A DNA stretch of 64,000 bases from NCBI RefSeq assembly GCF_013403565.1, contig NZ_CP058627.1, forward strand, positions 868,001 through 932,000, written 5' to 3'. The notes below the pieces were generated by a model. The model did no database searches. It saw nothing but the letters and a program-made list of their open reading frames with translations, and was not told where the DNA came from. This document shows positions 1-64,000 of this stretch, in pieces. How positions within the stretch are numbered: the stretch's first letter is position 1; each line of letters begins with the position of its first letter. The DNA is from Chitinibacter bivalviorum (GTDB lineage Bacteria > Pseudomonadota > Gammaproteobacteria > Burkholderiales > Chitinibacteraceae). The position numbers were made by a program, and so were the translations under genes.

Positions 1-354
1 TCTTTGATCGAGCCGGGGCCGATTCAAAGTCGTTTTCGCGCAAACGCGGCTACTCAGTTTTATCGATGGATCAATCCAACGGCAAGTTTTCATCGGCCTT
101 CTTATCAGATCATGGATGAACGTTTGAAAAAGCAGGGCCCTGCGGCGCCATTTACTTTGCCTGAGCAGGCCGTGTTGGATGTGTTGCTCAAGGCATTGAA
201 TGCTAAAAAAGCAGCCGCACGCTATCGGGTAACTACACCAACGATTATTTTTTGGTATCTGAAACGATTATTGCCTACTCGTGCGCTAGACCGTATTTTG
301 CTTGCGGCATCAGGCGATGAGCCCGGTTTTTGCTACGGCCGTAGGTCAAAATAG
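1..354 (+). CDS. SDR-family oxidoreductase, C-terminal part (5' end outside window)
   Basis: The frame is open from base 1 to the TAG at 352-354, so this is the last ~117 residues of a gene that begins before the window. It opens with LIEPGPIQSRFRANA, the conserved stretch that follows the YxxxK catalytic motif in classical short-chain dehydrogenases, and later has a proline- and basic-rich C-terminal tail. The Rossmann nucleotide-binding half and catalytic residues lie upstream and cannot be checked, so the substrate is unknown. It is followed by pyrG on the same strand after about 100 bases. Confidence 0.75.
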   Translation, partial: SLIEPGPIQSRFRANAATQFYRWINPTASFHRPSYQIMDERLKKQGPAAPFTLPEQAVLDVLLKALNAKKAAARYRVTTPTIIFWYLKRLLPTRALDRILLAASGDEPGFCYGRRSK

Positions 355-402
355 CGTGGTAAATAGTACGTTTCATAATATTTTTAATTTGTCCAGAATT
401 GA

Positions 403-2109
<1,707 letters not shown>

Positions 2110-2116
2110 AATCTTG

Positions 2117-2147
2117 GGGTATTGCTCATAAGGCAATACCCTTTATT
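2117..2147 (+). terminator. Rho-independent terminator after pyrG
   Basis: A 9-bp stem (2117-2125 with 2133-2141, GGGTATTGC paired with GCAATACCC) and a 7-base loop are followed by TTTATT. It lies 7 bases after the pyrG stop codon. A closely similar stem occurs at 45396-45430. Confidence 0.75.
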
Positions 2148-2178
2148 GTCTCCAGAGTAATACTAACCGGGGTATGTT

Positions 2179-3018
2179 ATGAAACTGTGTGGATTTGATG
2201 TCGGTATTGATCAGCCATTTTTTCTGATTGCCGGACCATGCGTTATCGAAAGCGAGCAAATGGCACTCGATACCGCTGGGCAACTCAAAGAAATTTGCGC
2301 GGAACTGAATATCCCGTTTATCTATAAATCGAGCTTCGATAAAGCCAATCGCTCATCGGGTAAGTCATTCCGTGGCTTAGGGATTGATGAAGGCTTGCGC
2401 ATTTTATCTGAAGTGAAAAAGCAACTTGGCGTGCCAGTGTTGACCGATGTACATACCGAAGCTGAAGCGCCGATTGTGGCTTCGGTGGTTGATGTGCTGC
2501 AAACGCCCGCTTTTTTAGCGCGCCAAACCGACTTTATTCATGCTGTTTGTGCCACGGGCAAGCCAGTGAATATCAAAAAAGGCCAATTTATGGCGCCCTG
2601 GGATATGAAGCATGTGATTGCCAAAGGTAAAGAAGCCAATGGTGGCTTGGATAATCTGATGGTGTGTGATCGCGGTACTTCGTTTGGTTACAATACACTG
2701 GTAAGCGACATGCGTGGCCTGATGACGATGCGCGAAACCGGCTGCCCGGTGGTTTTTGATGCCACCCATTCAGTGCAACAACCTGGTGGTCAAGGTGATC
2801 GCTCGGGTGGTCAGCGCGAAATGGTACCGGTGCTGGCGCGTGCCGCCGTTGCTGCGGGCATTGCGGGCTTGTTTATGGAAACGCATCCAAATCCATGCGA
2901 AGCATTGTCTGATGGCCCTAACTCAATGCCATTGGGTCGGATGAAAGAATTACTGATTACGCTCAAGGACATCGACCGTGTCATTAAGGCACACTCCTTG
3001 ATTGAGCATACTTTGTAA
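2179..3018 (+). CDS. kdsA: 3-deoxy-8-phosphooctulonate (KDO8P) synthase
   Basis: Condenses phosphoenolpyruvate with arabinose-5-phosphate to KDO-8-phosphate, the committed step towards the KDO of lipopolysaccharide; cytoplasmic. The 279-residue protein has the family signatures IAGPCVIES near the N-terminus, [12 protein letters not shown], the [10 protein letters not shown] segment, and the [12 protein letters not shown] and METHPNP motifs of the TIM barrel. Length matches E. coli KdsA closely. It lies between pyrG and eno, a conserved arrangement, and feeds the same envelope pathway that MetG, BamC and others in the window serve only indirectly. Confidence 0.97.
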
Positions 3019-3032
3019 TAAAGTTTCAGTAT

Positions 3033-3065
3033 TTGGCTGTCAATAAAGTAACAATAGACAGCCAA
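3033..3065 (+). repeat. Stem-loop after kdsA
   Basis: A perfect 9-bp inverted repeat (3033-3041 TTGGCTGTC, 3057-3065 GACAGCCAA) with a 15-base loop lies 14 bases after the kdsA stop. No T-run follows, so it may be a processing or stabilising hairpin rather than a simple terminator. Confidence 0.5.
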
Positions 3066-3101
3066 TGTCATATTGTTTGTATATAAGTAATTGGACAAAG
3101 G

Positions 3102-3180
3102 TTTTCACGCAAGGCGCAAAGCCGGAGACAGTACAGCTAGTACGGCAAGGCAAAGCAACGAAGCGTGGGAGCTTTTGGTT
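3102..3180. repeat. Candidate dispersed intergenic repeat between kdsA and eno
   Basis: The stretch has an internal near-palindrome GTACAGCTAGTAC and GC-rich arms (CGCAAGGCGCAAAGCC before it, GGCAAGGCAAAGCAACGAAG after it). Its composition differs from the AT-rich sequence on both sides. This layout resembles intergenic repeat families of betaproteobacterial genomes. No second copy was seen in this window, so the assignment is inference. Confidence 0.35.
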
Positions 3181-3217
3181 TATTATTTAAGTTCTTTTTG
3201 TCTTCAAACCAACTTAA

Positions 3218-4525
<1,308 letters not shown>

Positions 4526-4593
4526 TTGAACGTTGTTATCTAGTAGCAATTGCAGGCCTCGTTTCGACGATGCCTGCAAGCTATAGTAAGATC

Positions 4594-4620
4594 AAAACCG
4601 GAGCTTAGGCTCCGGTTTTT
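4594..4620 (+). terminator. Rho-independent terminator after eno
   Basis: A perfect 11-bp stem (4594-4604 AAAACCGGAGC, 4609-4619 GCTCCGGTTTT) with loop TTAG runs into a short T-tract. It stands between eno and ftsB, so ftsB may be read by readthrough or from its own promoter. Confidence 0.85.
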
Positions 4621-4645
4621 ACATGAACTCAATTTTGGTTGCTCG

Positions 4646-4984
4646 ATGCGAATTTTAGCGTTGGTATTTGCGGTATTGATCATTGCTCTGCAGTGGCCGT
4701 TGTGGATAGGCAAGGGCAGCTGGATGCGTGTCTGGCAGCTGGATACCCAATTGGCGCAACGTCAGAGTGAAAATGCCAAACTAAAAGAGCGCAACACTGC
4801 TCTTGAAGCCGAGGTCAATGATTTGAAAAATGGCACCGATGCTATCGAGGAACGTGCCCGAAATGAATTGGGCATGATTCGCAGTGAAGAAGTTTTTTTT
4901 CAAGTCTTAGATCGTAACGCGACGAAATTGCCAGAAATAAAAGCATCCAATAGCAGTGCAGTAACAGCTGTAACTAATCCATAA
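4646..4984 (+). CDS. ftsB: Cell division protein FtsB
   Basis: Small bitopic divisome protein that joins FtsL and FtsQ. The 112-residue product has one N-terminal membrane span ([18 protein letters not shown]), then a coiled coil rich in Q, E, K and N ([19 protein letters not shown]) and the conserved [10 protein letters not shown] segment typical of the DivIC/FtsB family. ATG 4646 is chosen because the longer in-frame version would begin inside the eno terminator and add a non-conserved extension. The position next to eno is the standard one in beta- and gammaproteobacteria. Confidence 0.92.
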
Positions 4985-5079
4985 ACTGTACCGTAACATT
5001 TGGCTATTAACTGCCATTGTCTTGTATCTGTTATGTTGTCTCTAGTTCAGCTATAGTACGCTGACATAAGGAGTACATC

Positions 5080-6555
5080 ATGCGTGAAGTGCACGAAATC
5101 ACTGATTCCCCCGTCCAAAAGAAAACGACCTTGTACATTCAGCTGGCCGATGAAATGGCGCAGGCGATCTTATCCGGTGTGCTGCGTGTGGGCGAAAAAA
5201 TGCCCTCGATTCGTAAACTGTCTGGGCAGCGTCAGTTAAGTCTCTCGACCGTGATGGAAGCTTATCGCGAGCTTGAAGATCGCGGCTTAATCGAGGCAAG
5301 ACCTCAGTCTGGTTTTTACGTGCGGCAAAAACGCAATCTGGCTACACCAGAGTTGACCGCACCGCCGAAAAACCCATCCCATGTGTTTATTGACCCCTTG
5401 CTCACACCTGCTGCATTGTGGCGAATCAATAAAGAGATTAGCGTTGATTTTGGGATGGCCATTCTCTCGCCTAAATTATTTCCCAATCAGCAAATGCAAA
5501 GAATGTTGTCGCAAGTATCGCGCCAGTACCCTGATTTAATTTCCGATTATGGCGAATCACAGGGTGATATTGAATTGCGTCGGCAAATTTCACGTCGTTC
5601 CTTGCTGTGGGGTGGGCAAGTTGAAGCAGATGAAATCATTATTACGCAAGGTGGGATCGAGGCGCTCAATTTGTGTTTGCGCGCAGTAACCAAACCTGGC
5701 GATGTCGTGGCCATAGAATCACCTGCCTATTTTGGATTGTTGCAGATTTTGGAGAGTTTCAAGCTCAAAGCGCTTGAGATTCCTACCCACCCGAAAACCG
5801 GTATATCGGTTGAAGCGCTGGAATTTGCTACGCGCAATGGAGAAGTCAAAGCTTGTGTATTGTTGCCTAATTTCTCCAATCCTTTGGGTAGCCTAATGCC
5901 GGATGAGAATAAGCAACGCGTCGTCAAATTGCTCGATGAGCGCAATATCCCATTGATTGAGGATGATATTTACGGCGAGTTTTGTTATCAAGGCGATCGC
6001 CCGAAACCGGCCAAAGTCTATGACAAAACGGGCAATGTTATGTTGATCTCATCGTTTACCAAAATCGCGGCGCCTGGTTTTCGGGTCGGCTGGGTGGTGG
6101 CAGGTAAATGGCATAAGCAAATCGAGCAGTTGAAGTTCATTAATACGTATTCCACACCGGTGTTGTTGCAGCGAACCATTGCTAAATTTTTGGAAACCGG
6201 TGGTTATGATCACCATTTACGTCGCTTACGAAAAAGTTGTGCCGAACAAGTTAGTTATGCGGTAGATGCGATTCAGCGCTACTTTCCGGCAGATACCCGT
6301 TTGAATGTGCCGCAAGGGGGGTATGTGCTCTGGGTTGAGCTAAATAGCGCTATTGATACAATTACCCTGTTGCAAGATGCATTGGCGGAAGGTATTAGCT
6401 TTACACCTGGTTCATTATTTTCGCCCAGTCACAGTTATCGAAATTGTTTGCGCGTTTGTTGTGTTGAGGCTTGGACTACAAAGCACGAAAAAGCCATTGA
6501 GCGGCTGGGTCAGTTGGCCCGAATGCAGTTGCCACAATTAGCCTTGCAAACGTAG
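5080..6555 (+). CDS. MocR/PdxR-type transcriptional regulator (GntR HTH fused to aminotransferase-like domain)
   Basis: A 491-residue two-domain protein. Residues ~15-85 form a GntR winged helix (LADEMAQAILSGVLRVGEKMPSIRKL, then STVMEAYRELEDRGLIEARP). Residues ~110-480 form a fold-type I aminotransferase domain with ESPAYFGLLQ, NFSNPLGS, EDDIYGEF and the PLP-lysine region SSFTKIAAPGFRVGW. Proteins of this build are DNA-binding regulators that sense PLP or amino compounds, or rarely true aminotransferases; the target is not evident. The start has a good ribosome binding site (AAGGAG at 5067-5072). It stands alone between ftsB and tmk. Confidence 0.88.
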   Translation: MREVHEITDSPVQKKTTLYIQLADEMAQAILSGVLRVGEKMPSIRKLSGQRQLSLSTVMEAYRELEDRGLIEARPQSGFYVRQKRNLATPELTAPPKNPSHVFIDPLLTPAALWRINKEISVDFGMAILSPKLFPNQQMQRMLSQVSRQYPDLISDYGESQGDIELRRQISRRSLLWGGQVEADEIIITQGGIEALNLCLRAVTKPGDVVAIESPAYFGLLQILESFKLKALEIPTHPKTGISVEALEFATRNGEVKACVLLPNFSNPLGSLMPDENKQRVVKLLDERNIPLIEDDIYGEFCYQGDRPKPAKVYDKTGNVMLISSFTKIAAPGFRVGWVVAGKWHKQIEQLKFINTYSTPVLLQRTIAKFLETGGYDHHLRRLRKSCAEQVSYAVDAIQRYFPADTRLNVPQGGYVLWVELNSAIDTITLLQDALAEGISFTPGSLFSPSHSYRNCLRVCCVEAWTTKHEKAIERLGQLARMQLPQLALQT

Positions 6556-6641
6556 TCAATAATTGACGCTACTTCATACGCGAAATGTCGCTTCATGTGA
6601 GACAATTCGCGCCATACATAGAGTCCTGATTGAGCTAATAC

Positions 6642-7271
6642 ATGCAAGAACGCGGTCGTTTTATTTCGGTGGAAGGTATTGATGGTGCTGGAAAAAGCAC
6701 GCATCTGGCGTGGCTTGCCCAGTTCCTCATCGCACGCTCTATATGCCTACGGCAAACGCGTGAACCGGGGGGCACCGTATTGGGGGAAAAATTGCGTGAG
6801 TTATTGCTCAATGACGCCATGCATCTAGAAACCGAAGCACTACTGATGTTTGCCGCGCGAAACGAGCATTTGCAGCAAGTCATCTTGCCGAGCTTGGCGC
6901 AGGGTGAGTGGGTGCTGTGTGATCGATTTAGCGATGCAACTTATGCTTATCAATGCGGTGGCCGTGGCTTATCGATTGAAAAATTTACGCAGCTTGAGCA
7001 ATGGGTGCAAGGTCGTAGCGAAGGTTTCATTGAGCCAGATTTAACCCTAATTTTTGATGTGCCTCTTGATGTGAGCCAAGCAAGAATGGCCAATTCGCGG
7101 GTACTTGATCGATTTGAGCGTGAGCAGGCTCAATTTCATGCCAATGTACGCGCAGCCTATTTAGCGCGCGCTGCGCAAAATCCGCAGCGCATCAAAGTGA
7201 TCGACGCGAATCGTTCGATCGAAGCGATCCAGCAGGAATTGGCGCAATTGATGACCGAGTGGCTTTCATGA
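6642..7271 (+). CDS. tmk: Thymidylate kinase
   Basis: Phosphorylates dTMP to dTDP for DNA synthesis. The 209-residue protein has the P-loop GIDGAGKST near its start, the TREPGGT nucleotide-binding segment, the DR motif in [12 protein letters not shown], and a lid region followed by DRFERE. Length is normal for bacterial Tmk. Its stop overlaps the start of holB (ATGA), and the order tmk-holB-pilZ-tatD is conserved in many proteobacteria, so the genes are probably cotranscribed. Confidence 0.96.
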
Positions 7272-8293
7272 GTAATTTACCCTATCCCTGGCTGGAGCAG
7301 CCTTGGCAAGAGTTAATGCGTGATCGCGAACGTTTTCCGCATGCCTTGCTGTTTACGGGTGAGGCGGGGATTGGTAAACGTGCTTTAGCGCAATATCTGG
7401 CGCAGTTTTTATTGTGTGAATCCGAGCATAAAACCCACCAGCCTTGTGGCGAGTGCGAAGGATGCCGCTGGTTTCTAGCGGGTAATCATCCGGATTTTCG
7501 CATGCTACAACCTGCCGATGCGGATGATAGTATTGAAGAAGCAGAATCGACTAAAAAGCCGAAAAAGAAGTCAGCGGTGATCGGCGTCGACGATGTGCGT
7601 GATTTAAGCGATTTTGTGAATCTGAGTGCGCATCGGCGTGGTACTCGGGTCACCATCGTCGCGCCTGCGGAAGCAATGAATACGGCTGCGGCCAATGCAT
7701 TTTTGAAAACGCTAGAAGAGCCGCCCTCTGGCGCGGTATTTATTTTGATTTCTGATCATTGGCGGCGCTTATTGCCGACGATACGTAGTCGCTGCCGTGT
7801 TTTTCCATTGACGATTCCGTCGCAGAAAGTGGCGATGCAATGGCTGGCTGGATTGTCTATTGTGAATCCTGTGCTGCATTTAGCTCATACTGGCGGTGCA
7901 CCGCTGGCGGCGGTGGAAGATGCTGGGGCTGAATGGCTGTCGGTACGCACTGGCATGCTGGAAAAATTGGCAGAACCTGCCACCTTGAATGTACTGGCTT
8001 TGGCCACCGAGCTCGAAAAAGCGAAGTTAGACACTAGTTTGCTCCTCGATTGGCTACAAAAATGGGTTTATGACGTAATCAGCTTGGGGCTGGCGGGCGT
8101 TATTCGCTATTATCCAGACTGGAAAGATGGTCTTGAACGTGTCGCATCACGGGCAAATTTACTATTTAATTTTGCTAATCAGCTCACTGAGGCGCAAAAA
8201 CTGTCGCATCATCCTTTGAACCAGCGCTTGGTGCTGGAAGCATTATTATTTGGATATCTTGACGCGCTACGCGGTCAGGATCGCCGAGGTTAA
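7268..8293 (+). CDS. holB: DNA polymerase III delta-prime subunit
   Basis: Clamp-loader subunit that helps load the sliding clamp. The 341-residue protein has a P-loop-like GEAGIGKR, a zinc module (C-x(n)-CGECEGC), the segment [23 protein letters not shown] and the SRC motif ([10 protein letters not shown]) used by clamp-loader AAA+ subunits. ATG 7268 is preferred over GTG 7259 because it gives the translationally coupled ATGA overlap with tmk. A lysine-rich insert (KKPKKKS) lies between the zinc module and the domain core. Confidence 0.93.
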
Positions 8294-8295
8294 TT

Positions 8296-8664
8296 ATGAG
8301 TGAAGATACTGTACGCGCCCCTTCGTCTCGCCCTGGGGTTTTGTCATTAAATATCAAAGAAAAAGCTGCGCTTTACGCGTCCTATATGCCTTTTATTAAA
8401 GGTGGCGGCATTTTTATCCCGACCAATAAAGGCTATACCTTGGGTGATGAGGTGTTTATGCTGCTTTCTTTGCTCGATGACCCTGCCAAAATTGCCGTAT
8501 CGGGCAATGTTGTTTGGATCACGCCGCCAGGCGCTCAAAATAATCATCAGCAGGGGATCGGTGTGCAGTTTTCAGGTAATGAGGCGGGTAATCAAGCCAA
8601 AGTTAAAATTGAAAATTTGCTGGGCGGATATTTACAATCTGGCCGTACCACCCACACGATGTAA
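8296..8664 (+). CDS. pilZ: PilZ domain protein (type IV pilus assembly type)
   Basis: A 122-residue single PilZ domain. It follows holB by 2 bases, the standard place of the pilZ gene required for type IV pilus biogenesis in Pseudomonas, Xanthomonas and Neisseriales. The protein shows VLSLNIKEKAALYASYMPFIKGGGIFI and VVWITPPGAQNNHQQGIGVQF, typical of that subfamily. The N-terminal RxxxR c-di-GMP motif is not evident, which is usual for the pilus-type PilZ that does not bind c-di-GMP strongly. It probably acts in the cytoplasm with the PilB motor and FimX-like proteins. Confidence 0.88.
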   Translation: MSEDTVRAPSSRPGVLSLNIKEKAALYASYMPFIKGGGIFIPTNKGYTLGDEVFMLLSLLDDPAKIAVSGNVVWITPPGAQNNHQQGIGVQFSGNEAGNQAKVKIENLLGGYLQSGRTTHTM

Positions 8665-8714
8665 TGGTGGCGTGACGCAAAACAAGCTGTTTTGGCGTAT
8701 CATCGCAGCATCAT

Positions 8715-8742
8715 AGCCGTACCGGCTGGTACGGCTTTTTTT
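8715..8742 (+). terminator. Rho-independent terminator after pilZ
   Basis: A perfect 9-bp stem (8715-8723 AGCCGTACC, 8728-8736 GGTACGGCT) with loop GGCT is followed by a run of seven T. It sits only 18 bases before the tatD start, separating tmk-holB-pilZ from tatD or attenuating it. Confidence 0.85.
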
Positions 8743-8759
8743 ACGTTTGGATTTAAGAA

Positions 8760-9536
8760 ATGAAGTTTGTTGATTCGCATTGCCATATTAATTTTCCCGA
8801 TTTACAGGCCGATATTGCCGGTCTGCTTAGTCGTATGGACAACTTTGATGTGAGCCATGCGCTGTGTGTGGCCGTCAATCTGCCTGAATTACCCAGTGTT
8901 TTGGCCTTGGCGGCGGAACATCACAATATCTTTGCCTCAGTTGGCGTGCATCCTGACTATGAAGACACGCCCGAGCCGACGGTGTCGCAATTGGTTGCGC
9001 TGGCTAAAACCCCCAAAGTGGTGGCAATTGGTGAAACTGGGCTTGATTATTTTCGTTTGACTGGCGATCTGGAATGGCAGCGAGAACGCTTTCGCACCCA
9101 TATTCGTGCCGCACGTGAATCGGGTTTGCCTTTGATTATTCATACCCGTTCGGCTTCGGAAGATACGATCCGTATCATGCGTGAAGAGCGCGCGGACGAG
9201 GTCGGCGGAGTAATGCACTGCTTTACTGAAAGCTGGGAAGTGGCGCAACAGGCGATGGAATTGGGCTTTTATATTTCACTCTCAGGCATTGTGACCTTCA
9301 AAAAGGCTGAGGAGCTCAAAGACGTGGCGCGCAAAATGCCGCTTGATCGCCTGCTAATTGAAACAGACTCACCCTATCTCGCACCGATGCCGCACCGTGG
9401 CAAGCAAAATCAACCGGCATGGGTACGTCATGTCGCGGAACATATTGCGGAGTTAAAAGGCATTGCTTTGCAAGAGGTGGCCGATGCCACGACGGGGAAT
9501 TTCTTCAAGCTTTTCGCACGTGCTGGTGCTGCCTAA
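8760..9536 (+). CDS. tatD: TatD family metal-dependent hydrolase (deoxyribonuclease)
   Basis: A 258-residue amidohydrolase-fold enzyme of the TatD/YcfH group, likely a Mg-dependent 3'-5' nuclease. Metal-binding motifs are visible in order: DSHCHINF near the start, GETGLDYF, IIHTRSA, MHCFTES and the C-terminal ETDSPYLAP. Length fits the family. Its TAA overlaps the ATG of the next gene by one base, indicating coupling. The gene is in the widely conserved holB-pilZ-tatD neighbourhood. Confidence 0.94.
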   Translation: MKFVDSHCHINFPDLQADIAGLLSRMDNFDVSHALCVAVNLPELPSVLALAAEHHNIFASVGVHPDYEDTPEPTVSQLVALAKTPKVVAIGETGLDYFRLTGDLEWQRERFRTHIRAARESGLPLIIHTRSASEDTIRIMREERADEVGGVMHCFTESWEVAQQAMELGFYISLSGIVTFKKAEELKDVARKMPLDRLLIETDSPYLAPMPHRGKQNQPAWVRHVAEHIAELKGIALQEVADATTGNFFKLFARAGAA

Positions 9537-10315
9537 TGAGCTCGGTATCGGTGGAAACGGTTTTACTTGGCGTCGGCTCTAGCGGCGGCTCTCCGGCCTT
9601 GGGTTGTTCTTGTCCAACTTGCAGCTCAACAGACCCCAAAAACAATCGCACCCGCGCTTCTGCCTTGATGCGTGCCGGCGGCAAAACGTTTCTGATCGAT
9701 ACTGGCCCTGACTTGCGTATGCAGTCATTGCGCGAGCAAATATTGCGCGTTGATGCGGTACTTTACACGCATCCGCATGCGGATCATCTCAATGGGATTG
9801 ATGATTTACGTGCCTTTTGCTGGTTGCAAAAAGCGGCTTTACCGGTCTATGGCAATCGGCTGATGATCAGTCATATTCGCGAGCGCTTTCCATATACTCT
9901 GTTCAAGCCCAATGAGTTTTGGGATAAACCTGTCCTCACGATTCATGAGGTTGAATCGGACCTCATCGAATTTGGTGGGGTGCAGATCCAGCCCATCCCC
10001 TTGATTCACGGCAAGTGGCCTATTTTGGGTTGGCGCATTGGCAATACCGCTTATTTAACCGATGTTTCTGAAGTCCCTGATTCAAGTTTTGAGCTTTTGC
10101 TGAACCTGGATGTTTTGTTTCTCGATTGCTTGCGAATTAAGCCCCACCCAACGCATTTGTCGCTCGAACAAGCCTTGCAAATGGCCGCACGAATTGGCGC
10201 GAAGCGTACCGTTCTAATCCACATGACGCATGAACTTGAGTATCACTCGCTTTCCGCCATTCTGCCTGCTGGGGTTGAGGTGGGGTATGATGGTATGCGC
10301 CTTGTAACTGAATGA
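9536..10315 (+). CDS. MBL-fold metallo-hydrolase, PhnP-like
   Basis: A 259-residue metallo-beta-lactamase-fold hydrolase. The HxHxDH motif is seen as HPHADHLNGID, with further ligands in LIHGKWPILGW, TDVSEVPD and LIHMTHE. A cysteine motif near the N-terminus (GCSCPTC) is typical of the PhnP/phosphodiesterase-like subgroup that holds an extra structural zinc. No phn genes lie nearby, so a phosphonate role is not supported; a cyclic phosphodiesterase activity is a guess from the family. ATG 9536 overlaps the tatD stop; the longer upstream frame would run inside tatD. Confidence 0.85.
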   Translation: MSSVSVETVLLGVGSSGGSPALGCSCPTCSSTDPKNNRTRASALMRAGGKTFLIDTGPDLRMQSLREQILRVDAVLYTHPHADHLNGIDDLRAFCWLQKAALPVYGNRLMISHIRERFPYTLFKPNEFWDKPVLTIHEVESDLIEFGGVQIQPIPLIHGKWPILGWRIGNTAYLTDVSEVPDSSFELLLNLDVLFLDCLRIKPHPTHLSLEQALQMAARIGAKRTVLIHMTHELEYHSLSAILPAGVEVGYDGMRLVTE

Positions 10316-10384
10316 CTGTAGAGTGATACCTGCTATTAAGTTGATTTGATTGCTTGAGATATTGATTAAGCTGAGGGGATTTGA

Positions 10385-10755
10385 ATGAATAGCAATGTCC
10401 TAGGGCAGCCGTTGCAACCGTGCAGTTTTAAGCCATTAACGGGATTTTTTCGGGATGGGTGCTGCCAGCATGATGAAAACGACCCAGGGTTGCATATTGT
10501 CTGTGCAGTGATGACCGAGCAATTTTTACGGTTTTCTACTTTGGCAGGAAATGATTTATCCACGCCACGTCCAGAGTATGGGTTTGCAGGCTTAAAGCCG
10601 GGTGATCGCTGGTGTTTGTGCGCGCTGCGCTGGTTGGAGGATTGCAAAATGGTGCTGCGCCGCAGATTGTGTTGGCGGCTACCCATGAGGAAATTCTGGA
10701 TTTGATCTCTTTGGAAACACTCGTTGAATACGCGGTAGATCGACCTGTCTTTTGA
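10385..10755 (+). pseudogene. DUF2237 protein gene interrupted by a frameshift
   Basis: The first 84 residues (MNSNVLGQPLQPCSFKPLTG, GCCQHDENDPGLHIVCAVMT, GNDLSTPRPEYGFAGLKPGD, RWCLCALRWLE) match the small DUF2237 family of unknown function. At about 10639-10642 the frame is lost: in the original frame an unrelated tail ends at 10705. In the neighbouring frame the expected C-terminus resumes as QNGAAPQIVLAATHEEILD and runs to TGA 10753-10755. One missing base explains this. It may be a true pseudogene, a recent mutation or a base-call error. The intact protein would have about 123 residues. Confidence 0.8.
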
Positions 10756-10820
10756 TTGGTCTTCAGGGTATATTGCTAAAGTCGTTTTCAGAAATGATTT
10801 TCATAGATATACCCCTTGTA

Positions 10821-11639
10821 TTAACTCAAAAGCTTGACCTCTTCAGGCTGTAATTCTCGCCACTGACCTTTGGCCAAGTCGCCTAACAATAGCGATCCAA
10901 TCGCGACCCGCATCAAACGCAATGTCGCGATGCCATGCGCTTCCAGTAGGCGGCGGATATGGCGATTTTTCCCTTCATCCAGTGTGATTTCCAGCCAAGC
11001 ATTTTTTTCGCCGCTTCGCAGTAGGCTGACTTTTTTGGCCGCCAATTCAGTGCCATCGTCGAGTTTGATGCCGCGTTGCAGCGCTTGAAATAAATCAGGG
11101 CTCGGCGCTTGATCGATTTGCACGTGATAAATCTTATCCAAGTGGCTTTTCGGGTCGGTGAGGCGGGCCGCCCAACGCGTGTCATTGGTGAACAATAATA
11201 ACCCTTCACTGGCCTTATCGAGGCGCCCGACTGGTCCAAGGTGCGGGAGTTGAGCATCACTAAAGCAGCTAAATACCGTTTCGCGACCTTGATCATCGCT
11301 GGCGCTGGTAATCAACCCACGCGGTTTGTTGAGCATCAGGTAAATAAACTGTGGGGCGGCTACGGCGATGCCATTTACCGAGAGCTGATCTTTTTCCAGA
11401 TTAATCCGTTGCTCTGGGTCACGGCAAAGTTGGCCGTTAATTGCTACGACGCCAGCATGAACTAGTTTTTCCCCTTCGGTGCGCGAACAATAGCCCAACT
11501 TGGAAAGCGCTCGCGCCAAACTAACACCGGGATGCGCTTTGCCCGCGCGAGCGTTTGTATTGCCCCGGGCACTGTTTGTATTGCGACTCGGGCTGGGGCG
11601 TGACTTGCGTTGAAGCACATTGCTGGGGCGATTTTTCAT
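10821..11639 (-). CDS. RsuA/RluB-E-F family pseudouridine synthase
   Basis: Converts a specific uridine in ribosomal RNA to pseudouridine. After a basic, Ser/Asn/Arg-rich N-terminal tail (residues 1-38), an S4 RNA-binding domain (SLARALSKLGYCSRTEGEKL) leads into the catalytic domain with GRLDKASEGLLLFTND, whose Asp is the catalytic residue, and the KIYHV and EGKNRHIRRLLEAHG motifs. At 272 residues it is closest in build to RluB/RluE-like members; which rRNA position is modified cannot be told. It is transcribed towards the broken DUF2237 gene. Confidence 0.9.
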   Translation of the reverse strand: MKNRPSNVLQRKSRPSPSRNTNSARGNTNARAGKAHPGVSLARALSKLGYCSRTEGEKLVHAGVVAINGQLCRDPEQRINLEKDQLSVNGIAVAAPQFIYLMLNKPRGLITSASDDQGRETVFSCFSDAQLPHLGPVGRLDKASEGLLLFTNDTRWAARLTDPKSHLDKIYHVQIDQAPSPDLFQALQRGIKLDDGTELAAKKVSLLRSGEKNAWLEITLDEGKNRHIRRLLEAHGIATLRLMRVAIGSLLLGDLAKGQWRELQPEEVKLLS

Positions 11640-11784
11640 TATTTATCTAAATTGGAGTGCTATTGATGCAAGATGGCGGACATTGCGTGCAATTTTACCG
11701 CGAAATGCCGCGTAATTCGCTCAATTGCAATGGACGCGCTAAAATAGCTTTGTCGTCGTTCTGGACGGGCGTTCTGCCCGCATT

Positions 11785-13104
11785 ATGGATAATTTTTTAT
11801 TAACGATTGTGGCGCTGTTTTTAGTCGCCTTAAATGGATTTTTTGTTGCTGCTGAATTTGGTTTGGTGAAGCTGCGGCAAACTCGGGTTCATAGTATTGC
11901 CAAAACCGGCTGGCGTGGTCAGATTTTGGTGAAGGTGCACAGCCAATTAGATGCCTATTTATCGGCCTGTCAGCTTGGCATTACGCTCGCCTCATTGGGC
12001 TTGGGCTGGATTGGTGAGCCGGCGTTCGTTGGTTTGCTGGAGCCTATCTTTGCGCTGATCGGCATAGAATCAGCCGCGCTCTTACACAGCGTCTCTTTTA
12101 TCGTTGCCTTTACGCTGATTTCCTTTTTGCACATTGTGGTGGGCGAACTCGCCCCCAAATCGATGGCGATTCGCCGCCCTGAGGTGATCGCACTGTGGAC
12201 TGCGACCCCGCTGTATTTCTTTTACTGGATAATGTACCCCGCGATTTGGCTGCTGAATCGCAGCGCAAATCTGGTACTGCGCGTCGCGGGTCTCGATGGG
12301 CATGGCGGACACGATAGCCATTATTCCTACGATGAGCTCAAACTGATTCTGCGCGCCAATCAAGACAGCGAAGAAATGCACCCGCAAGAATGGAATGTGG
12401 TCGCCCAGTCGCTTGATTTTAGTAAGCTAAAAGTCTCGGATTTAATGCGCCCGTTTCATGAGGCAGCAGCGCTGCATACCGACCGCACTTTGGATGAAAA
12501 CCTGCAAACCATTGCTGAGCAGCGTTTTAGTCGTTATCCCTATGTTGATGAAGAAGGGCGAGTATTGGGTGTAATTCACCTCAAAAATTTATTTTTGGCT
12601 GAATTACGGGATGCGGAGTTGGGTGATTTAAGTGCTTTTGTTCGCCCAGTCGAAGAAGTTAGTCCTGATACGCCCGTGATGGAGTTATTTCGCCGCTTTC
12701 GCGCAGGCGCGCCGCATTTTGCTGTGGCCGCTTATGGCGACGAACCACCAGTCGGCTTTTTAACGCTGGATAATTTGCTCGGCGCTTTGGTGGGGGAAAT
12801 TCGTGATGAGTTTCGCCAAAGCCGTAATGACTGGATGCGCCAAGATGATGGCTCTTTGCTTGGGAAAGGGAGTCTGCCGCTGTTTTCCTTAGGCCGTGCT
12901 TTAGGGATGGATATTGATCATCCTGAGGCTGAGACGGTGGGGGGCTTGGTGCAATGGAAGTTGGGTAATTTGCCGGCCGAGGGCGAGCGGATTGAGTTTG
13001 AGGGCTTTGATGTTGTAGTTAAAAAGATGAATGGCCCACGAATCGTGATGGTGAAAATTATTCCGCATACTGAAGCAGATGATGTGCTCGAAGACGATGG
13101 CTGA
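11785..13104 (+). CDS. CNNM/CorC-type hemolysin family membrane protein
   Basis: A 439-residue inner-membrane protein. The N-terminal CNNM (DUF21) domain has about four hydrophobic segments, beginning LLTIVALFLVALNGFFVAAEF. It is followed by paired CBS domains (~residues 200-325, VSDLMRPFHEAA ... ASVIHLKN-like segments) and a C-terminal CorC/HlyC domain (~345-430). Such proteins are linked to magnesium or cobalt efflux; old hemolysin labels are historical. It is monocistronic, ending in a hairpin terminator shared with the convergent methyltransferase gene. Confidence 0.9.
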   Translation: MDNFLLTIVALFLVALNGFFVAAEFGLVKLRQTRVHSIAKTGWRGQILVKVHSQLDAYLSACQLGITLASLGLGWIGEPAFVGLLEPIFALIGIESAALLHSVSFIVAFTLISFLHIVVGELAPKSMAIRRPEVIALWTATPLYFFYWIMYPAIWLLNRSANLVLRVAGLDGHGGHDSHYSYDELKLILRANQDSEEMHPQEWNVVAQSLDFSKLKVSDLMRPFHEAAALHTDRTLDENLQTIAEQRFSRYPYVDEEGRVLGVIHLKNLFLAELRDAELGDLSAFVRPVEEVSPDTPVMELFRRFRAGAPHFAVAAYGDEPPVGFLTLDNLLGALVGEIRDEFRQSRNDWMRQDDGSLLGKGSLPLFSLGRALGMDIDHPEAETVGGLVQWKLGNLPAEGERIEFEGFDVVVKKMNGPRIVMVKIIPHTEADDVLEDDG

Positions 13105-13121
13105 CGTGAGAGTTAGGTGAT

Positions 13122-13150
13122 AAAAAACGGCGCAAATTGCGCCGTTTTTT
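13122..13150. terminator. Bidirectional terminator between convergent genes
   Basis: A 14-bp perfect inverted repeat (13122-13135 and 13137-13150) with core CGGCGCAA/TTGCGCCG is flanked by A6 and T6. It can stop transcription of both the CNNM gene (plus strand) and the RquA-like gene (minus strand). Confidence 0.9.
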
Positions 13151-13183
13151 ATACTCATCAAGTAAATAATGTGCTGGGTATGT

Positions 13184-13891
13184 TTATGAAGACTTTCTTT
13201 TTACGGTTACACATTGATATACCCCTGCAAAAATAGTCTCTTTTTCCCAGGTGAAATCATTGGCCTTGCTGGCGTAATGGCTGATTTCATTTTTCCAGAG
13301 CGCATTGGCAAATGGCTCTAGGTAATGATTAACCACATTCAAAATGTAGCGAATTGGCTGCCAACGTTTTGGGTTGTGATAGTCGACAAAAACGGCGGTG
13401 CCATTCTCGGGCAAATGAGCCAACATATGATCGACAATTTCACGTTTTTTGTCGTCAGGCACTTCATGCAGTAAGAAGAAGCTGCAAATGACGTCGTAGC
13501 TGACTTCAGGGGTGAATTCAGCGGCATCGCTGCGAATGACTTTCGCCCATGGCATCTGCTTTAGCTTCTCGCTGCCGTGTTCAATTTGAATGGGTGTTAC
13601 ATCAGTCAGGTGAAACTCTCCGTGCGGCCCAACCTTTTCTGCTGCACGCTGCACCAAGTCACCATACACATGCGCCAATTGCCAAACCCTTTGGCCAGGC
13701 TGAATGTGTTTTAAGTAACGACGCATCAGTCGTTGGTCATTCAAAAATAGCAAAACCTTCACCACAATATTGCGATCGAGCGCATTGACCCAGTTAGGGT
13801 CGACATAGGCCCAGTCATAGACCTCTGTCATGTACTCAGGCACGCCTTCGTAGTATGGGTTGCTGGCGAGTGCGGGAGGATTTTTGCTCAT
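13184..13891 (-). CDS. rquA: RquA-like rhodoquinone biosynthesis enzyme
   Basis: A 235-residue protein of the SAM-methyltransferase fold. It has marks of the RquA family rather than ordinary methyltransferases: TEVYDWAYVDPNWV near the N-terminus, VYGDL (residues 75-79) where motif I would be DxGxG, DVTPIQIE, FFLLHEVPD, the VDYHNPKRW segment and LEPFANALWKNEI. RquA converts ubiquinone to rhodoquinone with SAM as amino donor, providing a low-potential quinone for fumarate reduction without oxygen. Assignment rests on motifs read by eye; a divergent class I methyltransferase is the alternative. The gene stands alone and is closed by the bidirectional terminator. Confidence 0.78.
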   Translation of the reverse strand: MSKNPPALASNPYYEGVPEYMTEVYDWAYVDPNWVNALDRNIVVKVLLFLNDQRLMRRYLKHIQPGQRVWQLAHVYGDLVQRAAEKVGPHGEFHLTDVTPIQIEHGSEKLKQMPWAKVIRSDAAEFTPEVSYDVICSFFLLHEVPDDKKREIVDHMLAHLPENGTAVFVDYHNPKRWQPIRYILNVVNHYLEPFANALWKNEISHYASKANDFTWEKETIFAGVYQCVTVKRKSS

Positions 13892-14083
13892 AATGGCGCT
13901 CAGCTGTGTGAATTAGAGTAGGTATATCGTAAGGGGTAATTCGGGCTCAAGTTTTGTTCTATCCCAAGGTTTTATGCGATAAAAGCCATCAGCAGCATCT
14001 CTAATGTCAACCTGAACTAAGTAGTGTTATGCTTACTTAATATTTCTAAACTACGTCGTATTATTACGCATATTGAGTTGCGA

Positions 14084-15547
14084 ATGACAATTGATTTATT
14101 AGAACCCCAGCCGCTTTGGCAACATTTTGCGCAAATCTGCCAGTTTCCTCGTCCGTCAAAGCACGAATCTGCATTGCGCGATCACCTGCAGGCTTGGGCA
14201 ACAGCACGTCAATTACAGAATGAATTGGATGCCGTCGGCAATCTGATTATCCGCAAGCCCGCCACCGCAGGCATGGCCGATCGAGTTGGCGTAATTTTGC
14301 AAGGCCATTTGGATATGGTGGCCCAAAAGAATGAAGCAACCCAGCATGATTTTTTGACCGATCCGATTGTGACGCAAATACATGACGGCTGGGTGAAGGC
14401 TAGCGGTACGACGCTAGGAGCGGATAACGGCATCGGCGTGGCTGCCGCATTGGCAATCTTGGAAAGCACCGACATTGCACATGGCCCCTTGGAAGTGTTG
14501 CTAACGATAGACGAAGAAGCTGGAATGACCGGGGCGCAAGGGTTGCAAGCAGGGTTGCTGCAAGGACAACTTCTGTTCAATCTTGATACCGAGGATTGGG
14601 GTGAGATTTATGTCGGTTGCGCGGGTGGCGTTGATATCACACTCAGTCGCTCTTTGCATCACGAGGCGATTCCTGCTGGCTATGTGCTGCGTGAAGTTGC
14701 GGTCACGGGTTTACAGGGTGGGCACTCTGGCGTAGATATTCATTTGCAGCGGGGTAATGCCATCAAACTATTGGCTGGCTTGATGTCTAGGGCTATACAT
14801 CAGTTTGATGCGCGTGTTGTTCATTTTCGTGGTGGCACTTTACGCAATGCTTTGCCGCGCGAAGCGTTTGCGCAAATTGCAATTCCGGCCTGTGATGAAG
14901 CGCGATTTAATCAACTACTCGACGAAGTGCGGGTGCAGCTGACGCAAGCCATTGCAAAAACAGACCCTAAAGCAAGTTTGTTGTCTCAATCCTTGCTAGG
15001 TAGCGATACACCAAACGTCGCATTAAGTGCGGCAGATAGCCTCTATGTGGTGGATATGCTGTTGGCTTTACCACATGGTGTGCATCGCTGGAGCAGCGAA
15101 ATAGCCGATGTCGTTGAGACTTCAAATAATCTTGGCGTGGTCAAAATTGATGAGCGGCGCTTTGAGGCTGTTTTAATGCTGCGCTCGCTCACCGATTTAG
15201 GTCTGCAGGATTTGAGCCGTCAAATCGAAGCCATTTCCCGTTTGGGTAAATTAAGCTTTGAAAGCTCGGGGGAGTATCCAGGCTGGGCGCCCAATCCTCA
15301 GTCACGTGCTTTGCAGCTCTTATTGCAAGTCTATCAGGCGCACTATGGGCAGCCTGCTGCGGTGAAAGTGATTCATGCCGGCTTGGAATGCGGCTTGATT
15401 GGCCGTGCTTATCCGCAACTGGAAATGGTTTCATTTGGCCCGACGATCCGTGGTGCGCATTCACCTGATGAGCGGGTGGAGATTGAATCTGTTGGGCAAT
15501 TTTGGCAGTTATTGCAAGCCGCTTTGGCCGCAGTTCCCACTGCTTGA
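14084..15547 (+). CDS. pepD: Aminoacyl-histidine dipeptidase (beta-Ala-His dipeptidase, M20)
   Basis: Cytosolic zinc dipeptidase of the M20 family that splits Xaa-His dipeptides. The 487-residue protein (E. coli PepD has 485) shows the metal/catalytic motifs GHLDMV, LGADNGIG, TIDEEAGMTGA and NLDTEDWGEI, then the dimerisation-domain segment GLQGGHSGVDI and the C-terminal GLECGLIG and FGPTIRGAHSPDE. ATG 14084 is used because the alternative upstream starts add a poorly conserved 20-residue extension. No operon partner is evident. Confidence 0.95.
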   Translation: MTIDLLEPQPLWQHFAQICQFPRPSKHESALRDHLQAWATARQLQNELDAVGNLIIRKPATAGMADRVGVILQGHLDMVAQKNEATQHDFLTDPIVTQIHDGWVKASGTTLGADNGIGVAAALAILESTDIAHGPLEVLLTIDEEAGMTGAQGLQAGLLQGQLLFNLDTEDWGEIYVGCAGGVDITLSRSLHHEAIPAGYVLREVAVTGLQGGHSGVDIHLQRGNAIKLLAGLMSRAIHQFDARVVHFRGGTLRNALPREAFAQIAIPACDEARFNQLLDEVRVQLTQAIAKTDPKASLLSQSLLGSDTPNVALSAADSLYVVDMLLALPHGVHRWSSEIADVVETSNNLGVVKIDERRFEAVLMLRSLTDLGLQDLSRQIEAISRLGKLSFESSGEYPGWAPNPQSRALQLLLQVYQAHYGQPAAVKVIHAGLECGLIGRAYPQLEMVSFGPTIRGAHSPDERVEIESVGQFWQLLQAALAAVPTA

Positions 15548-15629
15548 GAAAAAAGAATGTGGCGCTATTGAAATGTGAACTTTTCACACGCAAATAGTCA
15601 CATAGGCAAGACATTACACTGAGGTCGAA

Positions 15630-16100
15630 ATGAAAGTAGGGATGAAGTTAGGTTTAGCGCTCATGTTGGCAATGGGGACGGCTGCGGCACATGATTACCA
15701 AGTGGGGGAGCTGAAAATAGCCCATCCTTGGACGCGTGCGACGCCACCAGCAGCCAAAATGGGAGGCGTATTTTTGTCGGTCAATAATTTGAGCAAGGAA
15801 GGTGATACTTTGCTAAAGGCCGAAAGTGAAGTGGCTGAACAGGCTGAACTGCATCAAATGAGTATGGTCGATGGCGTCATGAAAATGCGCCAAGTACCCA
15901 GTATCAATGTACCTGCAAGTGGCGAAGTTAAACTTGCGCCGGGGGGCTTGCATATTATGTTGATTAATTTGAAGCAAGCCTTAAAAGAAGGGGAGAAAAT
16001 CCCTTTGAAACTCACTTTTGCCAAGGCGGGAACGGTCGAGGTTAAAGTGCGTGTTGAAGCAATGGGTTCGCAAGGTGTTGCCCCTGGTGCTGCGCATTAA
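15630..16100 (+). CDS. Periplasmic copper chaperone PCu(A)C
   Basis: A 156-residue secreted protein with a clear signal peptide (MKLGLALMLAMGTAAA, cleavage likely before HDYQ). The PCu(A)C copper site is visible as HQMSMVDGVMKMRQ followed by GGLHIMLINLK, matching the H-M...H-M pattern of the family. These chaperones deliver Cu(I) to cytochrome oxidase (CuA or cbb3 type) in the periplasm. No oxidase genes or Sco partner are next to it here. It is one of two copper-linked loci in the window, the other being the bufferin operon at 61.4-63.7 kb. Confidence 0.92.
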   Translation: MKVGMKLGLALMLAMGTAAAHDYQVGELKIAHPWTRATPPAAKMGGVFLSVNNLSKEGDTLLKAESEVAEQAELHQMSMVDGVMKMRQVPSINVPASGEVKLAPGGLHIMLINLKQALKEGEKIPLKLTFAKAGTVEVKVRVEAMGSQGVAPGAAH

Positions 16101-16134
16101 TTGCGTGACAAATGGCAAAGGGTGACTCAAAAAG

Positions 16135-18303
16135 CTAATTGGCTTGGCGAGTCATCAACCATTCTTTCAATGTTGCAAGTGGCATAGGTTTGGCATAAAA
16201 ATAGCCTTGCGCTATTGTGCAGCCCAGATGCTGTAATCTTTCTGCCTGTCTCTGGGTTTCGACACCTTCCGCTACCGTTGATAGGCCCAGTCTTTGAGCC
16301 AAACCGACAATCATTTCAACGTATAAACCGGATTTATCGGCATCTATGTCATCGACGAAGCTTTTGTCGATTTTTAGGCAGTCGATCGGTAGGGCTCGTA
16401 ATTGCCCTAGTGAAGAATAGCCGGTGCCGAAATCGTCAATCGCAATTTGCACCCCAATCTCGCGTAGGCCCAACAGCGTACTGCGTACGTTTTCCGGCTC
16501 ATCCATGGCGATACTTTCGGTGATTTCTAATTCGAGAGCGCTGCCAGGTAAGTCATGCTTGGCCAGAATGGCGCGGACACGCTCGAGTAGATTTCCGGTT
16601 CGAAATTGCGGCATGCTCACGTTGACTGCAACTCGTTCAGGTGAGTGAGGCAAACTGCTAAGCTCTTTGTAGGCGCGGCATGATTCATCCATTACCCATT
16701 CACCCATCTCGACAATCAAGCCAGAATATTCCGCTAAGGGGATAAAGACGGCTGGCGATTGGATAAATCCAACTTCCCCGGGCCAACGCAGTAGCGCTTC
16801 CATTCCGCAAATTGCCTTTGTGTTCAAATCAATTTGCGGTTGATACCAGACCTGAAGAATATTGGATTGAAATGCTAGGCGTAATTGCCGGATTACCTCG
16901 TGCCGCCAGCGCGTATTTGCCTCCATAGCAGGGCTAAAACTGGCCCAGCGAGGATGAGGTTTGCTCTTGGCTAGATTGAGCGCAATATTGGCTTGCTCTA
17001 ACAATTGCAAGCCATTGACATGCTCGCCATTTATGGCGCGAATGCCGACTGATATTTGCACCGGAATGGTATGTTGCAGTGCTTGTAGCGGAGGTTTGAA
17101 TAGCTCAAATAAACTATCTGGATTAACCAGTGTCAGTGGCCCGAATAAGCCGAATACATCATTTCCCAGTCGCGCCAATAAGGTCTCGCTGTCTGCAAAA
17201 TGTTGCTGCAAGCGTTTCGCAAACGAACACAGTAATGCATTGCCAGCTTCATAGCCCAAACCATCGTTGATATCGGCGAAACGACATAAATCAAGAATGG
17301 CCACCGCGTGTGGTGGGCGAAGGGCGGATAATGATTGCCCTAATTGATCAATAAACCAAGTGCGGTTGCCAAGTCCGGTGAGTTCGTCATGATAGGCGAG
17401 GTAATTTAAACGCTCTAACTGACGTAAATGCCCTAAACAGGCTGAAGTATTGGCGGCAAAGACGCTGGCAATCTGGCCAATATTGATAAATTCATTGAGC
17501 GGTAAATCAAAGCGCAGATAAATTACCGCTTGATCAAGACCTGCCTGCAAAAATAGCCATGCTTCATGTAAGTCAAAGCAGTGATTAACGCTATACGCTG
17601 GGCGCGTTCTTAATAATTCAAGTGATTCAGCGACGAGTTGCGGACTACAAGCTCCAAAATCTTGGGGGGTGGGCGGCAATCCGGTGAGCGTTGCAACAAA
17701 GCCTGTGCAGCTTCGATCAAAAATCTTGGCGGCATTCACTAAAATAACCTGGCAAAAATCGCTAAATTGGGTGCATTCCATCAATTGGCTTTCGGCATGG
17801 ACGATCATTTCAAGGCCACGACGGTTTGCGGAAATAGCACAAATTTGTTCGTAGCTGCGCAAAGCCGAAGAAAGTGCGGTAATAAGGCGATTACTGGTTA
17901 GCTCGGTTTTTAAACGGTAGTCATTGATGTCATGCAGATTGAAAATACCCGGCTCAGGGGCGTGGCCTGGTTGGCCGGTGCGCAAGATAATGCGTATTTC
18001 TTTCAGCCCTAAAATACCCCGAATTTTCGCGACCAGATCAAGCCCTGCGAAATCATTCTCCATCACCACGTCGAGTAAGATGATGGCAAAATCATGATGC
18101 TTGAGTAATAGTTCAAACGCTTCATGGGCGCTGTAGGCGTGAGTTAGTACAATCGGGCGTCCGAGTAGCTGCACATTCTTGAGCACCAAAGCCGTACTGA
18201 GATGAATGTCGTGATCATCATCGACGACCAAAATCGACCACGGAGCTAAGTTAAGCCCTGAAGGTTGGTCTTCGTTGGAAAAAATTAGCAGATCATCGTT
18301 CAT
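16135..18303 (-). CDS. Response regulator with DUF3369, degenerate GGDEF and EAL domains
   Basis: A 722-residue c-di-GMP signalling protein. Residues ~20-150 are a receiver domain (ILVVDDDHDIH, LLDVVMEN with the phospho-acceptor Asp). A DUF3369-type sensor domain (~165-300) follows. The GGDEF domain reads LARLGNDVFGLFG, so the signature is GNDVF and the cyclase is probably inactive or GTP-binding only. The EAL domain keeps EALLRWPGE, ELEITES, IDDFGTGYSSL and DKSFVDD, so phosphodiesterase activity is likely. ATG 18303 is preferred over TTG 18318. It is divergent from the GGDEF/EAL gene at 18419. Confidence 0.9.
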   Translation of the reverse strand: MNDDLLIFSNEDQPSGLNLAPWSILVVDDDHDIHLSTALVLKNVQLLGRPIVLTHAYSAHEAFELLLKHHDFAIILLDVVMENDFAGLDLVAKIRGILGLKEIRIILRTGQPGHAPEPGIFNLHDINDYRLKTELTSNRLITALSSALRSYEQICAISANRRGLEMIVHAESQLMECTQFSDFCQVILVNAAKIFDRSCTGFVATLTGLPPTPQDFGACSPQLVAESLELLRTRPAYSVNHCFDLHEAWLFLQAGLDQAVIYLRFDLPLNEFINIGQIASVFAANTSACLGHLRQLERLNYLAYHDELTGLGNRTWFIDQLGQSLSALRPPHAVAILDLCRFADINDGLGYEAGNALLCSFAKRLQQHFADSETLLARLGNDVFGLFGPLTLVNPDSLFELFKPPLQALQHTIPVQISVGIRAINGEHVNGLQLLEQANIALNLAKSKPHPRWASFSPAMEANTRWRHEVIRQLRLAFQSNILQVWYQPQIDLNTKAICGMEALLRWPGEVGFIQSPAVFIPLAEYSGLIVEMGEWVMDESCRAYKELSSLPHSPERVAVNVSMPQFRTGNLLERVRAILAKHDLPGSALELEITESIAMDEPENVRSTLLGLREIGVQIAIDDFGTGYSSLGQLRALPIDCLKIDKSFVDDIDADKSGLYVEMIVGLAQRLGLSTVAEGVETQRQAERLQHLGCTIAQGYFYAKPMPLATLKEWLMTRQAN

Positions 18304-18418
18304 GCGTACCGCTCGCAAACTATTAATATTACTTTAGCAGTTGTTGGCTCTTGTGCTCATTGTTTCCGGAATAATGGACGCAAAACCCAATTCATAGAAA
18401 TATAGCCTACGTTTATTA

Positions 18419-20944
18419 GTGAACTCTGAAATAGTGAAAATCAAAGCCTCAGAGAGCATCTGGCTTCTCGTCTGCGTACTGGCATCCTTTCTTGATCTGG
18501 CTTTTTTGCCGACAGATCAAATGATTGGTTTGCTCAGCTTATCGAGTGGTATATACGTGCTGGCCCTGATGCAAAATGGGTGGCGCATTCTGCCTTACCT
18601 AGCCGCCGCCATTGCTTTGCCGTGCCTGTATCTTCCACTCTCAATCCCCCAGGTATTACTGCTCAGCACAATAAAACTCTGCAGCACCAGCATCGTTTAC
18701 TCGGTGTTTAGCGCAGGGGCTTTTCGACAGCCTTTTAAAATTCGCGATGCGATCCGTCTATTAGTTTGGGGGGCGGGTGTCGCTGGCTTTTTGAGCTCGA
18801 CCAGTATCATGTTGCTTTTACCTGGCATGATGGCGCAAATGCAGCCACAAACTGGTCTCCATCCTTGGTGGTTGCTCTATTTAAGTCATCTCTTGGGTGT
18901 TTTGATTCTTGTGCCTGGGTATTGGGCTTTATTGCATGAGCGCTTGGTATTGCGAGCGAATTGGCTGATTGAGACGACGTTTTTACTGGCGATTGCTGCG
19001 TCAGGCGGTATGTTGCAGTTGGCGCATTTCAACCCCTCGACTTTGCAATGGACTTATCTATGTTTTCCTCTGATGGTATGGTCTGCACTCAGAATGGGGC
19101 AAGTCAGTAATAGCTTGATGGCTTTATTGTTATTGCTGATTCTGGCTAGCCCCACGGTCAATCAAACATTGCCCAATAGTGAAATTTTAATGCAGGGCAT
19201 TTTGTTAGCGATGGCGCAGCAAATGGGCATTTTTCTGGCTGTGATACGGCGAGAAAATGAGCTGGCTGTGTCTGAAGCTCGGTTGGCCAAGCAGGTGTTT
19301 CACCATGCTTCGGAGGGGATTATGATGATCTCGGCAGATCATCAGGTCGTTGCCGTCAATCCCGCCTTTAGCCGGATTACGGGGTATAGCGAAGAAGAGG
19401 CTTTGGGTCATCAATCACGTATTTTTGATACCCGACCGGGCAATCCAAATCAGTATCAAAGCATCTTATTGCGCGAACTCGATGCCAAAGGGCATTGGGA
19501 AGGTGAAATGCTCGATAAACGCAAAAGCGGCGAGGTGTATCCAGCTTGGTTATCGATCAGTGCGGTGCATGATCATGAAGGCCGATTAAGTCGCTATGTC
19601 GGTATATTTTCTGATTACACCACACGCAAGCAGGCTGAGCAGCGTGTCAATTACCTGGCAAGGCATGACTCCCTTACCGAGCTATTTAACCGCAATGGGT
19701 TTCATGAAGAATTGGCCAAGGCTTTGATTCGGGCGGGTACCAAGCGTCGTGGTTTGGCGGTGTTTTTTATTGATCTAGATCGCTTTAAATCCATCAATGA
19801 CACCTTGGGTCATGACGTGGGCGATCAATTATTGCGCATCGTCGCTCAGCGCTTGAAAAAGCAACTCAAACAGGATGACATTATTGCCAGACTGGGCGGT
19901 GATGAATTTACTGTAGTGCTAGAAAACGTTCATCTGGCAGCGCAAATTGCCCAAGTGGCCGAGCGATTGCTGCATACCATTGCCGAAAGCTATTTGATTA
20001 ACGGGCAAGAGTTGTTTGTGACCGGCTCAATCGGCATTAGCCTATATCCCAATGATGCTGGTTTGGCGTCGCAATTAATGCGCAATGCCGATTTGGCCAT
20101 GTACCGAGCCAAGGACATGGGCAAAAATGCTTACCAGTTCTTTGCACAAGACATGAATAGCACCAATACGCAGCAGTTTTCGGTGCAGGCTGCGCTGCGT
20201 TTTGCATTAGAGCGTGAGCAACTTTATTTGATGTTTCAACCGCAGATGAATTTGGCTACGGGGCAATTGTGCGGGATGGAGTGTTTAATACGCTGGCAAC
20301 ACCCTGAAATGGGCGCGATTTCACCTGTGGAATTTATTCCCATCGCCGAAGAAACGGGAATGATTCTACAAATCGGTCATTGGGTTTTGCAGCGTGCCTG
20401 CCAAGTCGCGCAAGGCTGGCGCGAGCAAGGTTTGCAAGTACCTAAAATTGCGGTCAACTTATCGGTGCGCCAATTTAAGCCTGGTATTTTGGTTGAGCAA
20501 GTCGCGACGGTCTTGGCTGAAACAGGGCTGCCGCCGTATTTGCTTGAATTGGAGGTCACTGAGAGCCTGATCATGCGCCGTATTAATGAGGCGGTTGAGA
20601 TTATGAATGACCTCAAAGCGATGGGGGTCAGCTTAGCCATTGATGACTTTGGAACCGGATATTCATCCCTGTCACAATTAAAGTATTTACCACTCGATAT
20701 CTTAAAAATCGATCGCTCTTTTGTTGAAGGCCTACCAGCGAGCTCCGATGACACGGCCATTGCGCAAAGTATCGTTGCTATGGCGAAAAAGTTAGGCCTT
20801 AGCGTTGTCGCCGAAGGGGTAGAAACGCTGGAGCAGATGCAGACTTTGCGCGATGCGGGTTGCGATATGATGCAGGGGTATTACTATGCCAAACCGCTCT
20901 CTGAAATCGAAATGGGGCAATTTATCGAACGGGTATCGGCATAA
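18419..20944 (+). CDS. Membrane GGDEF/EAL protein with MASE1-like sensor and PAS domain
   Basis: An 841-residue inner-membrane protein. Residues ~10-285 hold about eight hydrophobic segments resembling a MASE1 sensor. A PAS domain (~295-410, FHHASEGIMMISADHQVVAV) is followed by GGDEF with an intact RLGGDEF motif and an EAL domain whose signature reads ECLIRWQHP (ECL in place of EAL) but keeps VTESLIM, DDFGTGYSSL and the DRSFV motif. It may both make and degrade c-di-GMP. The start is GTG 18419; no convincing upstream ATG is in frame. Confidence 0.9.
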   Translation: MNSEIVKIKASESIWLLVCVLASFLDLAFLPTDQMIGLLSLSSGIYVLALMQNGWRILPYLAAAIALPCLYLPLSIPQVLLLSTIKLCSTSIVYSVFSAGAFRQPFKIRDAIRLLVWGAGVAGFLSSTSIMLLLPGMMAQMQPQTGLHPWWLLYLSHLLGVLILVPGYWALLHERLVLRANWLIETTFLLAIAASGGMLQLAHFNPSTLQWTYLCFPLMVWSALRMGQVSNSLMALLLLLILASPTVNQTLPNSEILMQGILLAMAQQMGIFLAVIRRENELAVSEARLAKQVFHHASEGIMMISADHQVVAVNPAFSRITGYSEEEALGHQSRIFDTRPGNPNQYQSILLRELDAKGHWEGEMLDKRKSGEVYPAWLSISAVHDHEGRLSRYVGIFSDYTTRKQAEQRVNYLARHDSLTELFNRNGFHEELAKALIRAGTKRRGLAVFFIDLDRFKSINDTLGHDVGDQLLRIVAQRLKKQLKQDDIIARLGGDEFTVVLENVHLAAQIAQVAERLLHTIAESYLINGQELFVTGSIGISLYPNDAGLASQLMRNADLAMYRAKDMGKNAYQFFAQDMNSTNTQQFSVQAALRFALEREQLYLMFQPQMNLATGQLCGMECLIRWQHPEMGAISPVEFIPIAEETGMILQIGHWVLQRACQVAQGWREQGLQVPKIAVNLSVRQFKPGILVEQVATVLAETGLPPYLLELEVTESLIMRRINEAVEIMNDLKAMGVSLAIDDFGTGYSSLSQLKYLPLDILKIDRSFVEGLPASSDDTAIAQSIVAMAKKLGLSVVAEGVETLEQMQTLRDAGCDMMQGYYYAKPLSEIEMGQFIERVSA

Positions 20945-20970
20945 AATAATTATTTTGAAAGGTGTTGGGG

Positions 20971-21861
20971 TTAATACCCTAGTGGTGTATTCAGGCTAAT
21001 CCAGAGAGCAAGTGGTATAAAAATCAGTGAACACAAGGTACCAGCCACTACCAAAGCTGCGACAAGCTCTGGGTCTTGTTGATACTGATCGGCAAATAGA
21101 TAATTGAGTACCGCTGGTGGCAGAGCACCAAAAACGAGCAAAATCCCTGCTTGCTGACTCGGCAGTAACTGCGCGAGCGGCCAGGCCAGTAATAGCCCCG
21201 TGAGCGGGCATAAGATCCCGCCTATCATCCCCGCGCGCCAGCGCGTGACTTTGAATTGCGCCATCCTCACCCCCAAAGCAAATAGCATCAGAGGAATCGC
21301 CATATCCCCCAGCATTTTAATGGGTTTAAGTAACCAGCTAGCCAATTCGATGTGCGTGTATTGCACGATCAGACCCGCGATTAAAGCCCACACCATGGGG
21401 GTTTTCAGTACCTCGGTCAATGGTGCTTGGCGATTGAATAGCTTAATTCCCAAGGTGAAATGTAATAAATTAAGCAGCACAAAAATCGCAATCGCGCCCG
21501 GAAATGCGGCTTCGCCAAAGGCAAACAGCCAGAGCGGTAAACCCATATTGCCGGTATTGGTGAACATTTGCGGCACTGCAAAAGCGGCGCGGTTGTAATT
21601 TAATTTGCCCGCGACCAAATAAGCCAGTAGTCCCGACCCCAGTAAGACGATCGTGGCAAAGAGCATTAAAAGCCAGTATTGCCCTAGTTGGGCATTTTTA
21701 TTGGCCATCGCGCTAAATACCAGTAGCGGCGAAAGTAACTCTAGATTGAGCTTATTGGTCGCCGTCATATCCACCGCTTTGCGGCGAGCATAGGCCCAGC
21801 CGATCCCGATAATCAGGATAACTGGGGCAATGATTTGGAATAATTGATAGAGCGTATTCAA
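20971..21861 (-). CDS. AEC family transporter
   Basis: A 296-residue protein of the auxin-efflux-carrier type, with about ten hydrophobic segments starting LYQLFQIIAPVILIIGIGWA. Family marks are the N-terminal LELLSPLLVFSAM and the central FTNTGNMGLPLWLFAFG, plus PPAVLNYLFADQY near the end. Bacterial members export or take up organic acids or unknown solutes; the substrate here is unknown. It starts on TTG 21861 with AAGG eight bases upstream on the minus strand. It is convergent with the EAL gene, only 26 bases apart, without a visible terminator between them. Confidence 0.85.
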   Translation of the reverse strand: MNTLYQLFQIIAPVILIIGIGWAYARRKAVDMTATNKLNLELLSPLLVFSAMANKNAQLGQYWLLMLFATIVLLGSGLLAYLVAGKLNYNRAAFAVPQMFTNTGNMGLPLWLFAFGEAAFPGAIAIFVLLNLLHFTLGIKLFNRQAPLTEVLKTPMVWALIAGLIVQYTHIELASWLLKPIKMLGDMAIPLMLFALGVRMAQFKVTRWRAGMIGGILCPLTGLLLAWPLAQLLPSQQAGILLVFGALPPAVLNYLFADQYQQDPELVAALVVAGTLCSLIFIPLALWISLNTPLGY

Positions 21862-21978
21862 GTGGCAGCCTTGTATGGGCGAGAAGGGGCGATGTTCCCA
21901 GTATGTAGCACGCCCAGATGACGATGTAATGTGGATGTTGGGTGTGATTGGGTCGTAATCAGTAGCATCCTGCGCGGC

Positions 21979-23148
21979 TTAACGCGCGCCATACACCATG
22001 CGTTTGGCAAAACCCTTGCGTAACCATGTGACATGATCGATTGCCAGTAGCCCTAAGCTACGCGCATGTTTGATTGGGATGGACGGCGAATCGAAAATCC
22101 CGATCAAACTATCGGTAAAGGCGGTAACTAGGCCTGCATCGCGCTGGCGTAATTGTTTGTAGCGTTGCAATGAAGTTGCCTCACCTAATTGTGATTTAGG
22201 TGTTGCAGCCAGCACCTGGGCCAGTGTTTCTGCATCGCGCAGCCCCAGATTCAAACCTTGCCCCGCGACAGGGTGCAAAGTTTGCGCTGCATTACCGATC
22301 AAAACTACGCGTTGACCAATAACGGAATTCAGTGTTTTCAAGGCTAGCGGCCAACTGGCTCGCTCGGCTACAGCGGCAAATCCCGTCATGCGATCGGCAA
22401 AGCGCAGCTCAACTTCGGCAATAAACGCCTCGTCGCTTAGTGCTAAGCGCTGCGCAGCTTGTTCTGGAGTTTGTGTCCATACCAGCGTGTAGTCTATACC
22501 GTTGGGGAGTAATGCCAGCGGGCCATCGTCTGCAAAGCGCTCGAAAGCTATACCCTGATGGGGGTGTCGCGGCTTGATTTGGGCGAGCACTGCATGTTGC
22601 TCATAGGATTTGATGCTTTGTTTGACATCGTGCAATTGAGCCAATAATTGCCCGCCATCAGCCAAAACCAGCAAACGGCAAGTCATCTCATGTTCACCCA
22701 GCGCCGTTTGCATTTTAACTTGAGCAAAACGGGCCATTTGCTGAATATGGCTCACTTTGACGCCTAGTGCGATCGACGCTGCACCATTTTTCATGGTATC
22801 GAGTGCGTGTTGGGCCAAAGCTTGGTAGGGGATGGTACAGCCCAAATAATCCAAATCTAGTTCTTGTGCGTCTAGCACTGTGCGGCCTAGCGTGCCTGCT
22901 TGTGAGACGTGTACTTTTTTGATTGGGGTCGCGCCAAGACTCTCATGCCAAAGCTTGGCGTTTTGCAGTGCTGCAATGCTCGATTGAGCGATTGCTAGGG
23001 CGCGAGGGTCTTTGCCGATTTCATGCTTGGCTTCGACCAAGAGCACGTCATGCCCTGTGTTGCACAGACGCTGCGCCAGCAGGGCGCCAACTGGGCCGCC
23101 GCCCACAATCAAAATATCAATATGCAGCGGTAGACGTTCAATCAGCAT
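21979..23148 (-). CDS. UbiH/UbiF/Coq6-type FAD-dependent hydroxylase
   Basis: A 389-residue flavoprotein monooxygenase of the ubiquinone-hydroxylase family. It has the dinucleotide-binding motif DILIVGGGPVGALLAQRL, an internal LVLADGG segment, and the second FAD motif GNAAQTLHPVAGQGLNLGLR. These enzymes add ring hydroxyls in ubiquinone synthesis; which carbon is modified cannot be told from sequence alone. ATG 23148 is chosen over a start at 23214 because the longer version would read through the upstream terminator hairpin and add a basic extension. It lies just downstream of pepP, an arrangement shared with E. coli pepP-ubiH. Confidence 0.9.
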   Translation of the reverse strand: MLIERLPLHIDILIVGGGPVGALLAQRLCNTGHDVLLVEAKHEIGKDPRALAIAQSSIAALQNAKLWHESLGATPIKKVHVSQAGTLGRTVLDAQELDLDYLGCTIPYQALAQHALDTMKNGAASIALGVKVSHIQQMARFAQVKMQTALGEHEMTCRLLVLADGGQLLAQLHDVKQSIKSYEQHAVLAQIKPRHPHQGIAFERFADDGPLALLPNGIDYTLVWTQTPEQAAQRLALSDEAFIAEVELRFADRMTGFAAVAERASWPLALKTLNSVIGQRVVLIGNAAQTLHPVAGQGLNLGLRDAETLAQVLAATPKSQLGEATSLQRYKQLRQRDAGLVTAFTDSLIGIFDSPSIPIKHARSLGLLAIDHVTWLRKGFAKRMVYGAR

Positions 23149-23189
23149 TCGCAATCTCGATGGGCAAAATATTAAAAATCTGGCAATAA

Positions 23190-23223
23190 AAACCCGAATT
23201 GGCACGGTGGCCAATTCGGGTTT
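23190..23223 (-). terminator. Rho-independent terminator after pepP
   Basis: A perfect 14-bp inverted repeat (23190-23203 and 23210-23223, core CCCGAATTGGC/GCCAATTCGGG) is followed on the minus strand by TTTTTA. It separates pepP from the UbiH-type gene, which therefore probably has its own promoter inside or just after it. Confidence 0.85.
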
Positions 23224-23259
23224 GATTTTACCGCTTGAGTGCGCCTTGGCGCGAATTAA

Positions 23260-24585
23260 TTAGCGCAATGAGCTGTCCTTCATTACCGCTTCAATCTCTG
23301 CAACCGTTTTGGGGCAGTCAGCCGTCAGGTTTTCATGGCCTGTTGCGGTAATCAGCACATCATCTTCAATGCGAATACCAATGTTCTCAAAAGCTTTGGG
23401 GACGTTTGCGGCCGGGCGAATGTAAAAACCGGGCTCAACCGTCATCACCATGCCTGCTTTAAGTTCACGCCACTGACCATCTACTTTATAAGCGCCCACA
23501 TCATGCACATCCAGCCCCATCCAGTGCCCCGTGCGATGCATATAGAACTGGCGGTAGCTTTCAGTCTCAAGTACTTCATCGAGTGTGCCCTTGAGTAAAC
23601 CTAAATCGAGCATGCCTTGTGCAAGTACCCGCGTTGCCGCATCGTGCGGTGAATTCCAGAATCGACCTGGCTGGCATTGCTCTAGCGCGGCATATTGTGC
23701 GGCTAAGGTGATCTCATACACTGCTTTTTGCTCTGCAGAAAATTGGCCATTCACTGGGAAGGTGCGAGTAATATCGCTGGCGTAGCCGTGTATTTCACAA
23801 CCTGCGTCGATGAGCAGTAAATCGCCCTCATTCAGGACGCAATTGTTTTCACCATAATGCAGCACGCAAGCATTCGCGCCGCTGGCGACAATGCTGCCAT
23901 AGGCGGGGAAACGGCTGCCTTGACGGTAGTAATCATGCAGTATTTCAGCTTCGACTTGATATTCAAACTGGCCCGGTTTGGCAAATTGCATGGCACGTAT
24001 ATGTGCCTGGGCGTTGTTTTTTCCTGCTTGGCGCAAGATACCCACTTCAAAATCATCTTTGATTAGGCGCATTTCATCGACGACGCTGCGCACATCAATC
24101 ACTGCACTTGGCGCTGAAATACCCGTGCGGACTAAGGCTCGCACATCGGTCAGCCAACGATTTACGCGACGATCCCAGCGCATTTCTTTGGCGAGGGGGT
24201 AATAAATTCGCGGCTGGTTTTTCATTAGCTCGACCATGCGGCGATCGAGCTCGTCGATGGGATAGGCGGCATCAAAACCAAATGTACTTGCCGCCGCTTC
24301 GGGGCCGTAGCGATAGCCGTCCCAGATCTCGCGCTCCATGTCTTTGGCACGACAGAACAGAATATTTTCGGTTTTATTTTCGCCAATGATTTGCACCAAG
24401 ACGGCGTCAGGCTCAGTAAATCCTGTTAGATAGTAAAAGCTCGAGTCAAAGCGAAACGGATATGTCGAGTCGGCATTGCGGATAATTTCCTGCGTCGTTG
24501 GGATAATCACAATCCCTGGCAATAGCTGCTTAGCGAGATGTGCGCGTCGTGAAATACAACTGCTAATTAATTGGGTTTGTTGCAT
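23260..24585 (-). CDS. pepP: Xaa-Pro aminopeptidase
   Basis: Releases the N-terminal residue from peptides with proline in second position; cytosolic metallopeptidase of family M24B. The 441-residue protein matches E. coli PepP (441) in length. The N-terminal creatinase-like domain has YLTGFTEPDAVLV; the catalytic domain shows DAGCEIHGYASDITRTFP (two Asp ligands), HRTGHWMGLDVHD (His), VEPGFYI and RIEDDVLIT (Glu ligands). A GGAG ribosome binding site lies before the ATG. It is upstream of the UbiH-type gene. Confidence 0.96.
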   Translation of the reverse strand: MQQTQLISSCISRRAHLAKQLLPGIVIIPTTQEIIRNADSTYPFRFDSSFYYLTGFTEPDAVLVQIIGENKTENILFCRAKDMEREIWDGYRYGPEAAASTFGFDAAYPIDELDRRMVELMKNQPRIYYPLAKEMRWDRRVNRWLTDVRALVRTGISAPSAVIDVRSVVDEMRLIKDDFEVGILRQAGKNNAQAHIRAMQFAKPGQFEYQVEAEILHDYYRQGSRFPAYGSIVASGANACVLHYGENNCVLNEGDLLLIDAGCEIHGYASDITRTFPVNGQFSAEQKAVYEITLAAQYAALEQCQPGRFWNSPHDAATRVLAQGMLDLGLLKGTLDEVLETESYRQFYMHRTGHWMGLDVHDVGAYKVDGQWRELKAGMVMTVEPGFYIRPAANVPKAFENIGIRIEDDVLITATGHENLTADCPKTVAEIEAVMKDSSLR

Positions 24586-24638
24586 GTCTGTGCTCCGATC
24601 TCGGATTTAATTGATGTGTTGGGGTGTACCAAATTATA

Positions 24639-24662
24639 AGGCCGCAATCGAAATTGCGGCCT
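24639..24662 (-). terminator. Probable terminator after the M48 protease gene
   Basis: A perfect 10-bp stem (24639-24648 AGGCCGCAAT, 24653-24662 ATTGCGGCCT) with a 4-base loop lies 21 bases downstream of the M48 protease stop codon on the minus strand. The following minus-strand sequence (TATAATTT) is only partly T-rich. Confidence 0.65.
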
Positions 24663-24683
24663 AGTGAATATCGCCAATTGAGC

Positions 24684-25541
24684 TTATCGCTTCACTTGAT
24701 TGAAGCGCTTGGTGCTCTCAACGCCATTGGCGTAGGGCTCTAGCTGATCGCCTATCGTGCGGTCAATATTGTCGAGCCGATCTTTGGGCGAAGGGTGGGT
24801 GCTAAACATTAAAGCGACCGTGCCATCGCTGGGATTGACTGCGCCGAGCAATTGCAGGACGCTGACCAATGCATAGGGGTTGTAGCCCGCGCGTGCCGCC
24901 AGCACCATGCCATTGATATCGGCGCTGTATTCGTCGTTTTTGTCTAGTCCGCGCACAAACACTTCAGACCCCGCTTTGCCCAGTGTTGAGGCTAGTTTTT
25001 GCCCGCCTTGCACATTTTTAATTTCAGCGTACAGATTAATACTTTGTGCCGTCGCCTGTTGCAGGCGATCTGATTGCATGGCTCGGATTTGATCTTTGCG
25101 AATCACATGGCTGATTTCATGACCGAGCACGCCAGCTAATTCTGCTTCGCTTGTTAATCGATCCCATAAACCACGTGTAATCAAAATATATCCGCCGGCT
25201 GCAGCGAAGCTATTAATGTTGGGGCTATCAATCACGCCAAAGCGCCAAGGCAGGTTAGGCTCGGACGATTGTGACGCCACCCACATGCCAACCTGATTGA
25301 CATAGCGTTGCAGCGCTGGGTCTTTGACGAGAGGTTCAGCGCCTAGCAAATTGGCCATGACGCTATAGCCGAGGGTTTGTTCCTGCGCTGGTGTGATTGT
25401 TTTATTCGACTCGAGCACATTACTTACAATTGAGCCTGCCGCATTGATGTTTTCTGTCGTTAGCAATTTGCTTAAATCGATGGCGTAGGCCGAGTTTTGG
25501 ATTGCGATGGCTGTCAAAGCCAACAAAATACGGTGTTTCAT
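24684..25541 (-). CDS. M48 family metalloprotease, exported
   Basis: A 285-residue zinc metalloprotease with a signal peptide (ILLALTAIAIQNSAYA). The zinc motif is HEISH with the third ligand in NDEYSAD. The size and the lack of C-terminal TPR repeats resemble the LoiP/YggG or single-domain Oma1-like group that act in periplasmic protein quality control. ATG 25541 is chosen over TTG 25547: GGAGG lies eight bases before the ATG but only two before the TTG. It is the last gene of a coupled trio with the SH3 protein and the CHASE2 cyclase. Confidence 0.9.
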   Translation of the reverse strand: MKHRILLALTAIAIQNSAYAIDLSKLLTTENINAAGSIVSNVLESNKTITPAQEQTLGYSVMANLLGAEPLVKDPALQRYVNQVGMWVASQSSEPNLPWRFGVIDSPNINSFAAAGGYILITRGLWDRLTSEAELAGVLGHEISHVIRKDQIRAMQSDRLQQATAQSINLYAEIKNVQGGQKLASTLGKAGSEVFVRGLDKNDEYSADINGMVLAARAGYNPYALVSVLQLLGAVNPSDGTVALMFSTHPSPKDRLDNIDRTIGDQLEPYANGVESTKRFNQVKR

Positions 25542-25543
25542 GC

Positions 25544-26068
25544 TCAATTCCTCCGGCCTTCGGTGGCGTTGCTTTTGGTGTTGCTGCTGCCAGAGTTCGT
25601 GCTTGGGGTAAAAGTCGGTGTATTTTTACGGCTTAATCCATTGGCCAGCGCCGCTTGTGTCGCCGCCTGAGTGCTGGTGGCATAACTTTGCATTTTCTCT
25701 ACTTCAGCAGGGTTGGGGTTGGCGTTATGAATTTGCTCTGCCGAGAGACCTTTTACCCCGGTCGTGACGGTTTTGCCGGAGGAACCTGTTTTGATAACAT
25801 TACTTAAGGCGTTGCTAGAGCTGGTGGTGCCGCTGCTGGTGCGCACATTGAGTAATTTAATCCAGCCGGTTTTTCCATCGCTAAGCCGTACTTCCATCCA
25901 CGCGCCTTTCCGGCTTTTAATCTCGACCTGGCTTGCATCAGGTACGCTCGCCAAGATGGAGGCATCCAAAAATGGCTTATCCCGCAGATCCGTTTTGCGG
26001 ATCACTGTGCCGGATTCGGCCAGCGCAAAGCTACTGACCAGCAGTAGTGAATAAATCAACGCTTTCAT
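25544..26068 (-). CDS. Exported SH3-domain protein
   Basis: A 174-residue protein with a signal peptide (MKALIYSLLLVSSFALA). Residues ~18-78 form a bacterial SH3-type domain (GTVIRKTDLRDKPFLDASIL, WMEVRLSDGKTGWIKLLNV). The C-terminal half is low complexity, rich in Ser, Thr, Asn and Gly, and probably disordered. Its ATG overlaps the cyclase stop by four bases, and its stop abuts the protease start. SH3b domains often bind peptidoglycan or peptides, so a role as periplasmic partner of the protease is an inference from the operon. Confidence 0.82.
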   Translation of the reverse strand: MKALIYSLLLVSSFALAESGTVIRKTDLRDKPFLDASILASVPDASQVEIKSRKGAWMEVRLSDGKTGWIKLLNVRTSSGTTSSSNALSNVIKTGSSGKTVTTGVKGLSAEQIHNANPNPAEVEKMQSYATSTQAATQAALANGLSRKNTPTFTPSTNSGSSNTKSNATEGRRN

Positions 26069-27876
26069 GCTTTCACCTGTGGTTCAAAAAGTTGCACGGT
26101 TTGTTCGCGGCCTTTAACGTGATGTGTGCCGCGATCAATAAATTCAAAAGTTGATTGGCATTGCTGCATACTCGCTTGCGAGACCAAAATGCGTGCGACG
26201 CCTTTGGTTAAGCCTTCGATGCGCGAGGCCAGATTAACGGTGTCGCCAATTACGGTGTAGTCCAGTCGGCTTTCCGAGCCAATAAAACCGACCACCGCTG
26301 GACCGCTGTGGATGCCAATCCCAACGTCAAACTCAGCGCCTATATCCTTCAATTCTTCCTTGAATTTGACCAAGGCTTCACTCATCTCGATGGCGGCGGC
26401 AATGGCGTGTTGGGCGTGATGTTCATCGTGCGCAGGCGCGCCCCAGAAAGCCATAATCGCGTCACCGATAAATTTGTCCAAAGTGCCGCCGTGTTTGAAA
26501 ATAATGGCAACCTGCATCGAAAAATAACGATTCAGTAGCTCAACAATATATTCGGGAGGATGGCTTTCGGACAAGGTTGTGAAGCCACGAATATCAGAGA
26601 AAAGCACGGTCAGCTCGCGTGATTCAGCCTTTTTATTCATATCAATTTCGCCGCTAGCAATCAGCTCGCCCACCACGCGCGAATCCAAAAAGCGAGAAAA
26701 CATCGCTACTGCGTGTTCACGACTGGCTTTTTCCGCGAGATACGAAATCAAGGCCGCCAGCCAAAAGTAGACCCATGCCCAAGCAATGGGTGCCGCCAAA
26801 GATAGAAAATAGTGCTGTTTTAGTCCTAGCCACATGATGAGGGCTGCGATCAAGGTGCACATTATCAGGCTGGCGGCCAACCACAAGGTATTAATGCCAC
26901 GGCGAAAACCCACTAGCAAAAGCGCGCACAAGATCAGTGCGATGGCAGCGTAGGGCGCTTTCGCGGTATCGCGCAGCCAATCATTATTTTTTAAATTATC
27001 AATCGCGGTGGCTAAGACCTCAACGCCAGGGTAGGTGGAGCTCAGTGGCGTAGCGCGTAGATCTTGTAAGCCAGGTGCAGCGGTGCCAATGATGATGATT
27101 TTGTTGTTGAATTCCTGTTTGGGGCGCAGTGGCTTTTCGCGGTTGGCATCTAAATAAACATCGGAATATGAAATGTGTTGGCGCTGGTGCTGCCAATTTA
27201 TACGAATTTGTGCGGCTTTAACTTCTGGCCATTTCAAATCAAGCGCTAATCGCCAAGGTAGTGAAGGGATGAGCCAGCCTTGATTTTCACTATGAATCAA
27301 ATATTGTCGGCCAATGCCATCTTGATTGGCGTTGAAGTTGATCAAGCCGCCACGCCACGAATTCCGATCGAGCACGGAAGGCAACATCAGAATTGCTCTG
27401 GCATCGGCCCGTGCCTTGTCGGTTGCGATTAAACCGACGCTGCGCGGTAAAGTTTTTAAGGCGGTACTGTTGCCGTCTTGTAATTGCGTCTGGGCGAAGT
27501 AAATATTCGAATATTTGGCCACCGTGTCACGAAAAAGCGTATCGGATTCTGTGCCAAAAGTGTCGGGCTCATTAAACATCACATCAAATACGATGGCTTT
27601 GGGGTGTTGCGCCGCAAGGTATTCGATCATTTCGGCATGTATCGAGCGTGGCCACGGCCATTTACTGGCTACCTCGTTCATCTCCTCTAGACTTTTTTGG
27701 TCGATGTCGAGGATAACAATGTCAGGGTCGGCCAGCCGCGAGGGGGCTATTTTGCGTAATAAGACATCGCCCATGCGCAGGTTGAGCAGTTGAGTGAAAT
27801 TGAGACCGGCATAATCAATGCAGATCAGCATTGCAATCAGAGCAAATATGGAAGCAAAAGAAATACGGCGATGCAT
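26065..27876 (-). CDS. CHASE2-domain adenylate/guanylate cyclase
   Basis: A 603-residue membrane protein. An N-terminal membrane span leads to a periplasmic CHASE2 sensor (~25-300, with IVILDIDQKSLEEM, WPWPRSIHAEMIEYL, IIIIGTAAPGLQDLRATPL). Three hydrophobic segments (~305-375) precede a class III nucleotide cyclase domain with VLFSDIRGFTTLSE (metal Asp), LDKFIGDAIMAFWG and DYTVIGDTVNLASRIEGL. The lysine in DKFIGD and the threonine in DYTVIGD fit an adenylate cyclase. It heads the operon cyclase-SH3-M48 protease, suggesting that an envelope signal is sensed and converted to cAMP. Confidence 0.92.
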   Translation of the reverse strand: MHRRISFASIFALIAMLICIDYAGLNFTQLLNLRMGDVLLRKIAPSRLADPDIVILDIDQKSLEEMNEVASKWPWPRSIHAEMIEYLAAQHPKAIVFDVMFNEPDTFGTESDTLFRDTVAKYSNIYFAQTQLQDGNSTALKTLPRSVGLIATDKARADARAILMLPSVLDRNSWRGGLINFNANQDGIGRQYLIHSENQGWLIPSLPWRLALDLKWPEVKAAQIRINWQHQRQHISYSDVYLDANREKPLRPKQEFNNKIIIIGTAAPGLQDLRATPLSSTYPGVEVLATAIDNLKNNDWLRDTAKAPYAAIALILCALLLVGFRRGINTLWLAASLIMCTLIAALIMWLGLKQHYFLSLAAPIAWAWVYFWLAALISYLAEKASREHAVAMFSRFLDSRVVGELIASGEIDMNKKAESRELTVLFSDIRGFTTLSESHPPEYIVELLNRYFSMQVAIIFKHGGTLDKFIGDAIMAFWGAPAHDEHHAQHAIAAAIEMSEALVKFKEELKDIGAEFDVGIGIHSGPAVVGFIGSESRLDYTVIGDTVNLASRIEGLTKGVARILVSQASMQQCQSTFEFIDRGTHHVKGREQTVQLFEPQVKA

Positions 27877-27889
27877 GTGGTCGACACGA

Positions 27890-27937
27890 TGGCAGAAAGA
27901 AGCTTCTTTATAACCTCTTCTGCCACGACAAAGAAGC
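27890..27937 (-). repeat. Overlapping inverted repeats between the TetR gene and the cyclase gene
   Basis: GCTTCTTT at 27902-27909 pairs with AAAGAAGC at 27930-27937, and a second pairing joins GGCAGAA near 27891 with TTCTGCC near 27917. The two cannot form together. It could terminate the TetR gene or form an alternative structure in the cyclase leader. Confidence 0.35.
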
Positions 27938-27974
27938 GAAATAACTCACTTTATGCCCCATACAGGCGTAACAA

Positions 27975-28598
27975 TTAGCTAGACTGATTTGAGCCGCTAA
28001 TCCCCGACATGCAAACCGCGAGCATGTGTTGAATGATTTGCTCATTATCGAGTTTGCTGTAGCGCTGCAAAAACTCGACAGCGGGATCACAGGTTCTAGA
28101 ATAAAAGCTAAACAAAATCACATCACTGGGTAAGTCGGGGTTTAAATCACCCGTTTTTTGCGCCTTGGCGACCAATTTTTCTAACTGATAATTAAGTTTA
28201 ATCACCCGAGCGACGTATTTAAGATTGCGCATCAACATATCGCGCACATGCGCGCTAGTAGAAGGCAGGAAAGGCATCCCACCTTCTAGGCGCACTCGCA
28301 GCGCCCACTCTAACAAGGCCGTTAACGTTGCAATTGGGCTTAATCCCTGATCTAGCCCGCTGAGAAAATCACTTGCGCCATCGAGCAGGCGCACCATGGC
28401 CTCACCAACTAGATCTTCTTTGGATTTGAAGTGCTTATAAAGGCTAGGCTTAGAAATGCCGACCGCGTTGGCGACGTCATCCATCGTCATCAGATCGTAT
28501 CCTTTGTCTTTCAGGATATTGGTTGTCGCGTCCAAAATGGCCGTTTCACGCAATTTAAAGGCCTGATCTTTGAAGCTCAGCTTGGCAAGTATACTCAT
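27975..28598 (-). CDS. TetR family transcriptional regulator
   Basis: A 207-residue regulator. The N-terminal helix-turn-helix is seen as AILDATTNILKDKGYDLMTM, DDVANAVGISKPSLYKHF, KSKEDLVGEAM. The ligand-binding C-terminal part has no recognisable signature. It is divergent from the eight-gene lipid operon starting at 28703, with about 100 bases between them, so it most likely represses that operon and itself. Related operons in other proteobacteria are often controlled by an ECF sigma factor with ChrR instead; the ligand here is unknown. Confidence 0.88.
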   Translation of the reverse strand: MSILAKLSFKDQAFKLRETAILDATTNILKDKGYDLMTMDDVANAVGISKPSLYKHFKSKEDLVGEAMVRLLDGASDFLSGLDQGLSPIATLTALLEWALRVRLEGGMPFLPSTSAHVRDMLMRNLKYVARVIKLNYQLEKLVAKAQKTGDLNPDLPSDVILFSFYSRTCDPAVEFLQRYSKLDNEQIIQHMLAVCMSGISGSNQSS

Positions 28599-28702
28599 AA
28601 GATAATTTCGCTACTGACTGGTAGATTTAATTTCAAAGTAGTAGTAATCTTATCACTAGAGCAGCAGTTTTGACACTGCAACACTGGATAAACGGTAACG
28701 AT
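28599..28702. promoter_or_regulatory. Divergent promoter/operator region, TetR gene and lipid operon
   Basis: The 104 bases separate divergent starts. Imperfect inverted arms, AAGATAATTTCGCTAC at the left and GTAGTAGTAATCTT at the right, share AAGAT/ATCTT ends and could be the TetR operator. The exact promoters are not clear by eye. Confidence 0.4.
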
Positions 28703-29986
28703 ATGACTCAGACCAAGCAGCGCATTGCCATTATTGGTGCAGGAATCTCTGGATTGGCCAGTGCCTATTTGCTAAATCGCAAACACGAGGTGGTGCTTTT
28801 TGAGGCTGGGAGCTACTTGGGTGGGCATACCAATACGGTCGATGTGACTTTAGAGGGGCAGACGCAGGCGGTTGATACTGGTTTTCTGGTGTTTAACCAG
28901 CAAACCTACCCCAATCTGATCGCTTTATTTGCTGAGTTGGGGGTGGAAAGCTACGCCACGGACATGTCATTTGGTGTGTCACTCAATGACGGCCAATTGG
29001 AATGGGCGGGAACCAATCTAGCGACGGTCTTTGCACAGAAACGCAATTTAGCGTCTCCTACATTTTTACTGATGCTCCGTGATATTTTGCGCTTCAATGC
29101 GGCGGCAAAAGAAAATCTGGTCAAAACTTCGCAAAGTGGCGCCACTTTGGCGCAACTACTTGATGAAGGGGGCTACGGTAGCCCATTTCGCAATGCTTAT
29201 CTGCTGCCTATGGCTGCGGCAATTTGGTCTAGCTCGCCTAAAGATATTCTGGCATTTCCTGCGGCCACCTTTTTGCGTTTTTGTCTTAACCATGCGCTGT
29301 TGCAGGTAAATGATCGCCCGCAATGGCAGACGGTTAAGGGCGGTGCGCGCGAGTATGTACGCAAAATCGCGGCCACCTTAGCTGATATCCGCCTCAATAC
29401 ACCGGTGCTTAGTGTGAACCGCATCGCAGATGGGGTCGAGCTACGTCATGCCGATGGCGTTGAGGCTTTTGATGCGGTCATTTTCGCCACACATGCGCCG
29501 CAAACGCTGGCGATTTTGCAATCGCCGAGCCCGCAAGAGCAAGCCATTTTAGGTGCGGTGCGCTACCAAGCCAATACCGCCTATTTACACACGGATGCCG
29601 CGCAATTACCTCTACGGCGGAAGGTGTGGTCGGCGTGGAATTATTTGGGCGGGGAGCAAATCGATGGTGAGCGCGCCGTGTGTGTGAGTTATTTGCTCAA
29701 TCAATTGCAGAATCTGCCATTTGCAAGCCACGTAGTTGTGACGCTCAATCCGTTTAAAGACCCAGCGCCAGAAAAGGTGCTGGCGCGTTTTGAGTATGAA
29801 CACCCTGTATTTGATCAAGCTGCGATCTATGCGCAGCAAGCTTTGCCGACGATTCAGGGCGTAGATCGTATTTGGTACGCGGGCGCTTGGACAGGGTACG
29901 GATTTCATGAGGATGGACTGAAGTCAGCGCTACGGGTAGTGGCTGATTTTGGTGTCCTGCCCGATTGGGCGGAGATCACACCATGA
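28703..29986 (+). CDS. FAD-dependent oxidoreductase (amine-oxidase/desaturase-like)
   Basis: A 427-residue flavoprotein with the N-terminal dinucleotide motif IAIIGAGISGLASAYLL, GGHTNTVDV, and a C-terminal FAD motif in WYAGAWTGYGFHEDGL. This is the NAD(P)/FAD protein that regularly stands before DUF1365 and a Cfa-like methyltransferase in proteobacteria, linked to fatty-acid modification and, in Rhodobacter, to the singlet-oxygen response. ATG 28703 is used; TTG 28670 is possible. Its TGA overlaps the next ATG. Likely role, by context only: desaturation or oxidation of acyl chains in membrane lipids. Confidence 0.85.
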   Translation: MTQTKQRIAIIGAGISGLASAYLLNRKHEVVLFEAGSYLGGHTNTVDVTLEGQTQAVDTGFLVFNQQTYPNLIALFAELGVESYATDMSFGVSLNDGQLEWAGTNLATVFAQKRNLASPTFLLMLRDILRFNAAAKENLVKTSQSGATLAQLLDEGGYGSPFRNAYLLPMAAAIWSSSPKDILAFPAATFLRFCLNHALLQVNDRPQWQTVKGGAREYVRKIAATLADIRLNTPVLSVNRIADGVELRHADGVEAFDAVIFATHAPQTLAILQSPSPQEQAILGAVRYQANTAYLHTDAAQLPLRRKVWSAWNYLGGEQIDGERAVCVSYLLNQLQNLPFASHVVVTLNPFKDPAPEKVLARFEYEHPVFDQAAIYAQQALPTIQGVDRIWYAGAWTGYGFHEDGLKSALRVVADFGVLPDWAEITP

Positions 29987-30762
29987 ATGCCACAGGCTAT
30001 GTGATCCGAGGGCAGGTCATGCACGCGCGCTTGCGCCCCGCGGCAAATCGCTTTGTCTACCCCGTGTTCTGTATTCGTATCAATCTAGCCCGCTTGGCTG
30101 AGCTAGATAATGCATGGTTTGGGGTCGATCGTACTCGCATTGTTTCGATCCGTACCCGCGATTATGGCCCGCGGGACGGCAGTAATTTGCAGCGCTGGAT
30201 GCGCCAATTATTGGCTGCGCAACACATCACTTGTGATGGCGAAATCTGGCTACAGACGTTCCCCCGCGTATTGGGATTTGCTTTTAACCCTGTGAGCTTT
30301 TGGTATTGCCATGATGCAGGTGGCAATTTAATTGCGGTGCTGGCTGAAGTTAACAATACCTTTGGTGAAACCCATAGGTATCTGCTGCAAGGCCAATCAG
30401 GTGCTGCTATTGATGGAAATACCCAGCTGATCATTAAAAAATTAATGCATGTTTCGCCTTTTTGCGAAGTGCAGGGGCATTACCAATTTCGTTTTCGGGA
30501 TACCGAGCAAACTAGTTTTGTCGGTATCGACTACTACGACGAGAGTGGATTGCTGATCAAAACCGCCATCGGTGGTTACCGGCAAGCGTGGTCGCTCGCT
30601 GCCGTGCGGTACGCTGTGATGATGCAGCCATTTCTTACCTTCGGCGTGGTTTGCCGGATTCACTGGCAGGCCGCCAAATTATGGTGGAAGAAAGTCCCTT
30701 TTTTCCGTAAACCAGCACCACCTGAGCAAGGTTTGAGCTTTCAACAGGAGCGCACATTATGA
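29983..30762 (+). CDS. DUF1365 family protein
   Basis: A 259-residue protein of unknown biochemical function. It has the family-typical N-terminus (GQVMHARLRPAANRFVYPVF), LQTFPRVLGFAFNPVSFWYC, LAEVNNTFGETHRYLL and KLMHVSPFCEVQGHYQFRF. DUF1365 genes almost always sit between an FAD oxidoreductase and a Cfa-like methyltransferase, as here, so a shared step in acyl-chain modification is inferred. It overlaps both neighbours by four bases (ATGA), strong evidence of translational coupling. Confidence 0.9.
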   Translation: MNATGYVIRGQVMHARLRPAANRFVYPVFCIRINLARLAELDNAWFGVDRTRIVSIRTRDYGPRDGSNLQRWMRQLLAAQHITCDGEIWLQTFPRVLGFAFNPVSFWYCHDAGGNLIAVLAEVNNTFGETHRYLLQGQSGAAIDGNTQLIIKKLMHVSPFCEVQGHYQFRFRDTEQTSFVGIDYYDESGLLIKTAIGGYRQAWSLAAVRYAVMMQPFLTFGVVCRIHWQAAKLWWKKVPFFRKPAPPEQGLSFQQERTL

Positions 30763-31970
30763 GCCAAGTCCGTGCCATTACGGCTATATCGCGTAGCTTG
30801 CCTGCTGCCGCGAGGATTTTTATCAATTTACTGTCACGGCTTGAGATCGGCCACTTGCAGCTGTTGACGCCGCAAGGTGAATGTCTGATGTTTGGCGATT
30901 TGCGTGAGCCGCCGAGTGCGACCTTGCAGGTTCACGATTGGCGAGCTTGCGCGCGGATCATCAAAGCGGGCGATATTGGCTTTGCCGAGGCCTATGAGGC
31001 GGGCTGGATTGATAGCCCAGATGTCACTGCTGTGCTGCGGCTGGCGATACGCAATGACCGCGTACTCGATAAAATGGTGTTTGGCGGCAAACTAAGTACG
31101 CTGTGGTATCGCCTCAAACATCTATTGCGCCCCAATACGCGCAAAGGTAGCCGCAAAAACATCCATGCGCACTACGATATTGGCAATGAATTTTATAGCC
31201 GCTGGCTCGATCCGAGCTGGACCTATTCCAGCGCCATTTTTGCCGGCGATTACGCACAAAGCTTGCACAGCGCTCAAAGCCAGAAATATCAGCGCATAGT
31301 CGATGAATTAGGCTTAAAAGCTGGCGATCAAGTATTAGAAATCGGCTGTGGCTGGGGCGGCTTTGCCGAGCATGCCGCCAAGCTGGGTATTCGCGTGCAT
31401 GGCGTGACGATTTCACCCGCGCAATTGGCCATTGCGACTGAACGCATTGCGGCACAGAATTTATCGGCTTTAGCGCAGTTAGAAATCTGCGACTACCGCG
31501 ATTTACGCGGACAGTACGACGCCATTGTGTCGATCGAAATGTTTGAAGCGGTCGGCGAAAAATTCTGGCCGCAGTATTTCACGACGGTGGCTGCGCGCCT
31601 CAAACCCGGCGGCAAGGCGCTGATTCAAACGATCACCATCGACGAGCGCTATTTCGAGCGCTACCGCAGTAGCACTGATTTTATTCAGCAATATATTTTC
31701 CCTGGCGGCATGTTGCCCAGTCCCGAGCGCTTTGTCGCTGCGGCGAACAAAGCTGGGCTGAGCACGCAAGATCAATATCGCTTTGGGCCTGATTATGCCG
31801 AAACGTTGCGTCGCTGGGATCATGGTTTTACGCAGCAACGCGATCCAATCCGTCAGCAAGGTTTTGATGAAGCATTTATGCGCATTTGGCATTTGTATCT
31901 TTGCTATTGCGAGGCGGGCTTTGATGAGGGGCGTACCGATGTTATTCAATTTACGCTACAAAAAGACTAA
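30759..31970 (+). CDS. Cyclopropane-fatty-acyl-phospholipid synthase-like methyltransferase
   Basis: A 403-residue SAM-dependent enzyme of the Cfa/mycolic acid synthase family. The core shows HYDIGNEFYSRWLDPSWTYS, the SAM motif LEIGCGWGGFAEHAA, IVSIEMFEAVGEKFWP, QTITIDERYF and IQQYIFPGGMLPS. These act on double bonds of phospholipid acyl chains, adding a methylene or a methyl group. In operons with FAD and DUF1365 partners some homologues methylate vaccenate on the way to furan fatty acids, so methylation rather than cyclopropanation is possible. Confidence 0.93.
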   Translation: MSQVRAITAISRSLPAAARIFINLLSRLEIGHLQLLTPQGECLMFGDLREPPSATLQVHDWRACARIIKAGDIGFAEAYEAGWIDSPDVTAVLRLAIRNDRVLDKMVFGGKLSTLWYRLKHLLRPNTRKGSRKNIHAHYDIGNEFYSRWLDPSWTYSSAIFAGDYAQSLHSAQSQKYQRIVDELGLKAGDQVLEIGCGWGGFAEHAAKLGIRVHGVTISPAQLAIATERIAAQNLSALAQLEICDYRDLRGQYDAIVSIEMFEAVGEKFWPQYFTTVAARLKPGGKALIQTITIDERYFERYRSSTDFIQQYIFPGGMLPSPERFVAAANKAGLSTQDQYRFGPDYAETLRRWDHGFTQQRDPIRQQGFDEAFMRIWHLYLCYCEAGFDEGRTDVIQFTLQKD

Positions 31971-32511
31971 TTCAATTGCATTGGGTATCGCGCTAAAAGC
32001 CTTATTTATATTGTTATTGCTAGCTATACCCCAGGGGTGGGTGCTTGCTAACCCTTGGCGAGCGGAATTGCCGCAAGCCAAAGTGCTGGGTAGCGGAGAG
32101 TTAACGTGGTTTGGCTTGAAGGTGTACTCGGCCAAATTGTGGAGTGAACAAAAAACCTTTGACCCTAATTCGCCCTATGCTTTGGAGCTAACGTATCAGC
32201 GCCGCATCAGTCGCGAGCAGTTTGTAGAAACCAGCCTTGATGAGATCAAGCGTTTATTCGGTGCGCGCTACAACGATGCACAGTTGAAAAGCTGGGCTGC
32301 GGAGATGAACCGTGCATTTACCGATGTCAAAGACGGGGATCAGCTGATCGGCGTGCATCTGCCCGGCGTTGGCTGCCGTTTTTATAATCGCAGCCAGTTG
32401 CTGGCGGACATTCGCGACCCAGAGTTTGCCAAGGCTTTTTTTGCGATTTGGTTTGATGAACGCACCAAAGATAGCCAATTGCGTGCGCAATTAATGGGTG
32501 TGGCCAAATGA
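31939..32511 (+). CDS. Chalcone isomerase-like exported protein
   Basis: A 190-residue protein with an N-terminal hydrophobic export segment (ALFILLLLAIPQGWVLA) and the chalcone-isomerase-like pattern LGSGELTWFGLKVYSAKLW, YQRRISREQFVETSLDEI and DGDQLIGVHLPGVGCRFY. Bacterial members have no known isomerase activity and may bind fatty acids. ATG 31939 overlaps the methyltransferase gene by 32 bases; ATG 31924 is a close alternative. Its TGA overlaps the next ATG. Its place fits an accessory role in lipid handling at the periplasmic side. Confidence 0.82.
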   Translation: MLFNLRYKKTNSIALGIALKALFILLLLAIPQGWVLANPWRAELPQAKVLGSGELTWFGLKVYSAKLWSEQKTFDPNSPYALELTYQRRISREQFVETSLDEIKRLFGARYNDAQLKSWAAEMNRAFTDVKDGDQLIGVHLPGVGCRFYNRSQLLADIRDPEFAKAFFAIWFDERTKDSQLRAQLMGVAK

Positions 32512-33770
32512 GCCGCCTCGCTGAACATCGCTCCTTAGCGGCGTATGGGCTGTTGGGTTTGCCTTTGGCGATGTCGGCTTTGCCGGTTTATGTGCAAATC
32601 CCTGCGTATTACAGTACCCAATTGGGGTTGGCTCTGGCGGGGACTGGCTGGGTGCTGTTTCTGGCGCGTTTGATCGATACTGTGCAAGACCCCTGGCTGG
32701 GGCGTTGCATTGACGGCCTGCATGGGCGGGCCTTGTTCAGATGGTTGCTTGCCGGTGCCGGGGTGCTCGCCTTCGCGTTTGCTGGCTTGTGGATGCCCCT
32801 GGTGGCCGGGGGGTATTTGATGCTATGGCTTGCCGTGATGCTTGTTGTGGCTTATACGGCGCACAGTATGCTCAATATTGCCTATCTTGCCTGGGGCGCA
32901 CGTCTTCATCCTCAGTCAAATTCATCAACGGTACTCGGTGGGGCCGCGTGGCGAGAGGCAGCTGGCTTGTTTGGTGTGATTGTGGCCAGCGTGTTGCCGA
33001 GTTGGATGCTGACGTTGCCAGCTGCACGCATGTCAAATGCGCTGATGTTATATAGCGCCGCTTTTGCCACTTTGCTATTGCTTGCCGTGTGGGCGTTGTT
33101 GCGAGTTGCTCCGCCTTGGGTCCGGGTTGAAACGCCGTCAACTCACTGGCGCGACGCGGCCAATTTAATGCGGAATAACCCTCGCTTTGTCCGCTTGCTG
33201 TGGCCTTATTTTCTGAACGCCATTTCAGTGGCCGTCCCTGCGACTTTGGCGCTGTTTTTTATCAACGACCGACTCATGGCGCCCGATTTGGCCGGTGTTT
33301 TTCTGGCGCTGTATTTTGTTGCCGCAGCCATGGGTTTGCCGCTTTGGGTGTCGCTGGCGAATCGTATCGGCGTATTGGCCAGTTGGCGTTGGGGCATGTG
33401 CTTGGCAGTACTCGCATTTTGCAGCGCGAGCTTGCTTGGGCCTGGTGATCACTTAGCTTATGCCGTGGTGTGTTTTGCGGCGGGGCTGGCTCTAGGTTCT
33501 GATTTAGCGCTGCCCCCCGTGGCTTTGGCCAGCATCATCCCTGCGCAGCAAGCTCCAGCTTTGTACTACGGCATCTGGACCTTATTGGGTAAATTGGCGC
33601 TGGCCTTGGCTGGTTTGTCTTTGCCCTTATTGGCGGTTTTAGGCTATCAGCCAGGTTTGCCAGCCGGTGCTGAGTTGGCATGGGTTTACGCTGGTATTCC
33701 TTGCGTTTTCAAAGTGCTGGCTTTGTTGCTGTTAAATCGGACCGAACCATCTAGTGAGGCATCATCATGA
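32508..33770 (+). CDS. MFS transporter, GPH (MFS_2) type
   Basis: A 420-residue membrane protein with about twelve hydrophobic segments. The motif DTVQDPWLGRCID resembles the DxxxDPxxG signature of the glycoside-pentoside-hexuronide:cation symporters. In this conserved lipid operon it more likely moves a lipid or lipid precursor than a sugar, a role inferred from context, since MFS_2-type lipid transporters exist. It overlaps both neighbours by four bases. Confidence 0.83.
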   Translation: MSRLAEHRSLAAYGLLGLPLAMSALPVYVQIPAYYSTQLGLALAGTGWVLFLARLIDTVQDPWLGRCIDGLHGRALFRWLLAGAGVLAFAFAGLWMPLVAGGYLMLWLAVMLVVAYTAHSMLNIAYLAWGARLHPQSNSSTVLGGAAWREAAGLFGVIVASVLPSWMLTLPAARMSNALMLYSAAFATLLLLAVWALLRVAPPWVRVETPSTHWRDAANLMRNNPRFVRLLWPYFLNAISVAVPATLALFFINDRLMAPDLAGVFLALYFVAAAMGLPLWVSLANRIGVLASWRWGMCLAVLAFCSASLLGPGDHLAYAVVCFAAGLALGSDLALPPVALASIIPAQQAPALYYGIWTLLGKLALALAGLSLPLLAVLGYQPGLPAGAELAWVYAGIPCVFKVLALLLLNRTEPSSEASS

Positions 33771-34303
33771 AATCAAACATTAAAACAGCCATTGTGAGTG
33801 CGTTTTGTGGCGCGCTAATGGGCTGCGCTTCGCCTGATGTTCAGCAATATCAAAAATCGGAACCCAAGCTCGACCTGGCCGAGTATTTCCTTGGCACCAC
33901 CGATGCCTGGGGCATGTTTCAAAAGCGCAATGGCGATGTGGTAAAGCGTTTTCATGTCGAAATTACTGGCACACAGCAGGCGGGCAAGTTGATTTTGGAT
34001 GAACGTTTTAAGTATGACGATGGTAGTACGCAGCAACGGGTGTGGACTTTGGTGCAACAAGCGGATGGCAGTTGGCGTGGCACGGCCGATGATGTCAAAG
34101 GTGAAGCGGTGGGTAAAGTGGCTGGCAATGCCCTTAACTGGCAGTACACGCTGCTACTGCCCGTTGATGGCAAAACCTATGAAATGAAATTTGATGATTG
34201 GATGTTTTTGATTGATCGCAAATCGATGATCAATCGCGCCAGTATGAGCAAATTTGGTTTTGAATTGGGTCAGGTAACGCTGTTCTTTAAGAAAAGGGAC
34301 TGA
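33767..34303 (+). CDS. DUF3833 lipoprotein
   Basis: A 178-residue lipoprotein with a lipobox (ALMGC, Cys near residue 22). The mature part matches DUF3833: LAEYFLGTTDAWGMFQKRNG, DERFKYDDGSTQQRVW, WRGTADDVKGEAVGKVAGNA and DDWMFLIDRKSMINRASMSK. The function is unknown; the fold looks like a lipocalin-type beta barrel by its alternating pattern. Located between the transporter and the SDR of the operon, it may carry lipid between membranes. Confidence 0.85.
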   Translation: MKSNIKTAIVSAFCGALMGCASPDVQQYQKSEPKLDLAEYFLGTTDAWGMFQKRNGDVVKRFHVEITGTQQAGKLILDERFKYDDGSTQQRVWTLVQQADGSWRGTADDVKGEAVGKVAGNALNWQYTLLLPVDGKTYEMKFDDWMFLIDRKSMINRASMSKFGFELGQVTLFFKKRD

Positions 34304-34305
34304 TC

Positions 34306-35088
34306 ATGTTTTCATCGCTCAATACCCCCATTGCAGATTGGGGTGCGCAAAGGGTCTGGTTAATTGGCGCGTCCAGCGGCATCGGCGCTGCTTTGGCCAA
34401 GCAGATGCTAAATGCAGGTGCTGAAGTGGTGATTAGTGCTCGGCGCTTGCCGCAATTGCAACAAGTGGCCGCTGACTATCAAAAAGCCCATATTGTGCCG
34501 CTCGATGTGAGCGATCAAGCGGCTTGGGCCGCGGCCTATGCTCAGGTTGTGCATCGAATTGGTACGCCTGATTTGGTGGTATTTTGCGCTGCAGATTATC
34601 GCCCTGAGCGTAGTTGGGAAGTGAACGTGTCGCAGGCGGAAAGCACCTTGCGTATTAATCTGCTTAGCGCCTATGCCGCGATTGAACAGGTTTTGCCTGC
34701 AATGTTGGCACGCGGCACGGGCGGCGTGGCGTTGATTGCTAGTGTGGCGGGCTATTTAGGCTTGCCCAATGCCAGTGTGTATGGCCCGAGCAAAGCGGCG
34801 CTAATTAATTTGGCTGAAATTTTATATAGTGATTTGCACCCAAAGGGACTCAATGTCTACCTGATCAATCCAGGCTTTGTGAAAACCGGCTTGACGGCGA
34901 AAAATACCTTCGCCATGCCTGCACTGCAAACGCCGCAGCAGGCCGCTATGGCGATTTGGCAAGGTATCAGTGCCGGTGAGTTTGAAATTCATTTTCCGCG
35001 CCGTTTTACCCGTTGGCTAAAATTGCTGCAATTGATGCCCTATCGTTTACGATTTGCGCTGTTTGAACGTTACCTGAAAATCTCATGA
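34306..35088 (+). CDS. Short-chain dehydrogenase/reductase
   Basis: A 260-residue SDR. It has the Rossmann motif LIGASSGIGAALAKQML, the CAADY segment in place of NNAG, the catalytic Ser in LIASVAGYLG and YGPSKAAL as the YxxxK site. The family oxidises or reduces hydroxyl/carbonyl groups with NAD(P); a lipid substrate is inferred from the operon. The gene begins two bases after the DUF3833 stop and overlaps the next gene by four bases. Confidence 0.9.
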   Translation: MFSSLNTPIADWGAQRVWLIGASSGIGAALAKQMLNAGAEVVISARRLPQLQQVAADYQKAHIVPLDVSDQAAWAAAYAQVVHRIGTPDLVVFCAADYRPERSWEVNVSQAESTLRINLLSAYAAIEQVLPAMLARGTGGVALIASVAGYLGLPNASVYGPSKAALINLAEILYSDLHPKGLNVYLINPGFVKTGLTAKNTFAMPALQTPQQAAMAIWQGISAGEFEIHFPRRFTRWLKLLQLMPYRLRFALFERYLKIS

Positions 35089-35507
35089 CCCAATTAAATG
35101 AAATCCTTGCCTGGTATGGCAGCCTTAGCCCTGAGACTCTGGCTCAGTTGCCGGCGTATTATCAAGCGCAAGCGCGCTTTAAAGATCCATTTAATGATGT
35201 GATTGGGCCAGCGGCGATTGCTAAGATTTTCGAGCATATGTTTGCGACTACGGATAATCCACGCTTTGTGATTGAAAATACCATTGAACAAGGTCAACAG
35301 GCTTTCGTAACTTGGGTCTTTCATTTTCATTTAAATGGCCAGGCCTATTCGATCGTCGGCGGATCGCATTTTGTTTTTGGTGACGATGGTTTGGTGACCT
35401 TGCATCGGGATTATTGGGATGCGGCCGAAGAATTACTGCAAAAACTGCCCGTGGTTGGGGCGCCAATACGCTGGCTGCGGGGAAAGTTTAAAGTGCCTCA
35501 AACATAA
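35085..35507 (+). CDS. NTF2-like/SnoaL-type protein
   Basis: A 140-residue protein of the nuclear-transport-factor-2 fold: an N-terminal helix (ETLAQLPAYYQAQARFKDPF) followed by beta strands with FVTWVFHFHLNGQAYSIVGG and LVTLHRDYWDAAEELLQKLP. Such cone-shaped folds bind hydrophobic ligands or act as small isomerases or hydratases. It is the last gene of the eight-gene operon, which ends at the bidirectional terminator shared with metG. Confidence 0.83.
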   Translation: MTQLNEILAWYGSLSPETLAQLPAYYQAQARFKDPFNDVIGPAAIAKIFEHMFATTDNPRFVIENTIEQGQQAFVTWVFHFHLNGQAYSIVGGSHFVFGDDGLVTLHRDYWDAAEELLQKLPVVGAPIRWLRGKFKVPQT

Positions 35508-35509
35508 AA

Positions 35510-35538
35510 AACGGCACGCTATACGTGCCGTTGTTTTT
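35510..35538. terminator. Bidirectional terminator, lipid operon and metG
   Basis: A perfect 9-bp stem (35510-35518 AACGGCACG, 35524-35532 CGTGCCGTT) with loop CTATA is flanked by A-rich and T-rich runs on either side, between convergent genes. Confidence 0.85.
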
Positions 35539-35550
35539 AAGTTGAAGCGC

Positions 35551-37593
35551 TTATTTCACCCGCATGCCCGGTTTTGCACCTGCGTGTGGCTCAAGGATAT
35601 ACAAGCCACCATCGCCGCCGGCCGCCAATACCATGCCTTCGGACATGCCAAACTTCATCTTGCGTGGCGCCAAATTAGCAACCATTACCGTGTGTTTGCC
35701 GATCAAATCTTCGGGCTTGTACGCCGATTTAATCCCTGCAAATACATTGCGAGTTTCATTGCCTAAGTCGAGGGTCAGTTGCAGCAGCTTCTCTGCACCT
35801 TCGACGTGTTGCGCATTGGCAATCAACGCAATACGCAGATCGACTTTCATAAAGTCATCAATGCTGCAGGTCTCAGCAATCGGTGCAATTTCAAAGCTTG
35901 GCGCTGCCTTGGCTGCGGCCGGTGCTTCGATGGGCGCGAGTGATTGCTTGTTTTCTTCGACCATGGCTTCGATGTTTTTCGGATCGATACGCACCATCAA
36001 ATGGTTGTAGGCATTAATGCTGTGATCGAGCAATAGATTTTGCGCATCCGCCCATTGTAGTGGGGGTATATTCAGGAAAGCCTCTACATCATTGGATAGC
36101 TTGGGCAATACTGGCTTGAGGTATATCGTTAGTAGGCGGAACGCATTAATCAGGATCGAGCAAACGCGTTGCAAGTTGGCTTCCTGGCCTTCCTGCTTGG
36201 CCATTTCCCACGGTTTGTTTTGATCGACAAATTGATTTACTTCATCAGTCAGCGCCATGATTTCACGAATTGCCCGGCTGTACTCGCGGGCATCATAATG
36301 CGCTGCGATGCCCTCGCTTGCGGCTTGCAATTTGTTGAGTAATTCAACGCCCGATAAATCAGCCGCCAATTTCCCTTCAAATCGCTTAGTAATAAAGCCT
36401 GCTGCACGGCTGGCGATATTGATGTATTTGCCGATTAGATCGCTGTTCACGCGCGCCGTGAAGTCTTCGAGATTCAGATCGATGTCTTCAAAGGTATTGG
36501 ATAACTTGGCGGCAAAGTAGTAGCGCAACCACTCAGGATTGAGGTGATTGAGGTACGATTCGGCAGTAATAAAAGTGCCGCGCGATTTACTCATTTTCGC
36601 GCCATCAACTGTCAAGAAACCGTGCGTGTTGATCGCTGTTGGGGTTCGATAGCCTGCGTATTCGAGCATTGCTGGCCAGAATAGAGCGTGGAAATACAAG
36701 ATGTCCTTGCCGATGAAGTGATACAACTCGGTCGTTGAATCCTTTTTCCAGTACTCATCAAAATCGATACCAAGGCGGTCGCACAGGTTTTTATGGCTGG
36801 CCATATAGCCAACCGGCGCATCAAGCCAAACGTAGAAATATTTACCCGGCGCATCAGGGATTTCAAAGCCGAAATACGGTGCGTCGCGCGAAATATCCCA
36901 GTCCGACAAGCCAGACTCAAACCATTCCTGCATTTTATTGGCCGCTTCAGCTTGCAATTTACCTGGCGTATTGGTCCAGCCTTTCAGGAAATCTTCACAT
37001 TCGCCGAGTTTAAAGAAGTAATGCTCTGACTCGCGCATTTCGGGTGTTGCGCCTGATACAGCAGAGTACGGGTTCTTCAATTCGGTCGGGCTGTATGTCG
37101 CGCCACAAGATTCACAGTTATCGCCATATTGATCTTTCGCGCCGCATTTCGGGCATTCGCCTTTTACGAAACGATCGGGCAGGAACATGCTTTTGACTGG
37201 GTCGTAGAGCTGGTTAATCGTGCGACTAGCGATTTTGCCGTTGGCTTTGAGCTTTTTATAAATATCACAGGCGAATTCGCGATTTTCAGCGCTATTGGTG
37301 CTGTAGTAATTGTCAAAGCCAACATGAAAACCTGCGAAGTCACGCGAATGCTCGCCATGCACGCGAGCGATCAGTGCTTCTGGTGTAATGCCTTCTTTTT
37401 CTGCCCGCAACATGATCGGCGTGCCGTGAGTATCGTCTGCACACACATAGTGGCAAGTGTGGCCGCGTGATTTTTGAAAACGTACCCAAATATCGGTTTG
37501 GATATATTCAACCAGATGGCCAATATGAATCGCGCCGTTGGCATAGGGTAGGGCAGAAGTAACAAGGATCTTGCGTGGACTAGTAGTGGTCAT
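35551..37593 (-). CDS. metG: Methionyl-tRNA synthetase
   Basis: Charges tRNA-Met. The 680-residue protein has HIGH-type [14 protein letters not shown], a four-cysteine zinc module ([18 protein letters not shown]), and the KMSKS motif ([12 protein letters not shown]). The C-terminal ~110 residues are the tRNA-binding EMAP-like domain ([35 protein letters not shown]), as in E. coli MetG. ATG 37593 is preferred over 37614 because homologues begin [20 protein letters not shown]. It is convergent with the lipid operon. Confidence 0.97.
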
Positions 37594-37746
37594 GAGTACG
37601 CCAAATGAAAGCAAACAATGGCTCGATTATAACTCAGACTGGGCCTGGGCTGTTCAGGCGCAAAGCTTGCTGATTGGGCTATAGTAAAAAAAGCCCAAAA
37701 TTGGCCAAGCCACCTAGCTTAAATAAAAACGGTAGCTATTGCGCGC

Positions 37747-40700
37747 ATGAATAAATTAATCAATCAATTTCTCGTCAATATACGCGCCGTGATCGTGTTG
37801 ATTATTGTGCTGGGCGTGACGGCAAGCTTTATTGCCTGGCGCGTGGCTCAAGCGCGGATAGATGATCAGGAGCAAGTTCGATTTACCCAGCAAACAGATG
37901 TGCTAATCACTACGCTGCAATTGCGGATTCATAGTTTGACGCTGGGATTGCGCGGTGCGCGTTCTGTACCCATTCTCACCAATGGCGAAATGCTCCCCCA
38001 TCATTTTCGTCGCTACATGGAAAGCCGTGATCTAAAGGTCGAATTTCCTGGCGCCTTGGGTTTTGGTTTTATTCGGAAGGTTGCAGCTGCCGATTTGCCT
38101 GCATATGTGCAGCAACAACAACATTACCGCCCCGATTTTGCTATCAAAACTCTTTCGCCAACTCAGAATTCCCAGAGTGAAGAATTTTTCATTATTGAGT
38201 ATATCGAGCCGCTGGCGAGCAATCGGTCGGCTCTGGGCTTGAATGTCGCGACTGAAGCAAAACGTCGTGCCGCAGCAATAAAATCGATGCAAACTGACAG
38301 TATCGCTTTGTCGGAAGGCTTGCAGTTAGTTCAAGTAGGCAAAAAAGAGCCCGGGTTTTTAATATTCCTTCCATATTATTTGCCACCCATGGAAGGGGCT
38401 GCACCACTTCGCCCAGATCAAAGGGAAGATCATTTAATCGGCTGGGTTTATGCACCTATTTTGGTCTCCAAGATGATGGCAGGTTTGGTGCAATATTTGC
38501 CGAAGAATATTGATTTTAAGATGTATTCTGGGACGCAAATTAAGCAAGATACACTGTTATTTGATTTTAATCCGCATGCAAGCAAACTCTCTATTTTTGA
38601 TCGCGAATTTCATCGTCAGGCCAAAGTAAATTTGGGGGGGCAGACTTGGACCTTGGTGATGAGCGGGCACGAAGAAAGGGCGAATGATCTTCAAGCGTGG
38701 CTACCCGAGGTATTGTTAATTAGTGGTATTGGTTTTACTGCTCTCATGGTCTTGTTTTTGCTCGGTCTGGTGCGGATGAGAAATCAAGCTTTGCGCTTGG
38801 CTGAGCAGATGTCGCATACGGCGCGGCAGCGCGAGTTACAAATGAATGCGGTGCTCGATAGCACGCCTGATTGCATTATTCTGGCCGATCAACATGGTGA
38901 AATCTTGAGCGCCAATCGAGCGTTGCTTCGTATATTTGGCTATCCACCTGGAGACTTGATTGGGCACAACGTACGAGTGTTGATGCCCGAATCGGTCGCT
39001 CAGATGCATCAAGCCTACGTTGATGCATACCATTATTCGGGTAATTCTGGATTAATGGGGCGTGGTCGAGCGCTAAGGGGGCGTCGTCAAGATGGGGGTG
39101 AGTTCCCCGTTGAAATCAACTTAAACCAATTTGAATTTGATGGTGAGAAATTTTTAGTCGCGCAGGTTACTGATATTAGTCTGCGTGATGCTGCCGAAAA
39201 AGCGCTACTCGAAAAGCAAAGGCAGTTGAGCATGATTATCGAATGCTCAGGTTTGGGGACTTGGGATCTAAATTTGCAGGATGACTCTGCGATGTTTGGG
39301 GGTATGTGGGGTGAGATGCTTGGATTTAAAACCTCTGAGCTTATACCCGACTTATCTACTTGGAAGAGTCTGGTGCATCCAGACGATTTGCCTTTGGCTC
39401 TAGCCGCCTTGAGCGCGCATTCAGCGAAGCAGAGTACCGTATATAGCGCAGAAATTCGAATGAAAACTGCGAGTGGCCACTGGCGATGGATTTTGGCCGT
39501 TGGCCGTATTTATGAATGGGATGAGCATGGTCATGCGCTTCGGATTGCCGGGGTTCATTTTGATATCGATGCGCGTAAGCAAAACGAATTAATTTTACTG
39601 AGTCGTGAAGCTCAATTGGCTCGTTTGCAGAGTCAGCTCAGTGGCGTGGTCAATGCCGCGACCGAAGTCAGCATTATCGCTACCAATACGGAAGGGGTGA
39701 TACAGGTATTTAGCCCCGGCGCCGAGAAAATGCTCGGATACTCGGCGCATGAAATTATAAATCGGCAAAGCCCGGCGATATTTCATTTGCTTGATGAGGT
39801 GGTTGCACGCGCGCAGATCATCAAGGCGCAAACAGGCGATGAAGTATCGGGTTTTGAGGTCTTTATCTATTTTGCCAAACGGGGTCGCAGTGATACCAAT
39901 GAATGGACGTATGTGTGTAAAGACGGTTGTCATATACAAGTACGCCTATCGGTTACCGCTATTTTGGATGATGCCGGACAAATTACGGGTTATCTCGGTG
40001 TTGCTTACAATATTACCGAGCAAAAACGCTTAAATCAGGCAATGGCTCAAGCTAAAGAATTGGCTGAGTCGGCCAATCAGGCCAAAAGCGATTTTCTCGC
40101 CAATATGAGCCATGAAATCCGCACTCCAATGAATGCTGTGATTGGATTTTCGAGTCTGCTGGCTGATACCGAACTAACTAAAATGCAGCAGGACTTTGTC
40201 GTTTCGATTCAGCAATCGGGCGATGCTTTGCTGAGCTTGATTAATGATCTACTCGATTTTTCAAAAATCGAAGCTGGCCACTTAGAGCTGGAGCATATCG
40301 AGTTTGATTTAAGGCACACCCTAGAGGGGGCCGTAGATATTGTTTCAGAAAAAGCAAATACGCAAATGATTGACCTGGCGTGCTTGATTGATCCGCTGGT
40401 GCCCAGCAAGCTCATTGGTGATCCAGGGCGCTTGCGGCAAGTGATGCTCAATTTGCTCAATAATGCGATTAAATTTACTAGCCAAGGTGAAGTGGTGGCG
40501 CGCGTTAGCGCTAAGATCAATGCCGATCAGACGTGCCGTTTAAGAGTGACGGTCAAAGACTCCGGCATTGGTTTGAGTGCAGAAAATCAACTCAAATTAT
40601 TTAAGCCGTTTACACAGGCGGATTCTTCCACAACGCGTCGCTTTGGCGGGACTGGATTAGGCCTGTCTATTTGCAAACGCTTGGTCGAGGCTATGGGTGG

Positions 40701-42006
40701 TGAGATCGGCGTTGAGAGCGAGGTGGGGCAAGGGGCGCTGTTCTGGTTCGAAATCAATTTAGGTGTCGTTGAAAATCTTCCAGCTCCAGTGATGAGCCCG
40801 ATTAGTTTGCAAGGCTTAAAAGTGTTGGTGGTGGATGATTTTGCGGCTAACCGTGAGTTGGTGACCTTGCAACTTAGTACTTTTGGTATGCAGGCCATTT
40901 GTTTTAGCTCGCCACTACAGGCGCTCGATTATTTAAGTCAGGGGCGGCCTGAGCTGGTGCTGGCTTTGGTTGATATGCAATTGCCAGAAATGGATGGTTT
41001 GGCTTTTGCACGTGCGGTGCATGCAATGGATGATTTTACGCAATTGCCATTGATTTTGCTCACTTCTATGGCTGTGCAAGGCATGGCCATAGAAGCCAAA
41101 GCTGCGGGATATTCGGCCTTTTTAACCAAGCCGATACGCCAAACTCAGCTGTGCTATGCCATTGAAGAAGCCCTCAAGATGAGGCATTGGCCAGCAGATG
41201 TAAAACCCTTGGTAACGGTGCACGTATTGGCGGAACAAATCGCGGCGAAAAAGCCCTATTTGCTTTTGGCTGAAGATAATCCAATTAATCAAAAAGTGGC
41301 TGTGCTGATGTTAGAGAAATTGGGGTGCCGCATTGATGTGGCGGCAAATGGGCAAGTCGCGCTAGAGGCAGTACAAAATCATCGCTATGATATGGTGCTG
41401 ATGGATTGTCAGATGCCTGAAATGGATGGCTTTGGCGCGACTAAGGCTATTCGAGAGTTGGGCGGCGATTTCCTGAACTTGCCAATTGTTGCTTTAACAG
41501 CCAATGTGTTTCAGTCTGATATTGAATTATGCATGCAATCGGGAATGAATGATTTTGTTTCCAAGCCAGTTCGCGCAGAAGAATTACAGCGTGTATTAAT
41601 GAAATGGGCTATTCAAAAAGATCAACAACAGGAGTCTTCCGTAATGGATGCAAATTTACCTTTGGTGGTAGAGCAAGAGCTGGCTGATATTGAGAAAATG
41701 TTTAATGAGCTGAAGCAAGCCGTTGGTATGGATATGCGCGAAGAATTATTGGCGCTGTTTTATCCTACTTTGGATGAGTGTCTGGCGGGTCTTGAGTTAA
41801 GTATTCCTGCGCAAGATGCCTTACAAACAGTGAGTTTTGCTCATAAGCTGAAAGGTGCCGCTGGGCAGTTGGGGGCGGCTAAGATTTCGCAAATGAGCAA
41901 AGAAATTGAGCTTAGTGCCAAGAAAAATGAATTTGAATCAATGCCGCAGACATTTGCAGCGCTTAAAGTCTTATCTGGCGCAGTAGTAAAAGCTTTGGCG
42001 CCTTGA
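37747..42006 (+). CDS. Hybrid sensor histidine kinase with CHASE, PAS, two receivers and HPt
   Basis: A 1419-residue inner-membrane phosphorelay protein. An N-terminal span (~14-32) and a second (~325-345) enclose a periplasmic CHASE-type sensor. Three PAS/PAC units follow (~365-780). The kinase core has His789 in [14 protein letters not shown] and an ATPase domain with [11 protein letters not shown] and [10 protein letters not shown]. Two receivers (Asp1076 in [11 protein letters not shown]; Asp1220 in [11 protein letters not shown]) and a C-terminal HPt domain (His1366 in [11 protein letters not shown]) complete the relay. No response regulator gene is adjacent, so the output partner is unknown. 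Confidence 0.95.
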
Positions 42007-42038
42007 TTGCCCATGCATAATGCTGAAAAGGTTTTGGT

Positions 42039-42677
42039 TTGATACTTCCTGAATTTACTTGGTTATATTTGATTGGCACGGCTTCGTTTACGATTTCCGG
42101 TTATTTAATCGGGGCCAAGAAACATTATGATGTTCTCGGCGTAGTCATTTTGGCCTTATTGACCGCCATCGGTGGTGGGATGATTCGCGATGTGCTGGTG
42201 AATCAAGTGCCACGGGTATTCATTGATAATGGCCCATTCTTAACTATTTTCGTAACCTTGGCGCTGGCGTGGGTCATCAAGTTGCACCAGAAAAACCAGG
42301 GCATGTTACGCAAGCTTTTTATTGTTGCTGACTCGGTCGGTTTGGTGGCGTTTAGCATTGCAGGTGCTCAAGTTGCGATGGCAATGGATTTAAATCTATT
42401 TGGTGTTTGTGTACTGGCTTTTGTAACTGCTGTGGGTGGGGGCTTGGTGCGAGACATGATGGTCAACGATGTGCCTTTTATTTTGCACGAAGATTTTTAC
42501 GGCACAGTATCAATTTTAGTGGCGGTATTGTTTTACTTTGGGCAAGAAATGGGCTTGAAAGCCGCGCCTTGGGTTTGGCTTTTGTTTTTGCTGGGCTTGG
42601 GTTTGCGTCTAGTGGCGCATTGGCGAGATTTAAGTTTACCGAAGGTGAAGCCTGATCATGCTGCCGACCCAACCTGA
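42039..42677 (+). CDS. TRIC-like (UPF0126) membrane protein
   Basis: A 212-residue membrane protein with about seven hydrophobic segments and the duplicated glycine-rich motifs AIGGGMIRDVLV and AVGGGLVRDMMV of the prokaryotic TRIC/YicG family. Structural work on relatives shows trimeric cation channels, so a potassium-permeable channel is plausible; some members are linked to glycine or other small solutes. The start is TTG 42039, with AAAAGG upstream; no in-frame ATG fits, and homologues begin at the same place (LIGTASFTISG). It overlaps the next gene by 20 bases. Confidence 0.87.
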   Translation: MILPEFTWLYLIGTASFTISGYLIGAKKHYDVLGVVILALLTAIGGGMIRDVLVNQVPRVFIDNGPFLTIFVTLALAWVIKLHQKNQGMLRKLFIVADSVGLVAFSIAGAQVAMAMDLNLFGVCVLAFVTAVGGGLVRDMMVNDVPFILHEDFYGTVSILVAVLFYFGQEMGLKAAPWVWLLFLLGLGLRLVAHWRDLSLPKVKPDHAADPT

Positions 42678-43278
42678 GGCACTACTCGCGTGGTTGCATC
42701 AACGGCTATCTGGTGTGGAGCAGATAGTTGCCGCTGATGTTCAAACAAATGCTCACCGGCCAGCAGCAGTACTAATCGGGCTGGTGCTGCACCCCGATGA
42801 GGTCACTGTTCTATTGACTCAACGCGCCTTGCATTTGAGTGTGCATGCTGGGCAAGTTAGTTTTCCGGGCGGGGCGCTTGAAGAGAGTGATGCTGATCTG
42901 GTGGCTGCGGCATTGCGTGAAACGGAAGAAGAAGTAGGGATTCCTGCGCATTGGATACGCCCGATTGCCACTTTGGGTGAATATCACACCATCAGCGGCT
43001 TTTGTGTGACCCCTGTGTTGGCTAGCCTTTCTCCTGGTTACCCGATTAAACCCGATCCAAATGAGGTGGCCGAAGTATTTGAATTACCTCTTTCCGTTCT
43101 ACTTGATCCGAATCGTTATCAGAAACGGTGGGTTGAGCGTAATGGCGTTCGAGGAACGACGCATTTTCTAGATTATGCCGATCGTACTGTGTGGGGTGCA
43201 ACTGCGGGTATGTTGTTACAACTATCACATTTATTGGGTTTGGAAGGTATACCTGAAGATAAGACGACTGAGAGCTGA
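42658..43278 (+). CDS. CoA pyrophosphatase (NUDIX hydrolase)
   Basis: A 206-residue NUDIX hydrolase of the CoA-pyrophosphatase/NudL type. The UPF0035 signature (LTQRALHLSVHAGQVSFPGG) precedes the NUDIX box, seen as GGALEESDADLVAAALRETE followed by EEVGIP. It splits CoA or acyl-CoA into 4'-phosphopantetheine and adenosine-3',5'-bisphosphate. Its start lies inside the end of the TRIC-like gene, so the two are probably cotranslated, though no functional link is obvious. Confidence 0.9.
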   Translation: MLPTQPEALLAWLHQRLSGVEQIVAADVQTNAHRPAAVLIGLVLHPDEVTVLLTQRALHLSVHAGQVSFPGGALEESDADLVAAALRETEEEVGIPAHWIRPIATLGEYHTISGFCVTPVLASLSPGYPIKPDPNEVAEVFELPLSVLLDPNRYQKRWVERNGVRGTTHFLDYADRTVWGATAGMLLQLSHLLGLEGIPEDKTTES

Positions 43279-43492
43279 GTACTGTTGGCTCTTGTGACGC
43301 GATTTTAGTAGCAAACTCTAATTATTTTTGCTGGCAATCTTCAAGTCTGAGTCCCATGCTGCTCTTGCCGTTGGTCATTTGCTTGTTAATGTTTCTGCGA
43401 TTTATTCATCCCCTCGCTTGACGAGTACGCTGTATTGTCACTAAGGCGTGATACAATCCCGACCTTTCGCAAATCCCAAAAAATTTGAGACC

Positions 43493-45310
43493 ATGACTCG
43501 CGCACTTCGTAACGTCGCCATTATTGCCCACGTTGACCACGGTAAAACTACCCTCGTTGACCAACTTTTACAACAAGCCGGTACTTTCCGTGCCAACCAG
43601 CAAGTCGCTGAGCGCGTAATGGACAGCAACGATCTTGAAAAAGAGCGTGGCATTACCATTCTGGCCAAAAATACCGCCATTGAGTACAACGGTACTCACA
43701 TTAATATCGTTGATACCCCAGGTCACGCGGACTTCGGTGGTGAAGTTGAACGTGTATTGGGTATGGTTGACGGCGTCTTGCTGCTGGTTGACGCCGTTGA
43801 AGGCCCGATGCCACAAACACGTTTCGTGACGAAAAAAGCCTTGGCTTTGGGTCTGAAACCGATTGTTGTAATTAATAAAATCGACCGTCCTGGTGCTCGT
43901 CCTGACTGGGTTCACGATCAAGTATTTGATCTGTTTGATAAACTGGGTGCAACTGACGACCAGCTCGACTTCCAAATGATTTACGCTTCAGGTCTGAATG
44001 GCTTTGCCAAACTGACTTTGGAAGAAGAATCAGACAATATGCGTCCATTGCTCGACCTGTTGGTGTCGGCTGTTCCTAGCCCACCCGGCGATGCGGATGC
44101 ACCATTGCAATTGCAAATCTCTGCGCTTGATTACTCAACATTTACTGGCCGTCTGGGCGTAGGTAAAGTGATTAATGGTCGCATCAAGCCAGGTCAGCAA
44201 GTTGTGGTGATGAATCACGACGAACAAGTATCTTCAGGCCGTATTAATCAGGTCTTGGGCTTTAAAGGTCTGGAACGTATTCCGGTTGAGCAAGCTGAAG
44301 CGGGCGACATTATCATTATTTCCGGTCTGGATGAGATCGGTATCGGCGTAACAATCTGTGATAAAGACGCGCCGGTTGGTTTGCCAGTGCTGGGTGTTGA
44401 TGAGCCAACGCTAACGATGGACTTCATGGTGAATACATCGCCATTGGCCGGTACTGAAGGCAAGTTTGTAACTAGCCGTCAAATCCGTGATCGTCTGAAT
44501 AAAGAATTGCTCGTTAACGTGGCTTTGCGTGTTGAAGATACTGATGACACAGATGTCTTCCGCGTTTCCGGTCGTGGTGAATTGCACTTGACGATTCTGT
44601 TGGAAAATATGCGTCGTGAAGGCTTTGAGATGGCCGTGGCAAAACCACGTGTTGTTTACAAAGACATCAACGGTGTGAAATGTGAGCCATATGAAAATCT
44701 GACCATCGACTTGGAAGATGAGCACCAAGGTGGCGTGATGGAAGAAATCGGTCGTCGCCGTGGCGAATTGACCAATATGGTATCAGATGGTCAAGGCCGT
44801 ACGCGTCTGGAATACCATGTGCCAGCACGTGGCTTGATCGGTTTCCAAGGCGATTTTATGACGCTGACTCGCGGTACTGGCTTAATGAGCCACGTATTCG
44901 ATGATTACGCACCTGCTAAAGCAGATATGCCAGGCCGTCACAATGGCGTGTTGATTTCCCAAGACAATGGTGAAGCCGTTGCTTACGCATTGTGGAAACT
45001 GGATGATCGCGGTCGCATGTTTGTTAGCCCTGGCGATAAACTGTACGAAGGTATGGTAATCGGTATTCATAGCCGTGATAACGACTTGGTTGTGAATCCT
45101 ATCAAAGGTAAGCAGCTGACTAACGTTCGTGCCTCTGGTACGGATGAAGCAGTTCGTTTGACGCCTCCAGTAAAATTGACGCTCGAATCGGCGGTTGAGT
45201 TTATTGCGGATGATGAGTTGGTTGAAATTACACCAAAATCAGTGCGCATCCGTAAACGTTTCCTGACTGAAAACGAACGTAAACGCAACTACAAGGCTTC
45301 TTCTAACTAA
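43493..45310 (+). CDS. typA: Translational GTPase TypA/BipA
   Basis: Ribosome-associated GTPase used in ribosome assembly and stress or cold growth. The 605-residue protein has G1 [11 protein letters not shown]2 ERGITI, G3 [11 protein letters not shown]4 NKIDRPGA and G5 ASGLNG, followed by EF-G-like domains III and V and the BipA C-terminal domain with [22 protein letters not shown] 43493 is preferred over GTG 43448, as family members start at [17 protein letters not shown]. The gene is monocistronic with a strong terminator. Confidence 0.97.
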
Positions 45311-45328
45311 GCTAGTTTGAAGAAAATG

Positions 45329-45360
45329 AAAAACGCCAATCCATGGATTGGCGTTTTTTT
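45329..45360 (+). terminator. Rho-independent terminator after typA
   Basis: A near-perfect palindrome, AAAAACGCCAATCC followed by its complement GGATTGGCGTTTTT, runs into T7. It lies 18 bases after the typA stop codon. Confidence 0.9.
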
Positions 45361-45392
45361 GTGGGGTCGAATACGTGGTGTGGGTATGCAAA

Positions 45393-45453
45393 AAAGGGTG
45401 TTGCACTACTTGATGTGTAGAGCAATACCCTTTGTTTTTTTTTTTTTTTTTTT
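45393..45453. terminator. Second hairpin with T19 tract between typA and bamC
   Basis: A 12-bp stem with one G-T wobble (45393-45404 AAAGGGTGTTGC, 45422-45433 GCAATACCCTTT) and a 17-base loop is followed by 19 consecutive T (45435-45453). On the minus strand the hairpin is followed by six T, so it can terminate bamC as well. The stem resembles the pyrG terminator. Confidence 0.7.
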
Positions 45454-45460
45454 GATGTGC

Positions 45461-46609
45461 TTATTTGAGTTGCAAGAGCAAATCGTTCAGCATTTTCTTT
45501 TGTACTGCAGGATCAATCGCACCTTCCTTGCTGGAAATGCTCAGTACAGTTTGATTGAGTTTTTCGCTCAAGGTTACTTCGAATACTTGTGAGGTTGGGG
45601 CGCTTGGGTTGTCTGACTTCGACTTTTTCCAGAAAGTTAAAGAACTGAAATAGTTGCTTTCACTTTCTTTGTCGATGTCGGTGGCCGCCCGTTGCACGGT
45701 GTAAACTCCAGTGCTGCGATTTTTATCTTGCACGTTGTAGCCGATACGATCGAAGGCGAGGCCAACACGACGCCATGCGCGATCGTAGTTGTCTACGATT
45801 TCAATTTCTTGACCCGATGCGCTTAGGGCTGCACGTGACTGCACTTTAATCTCGGGTTTGCTTGAGGCTGCTTTGGCCTCTTCCTTGGTCATGCCGAGGT
45901 TTTGCAACATCATGCCCATAATTTCAGCTTCAAGCTCTGGATTGGGTGGGCTTGGGGTCCAAGCTGTGCCATTCCAGGTTTCAGATTGTTGCGCGCCACC
46001 TTCTTTGTAGACTTCCGTCATGCCGCGGTGTGTAACGTAGATATTGACTACGCCCGGTGTTGCGCTGCGTTCAATACGCGTACGATATTTGTCTAGGCTA
46101 TTGGTCGAAACAAATTGATCGACTAGCTTCCTAAAGAGGCGAGTGGCCAAGTCCACAGGCAAATTGGCACGATTTTCTAGCCAATCAGTCTCCATTACGC
46201 CAATTGTTGGATTGTCGATAGTGAGTAGAAAGCCATTGGCCAACCAGAAATCCTTAATGTCATCCCAGGTTTTGCTCGTCGAGCCATTGACTTCAATGTA
46301 ACGAATGCCATCGTGACTAACAATACGGGCATTTTTGTATTCAGGCAGAACTTTCTGGCCTTCATCATTACGCTGGGTGTTTGCGTTTTGAGTTGCAAGC
46401 GCAGTATTGGGTGAACTATACGCGTACTGAGGGTTGGCTTGGACCGTAGTTAAGTCCGGTGGAATCTCAAGTGGATTTTTGTTTAGATTGTCGCTGGCAC
46501 TGCGATAATCGACTTTGCTATTCATGAACGTTTCTGTCGATGAGCATGCGCTGAGCAGGCAAAGTACGGCGGTAGCTAATGTGATTTTTTTGAGGTGAAT
46601 CGGTTGCAT
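45461..46609 (-). CDS. bamC: Outer-membrane assembly lipoprotein BamC
   Basis: Lipoprotein of the BAM complex that inserts beta-barrel proteins into the outer membrane. The 382-residue protein has a signal peptide with lipobox LLSAC and the conserved unstructured N-terminal stretch (VDYRSASDNLNKNPLEIPPD) that contacts BamD. Two helix-grip domains follow (GIRYIEVNGSTSKTWDDIKD; IVDNYDRAWRRVGLAFDRIG). ATG 46609 gives the normal signal peptide; an upstream in-frame start at 46630 would add seven residues. It follows dapA by 24 bases, the dapA-bamC order seen in many proteobacteria. Confidence 0.92.
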   Translation of the reverse strand: MQPIHLKKITLATAVLCLLSACSSTETFMNSKVDYRSASDNLNKNPLEIPPDLTTVQANPQYAYSSPNTALATQNANTQRNDEGQKVLPEYKNARIVSHDGIRYIEVNGSTSKTWDDIKDFWLANGFLLTIDNPTIGVMETDWLENRANLPVDLATRLFRKLVDQFVSTNSLDKYRTRIERSATPGVVNIYVTHRGMTEVYKEGGAQQSETWNGTAWTPSPPNPELEAEIMGMMLQNLGMTKEEAKAASSKPEIKVQSRAALSASGQEIEIVDNYDRAWRRVGLAFDRIGYNVQDKNRSTGVYTVQRAATDIDKESESNYFSSLTFWKKSKSDNPSAPTSQVFEVTLSEKLNQTVLSISSKEGAIDPAVQKKMLNDLLLQLK

Positions 46610-46633
46610 TGTTCTAACCCAAGTAAGCACAAA

Positions 46634-47515
46634 TTATTGTGAGATCAGACCAGCGGTCTGCATCGCTTCAAGCAAGACGGGTTGAGCTGTTTGGCTCAAT
46701 CGCGTCAAGGGGAGGCGTATGCCTGCTGGAATTTTCCCCATGGTTTCAAGAGCCCACTTTACAGGGATGGGATTGGCTTCAATGAATAGGTGGCGGTGGA
46801 GGCCTTGTAAGGTGTCATTGATGGCTTTGGCTTCGTCTATGTTGCCATTGGCAGCTGCAGCGCACATCTTGCTCATGGCCTGAGGGGCAACGTTGGCGGT
46901 GACAGAAATTGTACCGTGCCCACCAATCAGAATAAATGGCAAAGTCGATGCATCATCGCCACTGTAGAGTGCAAAATCTTTAGGTGCCCGTTTGATTAAA
47001 TCGGCAGCTCTTTCTAGATTGCCTGTGGCGTCTTTGATGCCGACAATATTTGGCAATTGAGCTAATTGCAGGGCGGTGTCATTACTTAAGTCACAAGCTG
47101 TGCGACCTGGTACGTTGTAAAGCAAGGTGGGTAGGGCTGTGTTTTCGGCGATGGCCTTAAAGTGCTGGTATAGCCCACTTTGAGTTGGTTTGTTGTAGTA
47201 CGGTACGACGCTTAAGCCGTAGTTTGCGCCAACAGCCAGTGCCTGATTTGACAGGTGGATCGCTTCGCGTGTCGAATTGGCGCCTGTGCCTGCAATGACT
47301 GGAACACGGCCTGCAGCCTGCTCGACAACCGTGCGTACAATGGCAATGTGCTCTTCAACATCGACGGTTGGGGATTCACCCGTTGTTCCTACGGCAACAA
47401 TGCCGTTAGTGCCTTGCTCGATATGCCAATCAACGAGTTTTCGGAGTGTTGTGAAATCTATCTCGCCATTCACATCCATTGGGGTGACGAGCGCAACCAG
47501 GCTACCTTTGAGCAT
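46634..47515 (-). CDS. dapA: 4-hydroxy-tetrahydrodipicolinate synthase
   Basis: Condenses pyruvate with aspartate semialdehyde in the lysine/diaminopimelate pathway; cytoplasmic. The 293-residue protein starts MLKGSLVALVTPM and has GTTGESPTV, VVPYYNKPTQSGLYQHF (catalytic Tyr), YNVPGRTACDL and the Schiff-base lysine in IVGIKDATGNL. ATG 47515 is preferred over an in-frame start at 47530 by the family N-terminus. It is probably cotranscribed with bamC. Confidence 0.96.
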   Translation of the reverse strand: MLKGSLVALVTPMDVNGEIDFTTLRKLVDWHIEQGTNGIVAVGTTGESPTVDVEEHIAIVRTVVEQAAGRVPVIAGTGANSTREAIHLSNQALAVGANYGLSVVPYYNKPTQSGLYQHFKAIAENTALPTLLYNVPGRTACDLSNDTALQLAQLPNIVGIKDATGNLERAADLIKRAPKDFALYSGDDASTLPFILIGGHGTISVTANVAPQAMSKMCAAAANGNIDEAKAINDTLQGLHRHLFIEANPIPVKWALETMGKIPAGIRLPLTRLSQTAQPVLLEAMQTAGLISQ

Positions 47516-47981
47516 AAGTAGGAAAACCAATCACATAAAAAAGATCATTCTAACCGAAGCGTTAGAGCCTTGAAACAGCGTTGACTAACACTTTTCACGT
47601 TTTTAGTACCTTTAAGGCTGAAAATCAGGCCTAGGTAGCCCTAAATGTAAAGTTATGTTTCAAATTATTAAGAAGCTGACGAGTGGCTTGTAAAACTTGA
47701 GCCATCTCAAGATTATGGCGATCCACTTTGTGACATTCTCACTCCATTAAGGAAAAGTTTGTTGTAGGGGCGTTCGATCTTTCCTTAAGTTCAATTGTTT
47801 TCTGTCGCGCACATGTCGTAACGCAAACGTTGCTTAATGTTGCAATGACAGTTAATAATCGTACTACCTTTTGGATTTTCTCAGATAGCAATGGGAATTT
47901 CTTGGGATGGAGTCGTAAATAGTGTCAGCTTTAGCTGATCAAATAAATCTTAGGGTCGTTGTACTTCTAAAGGTGAATAAG
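47516..47981. promoter_or_regulatory. dapA / nagE divergent upstream region
   Basis: These 466 bases hold no convincing gene and separate divergent dapA and nagE. Visible elements are a CTTGAG-CCAT-CTCAAG hairpin at 47696-47711, a 9-bp inverted repeat TTAAGGAAA (47747-47755) / TTTCCTTAA (47780-47788) with 33 bases between centres, and an ACGCAAACGTTGC segment at 47821-47833 that resembles a LacI-family half-palindrome with one base missing. AAAGGTGAATAAG directly before ATG 47982 is the nagE ribosome binding site. Promoter elements are not clear by eye. Confidence 0.5.
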
Positions 47982-49475
47982 ATGAATATTCTGGGTTATC
48001 TACAAAAAATCGGCCGTGCGCTGATGGTGCCGGTGGCTACGCTACCAGCTGCCGCAATTATGATGGGTATTGGTTACTGGATTGATCCAAATGGCTGGGG
48101 TGCTGATAGTGCAACCGCAGCGTTTTTGATTAAGTCTGGTGCAGCCATTATCGATCACATGGCAATTTTGTTTGCTGTGGGTGTGGCTTATGGTATGTCT
48201 AAAGACAAGGACGGCGCTGCGGCGTTGGCAGGTTTGGTTGGTTATCTGGTATTGACTACATTGTTGTCACCAGGTGCTGTGGCTCAAATTCAATCCATCG
48301 ACATCAAAGCGGTTCCTGCTGCCTTTGGTAAAATCGAAAACCAATTCGTTGGTATTTTGGTGGGCGTGATCGCTGCTGAACTCTACAACCGCTTCAGTGG
48401 TGTTGAGTTGCACAAAGCCTTGGCGTTCTTCAGTGGCCGTCGTCTGGTGCCTATCATCACCTCGTTTGTGATGATCATTGTGGCATTTGTGCTGATGGCT
48501 ATTTGGCCTGTGATTTTCAACGGCTTGGTACACTTCGGTGAAAGCATCAAAGATATGGGCGCTGCAGGTGCTGGTATCTATGCCTTCTTCAACCGTCTGC
48601 TGATTCCAGTTGGTTTGCACCACGCACTGAATTCAGTGTTCTGGTTCAACGTTGCCGGCATTAACGACATCCCTAACTTCTTGGGTGGCGCTAAATCATT
48701 GGCTGAAGGTACTGCTGTATTGGGTAAAACTGGTATGTATCAAGCTGGTTTCTTCCCAATCATGATGTTCGGTTTGCCAGGTGCTGCTTTGGCAATTTAC
48801 CACACTGCAAAACCTGCTAACAAAGCGCGTGTAGCTTCAATTATGTTTGCTGCTGCTTTGACTTCATTCTTCACTGGTGTAACAGAACCACTTGAATTCT
48901 CATTCATGTTTGTTGCGCCATTGTTGTATGTATTCCATGCGTTCCTGACTGGTGTTTCTGTGTACATTGCTGCAACTATGCAATGGATTTCAGGTTTCGG
49001 CTTTAGTGCTGGCCTGGTGGATATGGTCTTGTCTTCTCGCAATCCACTTGCGAAAGATTGGTTCATGCTGATCTTGCAAGGCTTTGTATTCTTCGCTGTG
49101 TACTACTTCGGTTTCCGTGCATTCATTACTGCATTGAACCTGAAAACACCAGGTCGTGAAGATGACGTAATCGAATCGATTGCTACTCCAGAAGTAACTG
49201 CTGCTGCAACAGGTAGCACTGCTGAATTGGCGATGGCCTATGCAACTGTGGTTGGTGGTGCGGCTAACGTAACTAATGTTGATGCGTGCATTACACGTTT
49301 GCGTTTGTCAGTCGTTGATGCTGATTTGGTAAACGAAGCGGCTGCCAAAAGCTTGGGTGCGAGCGGTGTAATTAAACTGAACAAACAAAGCGTTCAAATC
49401 ATCGTTGGCCCTAAAGCTGAGCTGATTGCTGATTCGTTGCGTGCTGTTCTGGCTGGTCAAGCTTCAAAAAAGTAA
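47982..49475 (+). CDS. nagE: PTS N-acetylglucosamine transporter EIICB component
   Basis: Imports and phosphorylates GlcNAc, the product of chitin breakdown. The 497-residue protein has a ~10-segment EIIC channel (NILGYLQKIGRALMVPVATL start, GVTEPLEFSFMF) and an EIIB domain with phospho-Cys436 in VDACITRLRLSV. Glucose-family EIICB proteins are similar; the GlcNAc call rests on the NagE-like N-terminus and EIIC pattern. ATG 47982 has a good upstream AAAGG. It ends on A AAA AAG TAA, a possible -1 slippery site, and the EIIA frame follows 24 bases later. Confidence 0.9.
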   Translation: MNILGYLQKIGRALMVPVATLPAAAIMMGIGYWIDPNGWGADSATAAFLIKSGAAIIDHMAILFAVGVAYGMSKDKDGAAALAGLVGYLVLTTLLSPGAVAQIQSIDIKAVPAAFGKIENQFVGILVGVIAAELYNRFSGVELHKALAFFSGRRLVPIITSFVMIIVAFVLMAIWPVIFNGLVHFGESIKDMGAAGAGIYAFFNRLLIPVGLHHALNSVFWFNVAGINDIPNFLGGAKSLAEGTAVLGKTGMYQAGFFPIMMFGLPGAALAIYHTAKPANKARVASIMFAAALTSFFTGVTEPLEFSFMFVAPLLYVFHAFLTGVSVYIAATMQWISGFGFSAGLVDMVLSSRNPLAKDWFMLILQGFVFFAVYYFGFRAFITALNLKTPGREDDVIESIATPEVTAAATGSTAELAMAYATVVGGAANVTNVDACITRLRLSVVDADLVNEAAAKSLGASGVIKLNKQSVQIIVGPKAELIADSLRAVLAGQASKK

Positions 49476-49505
49476 TTGAGGCAGCGCCACAGTCTAACGT
49501 GGCGC
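49466..49505 (+). promoter_or_regulatory. Candidate -1 frameshift signal at the end of nagE
   Basis: A AAA AAG (49466-49472) is read in the zero frame as the last two sense codons, followed at once by TAA. After an 11-base spacer, a 7-bp GC-rich hairpin follows (GCGCCAC 49484-49490, loop 8, GTGGCGC 49499-49505). A -1 shift gives VIEAAPQSNVAPKSSNPGE and continues into EIIA without a stop. No clear upstream Shine-Dalgarno stimulator is seen. Confidence 0.5.
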
Positions 49506-49984
49506 CAAAGTCCTCTAACCCCGGCGAGATCGTACTGCTCTCACCATTAACGGGTGAAGTAGTGGCTTTAGAGAATGTGCCAGATGCGGCATTCGCAACT
49601 AAAGCTGTGGGTGATGGTGTGGCCATTTTACCAACGGGTAATTTGGTAGTGGCACCGTGTGATGGGCAATTGGTTAAGATTTTTAATACCAATCACGCTT
49701 TTGCTCTGATCAACGATGCAGGTGTTGAACTGATTGTGCACATTGGTATCGAAACTGTGAAACTCGGCGGGCAAGGATTTACCCGTCTGGCTGAACAAGG
49801 TAGTTTCGTGAAGGCAGGACAACCCGTACTTGAGTTAGATCTTGAATACTTGGGTGCAAATGCCAAATCAATGATTAGCCCAATTGTTCTTACGAATGCG
49901 GATCAATTTGCACCACTGACCGAGCTAGCATCTGGCTCCGTGATTGCAGGGCAAACCGCGCTCTACACGATCAAACAAAAATAA
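49499..49984 (+). CDS. PTS EIIA component, glucose/GlcNAc type
   Basis: A 161-residue EIIA of the Crr type that passes phosphate from HPr to EIIB. It has LLSPLTGEVVAL near the start, GDGVAILP, and the active-site His81 in VELIVHIGIETVKL, with LELDLEYLGANAKSM later. The only usable start is GTG 49499, with no ribosome binding site at a normal distance (GAGG is 17 bases away), and that GTG lies inside the hairpin. The frame is open leftwards into the nagE A-run, so it may be translated as an EIICBA fusion after a -1 shift (about 667 residues; E. coli NagE has 648). Confidence 0.85.
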   Translation: MAPKSSNPGEIVLLSPLTGEVVALENVPDAAFATKAVGDGVAILPTGNLVVAPCDGQLVKIFNTNHAFALINDAGVELIVHIGIETVKLGGQGFTRLAEQGSFVKAGQPVLELDLEYLGANAKSMISPIVLTNADQFAPLTELASGSVIAGQTALYTIKQK

Positions 49985-49998
49985 TTGATTCTGTTAGC

Positions 49999-50029
49999 AA
50001 AAACGCCACCTTCGGGTGGCGTTTTTTTT
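49999..50029 (+). terminator. Rho-independent terminator after the EIIA gene
   Basis: A perfect 12-bp stem (49999-50010 AAAAACGCCACC, 50015-50026 GGTGGCGTTTTT) with loop TTCG and a following T-run closes the nagE-EIIA unit. Confidence 0.9.
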
Positions 50030-50057
50030 GCTTAATAGGTGAAAGTAGTATTCAAAC

Positions 50058-50747
50058 TCAGTATTGGGCTAGCAGACTGGCGAGTTGATGTACGGGTGAT
50101 GCTTCATTTTGCGGTAAAAATGGAAATAACTGAGTAGTTTGCGGATGGTGGGCGATGAATTGGCTAGGCGGATGCTCAAGCAAGTACCTGCGAGCTAGGC
50201 TCGCGAGTGTCTGGGTTTGTAATTGCTGCTGCGCCAAAAATTTGGCTAACTGGTCCAAAATATCAGGCTGAGTTAAGGTGAAATTTGTATTGCCCGTCGA
50301 CGTGGGGGCTACACCATCCCACGCTAAAAAAACATTCGTGCCTTGCGGTGTCAGCAGTGCTTGCCATAGCTGATGCATAAAGCTTGCTGCACCGATATTC
50401 CCGCAATGTAGCCAGCCATTACTGATGGGTGAAAGTGAATTTAAGATGGGAGCGTGTAAATTGAGTGATGCAATATCGCCGCTGACTAGGGTAATAAACC
50501 CATAGTAGGGTGCCAGTGGCGCTGGGATAATAAATGCATCAACTAAATTGTGTGAGCGCTGCTTTAATTCGCAGGCGTAAGCTGCGTTTGGAGCTTGGAT
50601 GAGCAGTAGATTCGAGCCTGGGCTGGGTGTATCTGTTTGGCTCTCTAGTGGATGAATACTGTACTGGCCGCTTGGAGGGCTGAAATTGAGTCTAGCGCTA
50701 ATTGAGGGTATGAGCTCAGAGGGGGCAATCAGATGGGTTTGCATCAA
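50058..50747 (-). CDS. Hypothetical protein
   Basis: A 229-residue soluble protein without a confident family. A short segment, HCGNIGAASFMHQLWQALLT, looks like the start of the all-helical C-terminal domain of 6-phosphogluconate or hydroxyisobutyrate-type dehydrogenases, and LLLIQAPN could belong to a degenerate Rossmann half, but no GxGxxG is seen. The C-terminal part is rich in Q, L, A and H. It follows fnr on the minus strand by 21 bases, so it may be cotranscribed with it. Function unknown. Confidence 0.6.
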   Translation of the reverse strand: MMQTHLIAPSELIPSISARLNFSPPSGQYSIHPLESQTDTPSPGSNLLLIQAPNAAYACELKQRSHNLVDAFIIPAPLAPYYGFITLVSGDIASLNLHAPILNSLSPISNGWLHCGNIGAASFMHQLWQALLTPQGTNVFLAWDGVAPTSTGNTNFTLTQPDILDQLAKFLAQQQLQTQTLASLARRYLLEHPPSQFIAHHPQTTQLFPFLPQNEASPVHQLASLLAQY

Positions 50748-50768
50748 TATACCCCCTGTTGGGCTTAA

Positions 50769-51515
50769 TTATTCATCGTGGCAAGTATTGAGTAGCTTTT
50801 TCAGGCTATCAATATTTTCTAATTCAATTAAACGATTCTGTACTTTGATAAAGCCTTGATCTTGAAACTTAGATAAGGTGCGGCTCACCGTTTCTAATTT
50901 GAGGCCGAGGTAGCTGCCGATCTCCTCACGAGTCATTCGTAAGTGGAAGCTGCTTGAAGAATAGCCGCGAATTGCAAACCGTTGCGATAGATTCAATAAA
51001 AACGCAGCCAAACGCTCTTCAGCCTTCATATTGCCAAGTAATAGCATTACGCCATGGTCACGCACAATCTCGCGACTCATCACTCTGTGGAAATGGCGTT
51101 GCAATAGTGGGATTTCGCGTGATAAATCTTCAATATCATTAAATGGCAACTCGCACACTTCGCTGTCTTCGAGTGCAATTGCATCGCAAGTGTGGACGTC
51201 AGTGCTGATGGCATCCATGCCCATTAGTTCACCTGACATATGGAAACCAGTTACTTGCTCGCGGCCATCTTCTGAAATCACGCTGGCCTTGAAGAAGCCT
51301 AGGCGAATTGCATATAAAGAACGGAATGGCTCGCCAGCACGATACAGCGCTTCACCACGTTTGATCGGGCGGGCTTGAGTGATGATGGTGTCCAGCTCTT
51401 GCATTTCATCTTGTGATAATCCCATTGGCAGGCACAACTCACGCAAGCTGCAATTGGTGCATGAATTACGCAGGTGGCGAGGTGAAAGATCGCGTACTTG
51501 AATGGGGGAAATCAT
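50769..51515 (-). CDS. fnr: FNR-type anaerobic transcriptional regulator
   Basis: Oxygen-sensing activator of the CRP/FNR family. The 248-residue protein has the [4Fe-4S] cysteines in SCTNCSLRELCLPMG with the fourth Cys in VHTCDAIAL, a cyclic-nucleotide-type beta roll, a dimerisation helix (RHFHRVMSREIVRDHGVMLL) and the recognition helix ETVSRTLSKFQDQG (ExxSR, FNR-type specificity). ATG 51515 is chosen because upstream in-frame codons lie over the intergenic FNR box. That perfect FNR box, 92 bases upstream, suggests autoregulation and control of divergent hemN. Confidence 0.95.
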   Translation of the reverse strand: MISPIQVRDLSPRHLRNSCTNCSLRELCLPMGLSQDEMQELDTIITQARPIKRGEALYRAGEPFRSLYAIRLGFFKASVISEDGREQVTGFHMSGELMGMDAISTDVHTCDAIALEDSEVCELPFNDIEDLSREIPLLQRHFHRVMSREIVRDHGVMLLLGNMKAEERLAAFLLNLSQRFAIRGYSSSSFHLRMTREEIGSYLGLKLETVSRTLSKFQDQGFIKVQNRLIELENIDSLKKLLNTCHDE

Positions 51516-51599
51516 GAAAATCTCACAAGAATAATAAACGTGCAGGAGGAGTATTGTAACTCTCTGAAGAGGTAGATACCCCAGTGTCATTGCATTTGA

Positions 51600-51615
51600 C
51601 TTGATATAAATCAAG
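51600..51615. promoter_or_regulatory. FNR box between fnr and hemN
   Basis: CTTGATATAAATCAAG contains TTGAT-ATAA-ATCAA at 51601-51614, a perfect match to the FNR consensus TTGATNNNNATCAA. It is centred about 64 bases before the hemN start and about 92 bases before the fnr start. Confidence 0.85.
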
Positions 51616-51671
51616 TTGGATCATTGTACTAGCTTTTAAGCTGCCGCTGCTAGTATGGAGAACGAGTAAAA

Positions 51672-53096
51672 ATGACGATTTTGAATAGTTTGAGCAGCGC
51701 TCAATTGCCTGGATCGGCGGTGGTTGATTTTGATCGTGAATTGATTGTCCGCTATGACGGAAAAGGGCCTCGCTATACTTCGTATCCGACTGCAGACCGC
51801 TTTACTCACCCAATCTCGTCTGAGCAATATCGAGGTATTTTGCAGCAACGCTCGCCTGGTGCTTTGCTCAATCCTTTGTCGCTTTATTTTCACATTCCTT
51901 TCTGTAATACCGTATGTTACTACTGCGGCTGCAACAAAATTATTACAAAAGACACTGGCAAAGCTGATTTGTATATCAATTATCTTACAAAAGAAATTGA
52001 AATGCACGCTGCTGAGTTGCCCAATCGGCCGAAAGTGGGGCAGCTGCACTTAGGCGGCGGGACGCCGACGTTTATGTCGGAGGCGCAGCTTACTCGTTTA
52101 ATGAATGTCGTGCGTACTCATTTTGACCTCTTGCCCACGGGCGAGTTCTCTATCGAGATCGACCCCCGTAAAGTGGGCGAGCCCATGATTAAAACCTTGG
52201 CAGAGCTGGGCTTTAATCGCATGAGTGTCGGGATTCAAGATTTTAATCCAGCGGTGCAAGAGGCTGTCAATCGGATTCAATCTGAGCAAGAAACACGCTC
52301 GGTGATTGAAGCCGCACGCATGCATGGGTTTAAGTCTGTGAGTGTGGATCTCATCTATGGTTTACCCAAGCAAACGGCAGAATCGCTCGCGAAAACCATT
52401 GAGCGTGTGTTAACGCTCCGTCCTGATCGTATTGCTTTATACAATTATGCGCATTTGCCAGAGCGGTTTATGCCGCAGCGTCGTATTAATGAGGCAGAGC
52501 TGCCGAGTGCCGATGTTAAGCTCGATATCTTGCAAAACTCAATCACGCAATTGATTGAGGCGGGGTATGTATTAATTGGCATGGACCACTTTGCCTTGCC
52601 GAATGATGATTTGGCTGTTGCGCAACGGCGGGGGCGTCTGCAACGTAATTTCCAGGGCTATTCGACGCATGCGGACTGTGATTTGCTTGCTTTTGGCGTC
52701 TCTTCAATTGGCAAAATTGGCGCTCATTATCAGCAAAATGTGAAAACACTTGAAGAGTATTACGAAAAACTGGATGCCAACGAGTTTCCAGTTGTCCGTG
52801 GCCTGCAAATGAATAGCGATGATTTGATTCGCCGCGCAGTCATTCAGGCTTTAATGTGCCAATTCGAATTGTATTATCAGGCGATTGAAGTGAGCTATAT
52901 GATCGATTTTCTGGATTATTTTTCCGAAGAGATCACTTTGCTACAGCCTTTAATGGATGACGGCTTAATCACGATTGAGGCCGATGGCTTGTTTGTCACC
53001 GCAAAAGGGCGCTTGCTGATTCGATCGATCGCAATGATATTCGATCAATATTTGCGGACAAAAACTACGCAAGCAAGGTATTCTCGCCTGATTTGA
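51672..53096 (+). CDS. hemN: Oxygen-independent coproporphyrinogen III dehydrogenase
   Basis: Radical-SAM enzyme that converts coproporphyrinogen III to protoporphyrinogen IX for heme synthesis without oxygen. The 474-residue protein has GPRYTSYPTADRF near the start, the cluster motif CNTVCYYCGCNK, HLGGGTPTFM, and the C-terminal HemN domain (RGLQMNSDDLIRRAVIQALM). Length matches true HemN rather than HemW. Placed behind the FNR box, it is very probably activated under low oxygen. Confidence 0.96.
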   Translation: MTILNSLSSAQLPGSAVVDFDRELIVRYDGKGPRYTSYPTADRFTHPISSEQYRGILQQRSPGALLNPLSLYFHIPFCNTVCYYCGCNKIITKDTGKADLYINYLTKEIEMHAAELPNRPKVGQLHLGGGTPTFMSEAQLTRLMNVVRTHFDLLPTGEFSIEIDPRKVGEPMIKTLAELGFNRMSVGIQDFNPAVQEAVNRIQSEQETRSVIEAARMHGFKSVSVDLIYGLPKQTAESLAKTIERVLTLRPDRIALYNYAHLPERFMPQRRINEAELPSADVKLDILQNSITQLIEAGYVLIGMDHFALPNDDLAVAQRRGRLQRNFQGYSTHADCDLLAFGVSSIGKIGAHYQQNVKTLEEYYEKLDANEFPVVRGLQMNSDDLIRRAVIQALMCQFELYYQAIEVSYMIDFLDYFSEEITLLQPLMDDGLITIEADGLFVTAKGRLLIRSIAMIFDQYLRTKTTQARYSRLI

Positions 53097-53112
53097 TTTT
53101 GTGTGTTGGCCT

Positions 53113-53781
53113 ATGCTGGAAATTAATCTGCTCGCCTTGTTTTTGGCTGGGCTGCTCGGTGGTGGTCATTGTATTGGCATGTGCGGCGGGATCGTTTCAG
53201 CCTTTAGTTTACAACTGCCATCTGGCGCGCGTTGGCCCTATTTATTAGGGTTTAATGCTGGGCGGCTACTGGGTTATGTGCTCATTGGTGCATTCCTAGG
53301 TGGCGTGGGCAGTTTTGCCACTCTAGGTTCACTGCAAACGATCAAAATATATCTGTTTGTCATTGCAAACATCCTATTGATCATGCTGGGTTTGTATATT
53401 GCGGGTTGGAGCCGAGCTTTGACGCGCATCGAAAAGATCGGCCAGCCAATATGGCGCGCAGTTCAACCCGTGATGCGAAAATTACTGCCTGTGCACAGTG
53501 TCTGGCAAACACCATTAATTGGCTTACTCTGGGGGTGGATACCCTGTGGACTGGTCTATACCGCTAGTCTTTCTGCTTTGGCTAGCGCCAGTCCAGTGAG
53601 TGGTGCGGGTGTGATGCTGGCCTTTGGCTTGGGAACTTTGCCCAATCTAATGCTTATGGGGTTGTTGGCCAAACGCGTTCAGTCTCTCGTACAAAAAAGC
53701 TGGGTACGCAGACTATGTGGTTTGGTAGTTATTGCGATGGCGAGTTATCAATTGTTTTTGTTGATGGGTATCCTGCTGTAG
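53113..53781 (+). CDS. TauE/SafE-like (COG2836) membrane protein
   Basis: A 222-residue protein with about six hydrophobic segments. The N-terminal GGGHCIGMCGGI motif marks the COG2836 subgroup, often encoded near cytochrome cbb3 assembly (ccoGHIS), copper or FNR-controlled genes. ATG 53113 is preferred over GTG 53101 by the family N-terminus. It follows hemN by 16 bases and could share its FNR-dependent transcript. Substrate unknown; a heavy-metal or cytochrome-maturation role is inferred from the context of relatives. Confidence 0.83.
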   Translation: MLEINLLALFLAGLLGGGHCIGMCGGIVSAFSLQLPSGARWPYLLGFNAGRLLGYVLIGAFLGGVGSFATLGSLQTIKIYLFVIANILLIMLGLYIAGWSRALTRIEKIGQPIWRAVQPVMRKLLPVHSVWQTPLIGLLWGWIPCGLVYTASLSALASASPVSGAGVMLAFGLGTLPNLMLMGLLAKRVQSLVQKSWVRRLCGLVVIAMASYQLFLLMGILL

Positions 53782-53806
53782 TCCAATATTTGATTGAATT
53801 ACACGG

Positions 53807-54301
53807 TCATACCCCTAATTTTTTGAGCATCAGTTTTGCGTTGCCATACTGACTGAGTGATGCACTTTGCTGCTGACTGACTTCAAACCCCAATTTCTGC
53901 CAAAACTGCTCTGCACCTTCAACAGCAACCAACATCGCATTTTGATATTCCATTTGCTGAGCCCACTGCAGGGCCTGGTGCGCTAATGAAATGCTTAGAT
54001 TTTGCCCGCGAGCTTGCGGATGAATGGCCAGGTCGTGCAGGTAAAAGCGATCGGGTATCTCGGGACACGATGTTATGACTCGATTGAGCTCAGGTGCGGC
54101 GTCACCGCGCCAAGGGTGACAAAATAAATAGCCTAGAATCTTGCCGTTAGCTTCGATCAACCAGTTGGTCTCTGGTGAAGCCTGTAATTTGGCCAAAAAA
54201 GTATCATATTCTTCATGCAATTCAATGGGGTAGCATGCCGCCTGTATGTCTAAAATGCTGGGTAAATCCTTTGTTTGTATCTGACGAATAGGGAAGGACA
54301 C
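53807..54301 (-). CDS. GNAT family N-acetyltransferase
   Basis: A 164-residue acetyltransferase with FPIRQIQTKDLPSILDIQ at the start, the acetyl-CoA motif LAIHPQARGQNLSISLAHQA and a C-terminal FWQKLGFEVSQQ strand. The acceptor substrate is unknown. It starts on GTG 54301 with AAAGG upstream on the minus strand. It is convergent with the TauE/SafE-like gene and divergent from the YkgJ gene. Confidence 0.82.
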   Translation of the reverse strand: MSFPIRQIQTKDLPSILDIQAACYPIELHEEYDTFLAKLQASPETNWLIEANGKILGYLFCHPWRGDAAPELNRVITSCPEIPDRFYLHDLAIHPQARGQNLSISLAHQALQWAQQMEYQNAMLVAVEGAEQFWQKLGFEVSQQQSASLSQYGNAKLMLKKLGV

Positions 54302-54365
54302 TTGACCGAGCCTTTGGATTTGGATTGAATGCGGCTGATATTTTAATGGATTGGCGGTAAACAGG

Positions 54366-54710
54366 GTGAGTGTGAAAAATACATGTATGAGCTGTGGTGC
54401 TTGCTGCGCAGCTTATCGGGTGTCTTTTGATCGATCGGAGTTAAGTAGCGAAGGTGGACTTGTACCTGACGGTTTAGCAGATTACGAAACAGCTTACACC
54501 GCCCGATTGCGCGGGACGGATTATGCCCAGCCGCGTTGTTTGGCACTGATTGGCACGATTGGGGTTGATGTGTCTTGCGGTATTTATCGTGAACGCCCAT
54601 CTCCTTGTAGGGAGTTTGGTGCTTTGGCGGAAATTGGCGTGTTTAGCGAAGCTTGTAATCGTGCTCGAGCTAGGCATGGCTTGCCAGCGTTAGAGACTGT
54701 TAGTGAGTGA
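54366..54710 (+). CDS. YkgJ family cysteine-cluster protein
   Basis: A small protein (~114 residues) with CMSCGACCAAYRVSF at the N-terminus, and CGIYRERPSPCREF and CNRARARHGLPAL near the end, the pattern of YkgJ/UPF0153 zinc or iron chelate proteins of unknown function. The start is uncertain: GTG 54366 or 54372 have AGGGTG/GGCGG-like sites nearby, while TTG 54351 is also in frame. It is monocistronic, convergent with the DEAD-box gene. Confidence 0.8.
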   Translation: MSVKNTCMSCGACCAAYRVSFDRSELSSEGGLVPDGLADYETAYTARLRGTDYAQPRCLALIGTIGVDVSCGIYRERPSPCREFGALAEIGVFSEACNRARARHGLPALETVSE

Positions 54711-54773
54711 TCCATGTTTTGATTTCGATCGGCTTTTCTGCTGGTGATCACTGATGATGCGGTCGATGTTGAA

Positions 54774-54817
54774 CCACAATGAATAAAGGCAGCCGAGGCT
54801 GCCTTTATTCATTGTGG
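54774..54817 (-). terminator. Long perfect hairpin after the DEAD-box helicase gene
   Basis: A 21-bp perfect inverted repeat (54774-54794 and 54797-54817) with a 2-base loop has a GGCAGCC/GGCTGCC core followed on both strands by TTTATT. It lies between the convergent YkgJ and helicase genes and can act on both. Confidence 0.8.
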
Positions 54818-54827
54818 TAATTAACTC

Positions 54828-56594
54828 TTAGCTAAAGCGACCGCCACCGCGGTTGCCGCCGCTTGGTTTACCGCCGTAGCCGCCACCGTTGCCGCGTGGA
54901 GCACCGCCTTCACGGTTGCCGCCGTAGCTGCCGCGATTGCCGTCGCGTGAGCCGCCTTCGCGGTTGCCTGCGTAGCCGCCACGGTCGCTGCGTGGAGCGC
55001 CGCCGTCACGGTTGCCGCCGAAATTACCACGTGGTGCTGAATCACGGTTGTAGCTGCCGCCATTGTTGTCACGCGCTTGGCCTGAACCAAAGCTGCGTTC
55101 GCGTGGGGCGCCTTGATAGCCGCTGTCACGTGGTGCGCGATCGCCGTAGCTGCCGCGGCCTTCGCTGCTGTGTGAGCGTTCGCCAAAGCTGCCGCGTGAT
55201 GCTTCACTGCGATGACCTTCTGGACGATCGCCGCGTGGCGCGCGATCACCGTAGCTGCCGCCTTCGCGGTTGCCTTTGTAGCCACCACCGTCACGGTTGC
55301 CCGCGTAACCACCACGACCGCCGCCATTGCCGCCATTACCTGCGTAACCGCCACGACCACGGCCGCCGCCGTTACCTGGGCGACCACGATCGCCGCCTTG
55401 GCCGCCGCGACCTGGTTGGAAGCGAGCTTCCAGACCTTCGATTTCTTGGGTTGTGAAGTCAATATTGTATTGACGACGAATTTTAGTCAGCAAAGTGAAG
55501 TCGCTCTTTGTTACCAAAGACACGGCTTCGCCTGAGCGACCGGCACGGCCGGTACGGCCAATGCGGTGGATGTAGTCTTCTGAGAAGCGTGGCAAGTCAA
55601 AGTTAATCACCAAGCTGATGCCAGCAACGTCAATGCCACGCGCAGCAACGTCTGTTGCGACGATCATGTCGATGTCGCTGCGACGCAGACGATCCAAGGT
55701 GCGGCGACGATCACGCTGCGCCAAGTCACCGTGCATTGCTGCTGCTTTAAAGCCTTCCATTTTCAACCATTCAGCTACTTCGTCAGCAGAGATTTTGGTT
55801 GCGGTAAAGATGATCGATTGTTGGCCGTCATTTTTCTTGAGCAGGGCAGCAACGAGTTTTTGTTTGTGCTCGTAGCCATCTGCGTAATGAACTGATTGCG
55901 CAATTTGCGCTTGCATCGTGGCTTGTGGTGCCATTTCAACCAGTTTGGGTGAACGCAGCATTGGGCCAGCGAAGCGTTGAACTGATTCAGTTAATGTCGC
56001 AGAGAATAGGGCGGTTTGACGCTCTTTTGGCAATTGATCAACAATCGCTTCAACTTCATCAATAAAGCCCATGTCGAGCATACGGTCGGCTTCGTCCAAC
56101 ACCAACAATTCCATGCGACGGAAGTCGATGCGTCCACTGCGCAGCAAGTCAGTCAAGCGACCTGGCGTTGCCACCAAAACTTCGTACGGCTGAGCCAGCA
56201 TTTTGTTTTGTACTGGGTATGGTACGCCACCAACAACAGTAACTACTTTGCAGCGTGGGATTTTGCGACACAGTTCAGTGGCAACTTTAGAAACCTGCTC
56301 AGCCAATTCACGTGTTGGCGTCAAAACTAAAATACGTGGGCCGCGAGCGTGATGAGTTGATTCTTTGGTCAGGCGATGCAGGGCAGGCAGTAAGAAGGCT
56401 GCAGTTTTACCAGTACCCGTTTGTGCTGAAGCCATGATGTCGTGGCCAGCGAGGATTTCTGGGATAGCTGCAGCTTGAATAGGGGTTGGTTTGGTAAAGC
56501 CTTGAGCTTCCAAAACCTCTGTAATTTGTGGCGCCAAGCCCAATGTTACGAATTCGTTAGGCGTGTCTGTAGCGGTAGCAGCAGTATGCGGCAT
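54828..56594 (-). CDS. DEAD-box RNA helicase with long RGG tail
   Basis: An ATP-dependent RNA helicase of the RhlE group, 588 residues. The motifs run in order: GFTKPTPIQAAAIP (Q), ASAQTGTGKT (I), PTRELA (Ia), TPGRL (Ib), DEAD (II), FSATL-type SAT (III), then VATDVAARGIDV (V) and HRIGRTGRAGR (VI). From about residue 385 to the end the protein is a ~200-residue tail of Gly, Arg, Asn, Ser and Asp repeats (GGNRDGG, GGYAGN, RGG), likely disordered and RNA-binding. ATG 56594 is preferred over 56660 by homology. Confidence 0.93.
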   Translation of the reverse strand: MPHTAATATDTPNEFVTLGLAPQITEVLEAQGFTKPTPIQAAAIPEILAGHDIMASAQTGTGKTAAFLLPALHRLTKESTHHARGPRILVLTPTRELAEQVSKVATELCRKIPRCKVVTVVGGVPYPVQNKMLAQPYEVLVATPGRLTDLLRSGRIDFRRMELLVLDEADRMLDMGFIDEVEAIVDQLPKERQTALFSATLTESVQRFAGPMLRSPKLVEMAPQATMQAQIAQSVHYADGYEHKQKLVAALLKKNDGQQSIIFTATKISADEVAEWLKMEGFKAAAMHGDLAQRDRRRTLDRLRRSDIDMIVATDVAARGIDVAGISLVINFDLPRFSEDYIHRIGRTGRAGRSGEAVSLVTKSDFTLLTKIRRQYNIDFTTQEIEGLEARFQPGRGGQGGDRGRPGNGGGRGRGGYAGNGGNGGGRGGYAGNRDGGGYKGNREGGSYGDRAPRGDRPEGHRSEASRGSFGERSHSSEGRGSYGDRAPRDSGYQGAPRERSFGSGQARDNNGGSYNRDSAPRGNFGGNRDGGAPRSDRGGYAGNREGGSRDGNRGSYGGNREGGAPRGNGGGYGGKPSGGNRGGGRFS

Positions 56595-56980
56595 GTTGGC
56601 AGTCCTTGTTGTATGGCTGGGTAAACTCACCAGCACGTCATCGACGCCAACCAGGAACAACCGCTAATCACAAGTGCTAGTGCGGGAATAAGGTCAGAGG
56701 CGATGGGATCGATAGAGTGGCTTGTGTGAAATGAAACACACACAACCGAAGGGGGCGAATTATGCCTAGATGTTGTTGATAATGCAACAACTATAGTTAC
56801 TAAGTTTGAAATTACTTCGGGTTACTGCTAGGCGGCCAGGGTGAATTTCCTTTTGAGTTGAAAATCAATCGCTTAGCTTTTGGTTGAGATTGTTTCTTAT
56901 TTTGAACAATACTTACAATGCGAGGTGCTTGTGAGGGACTGCATTCCTGAATCAGTCGCCAGGCGTGTAGAATTGCCACT
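56595..56980. promoter_or_regulatory. Divergent upstream region, helicase and rpfE-type gene
   Basis: The 386 bases contain no convincing gene. A 7-bp inverted repeat GTTGTTG-ATAATG-CAACAAC lies at 56772-56791, far upstream of the helicase start on the minus strand. A long leader is common for cold-induced helicase genes, but no other structure is evident by eye. Confidence 0.4.
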
Positions 56981-58012
56981 ATGAAGACTGAAAAACACCT
57001 CGAATTAATCATCCCAGCCAGCCTTTGGCCCGATGCAAATAGTCGCGAGGCCATCTGGCGCGATGTGAGTTTGCCTAGCTTGGCGCAACTTTATGGCAAA
57101 GGTAGAAAGTCGCAGCTAAGTCAAACTAGCGTTGAAGATTATTTGGCGTCCTTGTTTGGGTTGAATGATTTTGCAATCGCTCCACTCATGCTCCAGCAAT
57201 ATTCGGCCGAGCTTGAGCCGGGTTTTTGGCTGTGTGCTGATCCAATAACTTTGCGCGTCGATCGCGATCATCTGACTGTGCTGGGTGAGCCGTATCTGCA
57301 GCTAAGCCAAAATGAGGCAGATGCGTTAGTTGCCGCCTTAAATCAACTTTATCAACCCGATGGATTTCATTTTATTGCCCCGACGCCACAGCGCTGGTTT
57401 GTGCGCTTGCCCAGTAACCCGCAGCTTGAGTTCACGCCGTTTGAAAAAGCCTTGGGGCGGAATTTGAATGATGTACTACCCAAAGGTGAGGGCGCGCTGA
57501 AGTTTAATGCCCTGCTCAATGAGATGCAGATGTTGTTGTATTCACACGCAGTCAATGATGCGCGCGATGCAGCGGGCCAATTATTAATAAATAGTTTGTG
57601 GCTGTGGGGTGGTGGTGAGTTTTCAGGTTTGCAGTGTGGCGTGACAAGTCACGATAAATTAGGGCGCGCTGTACATGGGCAACATGCCGTAGTGCAGGCT
57701 TTGTCGGCAGCGCATGCTATGCCGCGACAATATAGTGATTTAGTCACGAATAATGCCGTTGTTGTGTTGGACGATTTGCAGTTGCACGCGATTTATGGGG
57801 CTGGCTATGAATGGCAACAAGTGTGGCAAAGCTGGGAATCGGCTTGGTTTACGCCGGCGCTGAATGCATTGCGTGAAGGTTCATTAACATCCTTAACGCT
57901 GACCTTCACTGACGTCGCCGAGCAAATTACGGTGCGCAAATCGGATTTATGGCGGTTCTGGCGGCGTGCAATTTTGCCAACTCACGAAGGGGTGGCACAT
58001 GTCGCAGATTAA
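56981..58012 (+). CDS. RpfE-type regulatory protein
   Basis: A 343-residue protein of the family found beside recJ in xanthomonads and betaproteobacteria, called RpfE-type regulatory protein or, by distant fold similarity, phosphoglycerate-mutase-like. Segments such as ELIIPASLWPDANSREAIWR, DPITLRVDRDHL and LLINSLWLWGGGEFSGL are typical of the group. The last ~14 bases overlap recJ. It is cytoplasmic by lack of signal or membrane segments; biochemical function unknown. Confidence 0.78.
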   Translation: MKTEKHLELIIPASLWPDANSREAIWRDVSLPSLAQLYGKGRKSQLSQTSVEDYLASLFGLNDFAIAPLMLQQYSAELEPGFWLCADPITLRVDRDHLTVLGEPYLQLSQNEADALVAALNQLYQPDGFHFIAPTPQRWFVRLPSNPQLEFTPFEKALGRNLNDVLPKGEGALKFNALLNEMQMLLYSHAVNDARDAAGQLLINSLWLWGGGEFSGLQCGVTSHDKLGRAVHGQHAVVQALSAAHAMPRQYSDLVTNNAVVVLDDLQLHAIYGAGYEWQQVWQSWESAWFTPALNALREGSLTSLTLTFTDVAEQITVRKSDLWRFWRRAILPTHEGVAHVAD

Positions 58013-59690
58013 GGCGCGCGCAGTTCCTGCTGCCTTGGAGCAAAACCTACTCGCGGCAGGCTTTAGCGAATTGCAGGCTCGACTCTATGCCGCGCGCGGC
58101 ATCGCTAACCCGCAAGAGCTAGAGCACGAACTCAAGCATTTACTACCATTTCAGCTGCTAAAAAACGCACCCGAAATGGGGCTGCGTTTGGCCGATGCGA
58201 TCGAGCAGGGTAAACGCCTGTTGATCGTGGGTGACTATGATGCTGACGGCGCAACTGCAACCACCTTAGGCATGAAAGGTCTTGCTGCGCTAGGTGCGAA
58301 AGTCGATTTTATCGTCCCAAACCGTTTTGAATATGGTTACGGTTTAACGCCCGAAATCGTCGAGCTGGCGCGGGAAAAATCGCCCGATATTATTATTACC
58401 GTCGATAACGGTATCGCTAGCCATGCGGGGGTTGAGACTGCCAAATCCTATGGGATAGAAGTATTAATTACCGATCATCATTTGCCTGCCGATACCTTGC
58501 CAGATGCTTTGATCGTCAACCCGAATCAGGGCGGCTGCACCTTCCCGAGCAAAAGCCTCGCCGGTGTCGGCGTAATGTTTTATGTGCTGATGGCGCTGCG
58601 CGCTGTGCTGCGTGATCGCGGTGCTTTCGCCAATCAGCCCGAACCCAATTTGGCGCAGTGGCTCGATATTGTCGCGCTCGGTACGGTTGCGGATGTGGTA
58701 AAGCTCGATGCGAATAATCGTATCTTGGTTGAGCAAGGTCTTAAACGCATGCGTGCTGGGCGAGCTTGCCCGGGTATCATGGCCTTGTTTACGGCCGCAG
58801 GGCGCTTTTATGGCCGCGCGAGCTGTTTTGATCTGGGCTTTACGCTGGGGCCGCGGCTGAATGCGGCGGGTCGGCTCGATGATATGAGCTTTGGGATCAA
58901 TACATTATTGGCAAGTAGCGAGGAAGTCGCCTTGCCGCAAGCCAAAGAGCTGGATCAACTCAATCGCTCCCGCCGTGAAATCGAGCAGGGCATGCGCGAA
59001 GAAGCAGAACGTGCGCTGATCAATGTCGATGTGGCAGATCGTTACAGCCTGAGCCTGTATCAAGCCGATTGGCATCAGGGGGTGGTCGGCATTGTTGCGT
59101 CGCGGGTCAAAGATCAATTTCATCGCCCGACTATTGTCTTTGCGGATGGTTCTGGTGATGAAATTAAAGGTTCTGGTCGATCGATTCCAGGTTTGCATTT
59201 GCGTGATGCGCTGGATCTAGTTTCTAAGCGCCATCCACACCTGATCAAAAAATTTGGCGGCCACGCAATGGCAGCGGGGTTAACTTTGCTGCGCGCCGAT
59301 TTTGCAGAGTTTGAAACTGCTTTTGAGTCGGTTTGCCGCGAATTACTCGATGAGGCTCACTTAACTCGTACTATCGAAACGGATGGTGAATTACCGAGTT
59401 ATGCCATGCAAATCGCGACAGCTGAAATGCTCGATAAGCAGGTTTGGGGACAAGGTTTTCCCGCTCCGATGTTTCAAGGGCAGTTTCGCGTCGTTGAGCA
59501 ACGTATCGTGGGCGAAAAGCATAGCAAGTTAAAGCTGAGTTCTAGCGAGGGTATCTTGCTGGAGGCAATGAAATTTAACCATGCTGAGCCAATACCTCGG
59601 GATATCAATGCGGTTTACAAAATCAGCGTGAATGAATTTCGCGGTGAGCGGATTTTGCAGTTACAGTTAGAGTATTGTGAAGCGATCTAA
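57999..59690 (+). CDS. recJ: Single-stranded-DNA-specific 5'-3' exonuclease RecJ
   Basis: Processes single-stranded ends in RecF-pathway recombination and mismatch and base-excision repair. The 563-residue protein has the DHH-family motifs VGDYDADGATAT, TVDNGIASHAG, LITDHHLPA, GPRLNAAGRLDDM, and the DHHA1 motif FGGHAMAAGLTL, plus a C-terminal OB-like part. ATG 57999 overlaps the upstream gene by 14 bases. The rpfE-recJ pair is conserved in related bacteria. Confidence 0.96.
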   Translation: MSQIKARAVPAALEQNLLAAGFSELQARLYAARGIANPQELEHELKHLLPFQLLKNAPEMGLRLADAIEQGKRLLIVGDYDADGATATTLGMKGLAALGAKVDFIVPNRFEYGYGLTPEIVELAREKSPDIIITVDNGIASHAGVETAKSYGIEVLITDHHLPADTLPDALIVNPNQGGCTFPSKSLAGVGVMFYVLMALRAVLRDRGAFANQPEPNLAQWLDIVALGTVADVVKLDANNRILVEQGLKRMRAGRACPGIMALFTAAGRFYGRASCFDLGFTLGPRLNAAGRLDDMSFGINTLLASSEEVALPQAKELDQLNRSRREIEQGMREEAERALINVDVADRYSLSLYQADWHQGVVGIVASRVKDQFHRPTIVFADGSGDEIKGSGRSIPGLHLRDALDLVSKRHPHLIKKFGGHAMAAGLTLLRADFAEFETAFESVCRELLDEAHLTRTIETDGELPSYAMQIATAEMLDKQVWGQGFPAPMFQGQFRVVEQRIVGEKHSKLKLSSSEGILLEAMKFNHAEPIPRDINAVYKISVNEFRGERILQLQLEYCEAI

Positions 59691-59751
59691 ATAGAGGCAG
59701 GCAAAAGCAGTTTTGACCTCGCTCGAATAAACCCACATGGGATGGAATGAG

Positions 59752-60978
59752 ATGCGTTTAATACCTTGGTGTCTGGCTCTGCTCTGCGTACAAGCTCAGG
59801 CTGGCATATTGCTGTCGGCCAGTGAAGCCGCACGCCGCGAGCAGCTCGCTTGTCAGCCCACGGCAATATTGGGCGTGCTCGAGTGCGAGCAACTCGCACC
59901 GCCACCCCGGGCACCAAGTAACGACCCTGAAATCAAAGCGCCTGATTATGTGCCAAATTCGGGTGAATCGATTCCGGTACCACAAACAGAGCAGCCAATG
60001 TTGCCTGTCTTGGATGCAATACCGACCCGAACTAAGGCGGGGTCCCTAACCTTGGCTTGGGATATCTGGTTTGGTACGGCAGGGCTATGGTGGGAGGTGT
60101 GGGATAAAGATCAGCTGCGCTACCGAGGGCGAGATTTTACGCGCCGTATCAAAGATGCGCCGCCCAATACCCCTCCCGAGCAATTGATCGATGGTGGGAT
60201 GCAGTCGGTGCAAAGCGGGACCTTCCAGATTGCCAAGTTAGAAGCGGGTGAGCATCAATTTTTGATCAAGTTGTGCAATGGCTCGCTGGAGCAGCCAGTT
60301 TGCAATGAAGTGGCTGCCAGCACTTGGACCGATGCGAGTGATGGTCAGGATGGCGCAGCCGCAAAGCCCGATGCGCCCGCTTTAGCTTGGATACCGCAAG
60401 TGACCACCGAAGGGAAAGTCACTGTGGCTTGGAATCTATGGTGGGGCAATACAGGCACACATTGGGAAGTTTTGAACGGCAGTAAAATCGTTTATCGTTC
60501 GGATAAATTTACCGAAAACTATGATCACAGCCAAGCTGGGCAGGTGGATGTGCCGTTGGCCAATGGAGCGCATAGCTTGTCGGTGCGCTTGTGTCGCGAG
60601 CTGGCGTGCAGTACGTCGGACACTCTGAAAGTTGACGCAATGCTGGGGCCTGAATTGTCACCTGCGAAGCCACAAGTGGCACTCTTTACGCCTGATGATC
60701 CAGATTTGGGCGATGGCTTGCTGCCTAGCCAAGTGTTGCTGAGCTGGAAAACGGACGAGCCGGGCATCGTGCCGGATCGTTGGATGATGATTGATCAAAC
60801 AACTCGGCAAGTTTTGTTTAGTCAGCCGATTAAAGCGGATTGTGGCTCGGGTGTTTGGTGCGGCAGTTGGCAAGGTGTGCCGCCATCGCGTCCAGCCACG
60901 CTGCGCGTGAAATTGTGTAAAGCCAAAAGTTGTACCGACAGCGATTTGATTGAAGTGCCGGGCGTTGAAGTCAAGTGA
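59752..60978 (+). CDS. Secreted protein of three ChiA N-terminal-like modules
   Basis: A 408-residue exported protein (signal peptide RLIPWCLALLCVQAQAG). It holds three modules resembling the FnIII-like N-terminal domain of Serratia ChiA (SVSWNLWNGDTG ... ALCNADGCTASD). They are LTLAWDIWFGTAGLWWEV ... LIKLCNG, VTVAWNLWWGNTGTHWEV ... VRLCRELACSTSD and VLLSWKTDEPG ... VKLCKAKSCTDSD. No chitinase catalytic barrel (DxxDxDxE) is present. In ChiA this domain guides chitin chains, so surface or chitin binding is inferred. A Pro-rich linker follows the signal peptide. ATG 59752 gives the proper signal peptide. Confidence 0.78.
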   Translation: MRLIPWCLALLCVQAQAGILLSASEAARREQLACQPTAILGVLECEQLAPPPRAPSNDPEIKAPDYVPNSGESIPVPQTEQPMLPVLDAIPTRTKAGSLTLAWDIWFGTAGLWWEVWDKDQLRYRGRDFTRRIKDAPPNTPPEQLIDGGMQSVQSGTFQIAKLEAGEHQFLIKLCNGSLEQPVCNEVAASTWTDASDGQDGAAAKPDAPALAWIPQVTTEGKVTVAWNLWWGNTGTHWEVLNGSKIVYRSDKFTENYDHSQAGQVDVPLANGAHSLSVRLCRELACSTSDTLKVDAMLGPELSPAKPQVALFTPDDPDLGDGLLPSQVLLSWKTDEPGIVPDRWMMIDQTTRQVLFSQPIKADCGSGVWCGSWQGVPPSRPATLRVKLCKAKSCTDSDLIEVPGVEVK

Positions 60979-60989
60979 GAAAAGTCTGA

Positions 60990-61361
60990 ATGACTGAACA
61001 GTATTTATTTGTGTATGGTACTTTAAAGCGCGGTTTGAGTAATCATCATTATTTGGGCTCTGCCAGGTATGTTGCTCAGGGCATTACGCAGCAAAGGTTT
61101 GCGCTATATACCATCGAGTATCCATTTCTTAGCAAAAGCCCCGCCTGCTATCAAGTTCGCGGGGAGTTGTATTTAATTGATGCGCAAGACCTGGCGCAGG
61201 TCGATGTACTTGAGCAGCATCCGAGCGATTATTGTCGCGAGCTCACATCGATTATTGCGGATGATGGGCAAGTGATTTCGGCTTGGGCTTATTTTCATCC
61301 GCAACCCCGCGGCCGTTTATTGCCTCGCGGTGAATTTGAACCCGCCCAGATTGCGCTGTGA
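60990..61361 (+). CDS. Gamma-glutamylcyclotransferase family (YtfP-like) protein
   Basis: A 123-residue cytoplasmic protein with the YGTLKRG signature near the N-terminus (FVYGTLKRGLSNHHYL), the VRGELYLIDAQDLAQVDVLE segment including the conserved acidic residue, and CRELTSI later. Members act on gamma-glutamyl compounds or are of unknown substrate (YtfP/AIG2 group). It follows the ChiA-N repeat protein by 11 bases, probably on one transcript, with no evident functional link. Confidence 0.87.
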   Translation: MTEQYLFVYGTLKRGLSNHHYLGSARYVAQGITQQRFALYTIEYPFLSKSPACYQVRGELYLIDAQDLAQVDVLEQHPSDYCRELTSIIADDGQVISAWAYFHPQPRGRLLPRGEFEPAQIAL

Positions 61362-61372
61362 ATGCGATGCAA

Positions 61373-62185
61373 TTAATTGCTGATGCCAGTGATTAATTGC
61401 TCTTGCAGCCAAAATTGCAAATAGTCTGTTAAATCAAAATCGTCATCCGCCATATTCAGTGCCTCACCCAAGCTTTGCCCTGCCTGTAGGCTCTGTAAAA
61501 AAGCGGTGTCTTGTGGCTTAATCAATCGCGTGGCCTCGCCTAGCGCGGCTTGGCGCCAGACCAGTACAGATTCAGCTTTGGCCCAGTCTGTGGGTGTATC
61601 AGCACCATGATGCATCTGCCAAATAGATTGAATCGCCCAGCTCGATGACACTAGATGCAAACTGGGGTGGAAGGTTAAGCGAATCGCTCCGAGTTGTTCC
61701 GCATCGCTCAAATAAGGCACCAGCGCCTGCGCATCTAGAGCAGCGACGTTTTCGGCAAAGTGCGCGCAATGCAAGACCCAATCGAGGCGGGCGCAATCGG
61801 CTAAATAGGGATAGGGCGCGGCGGGAGGAAATTGCGCTATAAAATCGGAAAAAGTCGCGCCATCTTCGCTAAGGTTGGCACTTTGGGCGGGCGTTATGTC
61901 GACATATCTGAGCGCCATGGCGCGAAAGAAATCATCCCCCAACAAGGCCAAAATCGTCGGATAAGCCAGCGCTAGCGCATCGACACGATTGTAGCGATGA
62001 TTGAGCTGATAAAAACGTATATTGCCGCGGGTGTTTTGCGTCAACGCACTGCTGTGTAACGTCGCTTGGGTCGTGGCTTGGGCGATGTCTTGAGTGATGT
62101 CTTGGGTAATCGCTTGGGAGATTGCTTGCGCGAAGAGCGCTTGTGCTGTTTCATAAGCTTGTTTGGGCGCACTCATTGCGGACAC
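61373..62185 (-). CDS. bufC: BufC-type DUF2063 protein, partner of the MNIO enzyme
   Basis: A 270-residue protein of the DUF2063 family, the recognition partner that presents the precursor peptide to the MNIO enzyme in bufferin and methanobactin-like pathways. Typical segments are NIRFYQLNHRYNRVDALALA, AYPTILALLGDDFF, CARLDWVLHCAHF and LTFHPSLHLVSSSWAI. Residues ~17-40 are an extra tetrapeptide repeat (ISQA, ITQD, ITQD, IAQA, TTQA), encoded by a 12-bp tandem repeat. Its start overlaps bufB by 13 bases. Confidence 0.85.
   Translation of the reverse strand: MSAMSAPKQAYETAQALFAQAISQAITQDITQDIAQATTQATLHSSALTQNTRGNIRFYQLNHRYNRVDALALAYPTILALLGDDFFRAMALRYVDITPAQSANLSEDGATFSDFIAQFPPAAPYPYLADCARLDWVLHCAHFAENVAALDAQALVPYLSDAEQLGAIRLTFHPSLHLVSSSWAIQSIWQMHHGADTPTDWAKAESVLVWRQAALGEATRLIKPQDTAFLQSLQAGQSLGEALNMADDDFDLTDYLQFWLQEQLITGISN
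62064..62135 (-). repeat. 12-bp tandem repeat, six imperfect units, inside bufC
   Basis: Units on the plus strand are GCTTGGGTCGTG, GCTTGGGCGATG, TCTTGAGTGATG, TCTTGGGTAATC, GCTTGGGAGATT and GCTTGCGCGAAG. The 12-base period keeps the frame and encodes the tetrapeptide repeat at the BufC N-terminus. Confidence 0.85.
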
Positions 62186-63015
62186 CTATTTTGCTCGCCG
62201 TATTGTGCTTGGCAAAACTGTACCAAGCTTTGATAGTCGGTATACAGCTCGGGCCAGCTCGGTAAATGCGTGTCTCGCTCTAGCAGCACGGGAAGTGGGC
62301 CACAAACTTTCAAGACGTCAGCCAGCAATTGCCAAACAGCGTCACAAGGCGGTGCACCATGGGTGTCAATTGCGACATCGTCGATCATTTCAAATCCAGC
62401 AATATGGATTTCCCCGACTGCCGCTAGCGGTAATTTAGCAATTTCAGAATACGGGTCTACCCCGAGATTGATTTGATTGACATAGAGGTTATTAACATCG
62501 AGCAAAATGCCGCAGCCTGTTTTTTGAACCAGATGGGCTAGTAATTCCGCTTCCGAATATATTTCCCCTTTGAATTGAATACTGGTCGACACATTTTCCA
62601 GCAAGATTCGTCGCTGCAATTTGTTTTGAACGTGGTCGATGTGTTCAACGAGCTTCTCAAGTACACCTTCTAGCCGGGGTAGGGGTAGTAGATCGGGAAA
62701 AACCTGCGCGCCATAGCGATTCCAAGCCAAATGCTCAGATACGGATTGAGGTTCAATCTCGTCGACCAAATTGACTAACTGCTGTAGATGTCGCGTCGAG
62801 ATGGTTTGATTGCCCAGCCCAAGACCAACGCCGTGCAGGCTGATCGGATAATGCGATCTTAAATGGCGCAAAGTGGCCATAGGTGCGCCACCGCCAAAGT
62901 AATTTTCGCTGTGCACTTCCCACCATGCCACCTCAGGCATTTGCGCCAGCACCTCGGGCAAATGGGGCGTGCGTAGGCCTAGTCCGGCTTTTTGGGGTAG
63001 GGTATTGGTTTGCAT
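62173..63015 (-). CDS. bufB: BufB-type MNIO enzyme (DUF692)
   Basis: A 280-residue TIM-barrel enzyme of the multinuclear non-heme iron oxidative (MNIO, DUF692) family, which oxidises cysteines of a precursor peptide, in bufferins to thiooxazoles that bind copper. Metal-ligand segments are seen: WWEVHSENYFGGG, SLHGVGLGLG, SVSEHLAWNRYG, ILLENVSTSI, ILLDVNNLYVN, IHIAGFEMID, IDTHGAPPC and LLERDTHLPS. It lies downstream of the two precursor genes and overlaps bufC. Confidence 0.9.
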   Translation of the reverse strand: MQTNTLPQKAGLGLRTPHLPEVLAQMPEVAWWEVHSENYFGGGAPMATLRHLRSHYPISLHGVGLGLGNQTISTRHLQQLVNLVDEIEPQSVSEHLAWNRYGAQVFPDLLPLPRLEGVLEKLVEHIDHVQNKLQRRILLENVSTSIQFKGEIYSEAELLAHLVQKTGCGILLDVNNLYVNQINLGVDPYSEIAKLPLAAVGEIHIAGFEMIDDVAIDTHGAPPCDAVWQLLADVLKVCGPLPVLLERDTHLPSWPELYTDYQSLVQFCQAQYGEQNRCPQ

Positions 63016-63060
63016 GTATTGTTTAATCAGTGTTTTGAGGTGGTACGCTGCCGGGTATGT

Positions 63061-63090
63061 GCGCGATCAAGTTGGTCAATATGATCGCGC
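63061..63090 (-). repeat. Stem-loop between the second bufA and bufB
   Basis: A perfect 9-bp inverted repeat (63061-63069 GCGCGATCA, 63082-63090 TGATCGCGC) with a 12-base loop lies just after the precursor stop codon. No T-run follows on either strand, so it is more likely a stabilising or processing hairpin than a full terminator. Confidence 0.6.
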
Positions 63091-63099
63091 GCCCGATGT

Positions 63100-63351
63100 T
63101 TACATGGCCTTGAGGCTGCCCTTCATTTCAACGCACGTGCCTTTGGCGACATATTTCCACTCTTTGCCATCCATGTCTTTGGCGGCTTGCCCTGCACAGG
63201 CGTGACCATTGCCGGCGCAATCGTTACCTGCGGCCTTGGCGATGCCGTAGCATTTTTCTTTCCCGGCGGCATCGCTGGCGCTAGCGGGTTGAGCAGCTAC
63301 AGCCAAAACAGCGGCCATTGCTGAAGCGAGAATGAGTTGTTTTTTTTCCAT
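63100..63351 (-). CDS. bufA1: BufA1-type bufferin precursor (DUF2282), second copy
   Basis: An 83-residue exported precursor peptide. It has a Sec signal (LILASAMAAVLAVAAQPASA) and the four-cysteine DUF2282 core: [20 protein letters not shown], then WKYVAKGTC. In bufferins these cysteines are the sites modified by the MNIO enzyme for copper binding in the periplasm. It is 80 bases downstream of a closely similar copy (63432-63680); the Cys spacing is identical in the two. Confidence 0.9.
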   Translation of the reverse strand: MEKKQLILASAMAAVLAVAAQPASASDAAGKEKCYGIAKAAGNDCAGNGHACAGQAAKDMDGKEWKYVAKGTCVEMKGSLKAM

Positions 63352-63431
63352 GATGTACCCCTAAGTGGTAGTGATTTTATGTTATGTGAACAAAAGTGCT
63401 TAAAACGAAGAGAAGGCAAGGCCAGCGCTCA

Positions 63432-63680
63432 TTACATCGGTTTGAGCGTGCCCTTCATCTCCATGCAGGTGCCTGCCGCGACATGCTTCCATTCTTTGCC
63501 ATCGAAGTCTTTAGACGCCTGACCTTTGCAAGAGTGCCCATTACCAGCGCAATCATTACCACCTGCTTTGGCAATGCCATAGCATTTCTCATTGCTCATA
63601 TCCGCAGCGAATGTGCTCTGCGCAGCCATTGCCAAGACGGCACTCATGGCGGATGCTAGAACTAGTTGTTTCTTATTCAT
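63432..63680 (-). CDS. bufA1: BufA1-type bufferin precursor (DUF2282), first copy
   Basis: An 82-residue precursor and the first gene of the operon. It has a signal peptide ([20 protein letters not shown]) and the core [20 protein letters not shown] followed by [19 protein letters not shown], with the four cysteines of the DUF2282/BufA1 group. It differs from the second copy mainly after the signal peptide and in charged residues. The ribosome binding site is GGAGAG just before the start on the minus strand. A palindrome upstream (63709-63723) probably regulates the operon. Confidence 0.9.
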
Positions 63681-63708
63681 GATGTCTCTCCGATGATGTG
63701 AAAATCAG

Positions 63709-63723
63709 TGTCTACGCTAGACA
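63709..63723. promoter_or_regulatory. Palindromic site upstream of the bufferin operon
   Basis: TGTCTA-CGC-TAGACA is a perfect 6-3-6 palindrome, 29 bases before the first bufA start. It is a candidate operator. ATGTAATAACC further upstream on the minus strand resembles an ECF-type -35 element, but no matching -10 is clear. Confidence 0.45.
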
Positions 63724-63828
63724 ATGATGTAGTCGCACCTTGATCACGGTTATTACATCGAAACTCAATAAAAGATGAAGAAGTTGGCCATCTTTATGAT
63801 TTTAAAAATAAAATAAATTAACGGACAA

Positions 63829-63850
63829 GAAAAAGGCCACCGAAGTGGCC
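63829..63850 (-). terminator. Terminator after serB
   Basis: A 6-bp GC-rich stem (63835-63840 GGCCAC, 63845-63850 GTGGCC) with a 4-base loop is followed on the minus strand by TTTTTCTT. It lies just after the serB stop. Confidence 0.8.
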
Positions 63851-63857
63851 GTGAGAT

Positions 63858-64000
63858 TTAGCAAAAATAATTGAGCACGCCTTCCATGCCCACCGTATTG
63901 ATGACATAGGGCGCTTCGGCCTGCACTTTAGGCTTGGCGTGCAATGCGACCCCAAAGCCCGCGGCATGCAGCATGGGTAAATCATTTGCGCCATCACCCA
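63858..64000 (-). CDS. serB: Phosphoserine phosphatase, C-terminal part (gene continues past window)
   Basis: The minus-strand frame ending at TAA (63858-63860) reads GDGANDLPMLHAAGFGVALH then AKPKVQAEAPYVINTVGMEG and VLNYFC. GDGANDL is motif IV of the haloacid dehalogenase superfamily, and the following stretch is characteristic of SerB, the last step of serine synthesis. The N-terminal part with the DxDxT motif lies beyond the window. Confidence 0.88.
   Translation of the reverse strand, partial: GDGANDLPMLHAAGFGVALHAKPKVQAEAPYVINTVGMEGVLNYFC

Follow-up and report, generated by a model that had tools for sequence, protein, structure and literature searches.

The N-acetylglucosamine transporter gene nagE of the chitin-associated genera Chitinibacter, Deefgea and Chitinilyticum very probably carries a dnaX-type programmed −1 frameshift, by which a single gene is predicted to yield both an EIICB protein of 497 aa and an EIICBA protein of 667 aa. 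The gene was examined in a 64,000-nucleotide stretch of the Chitinibacter bivalviorum genome (the window), which is part of a 3.58-Mb contig in a genome of 3.68 Mb; the window features described here are all on its forward (+) strand. A sequence-only reading of the window had proposed that one mRNA gives the short and the long form through a −1 shift. As a prediction, that proposal is supported by conservation of the arrangement in 15 of 15 species, by a favoured hairpin downstream of the slip site and by the lack of a conserved start codon for EIIA. The heptamer, the stop codon, the relation between the two frames and the hairpin, together with their conservation, are direct observations.

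The nagE 0-frame open reading frame (47982–49475) encodes EIIC and EIIB domains (PF02378 and PF00367) and scores 663.1 bits against TIGR01998 (PTS-II-BC-nag, the N-acetylglucosamine-specific IIBC profile; cut-off 553.2) in profile searches. It starts at ATG 47982, preceded by AAGGTGA at 47970–47976; the listed ORF opens earlier, at GTG 47922. The EIIA frame (49472–49984; 170 codons from GTA plus a stop) lies in −1, matches TIGR00830 (PTBA, glucose-type IIA) at 146.9 bits (cut-off 97.5) as well as PF00358, and aligns to positions 499–647 of NF007608. Taken separately, EIICB and EIIA score 432 and 209 bits against the full-length NF007608 profile, both below its cut-off of 1010. The locus has the glucose/GlcNAc-family EIIC, EIIB and EIIA domains of a NagE EIICBA in the order C-B-A, with EIIA in the −1 frame, and it departs from one uninterrupted frame at the stop at 49473. 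As the sequence-only reading had stated, the −1 frame is open into EIIA: it runs without a stop from 49433 (the preceding TGA is at 49430) until a stop codon whose last base is 49984. Over the junction it reads VIEAAPQSNVAPKSSNPGE before entering EIIA. Joined by a −1 shift, the two parts form the predicted 667-aa EIICBA, with a predicted trans-frame junction peptide of KKVIEAAPQSNVAPK and a predicted tryptic trans-frame peptide of VIEAAPQSNVAPK, preceded by KK. An intrinsic-terminator-like site follows EIIA (49999–50026); the terminator scan found none at the EIICB/EIIA junction, and no Rfam family matched 49400–49600 at E≤1, so no known riboswitch is matched there.

The 3′ end of EIICB reads GCT TCA AAA AAG TAA, which places the slippery heptamer A AAA AAG (49466–49472) in X XXY YYZ phase with the 0-frame stop TAA (49473–49475) abutting it, exactly as had been read from the letters alone. 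All 15 split species have NNA AAA AAG, with exactly A6G, followed by TAA (11 species) or TAG (4 species), and have EIIA in −1. The codon before the two lysines differs among them (8 GCA, 3 ACA, 2 CCA, 1 TCA and 1 GGA), and its third base is always A. Given x-Lys-Lys, codon usage in the same genes leads to an expected frequency of NNA AAA AAG of 0.002–0.079 per row; because the rows are related, these values were not multiplied into a probability. AAA accounts for 19% of lysine codons in the split nagE/EIIA genes of Chitinilyticum, and its use in the heptamer there therefore runs counter to preference. Among 21 fused relatives, an in-phase A_AAA_AAG, A_AAA_AAA or A_AAA_AAC between codons 440 and 560 occurs in one (G030). 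A difference of one base in the length of an A-run would be enough to join the frames, though none of the 15 split rows has reverted. The motif AAAAAAG occurs 13 times on the + strand of the window, and the analysis concerns the copy at 49466–49472 only.

Relatives were found by an EIIA search of 6 genomes of the genus and an EIICB search of 43 genomes of the family, 42 of them with a match. The junction was read in 38 rows. Two of them, G001b and G005b, are EIICB paralogues without a fusion and were excluded from later counts; the other 36 are EIICB(A) genes. Of these 36 genes, 15 are split and 21 are in-frame EIICBA, the latter being 18 close NagE plus G007, G016 and G039 at 49–52% identity. 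The split genes represent every species examined of Chitinibacter (g1, 6), Chitinilyticum (g4, 2) and Deefgea (g7, 7). The comparison of relatives that the sequence-only reading had proposed as a check thus found the heptamer, the stop and the −1 EIIA kept, and the hairpin folding, in 15/15 species of three Chitinibacteraceae genera. Plain fusions in relatives, which it had named as counting against a shift, do exist (21/36 genes), all of them outside the three-genus group; inside the group, 0/15 are in frame. Two sets of genomes lay outside the junction reading: G015, G040, G041 and G042, whose nagE is taken to be fused because the open frames are 660–691 aa, and G024–G026, which have no close full-length NagE. 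Beyond the family, the best 80 of 588 loci contained the arrangement only in Chitinilyticum aquatile and Deefgea rivuli, both of them family members, and no NagE was found outside the family at E≤1e-180 among 399 genomes of the order.

On the EIICB tree, the split rows cluster together as a single group (support 100/99). Genera are intermixed on that tree and separate on the EIIA tree, which suggests that the EIICB part was exchanged between genera as an apparent mosaic with the slip site retained (47982–49472; L013-L019, L021-L025, L032, L040, L044). Given the relatedness of the rows and the apparent exchange of the EIICB part, the 15 species amount to fewer than 15 independent tests. The EIICB of the window is 87–88% identical to that of four Deefgea and 80–82% identical to that of its own genus. 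In Chitinibacter, the first eight −1-frame codons have 2, 2 and 6 variable columns at codon positions 1, 2 and 3, respectively, which favours that frame; the same count is uninformative in Deefgea (2, 1, 2) and Chitinilyticum (2, 1, 1).

A spacer of 5 nt (49473–49477) separates the heptamer from a two-part stem-loop (49478–49515), identified by folding, synonymous-shuffle tests and Chitinibacter pair counts. The inner stem of 7 bp pairs GCGCCAC (49484–49490) with GTGGCGC (49499–49505), and the outer GAGGC arm pairs 49478–49481 with 49512–49515 and 49482 with 49510, leaving one bulge on the 3′ side. The 7-bp stem-loop first seen 11 bases beyond the heptamer is therefore real as an inner stem, but the outer stem opens the structure 5 nt after the heptamer, and the view that the spacer is longer than usual does not hold once this stem is counted: 5 nt fits the 5–8 nt range given in the text of PMC4066793. 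Folding predicts a hairpin downstream of the heptamer in 15/15 split species, a putative stimulatory structure of the kind and, in the window, at the distance (~5–8 nt) expected of dnaX-type sites.

The stability of this hairpin exceeds what the encoded peptide needs in all but two species (G010 and G019). On their own, the 95 nt folded from the window are only moderately unusual (z −1.89; 12/200 dinucleotide shuffles equally good). When the peptide of each species was recoded synonymously 1000 times, 12/15 species had ≤37 recodings as stable as the native sequence, with G010 (555), G011 (70) and G019 (249) having more. Synonymous recoding of 63-nt windows gave a mean z of −2.80 at the junction, with 12/15 below −2, compared with −0.32 for 420 other windows of the split genes (23 below −2) and +0.68 for 84 linker windows of the 21 fused relatives (0 below −2). 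Mann-Whitney tests of the junction against same-gene windows and fused linkers gave p values of ~2e-8 and ~3e-9, respectively, for rows that are not independent. The synonymous-shuffle test was non-significant in G010 (z 0.15 and −0.2) and G019 (−0.68 and −0.5), and its signal was weak in G011 (z −1.6).

Base changes in the hairpin appear mostly to preserve pairing, as judged by covariation tests of the Chitinibacter and Deefgea rows. Across the 6 Chitinibacter rows, 94.9% of 78 cells are paired (slid controls ≤48.7%), and two pairs are altered on both sides. Column shuffles of these rows reached the observed number of paired cells and the observed covariation score in 1/500 cases each; they reached the number of pairs changed on both sides in 177/500 and of pair types in 500/500, with no excess over chance in either. 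Deefgea (7 rows, 6 distinct) has 100% of 83 cells paired, with 8/14 pairs varying and slid controls ≤55.4%. Because 209/500 column shuffles scored as high, all measures being unremarkable, only the sliding control is informative for Deefgea, and this control flatters the structures because they were drawn from these very sequences. In the window's own row, two outer consensus pairs are broken and one shifted pair takes their place in its fold.

An upstream Shine-Dalgarno (SD)-like stimulator is present in E. coli dnaX and is not known to be a general requirement of −1 programmed frameshifting. The sequence-only reading had seen no such element, and indeed none is conserved: complementarity ranges from −2.2 to −6.5 kcal/mol in 14/15 species and is strong (−14.1) only in G010. 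This genome, of Chitinilyticum aquatile (L032), is the only one of the 15 in which a strongly SD-like element, GGGGGTGAT, precedes the heptamer by 5 nt; its tRNA-Lys CUU genes number two, and its hairpin does not outdo its own recodings. In this single case, GGGGGTGAT may act as a replacement stimulator.

Slippage on A AAA AAG has been linked to a sole tRNA-Lys, as in E. coli, in the text of PMC5009743. We searched for tRNA-Lys by pattern and similarity, which is not a full tRNA census. By ARAGORN on the tRNA-Lys clusters, 10/15 genomes, comprising six Chitinibacter and four Deefgea, showed tRNA-Lys UUU only (G000-G005, G018, G020, G021 and G022, the last with an incomplete locus), and five have tRNA-Lys CUU in addition (G010, G011, G017, G019 and G023). 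When the CUU gene served as a similarity query, CUU-like top matches among those listed came only from the same five genomes; 13 of the other matching loci, on inspection, contained tRNA-Lys UUU, Met or Asn, or nothing. The CUU tRNA would be expected to lessen slippage on AAG in those five.

It is improbable that EIICB simply terminates and that EIIA is made as a separate protein by re-initiation or internal initiation near the stop, although EIIA does start at the EIICB stop, stand-alone EIIA proteins are listed in databases and translational coupling is named as a cause of many conserved frame transitions (PMC3711429). Coupling needs no phased slippery heptamer with its first A kept across five different codons. 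Nor do the species share the conserved start and ribosome binding site expected of a coupled second gene: at least one ATG, GTG or TTG precedes the domain in 13/15, but there is no conserved position, G017 and G022 have no such codon, and the codon after GTA varies (ATT, ACT, GTT, ACA, AGT, GCG, ATG or ACG). In the window, the sole candidate is GTG 49499–49501, where database protein P0001 starts; it is buried in the hairpin and has no SD complementarity, in agreement with the sequence-only description of an EIIA with no ATG, a single GTG inside the hairpin and no well-placed ribosome binding site. A rare-type ATT also occurs in the −1 frame, at 49475. Four species (G001, G002, G003 and G019) have an internal in-frame GTG with a moderate SD energy of −5.0 to −6.4, against −5.6 to −8.5 for the start of nagE itself, and SD energies are weak at the other candidate starts. 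Three Deefgea (G018, G020 and G021; L016, L015 and L017) have TAATG at the nagE stop, its in-frame ATG being the second −1 codon and lacking SD complementarity; database protein P0018 (Deefgea piscis, 173 aa) starts at that ATG. Because this ATG overlaps the stop, both a frameshift and re-initiation would be conceivable in these three. A clear EIIA start in relatives, which had been set down as evidence against a shift, is thus not conserved and is missing altogether in 2/15 species, with the overlapping ATG of the three Deefgea standing as the exception.

We consider it very unlikely that RNA polymerase slips on the A-run, so that some mRNAs carry one extra A and the frames are fused. Slippage of this type is described for Thermus dnaX (PMC5009743, PMC3711429) and an A-run is present at the junction, but it consists of six A's then G in 15/15 species, whereas transcriptional slippage is quoted for n>7 (PMC3711429), and polymerase slippage leaves the kept phase of the heptamer and the favoured stem just downstream unexplained. 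Hardly credible at all is a sequencing error, a decayed gene or a phase-variable A-run (A6/A7): one added A would simply fuse the two frames, but the number of A's, which the sequence-only reading had singled out for checking, is six in the assemblies of all 15 species, with no A5 or A7 and with five genomes in a single contig, the EIIA of the other 14 species is 71–87% identical to that of the window, the downstream hairpin is favoured, and assembly error, pseudogene and phase variation are rejected because 15/15 species in three genera keep the arrangement.

In the programmed frameshift that we favour, part of the ribosomes would decode AAA AAG and halt at the adjacent UAA or UAG, releasing a membrane-bound EIICB (497 aa). 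Others, delayed by the hairpin that starts 5 nt downstream in the window, would let both lysine tRNAs slip back by a single base and pair anew (A AAA AAG to AAA AAA) and would continue with GUA AUU GAG through the linker and into EIIA, making EIICBA (667 aa). What we infer is that ribosomes slip, how efficiently they do so and what purposes the two products have. Most likely, the EIIA domain of the long form would serve that form itself as well as the EIICB subunits beside it, and EIICB may also be served by the EIIA domain of a separate EIIA-HPr-EI protein of the same genome. More tentatively, and with rather more doubt than conviction, we suggest that frameshift efficiency fixes how many phosphate-carrier domains each transporter has, such that EIICB is accompanied by a minority of EIICBA whose tethered EIIA serves several neighbours, and that the recoding signal tunes how GlcNAc uptake, EIIA-based signalling and the EIIA-HPr-EI protein are coupled to one another.

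A second EIIA, 37–44% identical to that of the window, is encoded in every split genome, and for this reason phosphorylation of the short EIICB in trans is plausible. That an EIICB can work with an EIIA supplied in trans is established: in E. coli, Crr is the common EIIA of PtsG and TreB, according to the text of PMC6872149. The second EIIA alone does not explain the split, because fused genomes also encode a similar protein. In the window genome, it reads as EIIA-HPr-EI, beside HPr and a second EIICB. Its frame is 848–873 aa in 14/15 split genomes; in G004 (L008, G004:C1:2041234-2041695), it reaches just 460 aa, roughly half of that, and is possibly an interrupted EIIA-HPr-EI-type frame. Also encoded in the second PTS locus are an EIIB-like protein of 115 aa whose N-terminus looks membrane-like (L133:8326-8673) and, at the end of the EIICB there (L133:8822-10597), a further EIIB-like domain; both EIIB-like domains seem to lack the active-site cysteine, with TRVRV where CITRLR is expected.

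E. coli dnaX (tau/gamma), as described in the text of PMC3711429 and PMC5009743, uses A AAA AAG and a downstream hairpin to make two products from one gene, and nagE shares the heptamer, the hairpin and, as predicted, the two products. The shift yields the shorter product in dnaX, whereas in nagE it would yield the longer product with an added domain; dnaX also has the upstream SD-like stimulator that nagE lacks, G010 perhaps excepted. The dnaX of the window genome has no in-phase A AAA AAG. E. coli NagE is a single-chain EIICBA (PMC6872149), and this protein and the in-frame Chitinibacteraceae NagE have the same domains in the same order as the split genes. Unlike in those proteins, a stop codon here separates EIICB from EIIA, which is in −1, and EIICB alone is therefore also expected. 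The EIICB-only NagE relatives of Vibrionaceae and Aeromonas end after EIIB, like the predicted short product, and among the matches listed they have no EIIA match within 2.5 kb behind them and no terminal A AAA AAG. In IS3-family elements and phage lambda G-T, as far as the sources describe them, a −1 shift appends a C-terminal domain, as proposed for nagE; those are mobile-element and phage genes, whereas nagE is a chromosomal sugar transporter. To our knowledge, few conserved chromosomal −1 frameshifts are known in bacteria outside mobile elements. No published report of a nagE frameshift appeared among the matches listed, by title and abstract opening, and the word ‘phosphotransferase’ is absent from the main text searched of PMC3711429, PMC5009743 and PMC4066793.

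If correct, this would be a −1 frameshift in a sugar phosphotransferase transporter for which in-frame relatives provide a natural control. It would allow a direct test of what a cell gains from having EIIA in tethered as well as untethered form, and of how the action of A AAA AAG compares between genomes that have tRNA-Lys CUU and genomes that lack it. Databases would also misdescribe the transporter by listing a stand-alone EIIA, and such entries may often start at codons that are not used. One database entry (P0029) is a 152-aa stand-alone EIIA from Chitiniphilus purpureus, the nagE of which (G013, L037) is one intact frame, and is probably an annotation oddity.
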